NCBI RefSeq assembly: GCF_024323335.1
Contig: NC_066581.1
Span: 177,189,330-177,253,329 of the forward strand
Length of the DNA stretch: 64,000 bases
From: Lathyrus oleraceus
Taxonomy: Eukaryota; Streptophyta; Magnoliopsida; Fabales; Fabaceae
Direction of reading: 5' to 3'
The notes beneath the pieces are model-generated. The model was not told where the DNA came from, made no database searches, and saw nothing but the letters and a program-made list of their open reading frames with translations. Below, piece by piece: positions 1 to 64,000 of this stretch. Numbering within the stretch: position 1 is the stretch's first letter; every line of letters starts with the position of its first letter. A program made the position numbers and the translations under genes.

Positions 1-349
1 TATCCATTAACCCTAGGCCGTGGTGACCAGCCGAGATTGGGTTGTTGGAAAGAGTTTAGCATCGCGCCATTGGATCGGCTTCAGAATTGGGTTCACCAGC
101 ATGGTCGAGAGGTTGGTACTTTCCCAACAAGTGACTCCTTAGTTAAGTGGGTATCCCCAGCAGTGTTACTCCTCGAAGTTGGCAGCATCTTGCAAGCATT
201 GGTTCCATTCCTTTAGCAGAAGTGGGTGTGTCTGATCTCTCCATGTAGAGTCTACCCCTTAAGCAGAAAGTGTCTACCATTTCCTTCTGCGCTCCCCACT
301 GAGTTATATCCTCGTGGATGACGGTTGCTTCCGTTCCCTCCATAATGGG
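1..349 (+). mobile_element. Element B, 3' UTR, left piece
   Basis: Non-coding 3' internal region of an Ogre-like Ty3/gypsy element. It is closely similar to the same region inside element A (about 11851-12194), including the 'ccctaggccgtggtgacc' block and the 'ccccagcag' motifs. It is cut at 349 by insertion of element A and resumes at 21161. The rest of B lies off the left edge. No coding potential is seen. Confidence 0.85.
345..349. repeat. Target site duplication of element A, left copy (ATGGG)
   Basis: ATGGG lies immediately before the TG that starts the left LTR and is repeated at 21156-21160 immediately after the CA that ends the right LTR. The uninterrupted homologous site within A's own 3' UTR (about 12188-12200) has this pentamer once, which confirms the duplication. 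Confidence 0.93.
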
Positions 350-939
350 TGTCATACCCCGATTTTGGTCCTGAAATTTTTATGTTTGTTTAGCATACTT
401 GGCCTAACCTTACTTTGGTTTTTATGTGAGAATTGGTCTTGGTCCAAAGTCATGGTGTTTTTTCTTGAGATTGTTAATATGTCTATGGTCTGGGTCATTT
501 GAACAACCGGTTTTCTTTTGTTTCAAGCCACTTTCTAGTCATGTTATTGGTTCATGGATACTATGCCAAAACCCCAACCTTATTGGTCTCATTTCATGTT
601 TTTGTTCATACACATTATCAGTCAAGTTATTTTCAAAAAAAGAGTCAAATATTCAAGTCATGATTAAACCAATTGTGAAAACCAACTTCAAACCTTTTTG
701 TTAATCCATTTCAATTCATTTCACATCATTCTAGACCATTACATTTCCATAAACCAAATCACCAATAAGTCAAATTGTGAATCCTTGCACATAGAAAAAT
801 GATAGAATCCATGAACCAAAGTTTATGTGGAAGTAAAAGACATTGAACACAAAAGCTATGACATCCATCTCATATAGAATTCATGTAATCATTAAAATAC
901 ATTGGGTATAGCAAAATAAGTGGATTTTGGTTTAATCTT

Positions 940-1560
940 GAATCACAGCCACGTGTTTCTGCTTCTTATGCTGAACCACCAGTTTCGGACTGTGGGTTTG
1001 AGGAAGAAGCAAGAGAATATCTCAACTCAGTTCATATAGATGATGATCCAGTGGACAAGTTTAGTCTTCCTGAGTAACAGCAACAACTACAAGAAGATCT
1101 CGAGACTGAAGTTGTGGTGGAGGAAACTCCTACACAGGAGGCATATCCACCGGTGCCTAATGTTGCTCATACTATCCGTGAAACCCCTTGTCACTCTTAT
1201 GGAAGTCTTTTGAGGAGCCTGCTAATAAAACTTATGCATCTATTTTACGTGTCTCCAAAGGCCAATCAGTGTTGCCCGTTGCACCCGAACATGCCCCACA
1301 TCATTCTTTTTAAAGTGCTCCTCCTTCAGAGTTTAATCACGTGACGCAGCCTACTGCTCAGCATGCTGTGGTGCACAGCCTGTTTACCAGCAGTCAAGCT
1401 CAACATCTACATATATTTCAGAGTCAGGGGCCGATGCAGCAGTGGATGGTTACAAATTTGACCATGAAGAAGTAACATATGTCTATGCGAGAAACCTGTC
1501 TGTTGATATCACCGAAGCTAAAGACCTGCATAAGCATAAAAACACCCGAATTCAATCAAT
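940..1560 (+). pseudogene. Captured fragment of a G3BP-like NTF2/RRM RNA-binding protein gene
   Basis: Frames in this stretch read EEEAREYLNSVHIDDDPVD, then QEDLETEVVVEETPTQEA, then NKTYASILRVSKGQ, then VTYVYARNLSVDITEA. These match, from family knowledge, the acidic linker and start of the RRM of plant G3BP-like proteins (NTF2 domain plus RNA-recognition motif, stress-granule class). The NTF2 domain and most of the RRM are absent. Stops and frame changes break the reading frame, e.g. a TAA soon after 1070. About 600 bp read without an obvious intron, which hints at, but does not prove, an mRNA source. It lies in the U3 part of the LTR and cannot make the protein. Confidence 0.72.
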
Positions 1561-1651
1561 ACTCAACAAAAACTCTAACAGAAATTCACGGTGGATCCAA
1601 CCAATTCATAACTGATATAATTGAAACTCACATTGATTCTAACTAACTGTG

Positions 1652-1757
1652 AATGGTTATGCTTAATACTGGCCGTGCTGCCCAAGGAATGCCTCTCAAG
1701 GTTTCCCCTGCAAAAATTGCTTGTCTTGATTTCAATCTTCAGAAGACAAAAATGCAG
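1652..1757 (+). pseudogene. Captured fragment of CCT1 (TCP-1 alpha chaperonin subunit)
   Basis: Reads LNTGRAAQGMPLKVSPAKIA followed by CLDFNLQKTKMQ. This is a highly conserved segment of chaperonin subunit alpha (CCT1/TCP-1 alpha), part of the cytosolic ring complex that folds actin and tubulin. Only about 35 codons are present, apparently one exon or part of one. A small deletion just before the block disrupts the upstream frame. Flanking sequence on both sides is unrelated, so this is an isolated piece inside the LTR cassette. Confidence 0.85.
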
Positions 1758-2202
1758 TCAAATAATACAAGCTAATCTCTATCCATTGAGGTTCAATATG
1801 TTGGTAAAGCCAGAGCCAATCGTTGATAACCAAAAAAAAAAGAGGATTTGGAAAGTAGTTAGATTCATTGGACGGTGTTGCTGTCAAACAAGAATTTATT
1901 CAACAGGCCATCTAATTCAACTGTTAGCAATTCAAAGTTGTTCGATTATACAGTCAAGAAAGATCAAAAACAGTAAAGAGAACGGCTACAACTCAGTTGA
2001 GTAAAGTGTTGCCACAAATATCATCAATTCTTCTGCTTCCATGACAGGGTCGACCGGAAGATTGTAGTAGCGCAGGAGTTAATATTGAGAGAGCATGTGA
2101 GAAAGTTTCGTCAAATCTTGAACATGTGCCTCTTTTGACAAAAGGGTTTGCTGCATACAAGTTCTGCAGGTTTTGTTGCCGTTGTGGGCCTGCTACATAC
2201 AA

Positions 2203-2302
2203 CACAGCAAGCTTCCTGAGACCAGAGTTCAACTGACCGGGGAACCTCAAACAGCATGTTGCACCAGACATAGTTGCTGATATCAGATGACTCAGATCAC
2301 CA
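2203..2302 (-). pseudogene. Captured beta-tubulin exon fragment with intron acceptor
   Basis: The minus strand reads [20 protein letters not shown] then [13 protein letters not shown], the conserved middle of beta-tubulin with two or three substitutions. Directly upstream on the minus strand is a T-rich tract ending in gatgCAG, which looks like a plant 3' splice site. The position fits an intron I recall before this block in plant beta-tubulin genes. The piece therefore appears to come from genomic DNA or unspliced RNA. It ends abruptly at about 2203 in unrelated sequence. Opposite orientation to the neighbouring fragments. Confidence 0.88.
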
Positions 2303-3323
2303 ACTGCATCAACACAGAAAATAAAATCAAGCACACTAAAAAAAAACACACCAAGTCTAGGAAATACGTGAGTTAACCATGGGAGCATCAAGGCTAACCC
2401 TGCTGTTGCACCAGTTCATCCCATGTCCTGCAGCACCTTGCCTTCGCTTTGCCTGCATTGTCAACAGTCCAACATAAGTCATGACATGTCAAAACCATTA
2501 AGAGACATCATATCCAAATTGGTTAACATTATGTTCAAGAGGTTCAACCGGGCATAACAAACAGCACGACATTAAACATATCTCAAGCCTTACAAACCAT
2601 TTAAGACTTGTTTTACCTTGCTCAACCAAACCATCAAGCACGAAACCCGCATGAGGTAGCTTGTGAAACATGACAATAGCTTACACCAAATTCTTGCACC
2701 AGGCATATAATGGATATTCAGCAGGTTGGGAGTTGGACATGTTGTCTATTGGACATTCTACACTTGGTTTAACCAAGACCACAAGTAAGCCAATGTCAAA
2801 TTGTTGCAGCCAAACCCTGATGCCATACACCACATGTTGAAGTCATTGGATGCATGACACGCCCAACATGACCACAAGACCTGCAACAAAAGAATCGAGA
2901 CAAATGAATTGTAAAGCATAATAGCCAGTAACCCAATGCCAAGTACCACTGAACCAAACATGAGGAGTCTATCAAACCAATAACCCAATGCCACTGAACC
3001 TGTAGAGAATTCTATGCTAATCCATTGTTTTGCTGCACCATTCAACTCATGACTCCTGTAACAATGCTCTGAATTCACTGCAGTAACACAATTGAGTTAG
3101 CTGGAGGTTACAAGAAAGTCACTGCAGTAAAATGAGCAAATGAATTAGTAAAAATGCAAAAATCCAGAATTTCCCAATTTGGGATTAAGACAAAAGCGAT
3201 TAGAAAAAGCTAAGCTCAGATTACCATTTTTTCGAACCATACACCAAAAAGGACCACTCTTTTTTCTGAGCACCAAAAGGCCTTGGCTGGGATACTTCTT
3301 GGATGAAACCCTAAAGCTGTGAA

Positions 3324-3334
3324 GATAAATAGAG
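3324..3334 (+). promoter_or_regulatory. TATA-like box in element A 5' LTR
   Basis: GATAAATAGAG lies where element B has TATAAAAG (28033) in an alignable context: repeated CTGCAGTAA blocks and 'gaaaccctaa' upstream, 'gagagaaa' downstream. It is a candidate core promoter separating U3, with the gene cassette, from R/U5. The first base deviates from the consensus. Confidence 0.45.
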
Positions 3335-4235
3335 AGAAAGAGGAATCAGAGAGGATCGGCCGAAAAAAACCCTAGAAAAAATTCAATACGACGGCAAAGA
3401 GAAAAAAAACCCTAACGAAACAAAAAAGGAGGAGGCGAAGAAAAGAGGAGACTCTCTGAAGGGAAAGAAGTAACATCGGCAGCGCTCCTAACCAAAGAAC
3501 TCCACCAAAGATCCCTGAATCTTCCTTGATGAAAAACTTCTGCCAAGCATAGTAGAGCGGGAGGTCTTAATAGACGGACAAAAAGAAAGGGACGAGAAGC
3601 ATTTACCTACATCCATCGGTGAATCTCGATTGCAACTGGTTAGTTTCCTCTCTGAATTTCCTACGTGTTGATTATGCGAACCTTGGTTGTTTTTCGATTT
3701 GGGTTTCGTCAAAGCCTCCGTTAGGTTTAGCATTAACCGCTCATGTTGTGGTGATCTCTTTTGATTTTTCCCTGTGTGTTTTAATTAAAGACAAAGTGGA
3801 TATTTGAGATAAAGAAATAAGTCTGTTACCCTTTTTTTTCGAAAATGGAAGAGGGAGTTTCTAGGTTTTGATTTCCCCAACTATTTACTTTCTTTACTAC
3901 TTCATTCGTTTGGTTTATCAAAGGTCAAGATATTTGGACCGGTCCACAAAGCTGGCTATCCCAATGGGTTGCCCTTTGTGTTTTCCCATGTCCCAAATCA
4001 TCATTATGTCAGCCTTAATGACTAGCATCTTTCGCTGGAATCGAAGAAGTCAGGCAATTGTTTTCTCTCTTTTAGTCTTCCTGCAGTATTCCCACACTGG
4101 ACCAAGAAATGGAGGATTGGGCTTCAGTCAATCCAAGTCCAACGGCCCGTGTTTGTTTTTGTTGATTTTTGGCTAGTGGGTTTCCACTCCGTTTATGTAC
4201 TTTTGTTGGTCCTAGCCTAACAAGTAAGTAACTCA

Positions 4236-4300
4236 TGGCCAGGCGGAAATGGAGTTAGTTCATTTCCTCCTTAGTAGCGGGTTCGATACCCGCGTGTGCC
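4236..4300 (+). other. tRNA-like segment with pol III A/B-box-like motifs
   Basis: TGGCCAGGCGG (4236-4246) resembles an A box. 34 bases on, GGTTCGATACC (4280-4290) is a B box set in a perfect T-arm: stem GCGGG/CCCGC around the 7-base loop TTCGATA. No acceptor or anticodon stem pairs convincingly, so it is not a functional tRNA. The same layout at the equivalent position of element B (28583-28640) suggests an old tRNA- or SINE-derived insertion that both LTRs inherited. Confidence 0.6.
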
Positions 4301-5094
4301 ATATTTGGTTTTTATAACTTTTTTTTTTTATTTATTTTCTTTTAAGTTATTCTTTTTAATTTACTCACATTTATGTTTTAATCCAATTTCTCTCACACTT
4401 ATTATTTCTTTAGTATTTACACCTTTTATTTATTTTAATTGGCAAAGCATCGATTTTAATTTATGGATTCAACTACTCTTATGTTGCTTATCCATGATTA
4501 TTTTATCGAGATAACAATAGGATTTCGCCGTGTTATGATTAATCGCATATGACATTTCAATATGTGTAAACCGGCCTTAAGTACATTATTTAGGGTTTGT
4601 ATGTCCCTCAATTTCCATCCGTGCAAATCCCGATTTTATCTTTTTACCGATTTAATTTTTTAAGTGTCTTGTAAATATAACTTGTTGTGTTATTTTCACA
4701 TAGCTTACTCTTGGGCTTCCTTACAATGAGACATGTCCCTTGCACTTACACTCATACATTGTTTAATGCTTCATTATTTCATTCTTCGATCATTTGATTC
4801 GATTATATACTTGTTTATATCTTAATTGTTTGATTAACTGTGGCCTACTTGTATGGTGTATGAGGCATGTATTATTATTGTTTGTTTGCCATGAACAACC
4901 CCCATTCATAACAAATGTACCCCTCTCCCATGAAATGTATAATATTTATTCTTTCATTCTTTATTCATCTGTTAATACAAGAATTAAAATGAACATTCGA
5001 TAACCATTTCAAAACAAGATCAAAACCTCGATCCAACGTCGAGTAATCATTTTTCAAAACCTAACAGAACCAACACGTATTCATCCACCCTTTT

Positions 5095-5234
5095 GTAAGT
5101 CGATTGCTTTATGCATCGCCATCAACCTTGTAAGCCGATTGCTTTATGCATCGCCATCAACCTTGTAAGCCGATTGCTTTATGCATCGCCATCAACCTTG
5201 TAAGTCGATTGTTCCATGCGTCGCCATCTACCCT
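5095..5234 (+). repeat. 35-bp tandem repeat, four copies, in LTR A
   Basis: Four units begin GTAAGYCGATTG at 5095, 5130, 5165 and 5200, spaced exactly 35 bp. The first three are nearly identical and the fourth is diverged. A shorter run of similar units occurs in element B near 29270-29330. A second run, with 'gataacataggtag' and a ~35-bp period, follows at about 5305-5450. Confidence 0.9.
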
Positions 5235-5911
5235 TATCCCTAACACTTCTCCTTGCTCCATTCGTCGATTCTTGTTCCGATTAGGTAGCACCCATTAGAT
5301 AGAACCCTTTGTATGATAGCATAGGTAGATTTCCCATATCCCTTTGCATGATAACATAGGTAGGATTCCCATATCCTTTTGTATGATAACATAGGTAGAA
5401 TTCCCATATTCTTTGCATGCTAACATTAGGTAGATATTCCCATTTGTAAATCCTAAACACTTAAGTACACATTGCATGACAACTTTAGGGCAGAGCTTCC
5501 CCATTTCCTTTAGACCTTTCCGAGCGTCTCCGATCTTGTGGCATGTAGTCCGTTCTATTGCAAAGAGGTAACTGCCTAAGACTCGATTCAGCGAGCTGCG
5601 ACACCTACTGCTAGGACGTGAACACATTGCCCACTCTCCTCTGACACAACTGGTGTCTTCCTTTGTAAGTCCATGTTCAGATGGCAATCCCTAGTTAGGG
5701 GAACTACATCGCCCTGATCCTTGTTCCAGACGAGGTATGTAGGCAGGAGGTCGTGCGAGACCTCTCCGGGCACTTTTCCCCTTTTTTGTGTGCGTGCTTG
5801 ACAGTTATAGGCTCGAGTTCCCGACTCCCTATTAACTTGTTTGGTTGTTGTGTGCTTGGAAGCTGATGTAAGTCCATCAAGTGGCATTCGGGTTCCAGTG
5901 TGGTTTTGTTG

Positions 5912-6110
5912 GGTTCGGATGCTGATGTAAGTCCAGTGATTGGCAGTCGGGCTCCACGTTTGCCCCTTTGTGTTTGTTGGGTTCGGATGCTGATGTAAGT
6001 CCAGTGATTGGCAGTCGGGCTCCACGTTTGCCCCTTTGTGTGTGTTTGGTTCGGATGCTGATGTAAGTCCAGTGATTGGCAGTCAGGCTCCACGTTTGCC
6101 TTTGCCTGTG
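5912..6110 (+). repeat. 68-bp tandem repeat, three copies, in LTR A
   Basis: Units beginning GGTTCGGATGCTGATGTAAG occur at 5912, 5980 and 6048 (68-bp period), preceded by one degenerate unit near 5860. In element B the same array has expanded to about nine units (29975-30580). Repeat-driven reading frames here are not genes. Confidence 0.92.
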
Positions 6111-6131
6111 TTTGTTTGTGTGCGTGTAGCC

Positions 6132-6487
6132 GAACTACGGCAACTCTGATTCTCATGTTCAGATGAGATACGTAGGCACAAGATGCGATGTCTTGCCGAG
6201 TTTGACTAACAACTAACAACTAATCCTTGTTTGCTTTCGCCCTCGTTGCGATCCTTTCTCTCGCCCTCGTTGCGATCGAGACATTCCCTTTCTCTTGCCC
6301 TAGTTGCAGTCGAGACCCTTATCCCGTAGTTAGTTTGAACTACGTTTTGCTCTGATTCTCATTCCCGATGAGATACGTAGGCATAAGACGCGATGTCTTA
6401 GCGAGCACACTTATCCTTAACCCTTAGGTAGCCGAGCTACGAAGACTCTGATTCTCATAATCAGATGAGATACGTATGCAGTGGATG
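6132..6487 (+). promoter_or_regulatory. Three copies of a hairpin + TACGTAGGC module (LTR A, 5')
   Basis: Each copy has GARCTACG, 10-20 bases, then a perfect 6-bp hairpin TCTCAT...ATGAGA, immediately followed by TACGTAGGC or TACGTATGC. Hairpins are at 6151-6168, 6357-6373 and 6453-6470, with loops gttcag, tcccg and aatcag. Other LTR families in the window have different stem sequences at the same place with pairing kept (see 35970, 53982, 54755, 55540, 59718). It sits in the 3' third of the LTR, so probably in the R/U5 part of the RNA. Function unknown. Confidence 0.7.
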
Positions 6488-6584
6488 CGACATCCGTGCG
6501 AGTCATTTTTCTCTTGACCCTTTTAGTAAATAGTACATTAGATAAACATACACCCTTTAGACAAGAAACAAACAAGAGTGGATC

Positions 6585-6600
6585 CCGTAGAGTACTACGG
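6585..6600 (+). promoter_or_regulatory. AGTA-loop hairpin in U5 (LTR A, 5')
   Basis: CCGTAG-AGTA-CTACGG is a perfect 6-bp stem with a four-base loop. It is followed by GGGTGCTAATACCTTCC, which is near-invariant in all LTR families here. Equivalent hairpins have other stems with the same loop: CCTAGG in C and D, CCATGG in E. Confidence 0.72.
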
Positions 6601-6743
6601 ATGCGTAGGGGTGCTAATACCTTCCCTTCGCATAACCGACTCCCGAACCCAAGATTTGGTTGCGAGACCTTGTCTTTTCCTTCCCTTTCTCCAGGTTTAC
6701 TTCGAGCGTTTCCTTTCCCTCCTTTGGGATAAATAACGCACGG

Positions 6744-6753
6744 TGGCGACTCT
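6744..6753 (+). promoter_or_regulatory. Primer-site-like decamer inside U5 (LTR A, 5')
   Basis: TGGCGACTCT is identical to the first ten bases of the primer binding site at 6819 and lies 75 bp upstream of it. The same partial copy lies near the end of every Ogre-like LTR in the window. Confidence 0.75.
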
Positions 6754-6818
6754 TCTGTCATTTTTTTCTTTCGCCGGTTGTTTTTTTTCGCAGACCGTAT
6801 TTTTCGGGTTGCGACAGC

Positions 6819-6836
6819 TGGCGACTCTGCTGGGGA
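6819..6836 (+). promoter_or_regulatory. Primer binding site of element A (tRNA-Arg type)
   Basis: TGGCGACTCTGCTGGGGA begins two bases after the 5' LTR ends at 6816. It starts with TGG, complementary to a tRNA 3' CCA. The same 18 bases follow the 5' LTR of element C. tRNA-Arg priming is established for Ogre elements. I infer the tRNA identity from that family knowledge. Confidence 0.92.
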
Positions 6837-7926
6837 CCTGGTTTCCCTAAGCGAGTCCCTCCTAGCTTTCGTAGGTTTCTTGTTTGTTGGGTGTTTATTC
6901 TTTTGTATAGTTATTTATTTTCCGCATTTACCTGCTCTATTTTATTGCATTCATGTACATATGTTTGTTGTATCTGTGGGTTCTGTGGGTTGTTTGTTTG
7001 TTGGGTGGGACTGTTCTATGAGAGATAAGCCCATTACCCAGGCTTGAGTGTACACATAGGTGTTAGAGTGGATAGTCATGAGGCTTGCGTGGTATGTTGC
7101 TACGTTAAGTCGTTCATGAGACCCACATTCCAGACGAGGTTTCTGTTGGATATATTTTGTCATATGGGTGTTCCATAACGACAGATATTCCTTTAGAAAT
7201 CGTCGACTCTGGTGACCATTTCCCGAGAACTCAGTCGAGGCCTCTCCTCCGAGACGTGATTATGTTAGCTCTGGTGGGCGCATTCTCGCTGCTCAATCCG
7301 AGGACCCCGAGACTGGGAACTTGCTTTAGGATATCCTGTTGCGGGGAGTCAGCAGAGGTCTTTTATCCCGTAATAATGCCAAACCTTCAGTGGTAAACGT
7401 ATTATTCTCGACTGAAGGGCTGAAGCTGACAAACTTCTGTTCTTAGAACCTACCAGTGAGGGGAGGGTTTGATCTCTACAGATACGGTTTCTGCCAGTGG
7501 TGCTGTGATGGTGAGTTTGGTTCAGCCAAATTTATGGACGTTTATTTCCGGGACGCCGGAGTTCTGTCCGTGGTTTATCAGCGGGTTCCGTTTATTTCGG
7601 ATCCCTGGGCTGAATCTGTGGGTGCTCACTCAGATGGTGGCTCAGTTCTCCAGACATGGGTTCAGATGCCAGTTGATCAGATTGACTTTGGGTTTCAGAT
7701 GGTTGTGATCAGAGTTCAAGCCGAAGCTTCGGATCCTGTGTGCCGAGATGCACAACCTGCCAGTCTTGGCTCCATCCTTTGCATCATAGCATGTTTATTT
7801 TCCAAAAAATAATAATGCATGAAAAAAAGTTAACTCGCATGTGCATATCCTTTTCAGGATCATTCATGATAAAATAGCATCCGCATCATATGCATATCAT
7901 GCACATATCATCCTTGCATTGCAGAC
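6837..7926 (+). other. Element A untranslated leader
   Basis: Region between the primer site and the gag remnant. It has short open frames, e.g. near 7157-7396 and 7456-7812, with no recognisable domain. The first ~300 bp resemble the leader of C, e.g. 'cttgagtgtacacataggtg' here against 'atcgagtgcacttagg' there. ORF1, which C carries at 37264, is absent. I see no gene here. Confidence 0.7.
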
Positions 7927-8854
7927 ATGCTTGGGAGAGACTTCTCACTCTGGGTTTTGACTGAGACGGGATTGTTGATCATCGTCCGCACCGCAACCAG
8001 ATTGAATAATCAGAGGAGTATGGATCAAGTTCAAGCTGAGTTGGCTGAGATGAGGGCAGAACATGGCCCAGTTCATGACCATGATGCAAGGAGTTGTTCA
8101 GGGGCAAGAGGAGCTGCGTGCCTTAGCCCAGAGACAGGAAGCTGTGATTCTGCCGCCCACTCGTGCTTCACCAGAGAGGGTCCCTGTCAATTATCAAATT
8201 ACTGTTGTCACTATTCCCGTCAACAACTATGCCGTGGGTGAAGATTTGAGGGGTATTATAATCAGTGGACAGCCCCTTGCTACAGAGACTGTTAATGTCA
8301 GAGCAACCCTTGCTCCGGTTCGCCATCCTGGCTCTTCAAATCCTTCAAGTTCTAAAAAGCCATCCTCTAGGGCACCCAGAAGGGGAGAAAGTGAAACAAA
8401 TGTTGTGCACCGTCGGAGGAGTGTGAACAGAGGACAGTTTCGTCAGGCCGCTGCTGTGACTATTCCAGCAACTCAACAACAACAGAGAAGACCAACTCAG
8501 CAATATCAGCATCAACAACATCGTCCTCAGCAGCAGACTTACTGGCCTCCCAATGGTAATCAAGCCAGTACGAGTAATGAGAGGAAGAAGATCATTTTTG
8601 ATCCGATCCCTATGTCCTATGCAGAGCTGTATCCCTCTTTGATAGAGCGGAACTTGATTACTCCCAGAGACCCGCCGGCTATACCCGTCAACCCTCGGTG
8701 GTGGTATAGGCCTGAACAGCATTGTGTGTATCATTCGGGTGCTCCTGGTCATGATGTGGATAGTTGTTTCCAGCTAAAGATGAAGGTTCAAGACCTTGTG
8801 AGGTCAGGGATTCCGAGCTTTGAAGACTTAGGTCCCCGTGTTAATCAAGCTTGA
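7927..8854 (+). pseudogene. Element A gag remnant with deleted capsid core
   Basis: The N-terminal part reads as a coiled coil (RLNNQRSMDQVQAELAEMRA) in one frame. It shifts frame near 8060 and continues through MAQFMTMMQGVVQGQEELRA. After about 8300 it passes into a basic, Q-rich linker and then the C-terminal zinc-knuckle region, with Cys/His spacing CVYHSGAPGHDVDSC near residue 222 of the second frame. The matching part of C (40334-40600) has PMTYAELYPS and ITPRDP in the same order. The capsid core that C has at 39480-39960 is missing. No intact Gag can be made. The deletion fits a non-autonomous element. Confidence 0.85.
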
Positions 8855-9023
8855 AGACGGCAAGTCCCGGGTTGGTGATGGTTATTCTTCTGAGGTCTTC
8901 AACGAAGAGGTTTGTTCAAAAGCAGAAGTTGCTGATGCAAAGGATACTGACAGTTGTTATCCCTGGTGGGATCTATCACAAATGGGTCACTGTGGGCGTT
9001 CCTACAGTCGTTCATAAGTCAGA
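8855..9023 (+). pseudogene. Element A remnant of the exon end upstream of the intron
   Basis: From about 8955 one frame reads IPGGIYHKWVTVGVPTVVHKS, homologous to the end of the gag-pro exon in C (FIIPGGICNNWVAVDIPIVI and on). The protease itself is missing. Frame breaks occur upstream near 8930-8950. The stretch ends at the intron donor at 9024. Confidence 0.75.
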
Positions 9024-9298
9024 GTAATAATCACTTTTTTTTAAAAAAAAAACCCTTCTCCCATGCCAAAAGGAGAAGTGATGACATTGTTGGCAACATT
9101 TTGTGCAATGATATTTTCATTCAAATAAATGCATGTTAAACATTTGTTTTTTCCAATTGTTTTCCTTTTTCACTTTTTTACATGAAATTGGTGATCACAA
9201 AAAACCCTAAAAACAGGAATAAAAACAATCTTTTCATCTGCATAACGTTTGTCTTGTTTGATTTCCAAAAAGCTTTTCATATCAAAATCATTATGCAG
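9024..9298 (+). other. Ogre-type intron between pro and RT, element A
   Basis: Donor GTAATAATC at 9024 and acceptor TTATGCAG ending at 9298; 275 bp, with T-rich tracts. Removing it joins ...HKS to the exon reading KPIEHND and FPVFEAEEDDVEGIPDEI without a frame break. The equivalent intron in C (42322-42592) has the same boundaries. An intron here is established for Ogre elements. These exact ends are my inference from frame and homology. Confidence 0.78.
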
Positions 9299-9488
9299 GT
9301 TGTTTCTTAAACCCATTGAACACAATGATCTGACGTCATCTCCCAATTGTGAATTCCCTGTATTCGAAGCGGAAGAAGATGATGTTGAAGGGATTCCTGA
9401 CGAGATTTCCCGGCTTCTTGAGCAAGAAAAGAAGATCACTCAGCTGCATCTCGAGAATCAGCAGAACAGCCAACTGGGGCACACATAA
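9299..9488 (+). pseudogene. Element A remnant of the RT N-terminal extension
   Basis: Reads KPIEHNDLTSSPNCEFPVFE, then an acidic segment and an LLEQEKKITQLHLEN helix. It matches the segment before RT in C (42593-42770) and then hits a stop near 9487 inside an A-run. RT, both RNase H domains and the integrase core, about 2.95 kb in C, are missing from this point. Confidence 0.8.
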
Positions 9489-9593
9489 AAAAAAAAAAAA
9501 AAAAGGAGGAGGGTGCAAAATCAAAAGAAATCCAAATCAAAAGAAAGAAAAAGAAAGAAAGAAACAAAAGAGAAATAGCACCCTCAAAGTCCC
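9484..9593 (+). other. Purine-rich filler at the RT-integrase deletion junction
   Basis: About 110 bp, almost all A and G with a long A-run (9486-9503) and AAAGA/GAAA repeats. It replaces the ~2.95 kb that C has between 42770 and 45715. Nothing coding. It may be filler made when the deletion formed. Confidence 0.75.
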
Positions 9594-9932
9594 AAGTTGA
9601 CTGATGCTGAATGGATTCAGAGTCACTACGACCAAGTGAATCTGATCGAAAGGAAGAGATCAACTGCCATGTGTCATGGTCAGTCATATCAGCAGAGAGT
9701 GAAAAAGCATTCAACAAGAAGGTCAAGCCTCGTGTGTTCCGAGAAGGTGACCTTGTGCTCAAGAAAGTCTTGTCTTTCGTGCCCGATTCCAGGGGCAAGT
9801 GAACTCCAAGCTATGAATGTCCATATGTTATCAAGAGAGCCTTTTCAGGCGGTGCTTTGACACTTACAACAATGGATGAAGAAGTTCACTCGTCCTACGA
9901 ATCCCGATGCAGTCAAGAAATACTTCGCTTAA
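9594..9932 (+). pseudogene. Element A integrase C-terminal remnant
   Basis: Reads TDAEWIQSHYDQVNLIERKR, AMCHGQSYQQRV and, after a one-base frame change near 9710, VKPRVFREGDLVLKKVLSF. It matches the last ~110 residues of integrase in C (45718-46053), downstream of the catalytic core. A TGA near 9800 and a later indel near 9880 break it again. It ends with a TAA at 9930, where C's integrase also ends. The HHCC and D,D-E parts are absent. Confidence 0.88.
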
Positions 9933-9971
9933 AAAAAAATAAAAAATAAAAAGAAAAAGCAAAACAGCTCG

Positions 9972-10125
9972 CTAAGTCGAACACCCCAAAGGGCGACTTA
10001 GGCAAAAAGGAGCGTCTCGGTGGATTGAAAACCCGAAAGGGCGATCCAGGCAAAAGTTAGAGACATTGAAAAAAAAAAGAATTTGCATCCCGCTAGATTG
10101 AGCACCTCACACTGGGGCAATCTAG
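9972..10125 (+). promoter_or_regulatory. Three consecutive stem-loops after the integrase stop, element A
   Basis: Stem-loop 1 (9972-10001): CTAAGTCG/CGACTTAG, perfect 8 bp, around an inner CCC/GGG. Stem-loop 2 (10021-10048): TGGATTG/CGATCCA with one G-T pair and a CCC-GAAA-GGG tip. Stem-loop 3 (10093-10125): CTAGATTG/CAATCTAG, perfect 8 bp. Each is followed by GGCAAAA. C has the same three (46075-46227) with changed bases that still pair, which suggests an RNA structure kept in the 3' UTR. Confidence 0.72.
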
Positions 10126-12364
10126 GCAAAAATTAGGGATTTGGCAAGTAACTGCATCTTGACAAGACCGTGTTCTATATCTGTCATCCGTCAGGGATTC
10201 TCGATTCGTCGTCGACTGAAGCTTTGAATACATCGAAAATTCGGAATGGTAGAGGAAAGGTCATTATGTTCAATGTAGCCCTCTCCAATATATATCACCG
10301 ATTTCAAACTTGTACAGATCTATGGAGTCTCGTCCTTTGCAGACTACCATTCCATCACATCAATTTGAGCTTTTATCCAATTATTTGCACTCTTATTTGT
10401 TTCAACTCAACAAACGTTTTGCATGTTTTAATTGATAAAGTATCATTGTTTTTTCAAAATAAATAAATTTTTCAAAATTGTTCTCAAACTAAGTGAATAT
10501 TCACAATGATGGAAGGATACTTAGGAGACCCACAGTGCTCTCCCAAGGGCGGTATGATTACCAACAGGTAAGACAATGGTTCGTATCTCGAGCATGACTG
10601 TATCTTTTCCCTGTAGAACCTCTCATGGTTTCTCCTCAGCGAGATTGCCCAGTGTAGTGTTGGTTGAAGTTGTTCATCTTCATGTCCCCGGCAGTGCAGT
10701 TTTTTCTTCCAAGTCCCTATTAGCACCTATAGTGGGGCATCCCCAGTAGAGTGCTGTTTGAGCCCTATTGTGGGGCATCCCTAGCAAGTTTGCTGTTTGG
10801 AAGCTTTTTGTGGGGCAGTCCTAGGCAGAGCATTTATTGAAGACTTCAACTTTCCTCTCTCCAGCAGAGCAGTCTTCCTCCCTCCCCCAGCATGGGTGCT
10901 ATTCTTGGAAGATTCGGTATTTGGTGGATTGACATCCAGTACTCCATCATGTCATCAGATAGATCCCCAACGGAGTTGTTAGCATGAGGAGCTTTATTAA
11001 GGCCTATCTATCTTCATCAGAGATCTGGTTGCTTCTGAGTATCTCTGATTTCCAGCACGAGTTGTTGTGGCGCGTCCGCCAGTATGTTGAACTCTTTTCT
11101 CCGGTTATGACTGACGATCCCTCCGGAAACCTCTGGTGGCCTTCCTCCCCAGCAGGATGGTGTTGCTCCCTGATATCCCAGTCTCCAGTGGATTTTCTCG
11201 TCTCTCTGGTGACTTTGGTTTTCCCTCCGGAAGAGTGGTACCGGATGGTTGATTCCCGGACCTGTGTGTTGAGCACGTCTGTTTGTCAGCATTCATCATA
11301 CATTTTTAGGTATCATGCATGCATGCATAATCATAGCATTCAGATACTCATGATGCAGCTGTTGCCGTGTATCTGTTGATGGTTGTCTCCTGCTATTTGT
11401 TGATACAGATCTCTCCAGTAGATCCTCCCTAACAGATTTGAGATCAGTGTCTCCTCAGCGAGCCTGAAGGTTACTGCCTTCCTAGTAGGGTTTGTGTTGA
11501 TGGTTTTCCCTCAGTGAGATCCCCAAGCGGATCGGGTTCGGAGAAAATCATCCCCAGTAGAGATAAGAATGGGTTGCCTCCCCTAGTAGGGCAATCTCCA
11601 AGCAGTTCGGGTTCGATGGAGTGCATCCCCAGCAAGGTTTGTCTTTCCCCAGCAGGGTGGAAGTTGACGTGATTATAAGATCCTCAGCACAGTTCCTGGA
11701 GTTCCCCGGTGTTGTCTCTGGAGGAGACGTGTGTTTATGCATTCATCATTTAGATAAGCATATCATATTGCATCATTAGTGCATATCATTTCCATGATCA
11801 TGGGGCATTGTGTAAAACAAAAAAACTCATGCATCAACATTGCAATCATGTCCATTAGCCCTAGGCCGTGGTGACCAGCCGAGATTGGGTTGTTGGAAAG
11901 AGTTTAGCTTCGCGCCATTGGATCGATTTTAGAATTGGGTCCGTCAGCATGGTTGAGAGGTTGGGGCTTTCCCAACAAGTGACTCCTTAGTTGAGTGGGT
12001 ATCCCCAGCAGTGTTACTCCTCGAAGTTCGCAGCATCTTACAAGCTTGGGTCCATTCCTTTAGCAGAAGTGGGTGAGTCTGATCTCTCCATGTAGAGTCT
12101 ACCCCTTAAGCAGAAAGTGTCTACCATTTCCTTCTGCGCTCCCCACTGAGTTACATCCTCGTGGATGACGGTTGTTTCCGTTCCCTCCCTAATGGGATGT
12201 GTTTTCCCTATTGAGTTCTTTCCTCATTAGGATGAGTCCTGATTCAGTCTGCCTTTTTGGATCGATCCTAAACTGGCTTCCTGTTGGCTGTCACCCGTGC
12301 TTCCCTGGGGCATAAATGAATAGTCGCTCATTAACCGGCACTCATTCATCTTATCCTCGGCAGA
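10126..12364 (+). other. Element A 3' UTR, proximal part
   Basis: Non-coding. It is partly alignable with C's 3' UTR (46228-48840), including 'gatttggcaagtaactgcatc' and frequent 'ccccagcag/tccccagt' motifs. Short frames such as 10984-11379 follow the repeated CAGCA words and have no domain signature. 11851-12194 duplicates the sequence of B at 1-349. Confidence 0.8.
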
Positions 12365-12880
12365 ATTTGTGGCTTCTACCAACGAACCGGTAGTTGTAAG
12401 TCCTATCTTTGTGGTTTTCTACCTACTAACTGGTAGTTGTAAAATCCCACTTTCATCCCCTAGCAGAGGTAACCGTTGTGGTTCATTCTGATTGTTGGCG
12501 GATTTCGCGGTCTTCTACCTACTACCCGGTAGTTGTAAATCCTTTTTTCTCGCTCGGTCTCTCAGCAGACTGTTTGTGGCTTCTACCTACAAACCGGTAG
12601 TTGTAAGTCCTATCTTTGTGGTTTTCTACCTACAAGCTGGTAGTTGTAAAATCCCACTTTCACCCCCTAGCAGAGGTAACCTTTGTGGTTCATGCTGTTT
12701 GTTGGCTTCTACCTACAAATCGGTAGTTGTAAGTCCTATCTTTGTGGTTTTCTACCTATTAACTGGTAGCTGTAAAATCCCACTTTCATCCCCTTGGTGA
12801 AGTTAACCCTGTGTGCTCATCCCATCGATGACGGGTTACCTTTTCCGTGGTTTTCTGCCTACTAATCGGCAGATGTAATC
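12365..12880 (+). repeat. CTACC...GGTAG minisatellite in element A 3' UTR
   Basis: Repeated units of the form TCTACCTACAAACCGGTAG followed by TTGTAA occur about eight times with alternating spacing. Each carries a CTACC/GGTAG inverted pair able to form a small hairpin. Element B has the same family as a ~144-bp tandem array at 21331-21780. Confidence 0.82.
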
Positions 12881-13271
12881 CCCTCTTTGTGGTATTGATA
12901 GTCTTGTCCCCTTTGGATACTTGCCCCGATCAAGCAGTATTGTCCCCAGTGGGTCTTCCCCTTTCTTTTGGTTATTTGCTCCGAGTTAGCAACTTTATCC
13001 TCTCTTGATTGGTCATCTTTGGCATGCCTAGTCCTGGTACCCTGACGCTTTTCTTTTCGATCGATTATTCATTTAACAACCTGCAACCCGATTATGGATA
13101 ATCTTCCATGCGAGTGTATTATCTACATTTTGACGGCTACAGATAATATATCTCGTGCACTCTTTGGTCAATCTTTCGATTGTTATCCCCAGCTTGGGTC
13201 TTTGGCATGCGTGCCGGCTCACGTATCACTGTTTTGTTATCTTCGCCGATGCTGATAGACATGAAGAGTTT

Positions 13272-14104
13272 TCCGGTGTTCAGACCGAGGCGGTATCCAG
13301 ACCGATGTGGCGTTCAGGCCAGTTTCCGATTCCAGATCGAAGAAGTTCTCAACAGTCAGGACGAAGAACTTATGGTATTCAGACCAGCATTCCGGTGTTC
13401 AGACCGAGGCGGTATCCAGACCGATGTGGCGTTCAGGCCAGTTTCCGATTCCAGATCGAAGAAGTTCTCAACAATCAGGATGAAGAACTTGTGGTGTTCA
13501 GACCAGTTTTCCGGTGTTCAGACCGAGGCGGTATCCAGACCGATGTGGCGTTCAGGCCAGTTTCCGATTCCAGATCGAAGAAGTTCTCAACAATCAGGAT
13601 GAAGAACTTGTGGTGTTCAGACCAGTTTTCCGGTGTTCAGACCGAGGCGGTATCCAGACCGATGTGGCGTTCAGGCCAGTTTCCGATTCCAGATCGAAGA
13701 AGTTCTCAACAATCAGGATGAAGAACTTGTGGTGTTCAGACCAGTTTTCCGGTGTTCAGACCGAGGCGGTATCCAGACCGATGTGGCATTCAGGCCAGTT
13801 TCCGATTCCAGATCGAAGAAGTTCTCAACAATCAGGACGAAGAACTTGTGGTGTTCAGACCAGTTTTCCGGTGTTCAGACCGAGGCGGTATCCAGACCGA
13901 TGTGGCATTCAGGCCAGTTTCCGATTCCAGATCGAAGAAGTTCTCAACAATCAGGACGAAGAACTTGTGGTGTTCAGACCAGTTTTCCGGTGTTCAGACC
14001 GAGGCGGTATCCAGACCGATGTGGCGTTCAGGCCAGTTTCCGATTCCAGATCGAAGAAGTTCTCGACAATCAGGACGAAGAACTTGTGGTGTTCAGACCA
14101 GTTT
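13272..14104 (+). repeat. 119-bp tandem array, seven copies, in element A 3' UTR
   Basis: TCCGGTGTTCAGACCGAG recurs at 13272, 13391, 13510, 13629, 13748, 13867 and 13986, exactly 119 bp apart. Internally the unit is built from diverged ~38-bp subunits (GTATCCAGACCGA, TTCCAGATCGA, TTCAGACCAG). Ogre 3' UTRs are known to harbour such arrays and to seed satellites. 119 is 2 modulo 3 and the unit has almost no stops, so all three forward frames stay open for 190-295 codons. I do not regard these as genes. Confidence 0.95.
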
Positions 14105-14380
14105 TTCCGGTATCCAGACCGAAGTGGCGTTCAGGCCAGTTTTCCCGGTATCCAGACCAAAGTGGCGTTCAGGCCAGTTCCCGGTATCCAGACCGAAGTG
14201 GCGTTCAGGCCAGAGTTCCCGGTATCCAGACCGAAGTGGCATTCAGGCCAGTTCCCGATTTTCAGATCAAAGAAGTTTCAGACAATCAGGTCGAAGTGTG
14301 TGGCATTCAGACCAGTTTTCCGATTTCCAGATCGAAGTGGTGTTCATACCAGATTTCCGGTGGTCAGACCAACATTGATA
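14105..14380 (+). repeat. Short-unit (~36-38 bp) continuation of the array, element A
   Basis: After the seventh 119-bp unit the array changes to units of GGTATCCAGACCGAAGTGGC plus 'ttcaggccagt', with some decayed copies carrying 'gatcgaag'. This is the unit that dominates in element B (22200-23110), so the 119-bp unit is probably a higher-order form of it. Confidence 0.88.
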
Positions 14381-14676
14381 CTCTCATATTCCGGTGATTA
14401 GTGTTCAGACTAATGTGCAGCGTTCAGGCCATGGGTATTCCTGTGTTGCCATTTATTTTGGTATCCAGGTCAACTTTCCGTTTCGGTACTCAGGCCGATT
14501 TTCACCGTACCAGACGGATTCTTCTTTTGAGATTGTTTCTTCGCCGATTTCTGACAGGCATGGTTAATTATTTCATAGGGATTCAGGATCAAAATCCGGG
14601 TTTTCTTAGTATTTAACCATCTCCCACTATGATCATATGAAGAACATCCTGCTTCATATTCCCTAGTTGAAGACGC
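14381..14676 (+). other. Element A 3' UTR, distal end
   Basis: Decayed array words ('gtattcctgtg', 'caggccgattttcacc') followed by unique sequence up to the polypurine tract. It is closely similar to B at 23111-23429. Nothing coding. Confidence 0.75.
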
Positions 14677-14691
14677 TTAAATAGGGGCAGC
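14677..14691 (+). promoter_or_regulatory. Polypurine tract of element A
   Basis: TTAAATAGGGGCAGC directly abuts the 3' LTR start (TG at 14692). TAAATAGGGGCA is shared by B (23430-23444), C (48844-48859) and D (minus, near 63979-63994). This is the plus-strand priming site of reverse transcription. Confidence 0.9.
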
Positions 14692-15281
14692 TGTCATACC
14701 CCGATTTTGGTCCTGAAATTTTTATGTTTGTTTAGCATACTTGGCCTAACCTTACTTTGGTTTTTATGTGAGAATTGGTCTTGGTCCAAAGTCATGGTGT
14801 TTTTTCTTGAGATTGTTAATATGTCTATGGTCTGGGTCATTTGAACAACCGGTTTTCTTTTGTTTCAAGCCACTTTCTAGTCATGTTATTGGTTCATGGA
14901 TACTATGCCAAAACCCCAACCTTATTGGTCTCATTTCATGTTTTTGTTCATACACATTATCAGTCAAGTTATTTTCAAAAAAAGAGTCAAATATTCAAGT
15001 CATGATTAAACCAATTGTGAAAACCAACTTCAAACCTTTTTGTTAATCCATTTCAATTCATTTCACATCATTCTAGACCATTACATTTCCATAAACCAAA
15101 TCACCAATAAGTCAAATTGTGAATCCTTGCACATAGAAAAATGATAGAATCCATGAACCAAAGTTTATGTGGAAGTAAAAGACATTGAACACAAAAGCTA
15201 TGACATCCATCTCATATAGAATTCATGTAATCATTAAAATACATTGGGTATAGCAAAATAAGTGGATTTTGGTTTAATCTT

Positions 15282-15902
15282 GAATCACAGCCACGTGTTT
15301 CTGCTTCTTATGCTGAACCACCAGTTTCGGACTGTGGGTTTGAGGAAGAAGCAAGAGAATATCTCAACTCAGTTCATATAGATGATGATCCAGTGGACAA
15401 GTTTAGTCTTCCTGAGTAACAGCAACAACTACAAGAAGATCTCGAGACTGAAGTTGTGGTGGAGGAAACTCCTACACAGGAGGCATATCCACCGGTGCCT
15501 AATGTTGCTCATACTATCCGTGAAACCCCTTGTCACTCTTATGGAAGTCTTTTGAGGAGCCTGCTAATAAAACTTATGCATCTATTTTACGTGTCTCCAA
15601 AGGCCAATCAGTGTTGCCCGTTGCACCCGAACATGCCCCACATCATTCTTTTTAAAGTGCTCCTCCTTCAGAGTTTAATCACGTGACGCAGCCTACTGCT
15701 CAGCATGCTGTGGTGCACAGCCTGTTTACCAGCAGTCAAGCTCAACATCTACATATATTTCAGAGTCAGGGGCCGATGCAGCAGTGGATGGTTACAAATT
15801 TGACCATGAAGAAGTAACATATGTCTATGCGAGAAACCTGTCTGTTGATATCACCGAAGCTAAAGACCTGCATAAGCATAAAAACACCCGAATTCAATCA
15901 AT
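15282..15902 (+). pseudogene. Captured G3BP-like fragment, copy in 3' LTR of A
   Basis: Same sequence as 940-1560, including its stop after KFSLPE. Its presence in both LTRs shows the cassette was already part of the element's RNA when this copy inserted, because both LTRs are made from one template. Confidence 0.72.
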
Positions 15903-15993
15903 ACTCAACAAAAACTCTAACAGAAATTCACGGTGGATCCAACCAATTCATAACTGATATAATTGAAACTCACATTGATTCTAACTAACTGTG

Positions 15994-16099
15994 AATGGTT
16001 ATGCTTAATACTGGCCGTGCTGCCCAAGGAATGCCTCTCAAGGTTTCCCCTGCAAAAATTGCTTGTCTTGATTTCAATCTTCAGAAGACAAAAATGCAG
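15994..16099 (+). pseudogene. Captured CCT1 fragment, copy in 3' LTR of A
   Basis: Copy of 1652-1757 with no difference seen. It reads LNTGRAAQGMPLKVSPAKIA and then CLDFNLQKTKMQ. Non-functional piece of the chaperonin subunit gene. Confidence 0.85.
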
Positions 16100-16545
16100 T
16101 CAAATAATACAAGCTAATCTCTATCCATTGAGGTTCAATATGTTGGTAAAGCCAGAGCCAATCGTTGATAACCAAAAAAAAAAAGAGGATTTGGAAAGTA
16201 GTTAGATTCATTGGACGGTGTTGCTGTCAAACAAGAATTTATTCAACAGGCCATCTAATTCAACTGTTAGCAATTCAAAGTTGTTCGATTATACAGTCAA
16301 GAAAGATCAAAAACAGTAAAGAGAACGGCTACAACTCAGTTGAGTAAAGTGTTGCCACAAATATCATCAATTCTTCTGCTTCCATGACAGGGTCGACCGG
16401 AAGATTGTAGTAGCGCAGGAGTTAATATTGAGAGAGCATGTGAGAAAGTTTCGTCAAATCTTGAACATGTGCCTCTTTTGACAAAAGGGTTTGCTGCATA
16501 CAAGTTCTGCAGGTTTTGTTGCCGTTGTGGGCCTGCTACATACAA

Positions 16546-16645
16546 CACAGCAAGCTTCCTGAGACCAGAGTTCAACTGACCGGGGAACCTCAAACAGCAT
16601 GTTGCACCAGACATAGTTGCTGATATCAGATGACTCAGATCACCA
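16546..16645 (-). pseudogene. Captured beta-tubulin fragment, copy in 3' LTR of A
   Basis: Copy of 2203-2302 on the minus strand, with the same putative 3' splice-site sequence upstream. Non-functional. Confidence 0.88.
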
Positions 16646-17665
16646 ACTGCATCAACACAGAAAATAAAATCAAGCACACTAAAAAAAAACACACCAAGTC
16701 TAGGAAATACGTGAGTTAACCATGGGAGCATCAAGGCTAACCCTGCTGTTGCACCAGTTCATCCCATGTCCTGCAGCACCTTGCCTTCGCTTTGCCTGCA
16801 TTGTCAACAGTCCAACATAAGTCATGACATGTCAAAACCATTAAGAGACATCATATCCAAATTGGTTAACATTATGTTCAAGAGGTTCAACCGGCATAAC
16901 AAACAGCACGACATTAAACATATCTCAAGCCTTACAAACCATTTAAGACTTGTTTTACCTTGCTCAACCAAACCATCAAGCACGAAACCCGCATGAGGTA
17001 GCTTGTGAAACATGACAATAGCTTACACCAAATTCTTGCACCAGGCATATAATGGATATTCAGCAGGTTGGGAGTTGGACATGTTGTCTATTGGACATTC
17101 TACACTTGGTTTAACCAAGACCACAAGTAAGCCAATGTCAAATTGTTGCAGCCAAACCCTGATGCCATACACCACATGTTGAAGTCATTGGATGCATGAC
17201 ACGCCCAACATGACCACAAGACCTGCAACAAAAGAATCGAGACAAATGAATTGTAAAGCATAATAGCCAGTAACCCAATGCCAAGTACCACTGAACCAAA
17301 CATGAGGAGTCTATCAAACCAATAACCCAATGCCACTGAACCTGTAGAGAATTCTATGCTAATCCATTGTTTTGCTGCACCATTCAACTCATGACTCCTG
17401 TAACAATGCTCTGAATTCACTGCAGTAACACAATTGAGTTAGCTGGAGGTTACAAGAAAGTCACTGCAGTAAAATGAGCAAATGAATTAGTAAAAATGCA
17501 AAAATCCAGAATTTCCCAATTTGGGATTAAGACAAAAGCGATTAGAAAAAGCTAAGCTCAGATTACCATTTTTTCGAACCATACACCAAAAAGGACCACT
17601 CTTTTTTCTGAGCACCAAAAGGCCTTGGCTGGGATACTTCTTGGATGAAACCCTAAAGCTGTGAA

Positions 17666-17676
17666 GATAAATAGAG
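17666..17676 (+). promoter_or_regulatory. TATA-like box in element A 3' LTR
   Basis: GATAAATAGAG, identical to 3324-3334. In a 3' LTR it could drive read-out into the flanking element B sequence. Confidence 0.4.
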
Positions 17677-18576
17677 AGAAAGAGGAATCAGAGAGGATCG
17701 GCCGAAAAAACCCTAGAAAAAATTCAATACGACGGCAAAGAGAAAAAAAACCCTAACGAAACAAAAAAGGAGGAGGCGAAGAAAAGAGGAGACTCTCTGA
17801 AGGGAAAGAAGTAACATCGGCAGCGCTCCTAACCAAAGAACTCCACCAAAGATCCCTGAATCTTCCTTGATGAAAAACTTCTGCCAAGCATAGTAGAGCG
17901 GGAGGTCTTAATAGACGGACAAAAAGAAAGGGACGAGAAGCATTTACCTACATCCATCGGTGAATCTCGATTGCAACTGGTTAGTTTCCTCTCTGAATTT
18001 CCTACGTGTTGATTATGCGAACCTTGGTTGTTTTTCGATTTGGGTTTCGTCAAAGCCTCCGTTAGGTTTAGCATTAACCGCTCATGTTGTGGTGATCTCT
18101 TTTGATTTTTCCCTGTGTGTTTTAATTAAAGACAAAGTGGATATTTGAGATAAAGAAATAAGTCTGTTACCCTTTTTTTTCGAAAATGGAAGAGGGAGTT
18201 TCTAGGTTTTGATTTCCCCAACTATTTACTTTCTTTACTACTTCATTCGTTTGGTTTATCAAAGGTCAAGATATTTGGACCGGTCCACAAAGCTGGCTAT
18301 CCCAATGGGTTGCCCTTTGTGTTTTCCCATGTCCCAAATCATCATTATGTCAGCCTTAATGACTAGCATCTTTCGCTGGAATCGAAGAAGTCAGGCAATT
18401 GTTTTCTCTCTTTTAGTCTTCCTGCAGTATTCCCACACTGGACCAAGAAATGGAGGATTGGGCTTCAGTCAATCCAAGTCCAACGGCCCGTGTTTGTTTT
18501 TGTTGATTTTTGGCTAGTGGGTTTCCACTCCGTTTATGTACTTTTGTTGGTCCTAGCCTAACAAGTAAGTAACTCA

Positions 18577-18641
18577 TGGCCAGGCGGAAATGGAGTTAGT
18601 TCATTTCCTCCTTAGTAGCGGGTTCGATACCCGCGTGTGCC
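18577..18641 (+). other. tRNA-like segment, copy in 3' LTR of A
   Basis: Copy of 4236-4300 with an A-box-like TGGCCAGGCGG and a B box GGTTCGATACC (18621) inside a perfect T-arm. Confidence 0.58.
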
Positions 18642-19433
18642 ATATTTGGTTTTTATAACTTTTTTTTTATTTATTTTCTTTTAAGTTATTCTTTTTAATT
18701 TACTCACATTTATGTTTTAATCCAATTTCTCTCACACTTATTATTTCTTTAGTATTTACACCTTTTATTTATTTTAATTGGCAAAGCATCGATTTTAATT
18801 TATGGATTCAACTACTCTTATGTTGCTTATCCATGATTATTTTATCGAGATAACAATAGGATTTCGCCGTGTTATGATTAATCGCATATGACATTTCAAT
18901 ATGTGTAAACCGGCCTTAAGTACATTATTTAGGGTTTGTATGTCCCTCAATTTCCATCCGTGCAAATCCCGATTTTATCTTTTTACCGATTTAATTTTTT
19001 AAGTGTCTTGTAAATATAACTTGTTGTGTTATTTTCACATAGCTTACTCTTGGGCTTCCTTACAATGAGACATGTCCCTTGCACTTACACTCATACATTG
19101 TTTAATGCTTCATTATTTCATTCTTCGATCATTTGATTCGATTATATACTTGTTTATATCTTAATTGTTTGATTAACTGTGGCCTACTTGTATGGTGTAT
19201 GAGGCATGTATTATTATTGTTTGTTTGCCATGAACAACCCCCATTCATAACAAATGTACCCCTCTCCCATGAAATGTATAATATTTATTCTTTCATTCTT
19301 TATTCATCTGTTAATACAAGAATTAAAATGAACATTCGATAACCATTTCAAAACAAGATCAAAACCTCGATCCAACGTCGAGTAATCATTTTTCAAAACC
19401 TAACAGAACCAACACGTATTCATCCACCCTTTT

Positions 19434-19573
19434 GTAAGTCGATTGCTTTATGCATCGCCATCAACCTTGTAAGCCGATTGCTTTATGCATCGCCATCAAC
19501 CTTGTAAGCCGATTGCTTTATGCATCGCCATCAACCTTGTAAGTCGATTGTTCCATGCGTCGCCATCTACCCT
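19434..19573 (+). repeat. 35-bp tandem repeat, copy in 3' LTR of A
   Basis: Same four units as 5095-5234, with the same period. Confidence 0.9.
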
Positions 19574-20250
19574 TATCCCTAACACTTCTCCTTGCTCCAT
19601 TCGTCGATTCTTGTTCCGATTAGGTAGCACCCATTAGATAGAACCCTTTGTATGATAGCATAGGTAGATTTCCCATATCCCTTTGCATGATAACATAGGT
19701 AGGATTCCCATATCCTTTTGTATGATAACATAGGTAGAATTCCCATATTCTTTGCATGCTAACATTAGGTAGATATTCCCATTTGTAAATCCTAAACACT
19801 TAAGTACACATTGCATGACAACTTTAGGGCAGAGCTTCCCCATTTCCTTTAGACCTTTCCGAGCGTCTCCGATCTTGTGGCATGTAGTCCGTTCTATTGC
19901 AAAGAGGTAACTGCCTAAGACTCGATTCAGCGAGCTGCGACACCTACTGCTAGGACGTGAACACATTGCCCACTCTCCTCTGACACAACTGGTGTCTTCC
20001 TTTGTAAGTCCATGTTCAGATGGCAATCCCTAGTTAGGGGAACTACATCGCCCTGATCCTTGTTCCAGACGAGGTATGTAGGCAGGAGGTCGTGCGAGAC
20101 CTCTCCGGGCACTTTTCCCCTTTTTTGTGTGCGTGCTTGACAGTTATAGGCTCGAGTTCCCGACTCCCTATTAACTTGTTTGGTTGTTGTGTGCTTGGAA
20201 GCTGATGTAAGTCCATCAAGTGGCATTCGGGTTCCAGTGTGGTTTTGTTG

Positions 20251-20449
20251 GGTTCGGATGCTGATGTAAGTCCAGTGATTGGCAGTCGGGCTCCACGTTT
20301 GCCCCTTTGTGTTTGTTGGGTTCGGATGCTGATGTAAGTCCAGTGATTGGCAGTCGGGCTCCACGTTTGCCTCTTTGTGTGTGTTTGGTTCGGATGCTGA
20401 TGTAAGTCCAGTGATTGGCAGTCAGGCTCCACGTTTGCCTTTGCCTGTG
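20251..20449 (+). repeat. 68-bp tandem repeat, copy in 3' LTR of A
   Basis: Same three units as 5912-6110. It carries one of the two LTR-LTR substitutions I could find (C to T near 20370). Confidence 0.9.
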
Positions 20450-20470
20450 TTTGTTTGTGTGCGTGTAGCC

Positions 20471-20826
20471 GAACTACGGCAACTCTGATTCTCATGTTCA
20501 GATGAGATACGTAGGCACAAGATGCGATGTCTTGCCGAGTTTGACTAACAACTAACAACTAATCCTTGTTTGCTTTCGCCCTCGTTGCGATCCTTTCTCT
20601 CGCCCTCGTTGCGATCGAGACATTCCCTTTCTCTTGCCCTAGTTGCAGTCGAGACCCTTATCCCGTAGTTAGTTTGAACTACGTTTTGCTCTGATTCTCA
20701 TTCCCGATGAGATACGTAGGCATAAGACGCGATGTCTTAGCGAGCGCACTTATCCTTAACCCTTAGGTAGCCGAGCTACGAAGACTCTGATTCTCATAAT
20801 CAGATGAGATACGTATGCAGTGGATG
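20471..20826 (+). promoter_or_regulatory. Three hairpin + TACGTAGGC modules (LTR A, 3')
   Basis: Hairpins TCTCAT...ATGAGA at 20490-20507, 20696-20712 and 20792-20809, each followed by TACGTAGGC/TACGTATGC. Copy of the module at 6132-6487. Confidence 0.7.
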
Positions 20827-20923
20827 CGACATCCGTGCGAGTCATTTTTCTCTTGACCCTTTTAGTAAATAGTACATTAGATAAACATACACCCTTTAGA
20901 CAAGAAACAAACAAGAGTGGATC

Positions 20924-20939
20924 CCGTAGAGTACTACGG
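20924..20939 (+). promoter_or_regulatory. AGTA-loop hairpin (LTR A, 3')
   Basis: CCGTAG-AGTA-CTACGG, copy of 6585-6600. Confidence 0.72.
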
Positions 20940-21082
20940 ATGCGTAGGGGTGCTAATACCTTCCCTTCGCATAACCGACTCCCGAACCCAAGATTTGGTT
21001 GCGAGACCTTGTCTTTTCCTTCCCTTTCTCCAGGTTTACTTCGAGCGTTTCCTTTCCCTCCTTTGGGATAAATAACGCACGG

Positions 21083-21092
21083 TGGCGACTCT
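21083..21092 (+). promoter_or_regulatory. Primer-site-like decamer in U5 (LTR A, 3')
   Basis: TGGCGACTCT, copy of 6744-6753. No primer site follows this LTR, as expected for a 3' LTR. Confidence 0.72.
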
Positions 21093-21155
21093 TCTGTCAT
21101 TTTTTTCTTTCGCCGGTTGTTTTTTTTCGCAGACCGTATTTTTCGGGTTGCGACA

Positions 21156-21160
21156 ATGGG
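21156..21160. repeat. Target site duplication of element A, right copy (ATGGG)
   Basis: ATGGG directly after the CA at 21155, matching 345-349. Element B sequence resumes with atgggttttccctattg. Confidence 0.93.
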
Positions 21161-21330
21161 ATGGGTTTTCCCTATTGAGTTCTTTCCTCATTAGGATGAG
21201 TCCTGTTTCAGTCTGCCTTTTTGGATCGATCCTAAATTGGCTTCCTGTTGGCTGTCTCCCGTGCTTCCCTGGGGCATAAATGAATAGTCGCTCACTAACC
21301 GGCACTCATTCATCTCATCCTCAGGGGAAT

Positions 21331-21780
21331 TTGTGGCTTCTACCTACAAACCGGTAGTTGTAAGTCCTATCTTTGTGGTTTTCTACCTACTAGCTGGTAG
21401 TTATAAAATCCCACTTTCATCCCATTGGCAGAGTTAACCCTTTGTGCTCATCCTATCGATGACTGGTTACCTTTCTGTGGCTTCTACCTACAAACCGGTA
21501 GTTGTAAGTCCTATCTTTGTGGTTTTCTACCTACTAGCTGGTAGTTGTAAAATCCCACTTTCATCCCATTGGCAGAGTTAACCCTTTGTGCTCATCCTAT
21601 CGATGACTGGTTACCTTTCTGTGGCTTCTACCTACAAACCGGTAGTTGTAAGTCCTATCTTTGTGGTTTTCTACCTATTAACTGGTAGCTGTAAAATCCC
21701 ACTTTCATCCCCTTGGTGGAGTTAACCCTGCGTGCTCATCCTATCGATGACTGATTACTTTTCCGTGGTTTTCTGCCTAC
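21331..21780 (+). repeat. 144-bp tandem repeat in element B 3' UTR
   Basis: TGTGGCTTCTACCTACAAAC begins near 21332, 21476 and 21620 (144-bp period, about three units). Each unit has two CTACC...GGTAG inverted pairs and a 'cctatcgatgac' block. Related to the array at 12365-12880. Confidence 0.88.
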
Positions 21781-22194
21781 TAACCGGTAGATGTAATCCC
21801 CTCTTTGTGGTATTGATAGTCTTGTCCCCTTTGGATACTTGCCTTGATCAAGCAGTATTGTCCCCAGTGGGTCTTCCCCTTCCTTTTGGGTATTTGCTCC
21901 GAGTTAGCAACTTTATCCTCTTTTGATTGGTCATCTTTTGCATGCCTAGTCCTGGTACCCTGATGTCTTTCTTTTCGGTCGATTATTCATTTAACAACCT
22001 GCAACCCGGTTATGGATAATCTTCCATGCGAGTGTATTATCTACGTTTTGACGGCTATAGATAATATATCTCATGCACTCTTTGGTCAATCTTTCGGTTG
22101 TTATCCCCAGCATAGGTCTTTGGCATGCGTGCCGGCTCACGTATCACTGTTTTGTTATCTTCGCCGATGCTGATAGACATGAAGAATTTTCCGG

Positions 22195-23110
22195 TGTTCA
22201 GACCGAGGCGGTATCCAGACCGAAGTGGCATTAAGGCCAGTTTCCGATTTCCAGATCGAAGAAGTTCTCAACAATCAGGACGAAGGACTTGTGGTGTTCA
22301 GACCAGTTCCCGGTATCCAGACCGAAGTGGCATTCAGGCCAGTGTTCCCGGTATCCAGACCGAAGTGGCATTCTGGCCAGTTTTCCCGGTATTCAGACCG
22401 AAGTGGCATTCAGGCCAGTTTTCCCGGTATCCAGACCGAAGTGGCATTCAGGCCAGTTTTCCCGGTATCCAGACCGAAGTGGCGTTCAGGCCAGAGTTCC
22501 CGGTATCCAGACCGAAGTGGCGTTCAGGCCAGAGTTCCCGGTATCCAGACCGAAGTGGCGTTCAGGCCAGGGTTCCCGGTATCCAGACCGAAGTGGCATT
22601 CAGGCCAGTTTTCCCGGTATCCAGACCGAAGTGGCATTCAAGCCAGTCTTTCCCGATTTTCAGATCGAAGAAGTTCCCGGTATCCAGACCGAAGTGGTAT
22701 TCAGGCCAGTTTTCCCGGTATCCAGACCGAAGTGGCATTCAGGCCAGTTTTCCCGGTATCCAAACCGAAGTGGCGTCCAGGCCAGTTCCCGGTATCCAGA
22801 CCGAAGTGGCGTTCAGGCCAGTTCCCGGTATCCAGACCGAAGTGGCATTCAGGCCAGTTTTCCCGGTATCCAGACCGAAGTGGCGTTCAGGCCAGTTTTC
22901 CCGGTATCCAGACCGAAGTGGCATTCAGGCCAGTTTTCCCGTGGCATTCAGGCCAGTTTTCCCGGTATCCAGACCGAAGTGGCGTTCAGGCCAGTTTTCC
23001 CGGTATCCAGACCGAAGTGGCGTTCAGGCCAGTTCCCGGTATCCAGACCGAAGTGGCATTCAGGCCAGTTTTTCCGATATCCAGATCAAAGTGGTGTTCA
23101 GACCAGATTT
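22195..23110 (+). repeat. 38-bp tandem array in element B 3' UTR
   Basis: Roughly 22 units of CGGTATCCAGACCGAAGTGG followed by 'cattcaggccagttttcc'. The full unit is 38 bp (22387 to 22425, for example), with 36-bp variants. Two decayed units contain 'cagatcgaagaag'. 38 is 2 modulo 3, so three forward frames stay open over nearly the whole array (290-360 codons). This is repeat structure, not coding evidence. Confidence 0.94.
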
Positions 23111-23429
23111 CCGGTGATCAGACCAACATTGATACTCTCATATTTCGATGCTTAGTGTTCAGACTAATGTGCGGCTATCAGGCCATGGGTATTCCTGTGT
23201 TACCATTTATTTTGGTATCCAGGTCAATTTTCTGTTTCAGTACTCAGGCCGATTTTCACCGTACCAGACGGATTCTTCTTTTGGGATTGCTTCTTTGTCG
23301 ATTCTGACAGGTATGGTTAATTATTTCATAGGGATTCAGGATCAAAATCCGGGTCTTCTTAGTATTTAACCATCTTCCACAATGATCATATGAAGAACGT
23401 CTTGCTTCACATTCTCTAGTTGAAGACGC

Positions 23430-23444
23430 TTAAATAGGGGCAAC
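23430..23444 (+). promoter_or_regulatory. Polypurine tract of element B
   Basis: TTAAATAGGGGCAAC abuts the TG at 23445. Same core as in A and C. Confidence 0.88.
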
Positions 23445-23849
23445 TGTCATACCCTTATTTTGGTCCTGAATTTTTCATGTTTGTTTGGCCTGCTTGGCCT
23501 AACCTAACTTTGGTTTTATATGAGGATTGGTTTTGATCCAAAGTCATGGTGTTGTGATTATGGATACATCTATGGTCTGGGTCATCTGAACAACCAAGTT
23601 TCTTGTGTTTCCAGCCACTTGCCAGTCATGTTATTGGTTCATGGATACTATGCCAAAACCCTAACCTTACGGTCTTATTTCATGGTTTTGTTCATACACA
23701 TTATCAGTCAAGTTATTTTCTTTTCAAGAGTCAAACATCCAAGTTATGATTAAACCAATTGTGAAAACCAACTTCAAACCATTTTATTAATCCATTTCAA
23801 TTTTATTTCATTACATTTGATTCCATACAAAAAATACACAAAAAATTGA

Positions 23850-24075
23850 CACTTTTGACCAATTGTTGACTTTGGTCAACAGTTGACTTTTTGGTCAACT
23901 TTGACCAAAGTCAACCCAAATTCATTAAACCCTATATTTCACCATGATCATCAATACATTGTCCATTTACAAAGAAAATACCAAAAAATAAAGTTTTGAC
24001 CTATTTTTGACTTTGGTCAACAGTTGTCTTTTTGGTCAACTTTGACCAAAGTCAACCTCTCCATTTGTTGACCAT
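23850..24075 (+). promoter_or_regulatory. Palindromic W-box (TTGAC) cluster in U3 of element B
   Basis: Two ~75-bp blocks (about 23848-23925 and 23995-24075) each contain about seven TTGACY/RGTCAA words, many arranged as palindromes such as TTGACTTTGGTCAA and GGTCAACTTTGACC. TTGACY is the established WRKY-factor binding core in plants. Such density in a U3 region suggests stress- or defence-responsive transcription, by inference only. The block is missing from A, where the cassette begins earlier. Confidence 0.65.
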
Positions 24076-24145
24076 CAAAAACCTAATCTAACCCATTTGG
24101 CTTTGATGCTTCATCCAAAGGTTTTGATTTGATATACTTTTGTTT

Positions 24146-24199
24146 GGTTTCTTCATTTTTTAAGTAATTTGGCTCATGTTCAATTTCATGTCCACCATG
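24146..24199 (+). repeat. Left copy of the imperfect direct repeat flanking B's cassette
   Basis: The block starting GGTTTCTTCATTTTTTAAGT, with 'ggctcatgttcaatttcatg' further on, is about 80% similar by eye over ~50 bp to 27411-27465. The two copies bracket the gene-fragment cassette, as if LTR sequence was duplicated when the cassette was acquired. Confidence 0.6.
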
Positions 24200-24652
24200 T
24201 TATATGTGTTGCTGCACTTCCAATCCTAACTCCATCTGGCCAAACATGTCCTGCAACCATATAAACATGGCCTGAGATACCTTGAAGTACACAAAGAATC
24301 CAGCAATAAGTATTCCCCCATAGATGTACGTTTGAGAAGAGTGCACGGGGTACTTGTACTCAATTTTGCAGCATTTCATATTTTCCCTCTCGCTGGTCAA
24401 AACATGGTCAACGTATTGCTGGGTGAACATGCTGCTCTGCAGAATATCTGAACTGTTCAAAAAGGCATCATTTAAACGATGATCATATAATAATGAAGAC
24501 ATACCAACAAGATGCTCTTCAAGGCCGTCAAGGGGGGTTTTCAGATACTCTGCTGCAAAAGTTTGGACGGTCTCTGATGTTTCACGAATTTTCCGAAGTA
24601 CAGAATCCACACGAGCATATATCGAGTTCCTCAATGCAACATCACGGAGCAT
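24200..24652 (-). pseudogene. Captured fragment of an unrecognised gene (single membrane segment)
   Basis: An open minus-strand frame of about 150 codons reads RNSIYARVDSVLRKIRETSE, then GLEEHLVGMSSLLYDHRL, and near the end a hydrophobic run YIYGGILIAGFFVYFKV that looks like one membrane segment. It has normal, non-repetitive protein character, unlike neighbouring LTR sequence, and no intron is apparent. I do not recognise the family. It may belong with the next two fragments, which lie in N-to-C order on the same strand. Confidence 0.55.
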
Positions 24653-24660
24653 TTGACTGA

Positions 24661-24985
24661 CACGAGACGTATTTGAAAATGGTCCAAATGGGTGACAACC
24701 GGCTGCCCAAAGTCAATTCACAACGTGTCTTTCATGTGCATGTGAAGCCTTCTCATATGGTGCACTTAAACCACCTACCACTGAAGCAAGGCCAGCCAAT
24801 ATATGACGCTGTGCTTGAAATGGGACGGCATGCCTTTTATGTGTTTCAGAAACATAACTCAAAGGAATCTTTTCATTCTGATGCTCAAGCACAATTACAA
24901 CGTCATTGCTTGTCCACACCATACTTTCGTCCTCCATCATGAGATTTGGATCCACATCAGCCAATGATGGCACGAAAACAGGAAC
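24661..24985 (-). pseudogene. Captured fragment of an unrecognised gene
   Basis: The minus strand reads PSLADVDPNLMMEDESMVWT, then VVIVLEHQNEKIPLSYVSET and HILAGLASVVGGLSAPYEKA. The composition is protein-like and free of stops over about 86 codons. Family not recognised. It is joined at about 24660 to the preceding fragment with a frame change. Confidence 0.5.
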
Positions 24986-25059
24986 TACTCTTGTTCCAAA
25001 AGTTGTTTGAATATCTTCCTTGCTTCTTTACATTTTTTCTCTTTTTCTTGCTATGTTTC

Positions 25060-25250
25060 ATGTTATATGATGACCAGATAGGCTTATGCTTAAGTATTGA
25101 ATCAGTTGACCCCTCAGACTCATCCATCCAATTTGGCGGAAGAAATGATTACTTGAAAGAGATGGGTCAGCCATTTCAAGCAATCCAGCAGCAAGCACAC
25201 CGGCATCCTGCCCAACAATCCAAAAACAGTTCAGAAAAAAAAAAGGCATA
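25060..25250 (-). pseudogene. Captured fragment of an unrecognised gene
   Basis: The minus strand reads FWIVGQDAGVLAAGLLEMAD, then FFRQIGWMSLRGQLIQYLS. It is protein-like but only about 60 codons and I do not recognise it. A T-rich stretch at 25020-25060 separates it from the fragment to its left and could be intron remnant. Confidence 0.42.
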
Positions 25251-25316
25251 CAGTTGAAGGGTCAAGCCAAATAATTAACCACAAGTCATACAAACAATAA
25301 CAACACATGAGGTTAT

Positions 25317-26106
25317 GCTACCGAACAACTTGCCGTCTACACCGGATCAACAGTTGGGGGTTTGCTCAATGCTACATTTGGAAATGCAACTGAAATGATT
25401 ATATCAATTTATGCCTTGAAAAGCGATATGATTAGGGTTGTTCAGCAATCTTTACTTGGTTCCATCTTGTCTAATATGCTTCTAGTTCTTGGATGTGCAT
25501 TCTTTACTGGTGGGATTGTTCACTGTCAAAAACTTCAGGTTTTCAATAAGGCAGCTGCTGTTGTCAATTCCGGCTTGCTGCTCATGGCTGTAATGGGAAT
25601 ACTGTTTCCTGCTGTGCTTCATTTTACTCACTCAGAAGTTCATCTTGGGAAGTCAGTCTTATCCTTATCCAGATTTAGCAGCTGCATAATGCTACTGGCC
25701 TATGCAAGCTACCCTTTCTTTCAACTTAGAAGTCAACAGAATTTTTATACTCCAGTTGACCAGGAAGTAGATACAAGCGAAAACACTGACGAGGAGGAAG
25801 AATTTGAGTTAACTAAGTGGGAAGCGATAATCTGGCTGGCTATTTTGACAGTATGGGTATCAGTATTGTCTGGACACTTTGTGGATGCCATAGAGGGAGC
25901 ATCTGAATCATTGAATATGTCAGTGGCCTTTATTAGTGTCATCTTGCTTCCAATAGTAGGAAATGCTGCAGAGCATGCGAGTGCTATCATGTTTGCCGTA
26001 GAAGACAAGCTAGATATCACAATTGGAGTTGCTGTTGGATCATCAACCCAGATATCCATGTTTGTGATCCCTTTCTGTGTGGTTGTTGGGTGGTGCAAGG
26101 GAAAAG
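25317..26106 (+). pseudogene. Captured CAX2/CAX5-type vacuolar cation/proton exchanger fragment
   Basis: About 260 uninterrupted codons. The first cation-exchange repeat reads GGLLNATFGNATEMIISIYA, followed by SLLGSILSNMLLVLGC, an acidic loop (DTSENTDEEEEFELTKWEA) and the second repeat VILLPIVGNAAEHASAIMFA then [14 protein letters not shown]. Both GNATE and GNAAEHA exchange motifs are intact. In the full protein these line the Ca2+/metal path across the tonoplast. The N-terminal ~100 and C-terminal ~100 residues expected for the family are missing. Plant CAX genes have many introns, but none is seen here, so the source was probably spliced mRNA. It ends where a minus-strand myosin fragment begins. 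Confidence 0.92.
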
Positions 26107-26787
26107 ACCGGACACGAAAGAGCAACTTGAAGAAGATAATAGATTACAATGTTCCACAACAATATAATCACAATTTTTGTCCAAAAAGGCATCTGTATGA
26201 TATGTGACCTTTCCAGCATAATGAGAAACTATAAAATCTGTTTGTGAAAACTTTTCCTTTTCCAACCTAGGGTGAGACCGGAAATGCTGAAACAACTTAG
26301 TAGAGAATGTTTCATGTGTTGATTTTGGAAACATGCAAGCTTCATCCAACAGAGCAATGACACCAATGGGTTTCTTCTCGATCAAATCTAGAACATCTTG
26401 GTTGTCCACAAATTCAATAATTGCTCAAAACTATTATTCCTAAAGCACTCAAAACCATAAATATCCAAAAACTCCAATTTGCATCTGGGAATTGATATCT
26501 TGTCCAACAGATCTGTTGATCTTATCAACAAGCCGATCAAATAAACGAGCATAAACTGTTTTTGCCAAAGTATCCCGACCAGCAACTGCAGCATTACAAT
26601 CAAGGGCCTCGATAATATTTCCTTCTCGAGCCTGTATTGATCGAGTACACAATGTTGCCAGCAGTAGGTCGACATCACACATGAAAAGATCAGCAGCCGT
26701 CTCCATGTGAAATCTTGATTTTTTATCCTCAATTACTGATGAGTCGTGCTCTTTTCCAGGAGAAAATTCAACATTTCCCAAGCGCAA
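26100..26787 (-). pseudogene. Captured class XI myosin motor-domain fragment
   Basis: The minus strand reads NVEFSPGKEHDSSVI, AADLFMCDVDLLLATLCTRS, ALDCNAAVAGRDTLAKTVYA, DKINRSVGQDINSQMQIGV, DIYGFE, then [36 protein letters not shown] and [17 protein letters not shown]. This is the central motor domain of a plant class XI myosin, the actin-based organelle transporter. An internal deletion of roughly 40 codons near 26410-26425, with a frame change, removes the segment after FEQ. Myosin XI genes have dozens of introns, but none is visible, so a spliced source is likely. It meets the CAX fragment head-on at about 26100 across a short shared 'gggaaaag'. Confidence 0.9.
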
Positions 26788-26789
26788 AA

Positions 26790-27410
26790 TTTTTTATCCT
26801 CTATTACTAATGGTGCCAAGTCGGCTGTAGGCTCCTCAACTGTAAGGCCTCCGTTTCCTCTTGTGGTTCCTAATGATGGAAACCAATCTCAATTATGGAA
26901 ACAGGATCATCAAATTGCAGATCAATCCAATCATCCACCTCAGCAGTTTAGGAATGTGTATAACAATCACAATACTCATTTTCAGCCTTATCCACCAGCA
27001 TCAGCTCCTGGTCACACTTCCCAAGTGTTCTCTGGAAGTTCTCATACTCGAGACAATACTCTTAGCCAGCAACAGCAAGGAGTTGTTTCATCTAGACACA
27101 TGTCAAATTTTGTGACACCTAGTCAAAGTGGACAGGTACCTGCATCCCCCCATTTCAGTCATCAGCATCAAGCTGAGGTTCCCCCCAATTCTCAGAAAGG
27201 ATTTGGTGTGGTGCCGGGAAGTGATGCCTCTGTCTTATACAATTCTCAGGCTTTCCAACAACCTAATAGTAAACCCCAGTCCTTCCAGGAGCCCAATAAC
27301 TCTATTGCCTTATCTAGTCAAGCTAGCAGTACCAATCCTCAGCATCAACCTGCCATGCTAAACAGACCACAATCTAAATCATCCAACAACCATGTTGGTT
27401 GTGTTTTCCC
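26790..27410 (+). pseudogene. Captured fragment of a Q/S/P-rich protein gene, unrecognised
   Basis: About 205 open codons read SSITNGAKSAVGSSTVRPPF, then a long low-complexity Q/N/S/H/P-rich stretch (QQFRNVYNNHNTHFQPYPP, QAFQQPNSKPQSFQEPN). This resembles disordered regions of plant nuclear or RNA-related proteins, but I cannot assign a family. It starts at the junction with the myosin fragment (about 26788) and ends at the right flanking direct repeat. Confidence 0.6.
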
Positions 27411-27465
27411 TTGTTTCTTCATTTCCAAGTAACTTAGCTCATTTTCATATTCATGACCATTATAC
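27411..27465 (+). repeat. Right copy of the imperfect direct repeat flanking B's cassette
   Basis: TTGTTTCTTCATTTCCAAGT and the following bases match 24146-24199 at about 80% over ~50 bp. Ordinary LTR-like sequence follows. Confidence 0.6.
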
Positions 27466-28032
27466 CATGACTTGGATCCCTTGCCTTGACAACCAACCTT
27501 CACCTTGCTGAACTGGTCCTGCATTCATCAATAACCAAATACCCTAATCACATGATCAAACATGGTACATACATGATTGATTTGGCAAATCAATGCACAT
27601 GGATTTTGAACTCACCTCGACACACCTTGTACTAGCATCCTGTCATCATGGTCCTGCAGCTGCCAAATCAAAACTTGAATTCCATAAGGTCATGGCGTGA
27701 TGACTGAACTTAGAGCAAATGATTTGGAGCAATTCCATTTTGAACAAACTTGCACCTCCAAAGCCATTGAACCTCAACCAAACCAACTGAGTTTTCTAAA
27801 AAAATTCACTGCAGTAAAAAGTGGAGAATTACTCAGAGCAGTAAAATTCAAAATCCAGAAATTCCCAAATTGGAATTAAAACAAAAACAGAGAGGAATGC
27901 TCAGATGCTCAGATTACCTGTCTCAAATCCATACATCAAAGGGGTCAATCCAGTTTCTGAACATCAAAAGTGCTTTGCAGAGTTGCTCTTCTGGATTACC
28001 AAAGGCACCTTTGAAACCCTAATTCACATAAA

Positions 28033-28040
28033 TATAAAAG
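28033..28040 (+). promoter_or_regulatory. TATA box in element B LTR
   Basis: TATAAAAG followed by 'gagagaaatcagtaagag'. It sits after the CTGCAGTAA repeats and 'gaaaccctaa', as in A. Candidate core promoter. It places the whole gene cassette in U3. Confidence 0.6.
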
Positions 28041-28582
28041 GAGAGAAATCAGTAAGAGAGAAGAGGCGATTTTGAAGAGCACAACAGAGAAAATTGGAGG
28101 CGAAAATCTCAACCGAAACCCTAAAGTCCCAAAATCGAATACCTGGATTGGGAGGCCAACTTCTTCACGCCTTTCATCGCCGCCGTGACACTTTGTGAGA
28201 ATTCTCCCTTTTTTTTCCTTTTATCATTTTCGTGTGTTTGTTGATAGAGACTTTACTGAAATGCGATTAAGGGGTTTTGGGTGTGAGTGAAATTGAGAGA
28301 GACGCGACTGTTGAGTCATGAGAGACGCAGTGTTGAGAGAGACGGAAGCGGCTACGTTGAGAGGGAGAGATTTCTCTGAGCTTGAGGGGGTTCATGAGGT
28401 TGAGGACGATGGCGATGAATCATTTTCTTTTTTTCCTTTTTTTAATTTTTCTTTTATTATTTAATTTAATTTGTTTTTAATACAAAAACCATAAAAAATG
28501 TTTATCTTGTTCTTAAATATTTTTATTTTTTTAGCCCGGTTCATATATTTAACTTAGTATCTCAGTAGCAGATAATGATGAG

Positions 28583-28645
28583 TGGCCTGGTGGAGAAGGG
28601 TAGTGTTCATATTCTTGAGTGGGGTGGGTTCAATACTCATGTGTG
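28583..28645 (+). other. tRNA-like segment in element B LTR
   Basis: A-box-like TGGCCTGGTGG (28583-28593) and B-box-like GGTTCAATAC (28627-28636) with a 7-base TTCAATA loop and a weaker T-stem (one or two G-T pairs). Same spacing and position as 4236-4300. Confidence 0.55.
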
Positions 28646-29974
28646 ACACCTTTTGCTTTTGATTTTATTTTTCTTTTAGCATTTTTTATCCTTTTAGTAT
28701 TTTGTTAATATCTTTTTTTTTATGTCTATTATAATTTCATTTGTTAGTAAATGCATAGTTCAAAAGCCATTTTTTCAAACTATAAAAATCATACTTTCTC
28801 GATTTAACATCGAGCCCATTTTTTACCCCCTTGTAAGTCGATTGCTTTTTAAGCATCGCCGTCGACCTCACATAGCTTACTCTTGGGCTTTCTTACAATG
28901 AGCCGGTTCCTTTGCACTTACACTCATACATTGTTTAATGCTTTATTATTTCATTCTTTGATTATTTGATTCGATTATATACTTGTTTATATCTTAACTG
29001 TTTGATTAACTGTGGCCTATTTGTATGGTGTATGAGGCATATACTTATATTGCTTGATTGCCATGTCAACCCCCATTCATAACAAATGTATCCCTCTCCC
29101 ATGAAATGTATAATATGTATTCTTTCATTCTTTATTCATCTGTTAATACAAGAATTAAAAGGAACATTCGATAACCATTTCAAAACAAGATCAAAACCTC
29201 GATCCAACGTCGAGTAATCATTTTTCCAAACCTAACAGAACCAGCACGTATTCATCCTTTTGTAAGTCGATTGCTTTATGCATCGCCATCAACCTTGTAA
29301 GTCGATTGCTTCATGCATCGCCATCTACCCTTTTCCCCAACACTTCTCCTTGCTCCATTCGTCGATTCTTGTTCCGATTAGGTAGCACCCATTAGATAGA
29401 ACCTTTTGTATGATAACATAAGTAGGATTCCCATATCCTTTTGTATGATAACATAGGTAGAATTCCCATATTCTTTGCATGCTAACATTAGGTAGATATT
29501 CCCATTTGTAAATCCTAAACACTTAAGTACACATTGCATGACAACTCTAGGGCAGAGCTTCCCCATTTCTTTTAGACCTTTCCGAGCGTCTCCGATCTTG
29601 TGGCATGTAGTCTGTTCTATTGCAAAGAGGTAACTGCCTAAGACTCGATTCAGCGAGCTGCGACACCTACTGCTAGGACGCGAACACATTGCCCACTCTC
29701 CTTTGACACAACTGGTGTCCTCCTTTTGTAAGTCCATGTTCAAATGGCAACCCCTATGTAGGGGAACTACATCGCCCTGATCCTTGTTCCAGACGAGGTA
29801 TGTAGGCAGGTGGTCGTGCGAGACCACTCCGGGCACCTTTCTTTTTTCTTTTTGTGTGTGCTTGACAGTTATAGGCTCGAGTTCCCGACTCCCTATTAAC
29901 TTGTTTGGTTGTTGTGTGCTTGGAAGCTGATGTAAGTCCATCAAGTGGCATTCGGGTTCCAGTGTGGTTTTGTT

Positions 29975-30580
29975 GGGTTCGGATGCTGATGTAAGTCCAG
30001 TGATTGGAGTCGGGCTCCACGTTTGCCCCCTTTGTGTTTGTTGGGTTCGGATGCTGATGTAAGTCCAGTGATTGGCAGTCGGGCTCCACGTTTGCCCCCT
30101 TTGTGTTTGTTGGGTTCGGATGCTGATGTAAGTCCAGTGATTGGCAGTCGGGCTCCACGTTTGCCCCTTTGTGTGTGTTTGGTTCGGATGCTGATGTAAG
30201 TCCAGTGATTGGCAGTCGGGCTCCACGTTTTCCCCTTTGTGTTTGTTGGGTTCGGATGCTGATGTAAGTCCAGTGATTGGCAGTCGGGCTCCACGTTTGC
30301 CCCCTTTGTGTTTGTTGGGTTCGGATGCTGATGTAAGTCCAGTGATTGGCAGTCGGGCTCCACGTTTGCCCCTTTGTGTGTGTTTGGTTCGGATGCTTAT
30401 GTAAGTCCAGTGATTGGCAGTCGGGCTCCACGTTTGCCCCTTTGTGTGTGTTTGGTTCGGATGCTGATGTAAGTCCAGTGATTGGCAGTCGGGCTCCACG
30501 TTTTCCCCTTTTGTGTGTGTTTGGTTCGGATGCTGATGTAAGTCCAGTGATTGGCAGTCAGGCTCCACGTTTGCCTTTGC
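29975..30580 (+). repeat. 68-bp tandem array, about nine copies, in LTR B
   Basis: Nine units of GGTTCGGATGCTGATGTAAG (period ~66-70) against three in A. The array creates a minus-strand frame of over 400 codons at 29378-30694, which is repeat-derived. Confidence 0.92.
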
Positions 30581-30603
30581 CTGTGTTTGTTTGTGTGCGT
30601 GTA

Positions 30604-30965
30604 GCCGAACTACGGCAACTCTGATTCTCATGTTCAGATGAGATACGTAGGCACAAGATGCGATGTCTTGCCGAGTTTGACTAACGACTAACAACTAATC
30701 CTTGTTTGCTTCCGCCCTTGTTGCGATCCTTTCTCTCGCCCTCGTTGCGATCGAGACTTTCCTTTTCTCTTGCCCTAGTTGCAATCGAGACTTTTGTTCC
30801 CGTAGTTAGTTGAACTACGTTTTGCTCTGATTCTCATTCCAGATGAGATACGTAGGCATAAGACGCGATGTCTTAGCGAGCACACTTATCCTTAACCCTT
30901 AGGTAACCGAGCTACGAAGACTCTGATTCTCATATTCAGATGAGATACGTATGCAGTGGATGCGA
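30604..30965 (+). promoter_or_regulatory. Three hairpin + TACGTAGGC modules (LTR B)
   Basis: Stems TCTCAT/ATGAGA at 30626-30643, 30832-30848 and 30928-30945. Loops are gttcag, tccag and attcag, so loops differ from A (gttcag, tcccg, aatcag) while stems are unchanged. Each is followed by TACGTAGGC or TACGTATGC. Confidence 0.7.
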
Positions 30966-31061
30966 CATCCGTGCGAGTCATTTTCTTTGACCCTTTCTCT
31001 TTTAGTAAATAGTACATTAGATAAACACACACCCTTTAGACAAGAACAACAAGAGTGGATC

Positions 31062-31077
31062 CCGTAGAGTACTACGG
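31062..31077 (+). promoter_or_regulatory. AGTA-loop hairpin (LTR B)
   Basis: CCGTAG-AGTA-CTACGG followed by GGGGTGCTAATACCTTCC, as in A. Confidence 0.72.
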
Positions 31078-31219
31078 ATGCGTAGGGGTGCTAATACCTT
31101 CCCTTCGCATAATCGACTCCCGAACCCAAGATTTGGTTGCGAGACCTTGTCTTTTCCTTTCCTTTCTCCGGTTTACTTCGAGCGTTTCCTTTCCCTCCTT
31201 TGGGATAAATAACGCACGG

Positions 31220-31229
31220 TGGCGACTCT
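31220..31229 (+). promoter_or_regulatory. Primer-site-like decamer in U5 (LTR B)
   Basis: TGGCGACTCT lies 61 bp before the LTR end, at the same place as in A. Confidence 0.7.
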
Positions 31230-31290
31230 TCTGTCTTTTCTTTCTCGCCGGTTGTCTTTTCGCACCTCTGTATTTTTTCAGGCTGCGACA

Positions 31291-31701
31291 CTGATCTAAA
31301 ATCTAGGAAACTAACAACTAAGCTACAATTAATGAACCTGGAAAATAATCTATTTGTTAGCTCCTTAATAAGTGGAGATTAGTTTAACTTGTTACAACCT
31401 TTAATTTAGGAAATACAAGTACATGATCAACAAACTGGAACAATGTAACAGATAATGTCCAAAACAGGATTGAGACATCTTGCTGATATCTGTGTAGGAA
31501 AACAACAGAAGTGAATGATAAGGTGCACATAACTAGGTGTCCCTCCATTCTAGGATGACATAGAAGGAGAGGTCGTGACACTGTGAAAAGGTGCACATTA
31601 GTACAGAGTGTAATAACTGTCTTGCTGTAATAGGTACAATGTTAGATCAGATGTCATGACTTGAAGTAGAACATCTGAATACTGACTACGCCAGAATTTC
31701 A
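31291..31701. other. Spacer between elements B and C
   Basis: 411 bp resembling neither adjacent LTR. It begins right after B's terminal CA and stops where C's truncated LTR begins. A 'tgttagatcagatgtcatgac' stretch near 31643 might be the start of a truncated copia-type LTR. I am unsure. No gene seen. Confidence 0.55.
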
Positions 31702-32979
31702 GTCCAAAACTTCTAGGAGATCATTGGTACAAAGACATGGTCAAAAAGAGATGATAGTAAGCATGGTAATGGTTCCTAAATCTCCAATCCATCAAATATG
31801 CCCCCCTAGTATCTCAATTCATCATTTTGATCAAAGCAAGTCAAAGGGTTTGAGGTCTTGTTCTTCAAGGAAGCCCTAATTCATCTGTGCACCACAATGC
31901 CTTGCTACTGAAGCAACCTCAGCCCATGATCAAATACAATCAAGGGAAGTTATTTAATTCATCATTTCATGCATATCTAAACTTATTTGAGTGTCCTCAA
32001 TCATCAATTCATCAAGATATGAGGCATGGACTTGAGAAGTTGATCAGTCAATTCATCTGACTATTTTGAAATGCACTAAGACCTAACTTTTTATGTGTTG
32101 GTCAAATGGAGATGGTTCCAAAATAAAATATGTTCTTAAGAACAATATGAACAACTTTAATGTTCATCAAAAATTTATTTGAAGCTTGGAAGGCCATCTT
32201 CCATTCCAATACATTATAGGTCATTTTGACTGAAACCCTAATTATGGGTCAACTTCCTAAGGACATAACTCATTCATTTTTTATGATTTTGAGGTGGGAT
32301 CAAATGCATTGGAAATCTCAAGATGTCTACTTCAAATGTTATGTTTAACAAAATTTCAAAATCTCAAAGGAAATACATGTGATAATGCAAGACATTATAG
32401 GTCCTTTTTGACCAAAGGCATTAAAAGGCAAAAAAGTCCAACATCAAGTACCCATAACTATTTCATCAAAAATCCAAATGATGTAAAATTTAAGTCCATT
32501 TTGATTGTCTTGATGGGATTTACAACTTTGATGTTGGAAGATTTTCCATTTGAAGCTTGCATCATCAAAATAGAAGGGCTTGAAAGTTGGCCAATTTTAG
32601 AAACCTTGCCTTGACATATCTTGCACCTTGCACTTTAAACTCAAATTTCGTAAATTTCCACACTTCGAATGAGTTTTTGTCCAACATAACATTTGTTCCT
32701 TATACAAATACCTTTCCAACCATTACCCACATGCCTATATTTGGATTTTCTAAATGGTGCTTTCGAAGAGATGAATGTTTAGGTACAAATGAGGAATTCA
32801 CTTGAAATCTTGGTGCATAAGCAATTGCCTTGCAAGTCACACGTCCAATTCCATTTGGTTGATGCTCAGAATTCATTTGGCATTGTTTTTGGGCCTTGTG
32901 CATGATCATGCAAGCCCATGCAATGAAGCTTCACATGCCATGCACACGGATCATTTCACACTCTCCTTGTCACTTCCTC

Positions 32980-32989
32980 TATAAATAGA
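32980..32989 (+). promoter_or_regulatory. TATA box in element C 5' LTR
   Basis: TATAAATAGA in the context 'cctctataaatagagacttc', a strong plant TATA box, about 1.5 kb into the full-length LTR. Identical in the 3' LTR. Confidence 0.72.
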
Positions 32990-35946
32990 GACTTCATTCC
33001 ATTTATTTCACACGCCCAATTCAACCTGAAATGCTGCAGAATTCTCTCCATAACCATCACTAAAGAAGCAAGTTCCATTTCTCTTCAAAATTTTCAGATC
33101 TAAAATTCAACTTCATCTGGTTGAATTCTTAGATCTAATGCTTCTAAACCTTCACCATTCATCTCACTGAACTTCTGTTTTGGCAAAGCAAGCAAGGCAT
33201 CAAGCTCAAGATACCAGAATTCAAGCACACACACCAACTGGTATTTTCTTCGATTCTCATCATCCATGGACCTTTTTGCTTGAATCTAATGTTTTCTGAA
33301 GTCCTCACTTGAGAGGCAAGCTGGTGGTAGCTTCAATTTTGCTTTTCCTTGATCTGCATTTTGCATACCTGAATCTTCCACCTCAGATTTCTCCATTTAT
33401 AGGAATCTTGAGTGTGATTCAAGGTTACAGGGGTGATGTACATCACCCCAGCTTCATTTTGGTATAAGGATCGTGCATTTCCATGGAGGTTTGAAAACCT
33501 GCAAAACTGGCCGGAATCTGTAGGCTCACCGGAGAAGAAGGTGGCTCCGGTGGCCGCCTGTTTCCAGTTTAAATCCTGGCCGTGTGATCTTGTTCCCAGA
33601 TCGAATCCTGATCATCCATTGTTATGACTTTTATTTGTTTCCCATGTGCTTGCATTGACTGTGGACTTCCATGCGCCTGCATCTCCTAGCCTTGTGATCT
33701 GCCAGCTTAATTAATGAGCTCAGATCCAAGCGCTGTGGATTTTTCTAATTTTCTAATTTCTGTTTTTATTTTCTTTAATTCTTTTTATTTCAAAAAATCA
33801 TATCTCTCTCATTTTTATCCAAAAATTATGGGACCAATTGCATTATTTCCCAAATAAATTCTAGTTTCTATTTCTGATTTTTAATATTTTTTATTTTGTC
33901 ATTTGATATTTTTTGTGAATTTTCTTTTTTCTGGTTATTTTTAATTCATTTTAAATAGTTTTTGATATTCAAAAAATGCAAAAATATTTTCTCAACCTAT
34001 TTGAATGATGATGGATCTACGAAAAATATTTTCATCAATTTTTAAATTGATTTGAGATTTATTTGAGATTTTAGTTCAATTAGGTTATTTTTATTCATTT
34101 TTAATTGATTAAAAATAGTTTCTGACTTTTAAAAATGCTGAAAATTTTTGCCAAACTTTGTTTGACCTTGTTGAGCTAGGGATAAATTACTTGGACCTTC
34201 CAAGGTTGATTTGAAGTAATCTTGAAGTTTGGCCTTTCCATTTATTTTTAATTCAATTTTATTTTAAATATTAAAAAATGCCAAAAATATTTTATTCATT
34301 TCTTGACTTCTAATCTTCATCTCACTTTTGTTTTTGATTGTTTGACCTTGACTTTCAATGTTATTGGTCAACATATGAGGATTGGTACATTGTGTTTCAT
34401 TTAATGCACTTTAATTTTGCCATTTCCATTTCTCTTATCCATCTTCTCCTTCTTCTTCTACTACTTCTTTTCTTCTTGATCAATGAGTTAAAGGTTGATA
34501 AGTTAGCATTGATTAGGGAGATTTAATCTTCCTTGATTCAAATCTAATTCATCTTGATCAATTGATCAAGTGAATGGCTTTGCATTAAGGATAGGTTGTC
34601 TTCTAAATCATGCAAAAGGCTTAAACCAATACAAGATCAATTCTCATTTTCTTTTTTGGCATGGCAAGTTGTTGGGACTTGGTTCACTAATCAAGACTCC
34701 TAACTTGTGTTTGTTGCCTACATTATTATTGACCGGCCTCAAATAGTTGTGACTTCTACATAAGTCCAATTACGATTGCTTAACATAGCGCTAAATTTTC
34801 CTTATGGAACACTAACTACTAACACTAACTATTGACAATTAACGTTTACTTTATGCAATTTACTTTTATGCAATTTACTATTCTTGCACATATTATCCAT
34901 TTGATTTTCCCTTTGCTCACTTGAGCACATGTTTATGTTAATGCCATTTGCCTTTTGCTCACTTGAGCACATAATTGTGTATATATTATTGTGCTTGTGT
35001 TTTTGTTTTGATTGTTGTGGACCAAATGCAAAGAAATGGTTAGGACTTTCCCTATGCAAAGAAATAGAGAATTGGACTTAGATTCTAGGACCTTCCTTAT
35101 GCAAAATTGGAGTAAAAGGATCTTAATGATGAAGATGGATTAGAAGGACCGAATCTCTAAACTCACTCTTGTCCATTCTTGTTTTACTTCATGGAACTTT
35201 TGATGTGTGTGCTTTTGTGCTAGGAGTTTCCATTTGAGCTTAATTGGAGGACCATTGCCATGTTCATCCAAAGTGAGAGATACAAAAGCCATTGGAGGAC
35301 TCTTAGAAGCATGACCTTGTGTTTGATTGCTTGAAATATTTGCTTGTGATTGCTTTGTTCCAATGGATGGGAGCTACTTGGATCATCAATATGATCTCAA
35401 GAGAGGAACTCCTAGTGTGGTTTCATTTCTTATCCCTCACCTTTTTGTTTTTCTTAGGACTTAGCCATTCTTCTTCTTCTCTCCACCCAAGCCAAAACTT
35501 TTTGGGCAAACATTTAACTATTGTTTTCAAACATTAGAAACCTAAGCCTTATGCTTTTGATTTTCAAACTTTCTTTTCATAACACTTATTTTGAATTGAA
35601 TCTTTAAGTCAACTTTGACCATTTTGTATATACTTCTAATTGGTAAATATAACCCATTCAAATGTGCTTTTGTGGTTCCAATGGCCACTTTCTTAATCAA
35701 TTTTTTTTTATAACCTTTAGCTATTAGGTTTGAGTTATCCTTGTGGTAGATGTGATACTCACCTATATCCTTAGTGATGGACAATGAGTCTTCCATGCTT
35801 ATTATAGGGTTAACCCCTCACTAGCATGATGAAGCTATCCTCACATGGTGGATTTGTGGTTTGGTTGAGTTTTCTCCCTTGGATAACAAAAGACCTTAAG
35901 GCTTTTGGATCCATCAATTCACCAACTCATTTTGAGATTTTTACCC

Positions 35947-36000
35947 CGAACTACGAGGTTTTGATCCTAATCTTTTTATAAGATGGTACGTAGGCAATGG
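35947..36000 (+). promoter_or_regulatory. Hairpin + TACGTAGGC module (LTR C, 5')
   Basis: CGAACTACG, then the hairpin ATCTT-tttat-AAGAT (35970-35984), then GGTACGTAGGCA. The stem differs completely from A and B while the flanking blocks are shared. Only one copy in this family. Confidence 0.68.
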
Positions 36001-36125
36001 GTTCATCCATCCAAACACAAATTGTAATTAACTTGTATATTCTCCTCTCATCTCTCCAATCATGTTTGCACAAATAAATTTTCACAAAAAAAATACCAAC
36101 CTTACAACAAGTATGAAAAGGGCTC

Positions 36126-36141
36126 CCTAGGAGTACCTAGG
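36126..36141 (+). promoter_or_regulatory. AGTA-loop hairpin (LTR C, 5')
   Basis: CCTAGG-AGTA-CCTAGG, followed by TTGGGTGCCTAACACCTTCC. Stem changed from A's CCGTAG/CTACGG; loop unchanged. Confidence 0.7.
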
Positions 36142-36356
36142 ATGTTTTGGGTGCCTAACACCTTCCAATTGCATAACCAACCCCCTTACCCAGATCTCTG
36201 TTTCTTTTACTAGTTTTTGTTAAAACTATTAGGTTTTTGTTCGCTTTCTAACCATTCCTTTGGATAAATAGAAGTGCGGTGGCAAGTCGACTTGTATGAT
36301 CTACCTTGGATTTATTCAATATTTCTAATGGTAACGAATACCCCACTACAGAAAAG

Positions 36357-36374
36357 TGGCGACTCTGCTGGGGA
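36357..36374 (+). promoter_or_regulatory. Primer binding site of element C (tRNA-Arg type)
   Basis: TGGCGACTCTGCTGGGGA lies six bases after the 5' LTR end and is identical to element A's primer site. Confidence 0.93.
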
Positions 36375-37263
36375 CCTTTACCTAGTGGGTTTTGCCAACT
36401 TTTCATGCTTGTTGTATTGTATTGTCTTGTGACATATTTTTGTGCAATTTGGGATTACTGTATTGTATGTAATGATTGATTTGCTTGATATTAATTCCTT
36501 GTATGCTTGGTGATCTTTGTGAGATGAGTTCTATACCCGGAATCGAGTGCACTTAGGATAGGAGAATTGCGTAGTCTTGTTGACTTGGGTGGAGTTATTC
36601 CTTAGTAAGTTGACTTGCAAGTCCATTCACTTGGTGGAGGTCATGTTGGGATCAATAATGTCACACAAGTAAGTTGTGGTTAGACATTACTCTTTCCAAT
36701 ATAGACCTTAGAAGCCAAGGACCTTAGTTTACCAAGCCCATCTTGGCCTATTCTTAAGGTGTAGTGCGAAAGTCGTTCAAGTGTAAGATTTGATACGATT
36801 GTTACGCGATACTACACTCATAAGAGTCTCTCTTGAGAATATTTTTGGAATACGAGTAGTCGTTTCTCCGATAATATCTGAAAGATGGGATGATGACTAT
36901 GGGAACCTCTTGTAGAACATGTTTGGCAGGTTTAAACCATAGTACACTCCCTTTGGGTGGTTCTTAACCGAGACTCCATGCTCGTGACTTGCAACAAACC
37001 CTTGATTCATGGTTGATCCGTTCATGTAGCCTTAATATCAATGGAACTTGGATGTTGATAAGGTGTAAACCATAATCCACCAAAATGGATGATTGATATT
37101 AAGGATAACATGACCCATCCCATTACCTTTGTTTGGTGTGCTTTGCTTGATCCTTGAGTGTGATTGTTGCATTCATGCATTCATGCACTCATTTGCATCC
37201 ATATCATCAATATTGAAAAAAAATTCAAGGAACTTAGGGGGTTTATTTGCAAAATTTTCAGAC
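36375..37263 (+). other. Element C untranslated leader
   Basis: Leader between primer site and ORF1. No open frame of note. Contains 'gtgattgttgcattcatgcattc' type repeats just before ORF1, as in the leader of A before gag. Nothing else recognised. Confidence 0.75.
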
Positions 37264-38715
37264 ATGGAAAGACAAAGAAGGAATACAAAGAAGTACAGTT
37301 TTAGATAACCAGATCTGAAAGAGTTAAGGAATCTGACATCCTATGTATTAGATCCTTTGGGTTTCAAAGCTCATTTTGGGAAGCTTCTTCCTCTTCTGAC
37401 TACTCAGGTGGATGAAGGGTTGATGAGTGTATTGGTGCAGTTTTATGATCCCTTGTACTGATGCTTCACGTTTCTGAATTTCCAGCTTTTGCCTACGCTT
37501 GAGGAGTATGCCTATCTTGTGGGTATACCTATTCTAGACCAGTTGCCATTCAGTGGCTTAGAGAGTATTCCTACTTCCCAAGAGATAGCAGATATGTTAT
37601 ACATAAATGAATCTCTGGTTGGTGCTCATATGACTACCAAAGGTGGAATTCAAGGTCTCCCTTCTGAATTCCTCATTGCTCAAGCTACTATCTATGGGAA
37701 GGCCATGAGTGAGGATGCTTTTGAAGCCATATTTGTACTTCTCATCTATGGATTGGTATTGTTCCCCAACATCGGCAAGTTTGTGGATGTGAACGCTATT
37801 AGGATCTTCTCTGCTCTTAATCCCGTTCCTACTCTGTTGGGTGATACCTATTTCTCTTTGCATATGAGGAATGCAAAGGGTGGTGGCGCCATTGTGTGAT
37901 GTTTGCCTCTGTTGTATAAGTGGTTTATTTCTCACTTACCGCAGACGGTCGCCTTCAAGGAGAACAAGGGATGTCTACGGTGGTCCACGAGACTTATGTC
38001 TCTCACTAATGATGATATCTTTTGGTACAATCGTGTGTATGGTGGTGTGCAGATTATCGACTCTTGTGGTGAATTCTCCAATGTGCCTCTTCTTGGTACA
38101 TGTGGTGGGATTAACTACAACCCTGTTTTAGCAGGACGTCAGCTTGGGTCCCCCCTAAAGGATAAACCTAATAACATTCTGTTAGAGGGTGTGTTCTTTT
38201 AGGAGGGTAAAGATCCCCAAGGCTTGAAGGGAAGAATGGTCCGCGCCTGGCGCAAGATACATAAGAAAGGAAGGAAGGAGTTGGGTCCCAAGAATTGCAT
38301 CGCTTTGGAGCCTTACACTGCTTGGGTTAGGAAGAGAGCGTCTGAGTATCTCATGCCTTACGAGTATCCAAGACCTACACCTTTGGTTATGGTTGGGCCT
38401 TCAACCCTCCCTAACCAAGGAGTAGAGGAGTTGAGAGACGAAGATCTATCACGTGCCTGGATCCGTGAAAGGGAAGAGTTGCTTCAGCAGATTAAGGAGA
38501 AGGATGCTTTGATTGAGTTCCTCGAGCATCAAGTCATTGATGATCCTGATGATGCATGGACTTCTCTACTTCCTCAGTCTTCCAAGTTTTGGAAGAGGAA
38601 GTATGATCGACTCGCCAAGGAGAAGGCAAATATGGAGGCAGCCTACGAGAGGGAGGTGAAGAGGCTTCGCGCATCTTATCTTCTTGTGTCCCGAGCTTTA
38701 GATGATTGTTTCTAG
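37264..38715 (+). pseudogene. Element C ORF1, broken by four in-frame stops
   Basis: A single frame of about 483 codons from ATG 37264 to TAG 38713, interrupted by TAA 37306, TGA 37459, TGA 37897 and TAG 38200. The middle reads PTLEEYAYLVGIPILDQLPF, AFEAIFVLLIYGLVLFPNIG and NPVPTLLGDTYFSLHMRN. The later part has KWFISHLPQT, CLRWSTRLMSLTNDDIFWY and a charged C-terminus (REREELLQQIKEKDALIEF) that looks coiled-coil. An ORF upstream of gag is a known Ogre hallmark of unknown function. From memory the N-terminal part resembles the plant-mobile-type domain often labelled DUF7745, which I cannot verify here. Element A has lost it. Confidence 0.85.
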
Positions 38716-38978
38716 GGATCCATAGGATGATTATTTTCCTTTTCTCTTGTATATGATTGACAATGTTGTACTTATTTTCCCTGATATTATTGGATGAGAT
38801 ATTTCCATATGCAATAAATGTTAAATGTTCCCAAAATTTGCAAATAAAACCCTAAAGTTCCTCTGAAATATAAAAACAAATCATACGCACGAGCATTGCA
38901 TGCATCATGTGCATAAGCAGGTTTTGTTTCTGGTCTCTTGTCCTGTGGGCTAACTCTGTGTGCTTCATTTATTTTGAA
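38716..38978 (+). other. ORF1-gag spacer of element C
   Basis: Non-coding, AT-rich, with a 'gcattgcatgcatcatgtgcataagcag' type segment resembling the sequence just before gag in A. No gene seen. Confidence 0.7.
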
Positions 38979-40608
38979 GATAAGCTAACTCACCGGTACT
39001 ACACTAGAGCCAACATTTCAAGACTGATGGATCATCTAGAGCAAGAGAACCATGAACTCAAAGAAGAAGTGGCCAGATTAAGTGCCTTGATGGAATCATT
39101 CCTGGCCGCCCAGAGCCAGTCTTCTCTGATGCCTTCAACTCCTCCCCAGAGGACAATTATCTTCGAGATTGTTTCCTCAACTGTGCCTACAGCCAGTGCA
39201 CACTTTGTTCCAACGGCCATGCCAGCCGGGTTCCCGTGGGGAATGCCTCCTAATTTCATGCCTGAGGGTCCTGCTCCTACTTTCGCTTCTATGCCAACAT
39301 CTAGCCCGGTCCTTGCTGTTCCTCCTCCTGTCGTGCATACCATGCCTAGGGTAGACAACACCATCTATCATTCTGAGCCATCTGAGGGCCCAGATGTCTA
39401 TGAGAAGATGGACGCTATGAATGATCAATTTCTTGAGCTCCGCAAGGAATTGAAAACTCTCAGAGGAAAGGATCTTTTCGGCAAGTCTGCTGTCGAACTC
39501 TGTTTGGTTCCCAATATAAATATCCCTATAAAATTCAAGGTCCCTGATTTTGAAAAATACAAAGGAAATACTTGTCCTCTCAACCACCTGGTCATGTATG
39601 CCAGGAAGATGTCAACTCAGACCGACAATGATCAGTTGCTCATCCACTACTTTCAGGACAGTCTGTCCGGTGCCGCTCTGCATTGGTATATGGGTCTAGA
39701 CAGTGCAAACATCCGATCTTTCAATGATCTTGGTGAGGCCTTCGTCAAGCTGTATAAGTACAATGTGGATATGGCTCCCGATAGGGATCAATTGAGGGCC
39801 ATGTCCTAGAAGGATAAGGAAACCTTTAAAGAATACGCCCAGAGGTGGCGAGAGTTGGCAGCACAGATTGTGCCTCCGCTAGAAGAGAAGGAAATGACCA
39901 AGATCTTTCTGAAGACCTTGAGTTCATTCTATTATGAGCGGATGATTGTTAGCGCTCCTTCTGACTTCACCGAGATAGTGAATATGGGGATGCGTCTAGA
40001 AGAAGGGGTTAGAGAAGGACGTCTAACCAGAGAAGAAGGCTCTTCTATCAAACGTTATGGGGCGTTTGCGAAGAAGAAAGATGGAGAGACACATGCTGTG
40101 ACCTCTCATGTAAAACCAAGAAGACCCTCTGTGAGGAGGAAGATTGTGCGTCCCGCCGGTAACCAGCACCAGGTGGCTCACATAGCACCTGTTTTCAGAG
40201 ACAATCAACAATATCAGCAACATAGCAACAATCAGCAACCACATCCGCAATATTAGCAACAACAGCACCGATCACAACAGCAGGCCTACCAGCCTCGAAC
40301 AGTAATCAAACCAGCACGAGTTACGAGAGGAAAATGGTCACTTTCGGTCCTATTCCAATGACGTACGCAGAATTATATCCCTCTTCGATAGAGAGGAAGT
40401 TGATTACTCCGAGAGACCCATCGCCTATACCTGCTAACCCCCAGTGGCGGTATAAGCCGGAATTACATTGTGTCTACCATTTTGGTGCTCCCGGCCATGA
40501 CATGGAGAATTGTTACCCTTTGAAGACCAAGGTTCAAGACCTTGTAAGGTGTGGCATTCTATGTTTCGAAGACGTAGGTCCTAACGTGAAGAAGAACCCA
40601 TTGCCCGA
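38979..40608 (+). pseudogene. Element C gag
   Basis: Capsid/nucleocapsid protein of the virus-like particle. The frame can be read from DKLTHRYYTRANISRLM; the first good ATG is 39027. An N-terminal coiled coil (LEQENHELKEEVARLSALME) is followed by a Pro-rich linker, then the retrotransposon gag core (IKFKVPDFEKYKG, PLNHLVMYARKM, LSGAALHWYMGLD, FKEYAQRWRELAAQI), a Q-rich linker, and a C-terminal Cys/His knuckle CVYHFGAPGHDMENC at 40469-40513. TAG at 39807 and TAG at 40254 interrupt it, and a one-base shift near 40300 moves the frame. It then runs on in frame into protease as gag-pro. Confidence 0.9.
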
Positions 40609-42321
40609 GCATGGGATATCTATCAACATGGTCCAGGGTTGCCCTAGAAAATACAAAGTCAAATATGTCAGTCATATTCGACAATCTCTTGTCGAAATGC
40701 ATCGTTTGCTATGTGATTATAGTCACTATGAGCACGACCATGATAGATGCCGAGTATGCTCTATTAATCGATTGGGTTGTCGCCAGGTGCGCAAGGACAT
40801 TCAGGAAATGCTGGATGAAGGAGTCATTGAGATCCTTCAGAATAGGAATGTTGATGAAGATGAGCCTGAGGTCAACGTAACTTCCCCCGTATTTCGGATA
40901 CCCGAACCTGTTATCATCAAGTACGATGGTAGCAAGCAGAAGGTTTCTCCTTCTCTGATCATTAAGCCTGCCGGTCCTGTGCCTTACTCTTCCGAAAAAG
41001 AAATTCCATATCGCTACAACGCTGTTGCTGTAGAAAATGGGAAAGAGATGTCTTTACCATCCTCCTATGTGGTGAATATTGCTGACGTAAGTGGTTTGAC
41101 CCGCAGCGGTCGTGTGTTTTCAGCATCTCCCAAGCCCCAGGCTAGTGCTGATTTTGTTGAACGCCCGATTGGGAATGCTGTGAGCACTCCGAATCCGACA
41201 CTTGCTGTTAAGCCCTCCTCTGTACTGAAAACTCCTACTCCTGTTGGCCCTAGCGGCAATGTGAAAGAAGACTGTGATGAGATGCTGAGACTCATCAAGA
41301 GAAGTGAGTACAATGTTGTAGACCAGCTTCTACAAACGCCATCCAAGATATCGGTGTTATCTTTGCTCTTGAATTCAGAACCACATAGAGAGGCTCTGCA
41401 AAAGGTTTTGGATGTGGCATATGTAGATCATGATGTCACAATAGAACAATTCGATAGTATTGTTGCAAACATTACTGCTTGTAACAATTTGAGTTTCTGT
41501 GACTCTGATCTCCCTGAGGAGGGAAGAGACCACAACTTGGCTTTACACATATCTATGAACTGCAAAGACGACGCCATGTCCAATGTGCTGGTGGACACTG
41601 AGCCATCACTGAATGTATTGCCGAAATCCACTCTCTCGAAACTGTCATATCAAGGGCCTCCCATGAGGCAGAGTGGGGTAGTTGTGAAGGCTTTCGATGG
41701 GTCGCGTAAAACTATGATTGGGGAAGTTGATCTCCCAATCAAGATCGGACCAAGTAATTTCCAGATTACCTTCTAAGTTATGGATATTCACCCATCGTAT
41801 AGCTGTCTCTTAGGCAGACCATGGATTCACGAGGCGGGCGCCGTGACATCCACCCTACACCAGAAGTTGAAATTCGTGAAAAATAAGAAGCTGGTAGTGG
41901 TAGGGGGAGAAAAGGCTCTCTTGGTTAGCCATTTGTCTTCCTTATCATACATAGATGCTGAGGATAAAGTTGGAACTCCTTTCCAAGCTTTATCTATTGC
42001 TAAGCCTATTGAGAAGAGAACTCCTTCATTTGCTTCCTATAGAGATGCAAAGTTGGCCATTGAGTGTGGTGCAACTGCCGGCTTAGGAAAAATGATTGAG
42101 CTAGAAGACAACAAGTCTCGGGCTGGCATAGGATTTTCTTCTGGGGCGTTCAACGAGTAAGGGCTGTTCAAGAATGGAGGTTTCATCCACACTGGTCAGG
42201 ATGAAGAAACTGCTGCTGTCTTGGAAGAAGATACAGAGGATTCTGGCAATTTCATCATCCCTGGAGGGATCTGCAACAATTGGGTCGCTGTGGATATTCC
42301 TATAGTTATCCATAAGTCAAC
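40609..42321 (+). pseudogene. Element C protease exon (end of gag-pro)
   Basis: Continues the gag frame through a long linker (KYKVKYVSHIRQSLVEMH, CRQVRKDIQEMLDEGVIEIL, a DVSGLTRSGRVF motif) into a retropepsin-like domain. The active-site triad position reads VLVDTEPSLNVLP at about 41585-41623, so the Gly of the DTG motif is Glu and the enzyme should be dead. The flap/C-terminal part SCLLGRPWIHEAGAVTSTLH is present. TAA at 41774 and TAA at 42158 interrupt the frame. It ends at the intron donor at 42322 with an acidic tail. Confidence 0.87.
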
Positions 42322-42592
42322 GTAATGATCGCTTTGTTTAAAAAACCCTCCTCTCATGCCAAAAGGAGAAGTGATGACGTTGTTGGCGCATAAATACAAT
42401 GATATTTTCATTCAATAAATTCATGTTAAATGTTTGTTTTCCAATTATTTTCCATTTTTCGCTTTTTTTTTGCATGAAATTGGTGATCACAAAAAACCCT
42501 AAAAATAAGAATAAAATCAATCTTTTCATCTGCATAACGATTTGCCTTGTTTAAGTTCTAAAGTTTCTTTTATATCCAAAATCATTATGCAG
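42322..42592 (+). other. Ogre intron between pro and RT, element C
   Basis: Donor GTAATGATCG at 42322 and acceptor ATTATGCAG at 42592; 271 bp, T-rich. Without splicing the frame meets TAA at 42323. Removing it joins codon AC|T in phase and continues through KPIEHNDPTPSPNFEFPVF straight into the RT frame. It aligns with the intron of A (9024-9298). A pro-RT intron is established for Ogre; splicing of this copy is inferred. Confidence 0.8.
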
Positions 42593-44240
42593 TTTAATCA
42601 AACCCATTGAACATAATGATCCAACACCATCTCCCAACTTTGAATTCCCTGTATTTGAGGCGGAAGAAGATGATGTTGAAGAGATTCCTGACGAGATTAC
42701 CCGTCTACTTGAGCATGAAGAGAAAATCATTCAGCCGCATCTTGAGAATCTAGAAACAGTCAACTTGGGGTCTGAGGATTGTGTGCGAGAAGTGAAGATT
42801 GGGGCACTCTTGGAAGAATCTGTTAAGAAGGGGTTGATTGAATTGCTACGAGAATATGTCGATGTCTTTGCTTGGTCGTATGAAGACATGCCAGGTCTAG
42901 ATACTGATATTGTGCAACATTTCCTACCTTTGAAACCTGAGTGCGTGCCTGTGAAGCAGAAGCTCAGAAGAACTCATCCCGATATGGCAGTGAAGATTAA
43001 GGAAGAGGTTCAGAAGCAAATTGATACGGGGTTTCTGGTGACTTCTACATATCCTCAATGGGTGGCCAATATTGTGCCAGTGCCTAAGAAAGATGGAAAA
43101 GTCCGGATGTGCGTGGACTATAGAGACTTGAATAAAGCTAGTCCGAAAGATGATTTCCCTCTATCACATATTGATATGTTGGTAGACAATACAGCTAAAT
43201 TCAATGTCTTCTCATTTATGGATGGATTTTCCGGATATAACCAGATCAAGATGGCACCCGAGGATATGGAGAAGACAACATTCATCATACCTTGGGGAAC
43301 ATTCTGTTATCGAGTGATGCCCTTCGGTATAAAGAACGTCGGAGCCACGTATCAACGAGCTATGACCACCTTGTTTCATGATATGATGCACAAGGAGATC
43401 GAGGTGTATGTTGACGATATGATTGCTATGTCAAGAACGAAAGTTGAACATGTAGAGCACCTGTTGAAGCTTTTTCAGCGCTTGAGGAAGTATAAGCTTT
43501 GTCTGAATCCCAACAAGTGTACATTTGGAGTCCGTTCCGGCAAGTTATTGGGCTTTATCATTAGTGAAAGAGGTATTAAGGTTGATCCCGCAAAGGTCAA
43601 AGCCATACAAGAGATGCCTGCGCCCAAAACTGAGAAGCAAGTCCGAGGTTTTCTTGGCCGCTTGAATTACATTTCTAGATTCATATCCCACATGACTGCC
43701 ACATGTGCGCCGATATTCAAGCTCCTCCGGAAAGATCAGTCTCATGATTGGACCAAGGATTGCCAGAAAGATTTTGACAGTATTAAAGAGTATCTGTCCG
43801 AGCCTCCGATCCTGTCTCCGCCTATGGAAGGGAGACCTTTGATCATGTATCTGACTGTTCTTGAAGACTCAATGGGTTGTGTCCTTGGTCAGCAAGATGA
43901 ATCAGGAAAGAAAGAGTATGTTATCTACTACTTAAGCAAGAAGTTTACTGATTGTGAGTCTCGATACTCAATGCTTGAGAAAACATGTTGTGCTTTGGCT
44001 TGGGCTGCTAAGCGCTTACACCAGTATATGTTGAATCATACGACTTGGTTGATATCCAGAATGGATCCAATTAAGTACATATTTGAGAAGCCTGCTTTAA
44101 CTGGGAGGATTGCCCGTTGGCAGATGTTGTTGTCTGAGTATGATATTGAGTACCGAGCTCAGAAGGCTATTAAAGGTAGTATCTTGGCTGACCATTTGGC
44201 ACATCAGCCGATCGAGGATTATCAGTCAGTTTCATTATGA
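42593..44240 (+). pseudogene. Element C reverse transcriptase and first RNase H
   Basis: The second exon reads an acidic leader, then the Ty3/gypsy RT: WVANIVPVPKKDGKVRMCVD, YRDLNKASPKDDFPLSHID, FMDGFSGYNQIKMAPED, TFCYRVMPFGIKNVGATYQR, catalytic YVDD at 43407-43418, then LGFIISERGIKVDPAKVKAI and the thumb/connection FLGRLNYISRF. All RT blocks are intact. The following RNase H region (YLTVLEDSMGCVLGQ, SKKFTDCESRYSMLEKTCCA) lacks the usual first Asp-rich motif. Such decay of the original RNase H is described for Tat-lineage elements that gained a second one. A frameshift near 44230 ends the open frame at 44240. Confidence 0.93.
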
Positions 44241-44670
44241 CTTCCCGGATGAGGAAATTCTGTATTTGAGAATGAAAGATTGCGATGAGCCTACACTCGA
44301 TGAAGGGCCAGAGCCTGGTTCCAGATGGATTATGGTGTTTGATGGCGATGTAAATCAGTATGGAAATGGTAGTGGGGCAATGATTATTACTCCTCAGGGC
44401 ACATATATTCCTTTTAAAGCAAGGCTAACTTTCAAATGCACGAATAATATGGCTGAGTACGAGGCCTGTATTATGGGATTGGAGGAGTGCATTGATCTAA
44501 GGATCAAGCATCTTAACGTATATGGTGATTCGGCCCTCGTCGTTAACCAGATTAAGGGTGAATGAGAAACGAATCAGCTTGGCCTCATCCCATATAGAGA
44601 TTATGCGAGGAGGATTTCAACGTTATTTACTGAGGTTGACTTCCATCATATTCCTTGAGATGAGAATCGG
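44231..44670 (+). pseudogene. Element C second (archaeal-type) RNase H
   Basis: In the next frame: SRWIMVFDGDVNQYGNGSGA (first Asp), NNMAEYEACIMGLEECIDL (catalytic Glu), LNVYGDSALVVNQIKGE (second Asp), then a TGA at 44563, DYARRISTLF, a second TGA at 44656, and DENRMADALATLASM. This is the extra RNase H known from Tat/Ogre elements, which degrades the RNA strand during reverse transcription. Two stops and the upstream frameshift make this copy non-functional. Confidence 0.9.
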
Positions 44671-46053
44671 ATGGCAGATGCTCTTGCTACGCTAGCTTCG
44701 ATGATTGTGGTCAAACTTTGGAATGAAGTCCCCAATATCACAGTGATGCGCCTGGACAGACAAGCTCATGTATTTGCAGTAGAAGAAGCGAAAGATGATA
44801 AGTCATGGTATTATGACATCAAGTGTTTCCTTCAGAACCAGATCTACCCACTTGGGGCATCTGTGAAGGACAGGAAGACTTTGAGGAGATTGTCAGGCAG
44901 TTTCTACCTCAATGGCGAAGTGCTTTATAACAGAAATTTTGACATGGTTCTGCTCAAATGCGTGGATAGACACGAAGCAGACCTGTTGATGACTGAGGTC
45001 CATGAGGGGTCATTTGGTACTCATTCCAATGGACATGCCATGGCTAGAAAGATGTTGAGAGCAGGCTACTATTGGCTGACTATGGAGTCTGACTGCTGCA
45101 AATACGTGAAGAAATGCCATAAGTGTCAGATTTATGCGGATAAGATTCATATTCCCCCGACACTTCTGAATGTGATTTCATCACCATGGCCTTTCTCCAT
45201 GTGGGGAATTGACATGATTGGCATGTTAGAGGCCAAAGCATCTAACAGACACAGATTTATTCTCGTAGCAATTGATTACTTCACCAAATGGGTTGAAGCG
45301 GCATCATATGAAAATGTGACCAGGCAGGTGGTAGTGAAGTTTATCAAGAATCAGCTTATATGTCGATACGGTGTGCCAGATAAGATCATTACTGATAATG
45401 GATCTAACTTGAAGAACAAAATGATGAAAGAGCTGTGTAGTGAGTTCAAGATTGCACATCATAATTCTTCTCCTTACAGACCCAAGATGAATGGGATTGT
45501 TGAAGCTGCTAATAAGAACATCAAGAAGATTATCCAGAAGATGGTTGTTACATACAAAGATTGGCATGAGATGTTACCATTTGCTTTGCATGGATATCGT
45601 ACATCTATCCGCCCTTCAACAGGGGCAACCCCTTTTTCTCTTGTTTATGGCATGGAGGCCGTACTCCCAGTAGAGGTGGAGATCCCATCAATGAGAGTCT
45701 TGATGGAAGCGAAGTTGACTGATGCTGAATGGATTCAGAGTCGTTATGACCAATTGAACTTGATAGAAGAAAAGAGATTAACTGCCATGTGCCATGGTCA
45801 GTTATATCAGCAGAGAATGAAGAAAGCTTTTGATAAGAAGGTCAAGCCTCGTGTGTTCCGAGAAGGTGACCTTGTGCTCAAGAAAGTCTTGTCTTTCGCG
45901 CCCGATTCTAGGGGTAAGTGGACTCCAAACTATGAAGGTCCATATGTTGTTAAGAGAGCCTTTTCAGGCGGCGCTTTGATACTTACAACTATGGATGGGG
46001 AGGATTTCACTCGTCCTGTGAATTCAGATGCAGTCAAGAAATACTTCGCCTAA
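44671..46053 (+). CDS. Element C integrase (open reading frame intact)
   Basis: 460 open codons ending TAA at 46051. The zinc-binding HHCC region (H in EVHEGSFGTHSNGH, then CHKCQ) is followed by the catalytic core with D (PFSMWGIDMIGML), D (PDKIITDNGSNLKN) and E (RPKMNGIVEAANKNIKK), all D,D-E residues present. The C-terminal region (VKPRVFREGDLVLKKVLSF, WTPNYEGPYVVKRAF) has the GPY-type module common in Ty3/gypsy integrases. It is the only undamaged pol domain in C, but it would need the broken upstream polyprotein to be expressed. The ATG at 44671 is only where the frame reopens after a stop. Confidence 0.92.
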   Translation: MADALATLASMIVVKLWNEVPNITVMRLDRQAHVFAVEEAKDDKSWYYDIKCFLQNQIYPLGASVKDRKTLRRLSGSFYLNGEVLYNRNFDMVLLKCVDRHEADLLMTEVHEGSFGTHSNGHAMARKMLRAGYYWLTMESDCCKYVKKCHKCQIYADKIHIPPTLLNVISSPWPFSMWGIDMIGMLEAKASNRHRFILVAIDYFTKWVEAASYENVTRQVVVKFIKNQLICRYGVPDKIITDNGSNLKNKMMKELCSEFKIAHHNSSPYRPKMNGIVEAANKNIKKIIQKMVVTYKDWHEMLPFALHGYRTSIRPSTGATPFSLVYGMEAVLPVEVEIPSMRVLMEAKLTDAEWIQSRYDQLNLIEEKRLTAMCHGQLYQQRMKKAFDKKVKPRVFREGDLVLKKVLSFAPDSRGKWTPNYEGPYVVKRAFSGGALILTTMDGEDFTRPVNSDAVKKYFA

Positions 46054-46074
46054 AAATAAAAACAGAATAGCTCG

Positions 46075-46227
46075 CTAAGTTGAAAACCCGAAAGGGCGGC
46101 TTAGGCAGAAATGAGCGTCTCGGTGGATTGAAAACCCGAAAGGGCGGTCCAGGCAAAAGTTAGAAACATGAAAAAAATGAATATTTGTATCCCGCTAGGT
46201 TGAGTACCTCTCCCTGGGGAAATCTAG
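46075..46227 (+). promoter_or_regulatory. Three consecutive stem-loops after the integrase stop, element C
   Basis: Stem-loop 1 (46075-46104): CTAAGTTG/CGGCTTAG, 8 bp with two G-T pairs. Stem-loop 2 (46124-46151): TGGATTG/CGGTCCA, 7 bp with two G-T pairs and a CCC-GAAA-GGG tip. Stem-loop 3 (46195-46227): CTAGGTTG/AATCTAG, 7 bp. Relative to A (9972-10125) several stem bases differ, yet pairing survives, mostly through G-T pairs. Confidence 0.72.
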
Positions 46228-48842
46228 GCAAAATTTAGGGATTTGGCAAGTAACTGCATCCTGACAAGGCTTTGTTCTACAATTATCATCCGTCAGGGAT
46301 TTTTGTTCATTCGTCATCAACCGAAGCTTCAAATACATCGAATTCAGAATTGGTGGAGAAATGGTCATTATGTTCAATGTAGCCCTTTTCCAATATATAT
46401 CACCAATTTCAAATTTGTAAAGATCTATGGAGTCTTGCCATTTGCAGACTACCATTCCATCAAATAAATTTGAGCCTTTTATCCAATTATTTGCACTCTT
46501 ATTTGTTTCTATTCCACAAATGTTTTACATGTTTTAATTGAGAAAATATCATCGTTTTGAATAAACGAATTTTTCATAACTTGTTTTTAAACAAAGTGAA
46601 CGTTCACCATGACAAAAGGATACTTAGGAGATCCTTAGTGCTCTCCCAAGGATGGTATGATCTCCAACAGGGTAAGACGTTTGTTCATATTCCTGGCATA
46701 ACTGTATTTTCTTCCTCCGGAGCCCCGAGTGGTATGCTTGATGAGATATTCACCACTCAGCGGGGTAGCAACCTTTCCTCCTCAACAAATGTGATCTCCT
46801 TGGTGGGTACAGTACTTGGTGGTTGATCCCCAGAATCCCTTTATCCCTCGGATAGATTCCCCAGTAGAGTTGCTTATGTGGCAGATACTACTTGTGCAAT
46901 AAACTCTTTTCCCCAGTTGTGACTGATGATTCATCCCTTGCAGAGATATTGTTGTTACCTAGTATCTCTGATCCCCGGCAGATTGGATACTCGTCGGTGA
47001 TTTTGGCTTTCTCTCTTGAGATGTAGTACCGGATGTCTGTACTCCTTGGAGCTATTTGTGTTAGAAATGTTTGTCTGTCAGCATTCATCATACATAAACC
47101 ACGCATGTGTGCATATATTTTTCAAACATTTGGATATTCATATAGCATTTTTTGCCATATATCTTTGTTTGTTATTCCTCTGCTAGTTGGTAATACATTT
47201 CCCAAGCAAGATGTCGGTGTCTGATCCCTCAATATAGAGAGTCAGCCCCTTAAGCAGAAAGTATTTATCTTTCCTTCCGCATTTCCCACTGAGTTATATC
47301 CTCGTGGACGACGGTTGTTTTCGCTTCCTCCCAACACATATATTGGGATGGGCTTCCCTATTGAGTTATATCCTCATTAGGACGAGTTTTGATTCAGTTT
47401 GCCTCTTTGGTTTGATCCTAAATTGGCCTCTTGTGACTGTTTCCTGAGTTTCCCTGTGGTATAAATGAATAATTGCTCAGTAATCGGTAATCATTCATCT
47501 TATCCCCGGCGGAGCCTGTGGTTTACTACCCTTATACCGGTATTTGTAAACCCTATTTTCTCCCCTTTGCAGAGTTAAATTTTTTGTTCATCCTAAGTGG
47601 ATGACGGTTACTTTTCTGTGGTTTCCTACCCAATATCCGGTAGGTGTAATCCCCTCCTTGGTGGTTATCTTCATTCAATATTCGGTGTTGATATTCCCTC
47701 TTTTGCCTGGATAATTGCCCTGATTATGCAATTTATCCCCAGCAAGTCATCTCGTTTACCTTGTTGTTGGTAACGATTGTTCCTCTCCTGAATGGGTCAT
47801 CATTATATACCTAGTTTCGGTATCCTGATGCCTTTTCTTTTCGGTCGATTTATCCTTTATTAACCCAGTAATCGGTTGTGGATAATCTTCCATGCGAGTG
47901 TATTATCTACGTTCTTACGGTAATAGATAATATATCTCATGCGCTCTGTGGTCGAAGCCTTTTGTTCTTCCCCTGTTGAGTAAGATTCGTATCCCTGTTT
48001 TGGAATCGAATGTCCATCCCTTAATCGAGTTTGCTTTTTTCCCTCTTTTGGATGATGAGTGTCTTGGAAATATTCCCCAATTCACACCTTGGTTGGTCAC
48101 CTATTATATGCCCAGTAACCGGTATCCCTGGTGTTCCTCCCTTTCTGCTCCCTATTATGACTTTTAGTCCCCTGTGGAGTCAGAATTCCTGAGTTGAAAT
48201 ATACCTTTTTAGGTCTTCCTCAGATGTTTTGGAGTTTTGATATCTCTCACCCTTATACCGGTTTTAGATATTCATTCTTCCTGAGCATGTTGTATCTCTC
48301 GCCCTTATACTGGTGTTCAGATCACATGTCTCATTGAGCTTATTACCCAGTAACCCGTAATACCTCATCCCGCTGCTTCCCCCCAAGAGAGTCTTCTTTT
48401 TAGACATCCCCAGCGAAGTCCGTTAGTGGATTGTTCTTGTCCGGATTTTTATCCGAAGTATCCATTGTGGATAATGTTGCTGTGTTGGCATATTCCCCAA
48501 CACATGCACCTTCGAGTCAGCTCGAGTCTTTCCAGTGGATTTACTCCCTCTGGAATTTTGTTCCCCAAAGTTTTGAGTCGTGACCTGCTCATGCGTTTTC
48601 ACCTTCTACTCCCTCAGAGTCTCTATCTCCCTAGTGAGTGTATTACTCCTATGGACTGTCGATTTCTCCGGATTTCTTTTCTTCTTTGTGGACACATATC
48701 CCCACAGAGTTTTACCATTTACATGCATACATCTGCATCATGAGGTCTCTTAGGGACCAAAATTCGTCTCTTTATTATTATTTAAGCCCATTCTACCTCG
48801 TCGAGACGAAGATTTTAACCTTCCCTTCTCCGGCTAGAATGA
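46228..48842 (+). other. Element C 3' UTR
   Basis: Non-coding. It is co-linear with A's 3' UTR in its first part ('gatttggcaagtaactgcatcc', repeated 'ccccagcag/ccccagtag'). It has scattered CTACC...GGTAG-like words (47520-47660) but no long minisatellite array, unlike A and B. Short open frames have no domain signature. Confidence 0.8.
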
Positions 48843-48859
48843 CCTTAAATAGGGGCATC
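48843..48859 (+). promoter_or_regulatory. Polypurine tract of element C
   Basis: CCTTAAATAGGGGCATC directly precedes the TG at 48860. Same TAAATAGGGGCA core as A and B. Confidence 0.9.
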
Positions 48860-50376
48860 TGTAAGACCCCAATTTTGTCCCTAAGATCCCTTATGGCATC
48901 ATAACATTGCATTTGCATAGCCTCAAGGATCATTAGCATCTTGGTTCCCTTTGCCTTTGGGTGGGATCTCTTGTGAGTGGTTTGAGATCACCAAGCATGC
49001 TTGAATTGTATATCATTGCTTTTCTCATTTTGTTTATTAACCAAAAGCACAAAAATATGTCACTAACATCTTTTGTTTGTAGCTTGAGCAATCACAAGGT
49101 CCAAAGCTTCTAGGAGATCATTGGTACAAAGACATGGTCAAGAAGAGATGATAGTAAGCATGGTAATGGTTCCTAAAGCTCTCATCCATCAAATATGCCC
49201 CCCTAGTATCTCAATTCATCATTTTGATCAAAGCAAGTCAAAGGGTTTGAGGTCTTGTTCTTCAAGGAAGCCCTAATTCATCTGTGCACCACAATGCCTT
49301 TCTACTGAAGCAACCTCAGCCCATGATCAAATACAATCAAGGGAAGTTCTTTAATTCATCATTTCATGCATATTTAAACTTATTTGAGTGTCCTCAATCA
49401 TCAATTCATCAAGATATAAGGCATGGACTTGAGAAGTTGATCAGTCAATTCATCTGACTATTTTGAAATGCACTGAGACCTAACTTTTTATATGTTAGTC
49501 AAATGGAGATGGTTCCAAAAGCAAAACTGTTCTTAAGGACAATATGAACAACTTTCATGTTCATCACAAATTGAGTTGAAGCTTGGAAGGCCATCTGCCA
49601 TTCCAATACATTATAGGTCATTTTGACTGAAACCCTAATTGTGGGTCAACTTCCCAAGGACATAACTCATTCATTTTTTATGATTTTGAGGTTGGATCAA
49701 ATGAATTGGAAATCTTAAGATGTCTAATTCAAATGTTATGTTGAACAAAATTTAAAAATCTCAAAGGAAATACATGTGATAATGCAAGACATTATAGGTC
49801 CTTTTTGACCAAACGCATTAAAAGGCAAAAAAGTCCAACGTCAAGTACCCATAACTATTTCATCAAAAATCCAAATGATGTAAAATTTAAGTCCATTTTG
49901 ATTGTCTTGATGGGATTTACAACTTTGATGTTGGAAGATTTTCCATTTGAAGCTTGCATCATCAAAACAGAAGGGCTTGAAAGTTGGCCAATTTTAGAAA
50001 CCTTGCCTTGACATATCTTGCACCTTGCACTTTAAACTCAAATTTCATAAATTTCCACACTTCAAATGAGTTTTTGTCCAACATAAAATTTGTTCCTTAT
50101 ACAAAGACCTTTCCAACCATTACCTACATGCCGATGTTTGGATTTTCTAAATGGTACTTTTGAAGAGATGAATGTTTAGGTACAAATGAGGAATTCACTT
50201 GAAATCTTGGTGCATAAGCAATTGCCTTGCAAGTCACACGTCCAATTCCATTTGGCTGATGCTCAGAATTCATTTGGCATTGTTTTTGGGCCTTGTGCAT
50301 GATCATGCAAGCCCATGCAATGAAGCTTCACATGCCATGCACACGGATCATTTAACACTCTCCTTGCCACTTCCTC

Positions 50377-50386
50377 TATAAATAGA
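50377..50386 (+). promoter_or_regulatory. TATA box in element C 3' LTR
   Basis: TATAAATAGA, same context as 32980-32989. Confidence 0.7.
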
Positions 50387-53344
50387 GACTTCATTCCATT
50401 CATTTCACACGCCCAATTCAACCTGAAATGCTGCAAAATTCTCTCCATAACCATCACTAAAGAAGCAAGTTCCATTTCTCTTCAAAATTTTCAGATCTAA
50501 AATTCAACTTCATCTGGTTGAATTCTTAGATCTAATGCTTCTAAACCTTCACCATTCATCTCACTGAACTTCTGTTTTGGCAAAGCAAGCAAGGCATCAA
50601 GCTCAAGATACCAGAATTCAAGCACACACTCTAACTGGTATTTTCTTCGATTCTCATCATCCATGGACCTTTTTGCTTGGATCTAATGTTTTCTGAAGTT
50701 CTTAGTTGAAAGGCAAGCTAGTGGTAGCTTCAATTTTGCTTTTCCTTGATCTGCATTTTGCATACCTGAATCTTCCACCTCAGATTTCTCCATTTATAGG
50801 AATCTTGAGTGTGATTCAAGGTTACAAGGGTGATGTACATCACCCCAACTTCATTTTGGTGTAAGGATCGTGCATTTCCATGGAGGTTTGAAAACCTGCA
50901 AAACTGGCCGGAATCTGCAGGCTCACCGGAGAAGAAGGTGGCTCCGGTGATCGCCTATTTCCAGTTTAAATCCTGGCCGTGTGATCTTGTTCCCAGATCG
51001 AATCCTGATCATCCATTGTTATGACTTTTATTTGTTTCCCATGTGCTTGCATTGACTGTGGACTTCCATGCGCGCGCATCTCCCAGCCTTGTGATCTGCC
51101 AGCTCAATTAATGAGCTCAGATCCAAGCGCTGTGGATTTTTCTAATTTTCTAATTTCTGTTTTTATTTTCTTTAATTCCTTTTATTTCAAAAAATCATAT
51201 CTCTCTCATTTTTTATCCAAAAATTATGGGACCAATTGTATTATTTCCCAAATAAATTCTAGTTTCTATTTCTGATTTTTAATATTTTTTATTTTGTCAT
51301 TTGATATTTTTTGTGAATTTTCTTTTTTCTGGTTATTTTTAATTCATTTTAAATAGTTTTTGATATTCAAAAAATGCAAAAATATTTTCTCAACCTATTT
51401 GAATGATGATGGATCTATGAAAAATATTTTCATCAATTTTTAAATTGATTTGAGATTTATTTGAGATTTTAGTTCAATTAGGTTATTTTTATTCATTTTT
51501 AATTGATTAAAAATAGTTTCTGACTTTTAAAAATGCTGAAAATTTTTGTCAAACTTTGTTTGACCTTGTTGAGCTAGGGATAAATTACTTGGACCTTCCA
51601 AGGTTGATTTGAAGTAATCTTGAAGTTTGACCTTTCCATTTATTTTTAATTCAATTTTATTTTAAATATTAAAAAATGCAAAAAATATTTTATTCATTTC
51701 TTGACTTCCAATCTTCATCTCACTTCTGTTTTTGATTGTTTGACCTTGACTTTCAATGTTATTGGTCAACATATGAGGATTGGTACATTGTATTTCATTT
51801 AATGCACTTTAATTTTGCCATTTCCATTTCTCTTATCCATCTTCTCCTTCTTCTTCTTCTACTTCTTTTCTTCTTGATCAATGAGTTGAAGGTTGATAAG
51901 TTAGCATAGATTAGGGAGATTTAATCTTCCTTGATTCAAATCTAATTCATCTTGATCAATTGATCAAGTGAATGGCTTTGCATTAAGGATAAGTTGTCTT
52001 CTAAATCATGCAAAAGGCTTAAACCAATACAAGATCAATTCTCATTTTCTTTTTTGGCATGGCAAGTTGTTGGGACTTGGTTCACTAATCAAGACTCCTA
52101 ACTTGTGTTTGTTGCCTACATTATTATTGACCGGCCTCAGATAGTTGTGACTTCTACATAAGTCCAATTACGATTGCTTAACATAGCGCTAAATTTGCCT
52201 TATGGCACACTAACTACTAACACTAACTATTGACAATTAAGATTTACTTTATGCAATTTACTATTCTTGCACATATTATCCATTTGATTTTCCCTTTGCT
52301 CACTTGAGCACATGTTTATGTTAATGCCATTTGCCTTTTGCTCACTTGAGCACATAATTGTGTATATATTATTGTGCTTGTGTTTTTGTTTTGATTGTTG
52401 TGGACCAAATGCAAAGAAATGGACTTAGTTTCTAGGACTTTCCCTATGCAAAGAAATAGAGAATTGGACTTAGATTCTAGGACCTTCCTTTTGCAAAATT
52501 GGATTAAAAGGATCTTAATGATGAAGATGGATTAGAAGGACCAAATCTCTAAACTCACTCTTGTTCATTCTTGTTTTACTTCATGGAACTTTTGATGTGT
52601 GTGCTTTTGTGCTAGGAGTTTCCATTTGAGCTTAATTGGAGGACCATTTCCATGTTCATCCAAAGTGAGAGATACAAAAGCCATTAGAGGATTCTTAGAA
52701 GCATGACCTTGTGTTTGATTGCTTGAAATATTTGCTTGTGATTGCTTTGTTCCAAAGGATGGGAGCTACTTGGATCATCAATATGATCTCAAGAGAGGAA
52801 CTCCTAGTGTGGTTTCATTTCTTATCCCTCACCTTTTTGTTTTGCTTTGGACTTAGCCATTCTTCTTCTTCTCTCCACTCTAACCCAAGCCAAAACTTTT
52901 TGTGCAAACATTTAACTATTGTTTTCAAACATTAGAAACCTAAGCCTTATGCTTTTGATTTTCAAACTTTCTTTTCATAACACTTATTTTGAATTGAATC
53001 TTTAAGTCAACTTTGACCATTTTGTATATACTTTTAATAGGTAAATATAACCCATTCAAATGTGCTTTTGTGGTTCCAATGGCCACTTTCTTAATCAATT
53101 TTTTTTTATAACCTTTAGCTATTAGGTTTGAGTTATCCTTGTGGTAGATGTGATACTCATCTATATCCTTAGTGATGGACAATGAGTCTTCCATGCTTAT
53201 TATAGGGTTAACCCCTCACTAGCATGTTGAAGTTATCCTCACATGGTGGATTTGTGGTTTGGTTGAGTTTTCTCCCTTGGATAACAAAAGACCTTAAGGC
53301 TTTTGGATCCATCAATTCACCAACTCATTTTGAGATTTTTACCC

Positions 53345-53398
53345 CGAACTACGAGGTTTTGATCCTAATCTTTTTATAAGATGGTACGTAGGCAATGG
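53345..53398 (+). promoter_or_regulatory. Hairpin + TACGTAGGC module (LTR C, 3')
   Basis: CGAACTACG, hairpin ATCTT-tttat-AAGAT (53368-53382), GGTACGTAGGCA. Same as the 5' LTR. Confidence 0.68.
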
Positions 53399-53522
53399 GT
53401 TCATCCATCCAAACACAAATTGTAATTAACTTGTATATTCTCCTCTCATCTCTCCAATCATGTTTGCACAAATAAATTTTCACAAAAAAATACCAACCTT
53501 ACGACAAGTATGAAAAGGGCTC

Positions 53523-53538
53523 CCTAGGAATACCTAGG
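53523..53538 (+). promoter_or_regulatory. AGTA-type hairpin with loop AATA (LTR C, 3')
   Basis: CCTAGG-AATA-CCTAGG. One base of the loop differs from the 5' copy at 36126; the stem is intact. Confidence 0.68.
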
Positions 53539-53676
53539 ATGTTTTGGGTGCCTAACACCTTCCCATTGCATAACCAACCCCCTTACCCAGATCTCTGTTT
53601 CTTTTACTAGTTTTTGTTAGAACTATTAGGTTTTTGTTCGCTTTCTAACCATTCCTTTGGATAAATAGAAGTGCGG

Positions 53677-53685
53677 TGGCGACTC
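53677..53685 (+). promoter_or_regulatory. Primer-site-like nonamer in U5 (LTR C, 3')
   Basis: TGGCGACTC lies 62 bp before the LTR end. The copy in the 5' LTR (36280) has decayed to TGGCAAGTC. Confidence 0.66.
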
Positions 53686-53939
53686 GACTTGTATGATTTA
53701 CCTTGGATTTAGTCAATATTTCTAATGGTAACGGATACCCCGCTACAGTCACGATCCTTAAGTAGTAAAGAAGGAATGTGACTAGAGCTTTCTACACTCA
53801 TTTTGGATATCTTTGGGTGTGGGACGCTTGACCCGTTGCTTATCATATCCACCTTTACTCATAGACTTTACTTTGATTTTTATCCAATAAGTACTAAGTC
53901 TCTTCTAATCAATTGCTTATTTTGCCTCCTCAATCACCT

Positions 53940-54030
53940 TGTTTTTAGCCCTAGTGGGCTAAACTATAAAATATATGATTTCCTTATTGCACTATAAGGA
54001 TACGTAGGTAGGAGAACCCAGTTTCTTCGT
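53940..54030 (+). promoter_or_regulatory. Hairpin + TACGTAGG module 1 (LTR E)
   Basis: Hairpin CCTTAT-tgcact-ATAAGG (53982-53999) immediately followed by ATACGTAGGTAGG. A third, distinct stem sequence for the same module. Confidence 0.68.
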
Positions 54031-54726
54031 GAGCTACCTTATATATCAATCTACTTTATTTATTAATTCATCATTCTTTCATCAATCAAGACCATCTTTT
54101 TGATATTAAATATACTTCTCCTTGGACTCTTTGTATGTCCTTTTAGGACGCCTAATGAATAGTCTATCTTGTGAACCAAGAGTTGTTTGACTTGTACCGA
54201 AACATTTAATTCCTTTGTTTTTGGTTATTCCACTATAGTGATACCATGCTTTGGGCCCCTCACTTGTTGGTTCATACCAGTTTTACTCTTCGGTTCAGAG
54301 TTTATTCCTTCATGCATCTAAGATATTACTCTTCTTAATTTCAAATTGTTTGTTCCCCAACAAGATATATATTTTTCCTTATGCCAATCAATACTTCCCT
54401 TTGGGTTCCATATTCACCCTTTTAGGACGAACTAATCAATGTCTATCTTTGTATCAAGAGTTATTTGGCTTATTGCCATACATTTAATTCTCTTTGTTTC
54501 CAGTCATTCCACTATAGTGATACCATGCCTCGGACCCCTCACTTATTGGTTTGTCTGTTTACTCTTTGATTCGAAGCCAATTTTCCTTTCTAGATTCCCA
54601 TGCTACCATTCTTTTGGTACAAGTTATATTGTTCATAACTTCAATCGTACCCCTCTAGTTGTTTGTCTGGTCAGCCCTTGTTACTTAGACAAACACTTTT
54701 TTTGTTCTCTTCCTCTTTGTTTTCGT

Positions 54727-54800
54727 AGTTCTACGAACTAATATTGCCTTGACTTTCTCATTGCACAGTGAGAATACGTAGGCACGAGGATGCGAATCCT
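54727..54800 (+). promoter_or_regulatory. Hairpin + TACGTAGGC module 2 (LTR E)
   Basis: Hairpin TTCTCA...TGAGAA (54755-54774) followed by TACGTAGGCACGAGG. An upstream 'ctacgaacta' word corresponds to the GAACTACG block. Confidence 0.66.
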
Positions 54801-55511
54801 TGGAGAGCATACTTATAATTATTCCTTCTTCCGCCCCAGGGAACCATCCATATCTTTCATGATCCATTACCTACCTTCAATCATAAATCGTTCACTCTAG
54901 TGACACATTATTTCTTTGACACTGAAATACAGTCTGCTTCTGAATTCCATATATACCCTTTTAGGACGCCTAATGAAAGTCCTCGTTTGTACCAAGAGTT
55001 GTTTGTGCTGTCAAACCAAACATTTAATTCCTTCTTTTTTGGCCAAGATGCCAATTTCCCTCTATGGAACAATTTTCATCTCTCTTATGGATTCGGATGT
55101 GTATCTAACCTTTGGTTTCAAATTATACCTTTTCAGCCACTTATTACCCAATCCTTCATTTTTGTGACTTTGGTCACTTCACTCCATTCATCTTCATGAT
55201 GCATTCATGTTCTACCTTCATTCACTCCATGTGATATACCAGTATTCTTTGAGCCAAATACAGTATTTCTTTGAGCTCCATTTTGTGTCTCTTTCTGAAC
55301 CAAGAGTTGTTTGTGCTATGAAACCAAGTACTTAATTCCTTTCTTCTTCGGTTGTTCCAATACAGTGATACCATGTCTTAGACCCCTCACTTGTTGGTTT
55401 ATACCATATTTACTCTTGGGTTCATATTTCACCCCTTGTTGGAGTTCAAACAACATTATCCTTTGGTTTGGACCATACTTTGATTGCAACTTCTTTTCAT
55501 CTTCCACCACT

Positions 55512-55580
55512 AGTTCTTTGAACTACGGAGCTCTTAATTCCTTATTGCACTATGAGGATACGTAGGCATAAGGGCCCTAA
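55512..55580 (+). promoter_or_regulatory. Hairpin + TACGTAGGC module 3 (LTR E)
   Basis: GAACTACGG, then hairpin CCTTAT-tgcact-ATGAGG (55540-55557, one G-T pair), then ATACGTAGGCA. Confidence 0.68.
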
Positions 55581-55680
55581 CCCTCACCGAGCATTTTATC
55601 TATTTACTTTTCTTTTCCTATTATTTTGTGAGTAATCCTAGATACAACACCTATTCGAGCAGGAACATTCAAAACGGTAC

Positions 55681-55696
55681 CCATGGAGTACCATGG
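55681..55696 (+). promoter_or_regulatory. AGTA-loop hairpin (LTR E)
   Basis: CCATGG-AGTA-CCATGG, followed by CAGGGTGCTAATACCTTCC. A third stem sequence with the identical loop. Confidence 0.72.
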
Positions 55697-55844
55697 ATAT
55701 CCAGGGTGCTAATACCTTCCCCTTGCATAACCGACTTCCTTACCCATCATATCTCTTTCCCCCGGGTTTTATCGATGTTTTTCCTTTCCTTCGGGAATAA
55801 ATAAAGTTCGACGGCGACTCTGTTGTATGTTCGAGCGTGCGACA

Positions 55845-56280
55845 CATTCGGGTATATTTCCGCTAGCTTCAGGAACAACCACATTCTTTGAGGATATTGA
55901 GTTTTGGCGGAAAAATAAGGTTAGAAAATTTATTTTAGAGGAATAATCAGTAACAATTCCAAATCTGATTCATATAGTTGCTTTTGATCAAGGAAGTATG
56001 AAACCTCTACAAGAAATTGTTGAATTTCCTCCTACTCAAGATAATTTGGTAATTCATGAAGAACAAACTTAAAATCCTCAATAACAAGTGTTACAAGAAT
56101 CAATACATTTGTAGAGATCCACTAGAGAAGGAGAAATGTTATTTTGGATGATTATATAGTATTTCTCCAAGCCATGCAGGATTTTAACTTAGAAAAATGG
56201 ATTGAAGAAATGAAGGAGTATAAGTCCATGCAAGACAATAAGGTTTGAGAACTTGTCCCGTTACTAGAAGGTGTGAAACC
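55845..56280 (+). pseudogene. Element F: Ty1/copia pol remnant, left part (before RT)
   Basis: The region between integrase and RT of a copia element. One frame reads RSTRERRNVILDDYIVFLQA, DFNLEKWIEEMKEYKSMQDN and ELVPLLEGVK before the solo LTR interrupts. Several stops and a shortened spacer mark it as decayed. It abuts the end of LTR E at 55844. Confidence 0.82.
56276..56280. repeat. Target site duplication of solo LTR G, left (AAACC)
   Basis: AAACC before the element and AAATC after it (58274-58278), one transition apart. Removing the element and one copy restores a continuous copia RT frame at this codon. Confidence 0.82.
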
Positions 56281-58273
56281 TGTAACACCATATTTCCCCA
56301 ACTCATCATTTAATAAATTATTTCAATTCACTCAACAAATAGAGTGCCATGCATGCTTCACCATAGCATAAACGAACCAGACATAAAACTTTCTGAAACA
56401 AGCATCAGAAAACCAATAAGTTTAACATATTATTCTCTATAACAAGTAAGGAGAAAGTGGTTCGAAAATCCTTTAAAGAAATAAGACATGCAACAAAATA
56501 AAACATATGATAGCTCATTCCCTGGTGTTATATATCAGAGCGACTCCACTAAGACCCGAATGATAAATGACCAACTAGGCGCTCCACCATCCTCTAGCAT
56601 CAAGTATTTACTCTTGTACATGATCGTCTGTACCCCAGAGGAGAACATACACAACAATAAATAGATAAGAATATGCTCAAACAATTAGAGGCGCAAAACA
56701 TAGCAATGGTAGAAATCACACATCACAATCATTGATATAATCAGTTCACAACAACACCACGTATCCACAAATCACCCACACACCATCAACAATCATAATC
56801 AAGGATATCATTCATCATAAAAATAATATCAACTCAATCACAATGTTGGTATATATGTAATATGGCAACACCTCAACTTTATATGCAATGCAGTACCGAC
56901 TCATTTGGACATCAGTGGTTTGTTACTGATATTACCCAACTCACTCCCGATCACACCACTAGACCATAGCACACCAAAATCATTATTGATCACCACCGTA
57001 GAAATAATAACGCATCACTGAATCCCCATTTACGAAATTCAGCTACTCGCTCCCAATTCCACCATTGAACCAGAGCACATAAAAATTGTTATTGATTACT
57101 CACCATTGAATCAACAATGCTTTAATGTTCCCATCATATGGGAATAAACTACTCTCTCCCGATCCCACCACTGGACCATACCACACCATCAAATTTAATT
57201 TCACACACAAATGATGCCAAACAAGGCCAGTAATACGACACAACGTCTTCATGTTACTTTATGACTCACAATTACATAATTTACACAAGCATGAAAATAA
57301 CATACATATTCACATAACATATTAATATTTATGCACAATAGTAACTCACCAATCATAATTATACAATTAATTATTATACTTCATAGAATTATAGATGCAA
57401 TTCTCAACAATTATTCATGCATTAGCATCAACATCAATATAACTCCTCATGAGTTATTCATCAATTCAATTAATCAAAACAATTAAAATTTCTTTCTTTA
57501 TCATTAACGATAACATAGTAGTACACCTTAAGGAAAATAATTTATTCACGCCCTTAAACTCATATTTAGTCTATTTGGGAATCACCATGAGATAGTGATA
57601 CACATTCTCTTTCTAATGCTTCAAACAAATTCTCAAAACTCAAGTTACGTCATTTTTAGTTTTACTTTAAAATATTTCCCTACCATCCTGCAGTAGTCGA
57701 TTACCAACACATGGCAATATAGGAGGATAAATTTACACATCAATTATCATAATTATCATCAAATATTAATAATCACATATAAAGCTTAAGAAACACAACA
57801 ATGGAGGAAAAACCTATAGGAGGGTGAGGATCCTTCTCTATCCTTTATGCAATAACACCTATATTAGAGTAGTCCCCCTACCTTGATTTTTTAGCAAAGA
57901 GTCAAAGCTTTGGTTATGAATTCTCCTTCCTAGAGCTCTCTTTAGGGTTCCTTGCCTTTTTCTCTCTTTTTCCATCTTTTCACGTACCAGACCCAAAAAC
58001 TCTCCACTCCCTTCATTTTTTCTATTAAAATGACATAATACCAAATTGTTTAATTTATAACTTTCCCTTATGTTTTCCTTATTCCCCCTTTCCACGATAA
58101 TTTTCTCATTAATTCATCATTTACACCAAAACTTCTAACTCCTTATTTTATGTTATTTAATTAAATAAAATCTAATAAATCCCATAATTATTAAATAAAT
58201 CATATAAATTCACTAACACTCAAAATAAATAAATAAAATCAATTAAAATGAATTGAAAATTCGGGGTGTTACA
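56281..58273 (-). mobile_element. Solo LTR G inserted in the copia remnant
   Basis: 1993 bp with ends TGTAACACC and GGTGTTACA, which are inverted copies of each other, and a near-perfect 5-bp target duplication. No internal protein domain, primer site or second LTR is seen, so it is a solo LTR. Read on the minus strand it begins TGTAACACCCCGAATTTTC, typical from memory of many plant Ty3/gypsy (chromovirus-type) LTRs, so I assign minus orientation tentatively. It contains three diverged ~120-bp repeats (about 56880-57190; 'ccgatcccaccactggacc' type). A short minus-strand frame at 57859-58095 has no domain. Confidence 0.8.
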
Positions 58274-59352
58274 AAATCCATTGGTTGCAAATGGATTTTT
58301 AAGACCAAACGAGATTCTAATGTAATGTGGAATGGTATAAGGCTCGTCTTGTGGCTAAAGATTATAATAATAAAGATAGGGATTAAATTTAAAGAGATTT
58401 TCTCTCTAGTTTCATCGAAAGAATATTTTAGGACAATCATGGCTCTTGTTGCACATTATGATTTAGAACTCCATCGAATGGATGTCAATACAATATTTCT
58501 CAATGGCAATGTTATGAAATAATCTATATGGTGCAACCGTTGTGTCAGGAGACTCAAAGAATATGGTCTATAAATTGAGAAAATCCATTTATGGACTAAA
58601 GCAGGTGTCTCGTCAGTGGTACCACAAGTTTCATGTCATAATTCGCTCATTTGGTTTTGAGGTGAATGTTGTTAAAGATTGTGTGTATCACAAATTCAGT
58701 GGGAGCAAGTACATTTTTCTGGTCTTCTATGTTGATGACATACTACTTGCCAAAGTTTGTACGTGTCTAAATATTACATTCATAGTTGGTACGTGTCCAA
58801 ATATTACATTCATAGTTGGGGTGTTAGATAGATATTTGAGCAATCCAATAATGGATCATTAGAAAGAAACCAAAAGGTTATAAGGTATTTAAATAGAACA
58901 ACAGATTATATGCTCACATATAAGAGGTCAGACCAGTTATAGATCACTGGATACTCTAACTAATTTTTTCTTGGATGCCAAGATAGTAAAAGATCCACTT
59001 CAGGCTTTATGTCTACATGTTGGCTGATGGTGTAGTTTCTTGGAGAAGTTCCAAGGAAACTCTTATGGCTTCATCCACCATGGAAGCGTAATTTATAGCA
59101 TAGTTCCAACCATGGGATTTGGTTGAGGAACCTTGTCACTGGGTTGCGAATTATGAAAGGAATTGAAAGACCATTTAAGTTATACTATGATGATAAATCA
59201 ATTTTCCTATATTCGAACAATAATAGGAGTTCGACTAAGTCAAAACATATTGACATAAAGTTCAAAGTTGTTAAGGAAATGGTATAAAGTGGACAGATTT
59301 CCATAGTGTTGGGTGAGAATATGGAGGTAGAAAAAAGTTCTAGAGAGGCATG
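58274..59352 (+). pseudogene. Element F: Ty1/copia RT and RNase H remnant, right part
   Basis: Continues the copia RT: GCKWIFKTKRDSN, then after a frame change FKEIFSLVSSKEYFRTIMAL, VAHYDLELHRMDVNTIFLNG, KDMVYKLRKSIYGLKQVSRQ, and catalytic YVDD at 58728-58739. RNase H words follow (SKRSTSGFMSTCW near 58985, SWRSSKETLMASSTMEA near 59037). Frame changes and stops are frequent. A ~35-bp direct duplication ('gtacgtgtc...catagttgg') sits at about 58758-58818 after the YVDD block. It is cut at 59352 by the minus-strand LTR D. Confidence 0.88.
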
Positions 59353-59408
59353 TGTAGCGATAAATTCATGATCATCAAGCTATGGATAAGCTAGAGGTCA
59401 ATAAAACC

Positions 59409-59418
59409 AGAGTCGCCA
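59409..59418 (-). promoter_or_regulatory. Primer-site-like decamer in U5 (LTR D)
   Basis: Minus strand TGGCGACTCT, 56 bp before the LTR end. Confidence 0.68.
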
Positions 59419-59566
59419 CCGCGCTTTTATTATTTCCAAGGGAAAAGGGAAAAAGTACGAACAAAATCCAAAAGTAAGAAGTTTTCAAATCAAAACTAAT
59501 AAAATTTCAGAGATTACAGGTAAGGGGGTTGGTTACACAGAAGGAAGGTGTTAGCACCCAAAGTGT

Positions 59567-59582
59567 CCTAGGTACTCCTAGG
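59567..59582 (-). promoter_or_regulatory. AGTA-loop hairpin (LTR D)
   Basis: Minus strand CCTAGG-AGTA-CCTAGG, followed by TTTGGGTGCTAACACCTTCC. Confidence 0.7.
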
Positions 59583-59697
59583 GAGCCCTTTTTTGTGTGC
59601 ATGTGTATATTGTACAAAATGATGTTTACAAACGAATAGAATGGAGATATGAGAAAAGAATTCATTAATTATATTTTTGTGTTTGACAAGACCTTCG

Positions 59698-59756
59698 GAC
59701 TTGTGCCTACGTACCAACATAAAAATTATGGATAAAAACCTTGTAGTTCGTGATAC
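59698..59756 (-). promoter_or_regulatory. Hairpin + TACGTAGGC module (LTR D)
   Basis: Minus strand CGAACTACA, hairpin CATAA-ttt-TTATG (59718-59730), then GGTACGTAGGCAC. A further stem sequence at the same place. Confidence 0.64.
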
Positions 59757-62502
59757 AAATTTCAAAGTGGATGCATTGCTTTTATCAAAAATTAAGTTTG
59801 AAAGGCACAAAGGCCTAAAAATGGTTTGAATGAGTTTGTTCTTTTTTGGCTTTTGAAAGTTTAAGTCAAGTATAATTAAGTTCATTTACAAGATTGATTA
59901 AGAAAAGTAGTTTGAAAATGCAATGGCATAAGGCCAAAGTTTCTAGTTTGCAAAGTGGTCAAATTTTAAAAGGAGGGAGAGATTTTGAAATTAAAGATAT
60001 GGGGAGGAGATGAAGAGACTAATCCTATGCATAAAATTAAAAGTTAAAAGTTGAATAGATCTGACCAATGGGTAGCAATCCAATAGATAAGAAAGTCAAT
60101 AGAAACCCAAATTCCCTTGGACATTTAGAATCAAGCAACACACAAATGCACAATTATATCAATCTTGAAGAGTAATGCATCAAATAAAGATAGCCACATC
60201 CAAGCTTAGCCATATCATGATCTTCTTAAAATTAGCCAATGTAACAGATGAATTCCATAAGTCCACAGGTTCAAAATAACAGCTTCATAATGATCATGTT
60301 GCAGATGAACTCAAAGGGATCTTGAATGATGTATCAAATGAAGTTTCAAATTGCAAGCACTTGGTTTCACAAAAATTGGCATTGGCCAAGTCCTTTAGCA
60401 TAGGGAGGTTTCCTAAATTCTAAGTCCAATTTGTCCAAGATCAAGTCAACAGTCCACACAAAAGTTTTTTAGGGTTTTTGTCCTTATTATGTACATTAAG
60501 GGTCCAAGACCACACAAACAAACAAAATATACACAAACAAGATGTATCACACAATATGGTCCAAATGGACAAAGTGAAAATTGCATTAACATGAACAATT
60601 AGAATGGTATGAATAATGGCAAATGAATAGAACATAAAAAATTAAAGAGCATTAAAATAAAGGACTTGGAATTAAATGTTAGTTGTTAATGAGTTAGAAG
60701 TTAGTATTGTTTTGCTTTTGCTTTTTATTTGAAGTCATTATTTGGAGAACACTCAACCCACTTATCACAAGCATGGATCCTTGAACCAAGACATCTTCCA
60801 AAGGAAGGAAAAAGGCCAAGTTTCCACACAATACCATGAAAGAGGGGAGACTTACAATCTCATTAACTAGAATGATATGCCTTTTTGTGTCACAAATTTA
60901 GCGCTATGTTAAGCAATCGTAATTGGACTTATGTAGAAGTCACAAGTATTTGAGGCCGGGCAATAGAATTTTGGTGTTAACGCATGTTAGAGACATAGTA
61001 TAATGGACTATGCTCATGAAACATACCACACACAAAAAGGATATGCAAAAGAGGTGGCCTAATCTCATCCATACTTATGTTGATTTTACAATCAACTAGC
61101 CTTATGACTTAGAGATATCATAGGCCAAATGAGATGAATGCATAAAGAATGGGAATGAGATGAAGATGGAGGGGAATGAATCAAAACTCAAATTGATCAA
61201 AGGAGGACTTTTACCAAATTAATATCATCCATTCATTTTGGGAGATGGAATGTACATTTCAGCAATCCCCTAAATCCAATGATATTAACTTGACAAAGTC
61301 AAATCAACCTTGACCAAGACCCAACAACAAGAGTCAAACTTATACAAGTCATCACAATAGGTCAACACAATTAATTGGCATTTTATTCAAATTAAAAATA
61401 CTAAAATAATACATTTAAATTAAATATGGTTTGTCAAATTCCTAAAACCTCATCGAAACACCAAAGAAATGGCCATGAGATTTATCATAGGTCAAACAAG
61501 GTCAAAGGACCTTGGAGAAAAAATTTCAGAATTTTTAAAGACTTAAAAGTATTTTTAAACAATTAAAAACAATCATAAAATCAATTAAATCATGAAAAAT
61601 ATTAATAATGATCCAAAAAATCATTTTAATTCAAAATATGAAAGAGGAAATTATTTGAAAATTTTTGGTGAAACTCTCATATTTTTTGGATCAATATTAA
61701 AATTAAAATGAATTAATGAAAATAAAAGGAATAAAAGAAAAATCAGAAAATATCAAAAAACGTGCCCCACTTGATCTGCCTCATTAATTAAGGTGGCAAA
61801 TCAAGTGGTCATCAACGCGCTTTCCACCATGGACTTAAGTCAATGCGCCATAGGGATGGTAATCAAAACCAACGCGTGAGATGAAAACATTTTGAATTGA
61901 TCATGTGGTTCAGAACCTGGTCAGCACACAACCGGCGCTGAAACTCCGGTCACCTTCTCAGGCTAGGCTCACCGGACTGGTTCAGTCATCACCATCACAT
62001 AAATGAAAAAGGAGGACATGGTCTAAAAGAAAAAATGGCGTAGAGCACGAATCTGACCTCAATTTTAACTAACTCCACATATATAGAAAGATATGAGGAG
62101 TTGAATTTTGAGGTGTGTCAACTGAGTTGCTTCGATTTGACCTCTAAGCAACTCAATCTTGTTACCAACATTGGTAGGAATTCACACAACCAAAGATCCA
62201 AGAGAATTGATGAGAATTGAGTGAGAATCGAAGAGATGAAGTTTTCTGAAAATTACCTTCAATGTTATGCAAAACTTGATGTTGCTTGCTTCAAACACGA
62301 TCTGATCACACTTGAGAAGCTTGCAGGAAGTGATTAGCAAGGGTGCAAGGCTTTGGATCCAGGAGTTTTTTAATCTCCAATAGTTGAGATTCAAACTCAA
62401 TTTTCAAATTGAAAATTCTCAAGTTTTCCTTTAGAATGAGAGGGTTTAAATTGGGGGGCAAAGTTGGCGCTCAAGGTGTGTTTGAAATGAGCATAGAGAT
62501 CA

Positions 62503-62513
62503 TGTATTTATAG
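62503..62513 (-). promoter_or_regulatory. TATA box in LTR D
   Basis: Minus strand CTATAAATACA, about 1.47 kb from the LTR start. This matches the TATA position in LTR C (1.52 kb). Confidence 0.62.
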
Positions 62514-63978
62514 CATGAGGGAGTGATATTTGCACACTTGAAATTTTGTCCAAATTTAGCAATGTGAATGGCATGAGTGCATGGGCATGTACAAGCCCAT
62601 GATGCAATGCATAAAGGTCCAAAATCAATCATGTTGAAGTCTGAATGAAGCTTGAATGGCAAGGCAATGTGAAATGAAGTTTGTACATTTGATTTCCTCC
62701 AATGATGCAGCTCTGTTAAAATCATGCGCAGCCCTAGCAAACCTCATCCAAAATGCATGAACTTGGGTTCTATGGAAATCTTGGGTCAAGGGGAACAAGT
62801 TTGATGTTCAACACTTTTTCATTTGGAGCTTGGATCATGGTGAATTTTGAGGTGGAAGTTTGGAAATTTCAACATGTTGAAATTTTTTCTAAGTGTCAAG
62901 CCATATATCTCAATATTCCACCTTACTTAACTTTTTATGTGTGATTCAAATGAGAAAAGTTTCTTCATAAAAGTTTTAGCTCTTTAAAATACCTTCAAAA
63001 TGGTCACCAATTTCATGTTATTTGGATTTGTAATGATAGAGTTATGCATTTTTAAAGTTTGGAAAAATCACTTGTTCAATGCTCATAAAAGTTGAATTTG
63101 CTTTCACTCCAAATATCAAAGTTTACATAGACACCTTTAATTTGATTGTGCAACATGGAAATATTCCATCTCATAAAAATTGAGCAAGTTTTGGCCTTGG
63201 GAAGTTGACTTTCAAATTAGGGTTTAGACAAAATGACCTATAATGTTTCAACATAGAAGATGATTTTCCAAGCAAAACTAGCTCTAGGTCTCAACATGAA
63301 AGTTGTTTGGAATGTCATTTAGAGTAACGTTTCTCTTGGAATAATTTTAATATGGTGAAAATTATAGGATATAGGGTCTAGGGAGACCCGGTTTTGATCA
63401 GATGAATTCATCTGGCCAACCACCATCAACCAACTTGCTAACCTTCCATTTTCTTGACTTTAATGGCTCATGGTAGATCATATATTCATAAGATTATGAA
63501 CTTTGAAGTGTCCCTTGAAAAATTTGATCAATTGGTCAGATATCTTGTTGGATAAGTTACTCAAGATACCTAGTCAAACTAGGGTTTCCAAGGCAAATCA
63601 CCTCCAAACTCTTGAAGAAAACTTGATCAATATAACATGTAGAGATCATTGGGACTCATATATGATGCTTTGAAACATTTGTGTAACAATCCATGGTTGT
63701 GCTTTTAGTCATGAGGGTCTCAAACCCTTGATATGGACTTGATAGATCAATGAGGATCATGCCCTACCTACAAAAAGTTAGGCAAATGAAAAGACATTTT
63801 TTTGGTATTTTGGTTAGTAAAATGATAATATACAAGTATGATACAATCACATGGTGCTTGGTTATCTCTCCCAAAAAAAACCCAATGAAAGAGGGGTAAG
63901 GAGGATGCCAATGTATGATCCCAATGCTAATGATGAAATTGCATGAGAGATCTTAGGGTCAAAATTGGGGTCTTACAG

Positions 63979-63994
63979 CTGCCCCTATTTAAGG
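63979..63994 (-). promoter_or_regulatory. Polypurine tract of element D
   Basis: Minus strand CTTAAATAGGGGCAGC, ending one base before the LTR's TG. It shows that the window ends just inside element D's 3' UTR. Confidence 0.88.
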
Positions 63995-64000
63995 ACATTC

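Follow-up and report, generated by a model that had tools for sequence, protein, structure and literature searches.

Element B, an LTR retrotransposon of pea, carries pieces of four host genes inside its LTRs. These very probably represent host transcripts, recurrently reverse transcribed and trapped in one LTR pocket of a putatively Ogre-like Ty3 family through template switching, combined with swaps between element RNAs. The 3' LTR of B lies in our window, the stretch of 64,000 nucleotides of pea DNA that was analysed, and source genes and related elements were compared within the 3.8-Gb assembly of the same genome. The LTR and its cargo comprise the following features:

23445..31290, + strand: 3' LTR of element B, 7,846 bp, with the CTGAT target-site duplication (TSD) next to it at 31291-31295
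23445..24301, + strand: LTR left flank, common to family members without B's cargo
24285..25197, - strand: fragment of a DUF7906 protein gene, source C4:49020711-49023213
25193..25306, + strand: LTR piece between DUF7906 and CAX, recurring in many repeats
25309..26107, + strand: CAX exchanger fragment, source C5:652362694-652365236, Pfam Na_Ca_ex 4.7e-34
26097..26107, no strand: CAX-myosin junction, on GGGAAAAGA
26097..26791, - strand: myosin motor fragment, source C6:21707905-21710668
26789..26812, - strand: 24-nt myosin stretch present for the second time, the first being at 26718-26741; lies at the myosin-FPA junction
26796..27358, + strand: C-terminal fragment of FPA (flowering time control protein), 563 nt, source C7:457939026-457939588
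27350..28132, + strand: LTR right flank, common to L060 and L061
28033..28040, + strand: TATAAAAG, candidate LTR promoter box, read directly in the sequence

Element B spans C3:177175219-177220619. Its 5' LTR (C3:177175219, equivalent to L013:720-8564) is 99.643% identical to its 3' counterpart over 7,848 columns, with 23 mismatches and four gap openings. CTGAT stands at both outer ends as a 5-bp TSD, and the 5' LTR is followed by GCTGGCGACTCTGCTGGGGA, a candidate primer site. By its LTR pair, TSD and primer site, B is a complete LTR retrotransposon. The cargo is present in both LTRs in the order DUF7906 (-), CAX (+), myosin (-), FPA (+); since it lies inside the LTR, normal replication puts a copy in each. 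Read in reverse complement, TGGCGACTCTGCTGGGGA has CCA at its end; the Ogre primer site is described as complementary to tRNA-Arg (PMC2206039). A neighbouring element contains RVT_1 and RNaseH with rve downstream of them. In B, reverse transcriptase (RT) and RNaseH pieces are spread over three frames beside the C-terminal part of an integrase, and the three stretches searched for an integrase core contained none, so that the RT enzyme was probably supplied from outside B. B is a candidate Ogre-like Ty3 element. If TATAAAAG is a promoter box, the cargo would fall in U3. Rfam gave no matches up to an E-value of 0.1, and Pfam matched none of ten open frames in the cargo of element A.

The sources of the four pieces lie on C4, C5, C6 and C7 of the same assembly, at a nucleotide divergence of ~2-3%, and the matches, with E-values of 1e-275 to 1e-9, exceed chance. 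All 19 scorable introns, six in DUF7906, seven in CAX and six in myosin, have been lost exactly at GT-AG sites. At least three of the four captured genes were thus copied from spliced mRNA. A preliminary description of the locus had proposed mRNA templates for CAX and myosin, as genes that are intron-rich in plants and intronless in the cassette; this is borne out by the absence of all 13 introns scored in these two genes. The alignment to same-species sources that it recommended yields exact exon-exon joins in three genes. Its counter-case of naturally intronless sources applies to FPA only and to none of DUF7906, CAX and myosin: the FPA source is a single exon over the captured span, and FPA therefore gives no intron evidence.

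The CAX piece has kept an open frame. As first described, about 260 open codons run along the plus strand; 264 codons align gap-free to the spliced source, within an open frame of 298 codons. The CAX join at 26012 scores as GT-AG without a mismatch. No donor is closer than the C5 source. At the CAX join at 25550, an indel against gene models was correct intron evidence; a similar indel at DUF7906 Q465/N466 was wrongly read as an intron mark, the pea gene being intronless there. Differences from the source are more frequent at synonymous than at nonsynonymous sites in CAX (Fisher p 8e-5) and likewise in DUF7906 (p 0.008), with p values of 0.47 for myosin and 1.0 for FPA. Constraint on the source genes explains part of this synonymous excess, and that of CAX is not fully accounted for.

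Two of the four host-gene pieces are broken. Frameshifts and a TGA, where L014-L017 have TGG, break the DUF7906 piece of B up into several open frames. This piece also has a 129-nt in-frame deletion at CCTyG, between CCTTG and CCTCG, that ends no more than 3 nt from an exon join. We considered skipped exons for this 43-aa gap and for a 35-aa gap in myosin, and rejected both, as in neither source does the gap run from border to border of exons. The minus-strand myosin motor, which we take to be class XI, is identified by Pfam, PDB and the source gene. The motor segment announced at the outset is present, though interrupted: at 26418/26419 it lacks 103 nt of the message, small indels occur besides, and one further intron falls inside the deleted part and is unscorable. 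FPA, named from matches to legume proteins, is 97.7% identical to its source. PDB searches with FPA and DUF7906 gave no helpful match. What had been listed as four unrecognised protein-like pieces are in fact two genes, DUF7906 and FPA, plus LTR sequence. The proposed extent of 24146-27465 does contain the host cargo, of which the host-derived part is only 24285-27358.

Homology between the partners is found at four joins. CAX and myosin meet on the 9-nt GGGAAAAGA, which occurs in both sources when these are set side by side, and this agrees with the short shared motif near 26100 that had been noted. At the other three joins the partners share 6-14 nt, exactly or nearly so: left flank/DUF7906 at 24285-24301 (12/14), DUF7906/LTR on AAGCAC (6 nt) and FPA/LTR on CTGyCATGC (8/9). 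Microhomology mapping gave little or nothing at two places, with no clear case at the LTR/CAX join and almost none at the 103-nt myosin jump. The myosin-FPA join is complex; the two 24-nt myosin copies are 22/24 alike, with a local alignment score of 20 against a maximum of 14 in 500 mononucleotide shuffles.

The LTR sequence around the cargo comes from more than one element type. Six LTRs (L019-L024), picked from 28 rows matching the left flank only, match 24100-24301 at 93.6-97.5% and diverge after it. The right flank is 96.7% identical to L060 over 787 columns; outside B, its first part (27350-27377) is seen in L060 and L061 only, and 27378-27465 recurs in many repeats, often paired with its like. 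A flank repeat (24138-24260 and 27404-27528, 66% identity) was considered as a duplication from capture and rejected, because the left copy is close to L014/L019-type and the right copy to L060/L062-type LTRs, indicating two element types. The piece at 25193-25306 has at least 40 matches (40 of 104 candidates scored), many paired on one contig. It looks splice-acceptor-like on the minus strand and is not a DUF7906 intron: we rejected the reading of 25197-25310 as a retained, partially spliced intron (minus-strand pyrimidine tract, TTGGGCAG) because another intron occupies this position in the DUF7906 source and copies of the piece are found in many repeats.

In sister elements the same place of the LTR is taken by other host genes, and comparison with them shows that the cassette is a mosaic of modules. 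The capture of mRNA with template switching, as originally proposed, is supported, in this altered picture. DUF7906 with the same six joins occurs in four LTRs of two other elements (L014-L017), and L018 has a spliced myosin piece with boundaries other than those of B. The L060 LTR holds pieces of three further host genes whose source matches come in exon-sized blocks; Pfam identifies two as Ribophorin II and TAF2-like. The combination of CAX, myosin and FPA is seen in B only. That a single reverse-transcription event built all four genes is improbable: the pieces do show similar divergence from their sources, but L014-L017 have the DUF7906 module and LTR flank without the other three, and their different right-hand sequence and intact TGG speak against their being deletions of a B-like parent. 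DUF7906 was probably captured earlier than the rest of the cargo and spread with its element.

Serial insertion of ready-made LINE-type processed pseudogenes into the LTR, without switching during element replication, would likewise yield intronless pieces, and contiguous, less similar copies of two of the L060 genes exist elsewhere (Ribophorin II 78%, TAF2-like 87-89%). We nevertheless judge this very unlikely, given that each of the four pieces is an internal fragment fused to another piece or to the LTR, that the printed joins show no poly(A), that four joins have partner homology and that sister elements have fragments of different genes in the same pocket. Capture at the DNA level, by a Pack-MULE or Helitron subsequently inserted into the LTR, is scarcely credible: such elements often carry host-gene pieces (PMC13317346), and one 26-nt inverted pair (23541-23566 and 27448-27473, 77% complementary) encloses the cargo, but this pair lies ~0.7 kb and ~0.1 kb outside the cargo borders, none of 23 inverted-repeat pairs of at least 14 nt in 23446-28100 is at those borders, and exact intron removal refutes such capture for three of the four pieces.

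For the favoured reading, capture by template switching during element replication, the spliced templates, source genes, homologous joins, cargo in both LTRs and shared modules are observed; we infer the switch itself, the succession of steps, co-packaging and a position in U3. Host mRNAs would be copied along with element RNA; RT would leave its LTR template, probably in U3, at a short homology, copy parts of spliced host messages, jump again and return to LTR sequence. DUF7906 would probably have been captured first and have spread with its element. A later switch between two element RNAs, of the L060 type on the right and the DUF7906-bearing L014 type on the left, would then have acquired FPA, myosin and CAX in between, giving rise to B. 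Switching on sense RNA alone is insufficient for the strict - + - + alternation; antisense DUF7906 and myosin would require a switch to mRNA during plus-strand synthesis, or the use of first-strand cDNAs as templates. Also counting against this reading are the scattered RT pieces of B, the two places with little or no microhomology, the silence of FPA on introns, the synonymous excess in CAX and DUF7906 and the contiguous copies of two L060 genes.

In Bs1 of maize, host-gene pieces are internal to the element and are not known to alternate in orientation. B differs in that its pieces sit within the LTRs, alternate in orientation and form modules common to sister elements. Bs1, with three host-gene segments, resembles B as an LTR element with pieces of several host genes (PMC13317346). 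LTR retrotransposons of maize, rice and sorghum have also captured host-gene pieces, which lie within the elements and are spread by them as in B; under the conditions employed, no individual element in the maize survey had fragments from two or more standard nuclear genes (PMC2774510, PMC3726574), whereas one pea LTR has pieces of four genes and another of three. BARE-2 and Veju are attributed to abnormal template switching and, like B, gained foreign sequence that was then inherited, in the LTR in the case of BARE-2; the source is another retrotransposon for BARE-2 and is given as unknown for Veju (PMC13317346), while for B it is spliced host messages of identified genes. Pea Ogre elements are giant Ty3 elements in several subfamilies with a tRNA-Arg type primer site; B would resemble them as a candidate Ty3 element of pea, and gene capture in Ogre LTRs is not met in the sections of that paper used here (PMC2206039).

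With element B, a single genome reveals the donors, joins and intermediates of a plant retrotransposon's capture of transcripts from several genes, and the site in the element where capture occurred becomes visible. How LTR elements acquire host genes thereby becomes testable, through captures per LTR and switch points, and comparing sense with antisense inserts offers a record of minus- and plus-strand synthesis. KIW84_032130 and similar gene models are retrotransposon chimaeras and call for caution, and the annotated CAX-FPA model is not evidence of expression. We tentatively suggest that the LTR pocket of the B family may repeatedly capture spliced transcripts in both orientations and exchange modules by template switching. 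Each burst of transposition would then place new multi-gene chimaeras beside the element promoter, some of which, such as the CAX-FPA model, may be expressed or give antisense RNA against their donors.

The window spans C3:177189330-177253329 of the 3.8-Gb pea assembly. The host-gene cargo lies entirely within the 3' LTR of element B, a putatively Ogre-like Ty3 retrotransposon, and is present in both B LTRs. The limits of neighbouring cargo pieces overlap because the joins share bases.

Features of the window (coordinates, strand where assigned, description)
350-21155, element A, nested inside element B, target site duplication (TSD) ATGGG
23445-31290, 3' LTR of element B; the 5' LTR lies outside the window (stretch L013)
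ahead of the DUF7906 piece, plus strand, LTR left flank
24285-25197, minus strand, DUF7906 gene piece
25193-25306, LTR piece between DUF7906 and CAX
25309-26107, plus strand, CAX gene piece
26097-26791, minus strand, myosin piece
26796-27358, plus strand, FPA piece
from 27350, LTR right flank

CAX and myosin are identified by Pfam domains and PDB relatives. Close legume matches of the CAX piece are named vacuolar cation/proton exchanger 2-like, and the myosin piece is presumably class XI. PF25483 occurs in all 120 DUF7906 matches listed (of 382 found), and FPA is the name carried by legume protein matches (42 matches). The four unrecognised protein-like pieces of the preliminary description do not stand as such; they resolve into the DUF7906 and FPA genes plus LTR sequence.

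A search of the pea genome with the cargo gave 54 matches, with 40 of 449 candidates scored, so that counts are lower bounds. Donors were matched exon by exon for DUF7906 on contig C4, CAX on C5 and myosin on C6; the FPA donor on C7 was matched as a single block. A separate CAX search (10 matches, 6/6 candidates scored) yielded no closer CAX donor, the next copies after that on C5 showing 74-76% identity. Alignment to the fetched source genes gives 19 scorable introns within the captured spans: six for DUF7906, seven for CAX and six for myosin. Every one is absent at exact GT-AG sites, leaving exact exon-exon joins relative to same-species sources in three genes and bearing out the earlier proposal that the CAX and myosin templates were spliced. 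Fifteen joins (six CAX, five myosin, four DUF7906) were found in a first scoring; a second added CAX 26066, myosin 26430, and DUF7906 24416 and 24526, and repeated all others save the CAX join at 26012. One further myosin intron falls inside a deleted 103 nt, outside the scored set. The FPA source has one exon across the 563 nt and is hence uninformative on splicing. Published gene structures agree with intron-bearing donors: AtCAX2, 5 and 6 have 12 exons (PMC8348036), maize class XI myosin genes have 38-52 (PMC3935558), and class XI myosin gene structures are described as completely conserved in plants (PMC3850447).

Four joins show short homology. At the LTR to DUF7906 join, LTRs lacking this cargo have AAGTGCACAATGAA, against AAGTACACAACGAA in the DUF7906 source (12/14 identical); AAGCAC is common to both partners at the DUF7906 to LTR join. 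The CAX to myosin join carries GGGAAAAGA, present in both sources, as had been anticipated for this junction. Directly ahead of FPA, a 24-nt myosin stretch is re-copied (22/24 identical; alignment score 20, against a highest score of 14 in 500 shuffles), and the FPA to LTR join pairs CTGTCATGC with CTGCCATGC. The LTR to CAX join shows no clear homology between its partners. Within the pieces, DUF7906 lacks 129 nt of spliced message between CCTTG and CCTCG, and the 103 nt of message missing from myosin have little homology at their ends.

We propose that the host-gene pieces were captured through reverse-transcriptase template switching, which would account for the spliced templates, join homology, internal jumps, re-copying, occurrence of the cargo in each LTR of B, and the mosaics of LTR types. 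CAX, FPA and the pieces in L060, an LTR on C6, run in the sense direction of their element, judged for the third L060 gene solely from its open frame; DUF7906 and the two myosin pieces, in B and in L018 (another element on C6), are antisense. Sense pieces would arise from switches while RNA was copied in minus-strand synthesis, antisense pieces from switches to mRNA in plus-strand synthesis or with cDNA as template. Direct reading of the sequence places TATAAAAG at 28033, and this candidate promoter box suggests that the cargo is located in U3.

Other elements carry parts of this arrangement. The DUF7906 piece, its six joins included, occurs in four LTRs of two elements (L014/L015 on C5, L016/L017 on C4), which lack CAX, myosin and FPA; the 129-nt deletion string is exact in three of the four and present with at most 4 mismatches in all, and they read TGG where both B LTRs read TGA. 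Among the candidates scored (40/449; CAX 6/6), the CAX-myosin-FPA string was confined to the two B LTRs. L018 holds a spliced myosin piece with end points other than B's, differing from the source at 4/331 sites against 9/331 in B, with one change in common. Six LTRs, drawn from 28 matches to the left flank only, have B's left flank without this cargo. From 27350 onward, B's right flank matches L060, a member of an LTR pair, at 96.7% identity. Left of the shared flank, L060:1-1469 holds pieces of three genes: Ribophorin II (Pfam 4e-19), a TAF2-like gene (Pfam 0.0055 and 0.00016, short of the curated cut-off in both cases) and a third, unnamed one. These match loci on C3, C4 and C7 as six, five and three exon-sized pieces; contiguous, less similar copies of two of them occur elsewhere in the genome. 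Part of the third gene recurs as one block at 93% at C2:65767994 and C2:65796589, 28.6 kb apart, perhaps another element bearing this capture; the region also contains the 25193-25306 LTR piece. Separately, the LTR stretch L016:2705-3620, found at 12 places at 97-100% (own copy included; many paired), apparently encodes the VPLAWCNKAMKNGDVFLVGYDLVEKF portion of gene model P0162 and is possibly an older captured gene.

Over 7,848 aligned columns the B LTR pair shows 99.643% identity (23 mismatches, 4 gap openings), with TSD CTGAT on both outer sides. Assuming 1.3e-8 substitutions per site and year, this divergence corresponds to about 0.1 million years, and the cargo predates it. Compared by codon with stretches containing indels left out, the pieces differ from their sources by 12 in 200 codons plus one stop (DUF7906), 23 in 264 (CAX), 10 in 186 (myosin) and 13 in 187 (FPA). 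Frameshifts interrupt both DUF7906 and myosin, and DUF7906 also contains a stop; the CAX frame is open. Relative to its only close source, CAX (25309-26107) shows 14 synonymous and 9 nonsynonymous changes (nonsynonymous 1.5%, synonymous 7.7%; Fisher p 8e-5), a figure not fully explained. The corresponding values are 1.1% and 5.1% for DUF7906 (p 0.008), 1.6% and 2.4% for myosin, and 2.3% and 2.4% for FPA, which, unlike CAX, has 3 synonymous and 10 nonsynonymous changes. Gene model KIW84_032130 (P0121) fuses this CAX and FPA and is one residue off the window copy; it is evidence of annotation, not of expression.

A search of three internal stretches of B gave RT/RNase H matches scattered across three frames and no integrase core, so the enzyme for B was probably supplied by other elements. 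Immediately upstream of its 3' LTR, the internal region contains 38-bp tandem repeats (22209-23124). The window also holds a third element (31702-53748), whose long repeats share 97% identity over 4,666 columns and enclose RT, RNase H and integrase domains. In element A the reverse transcriptase, RNase H and integrase core is missing, and the parts flanking it adjoin at 9479-9594. At the position equivalent to B's cargo, the LTR of element A has protein-like pieces (889-1612) resembling a plant G3BP-type RNA-binding protein; Pfam gave no match. Among 40/234 own-genome candidates scored, the matches listed include contiguous copies (90-97%) and none that represents a donor matched exon by exon.

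Gene capture by LTR elements is already known from Bs1 and from surveys of maize, rice and sorghum (PMC13317346, PMC2774510, PMC3726574). The maize survey describes 425 elements with gene fragments and, under its conditions, none combining fragments from two or more standard nuclear genes (PMC2774510). In the accessible part of the open-licence literature we found no account of genes captured within the LTRs of Ogre elements.
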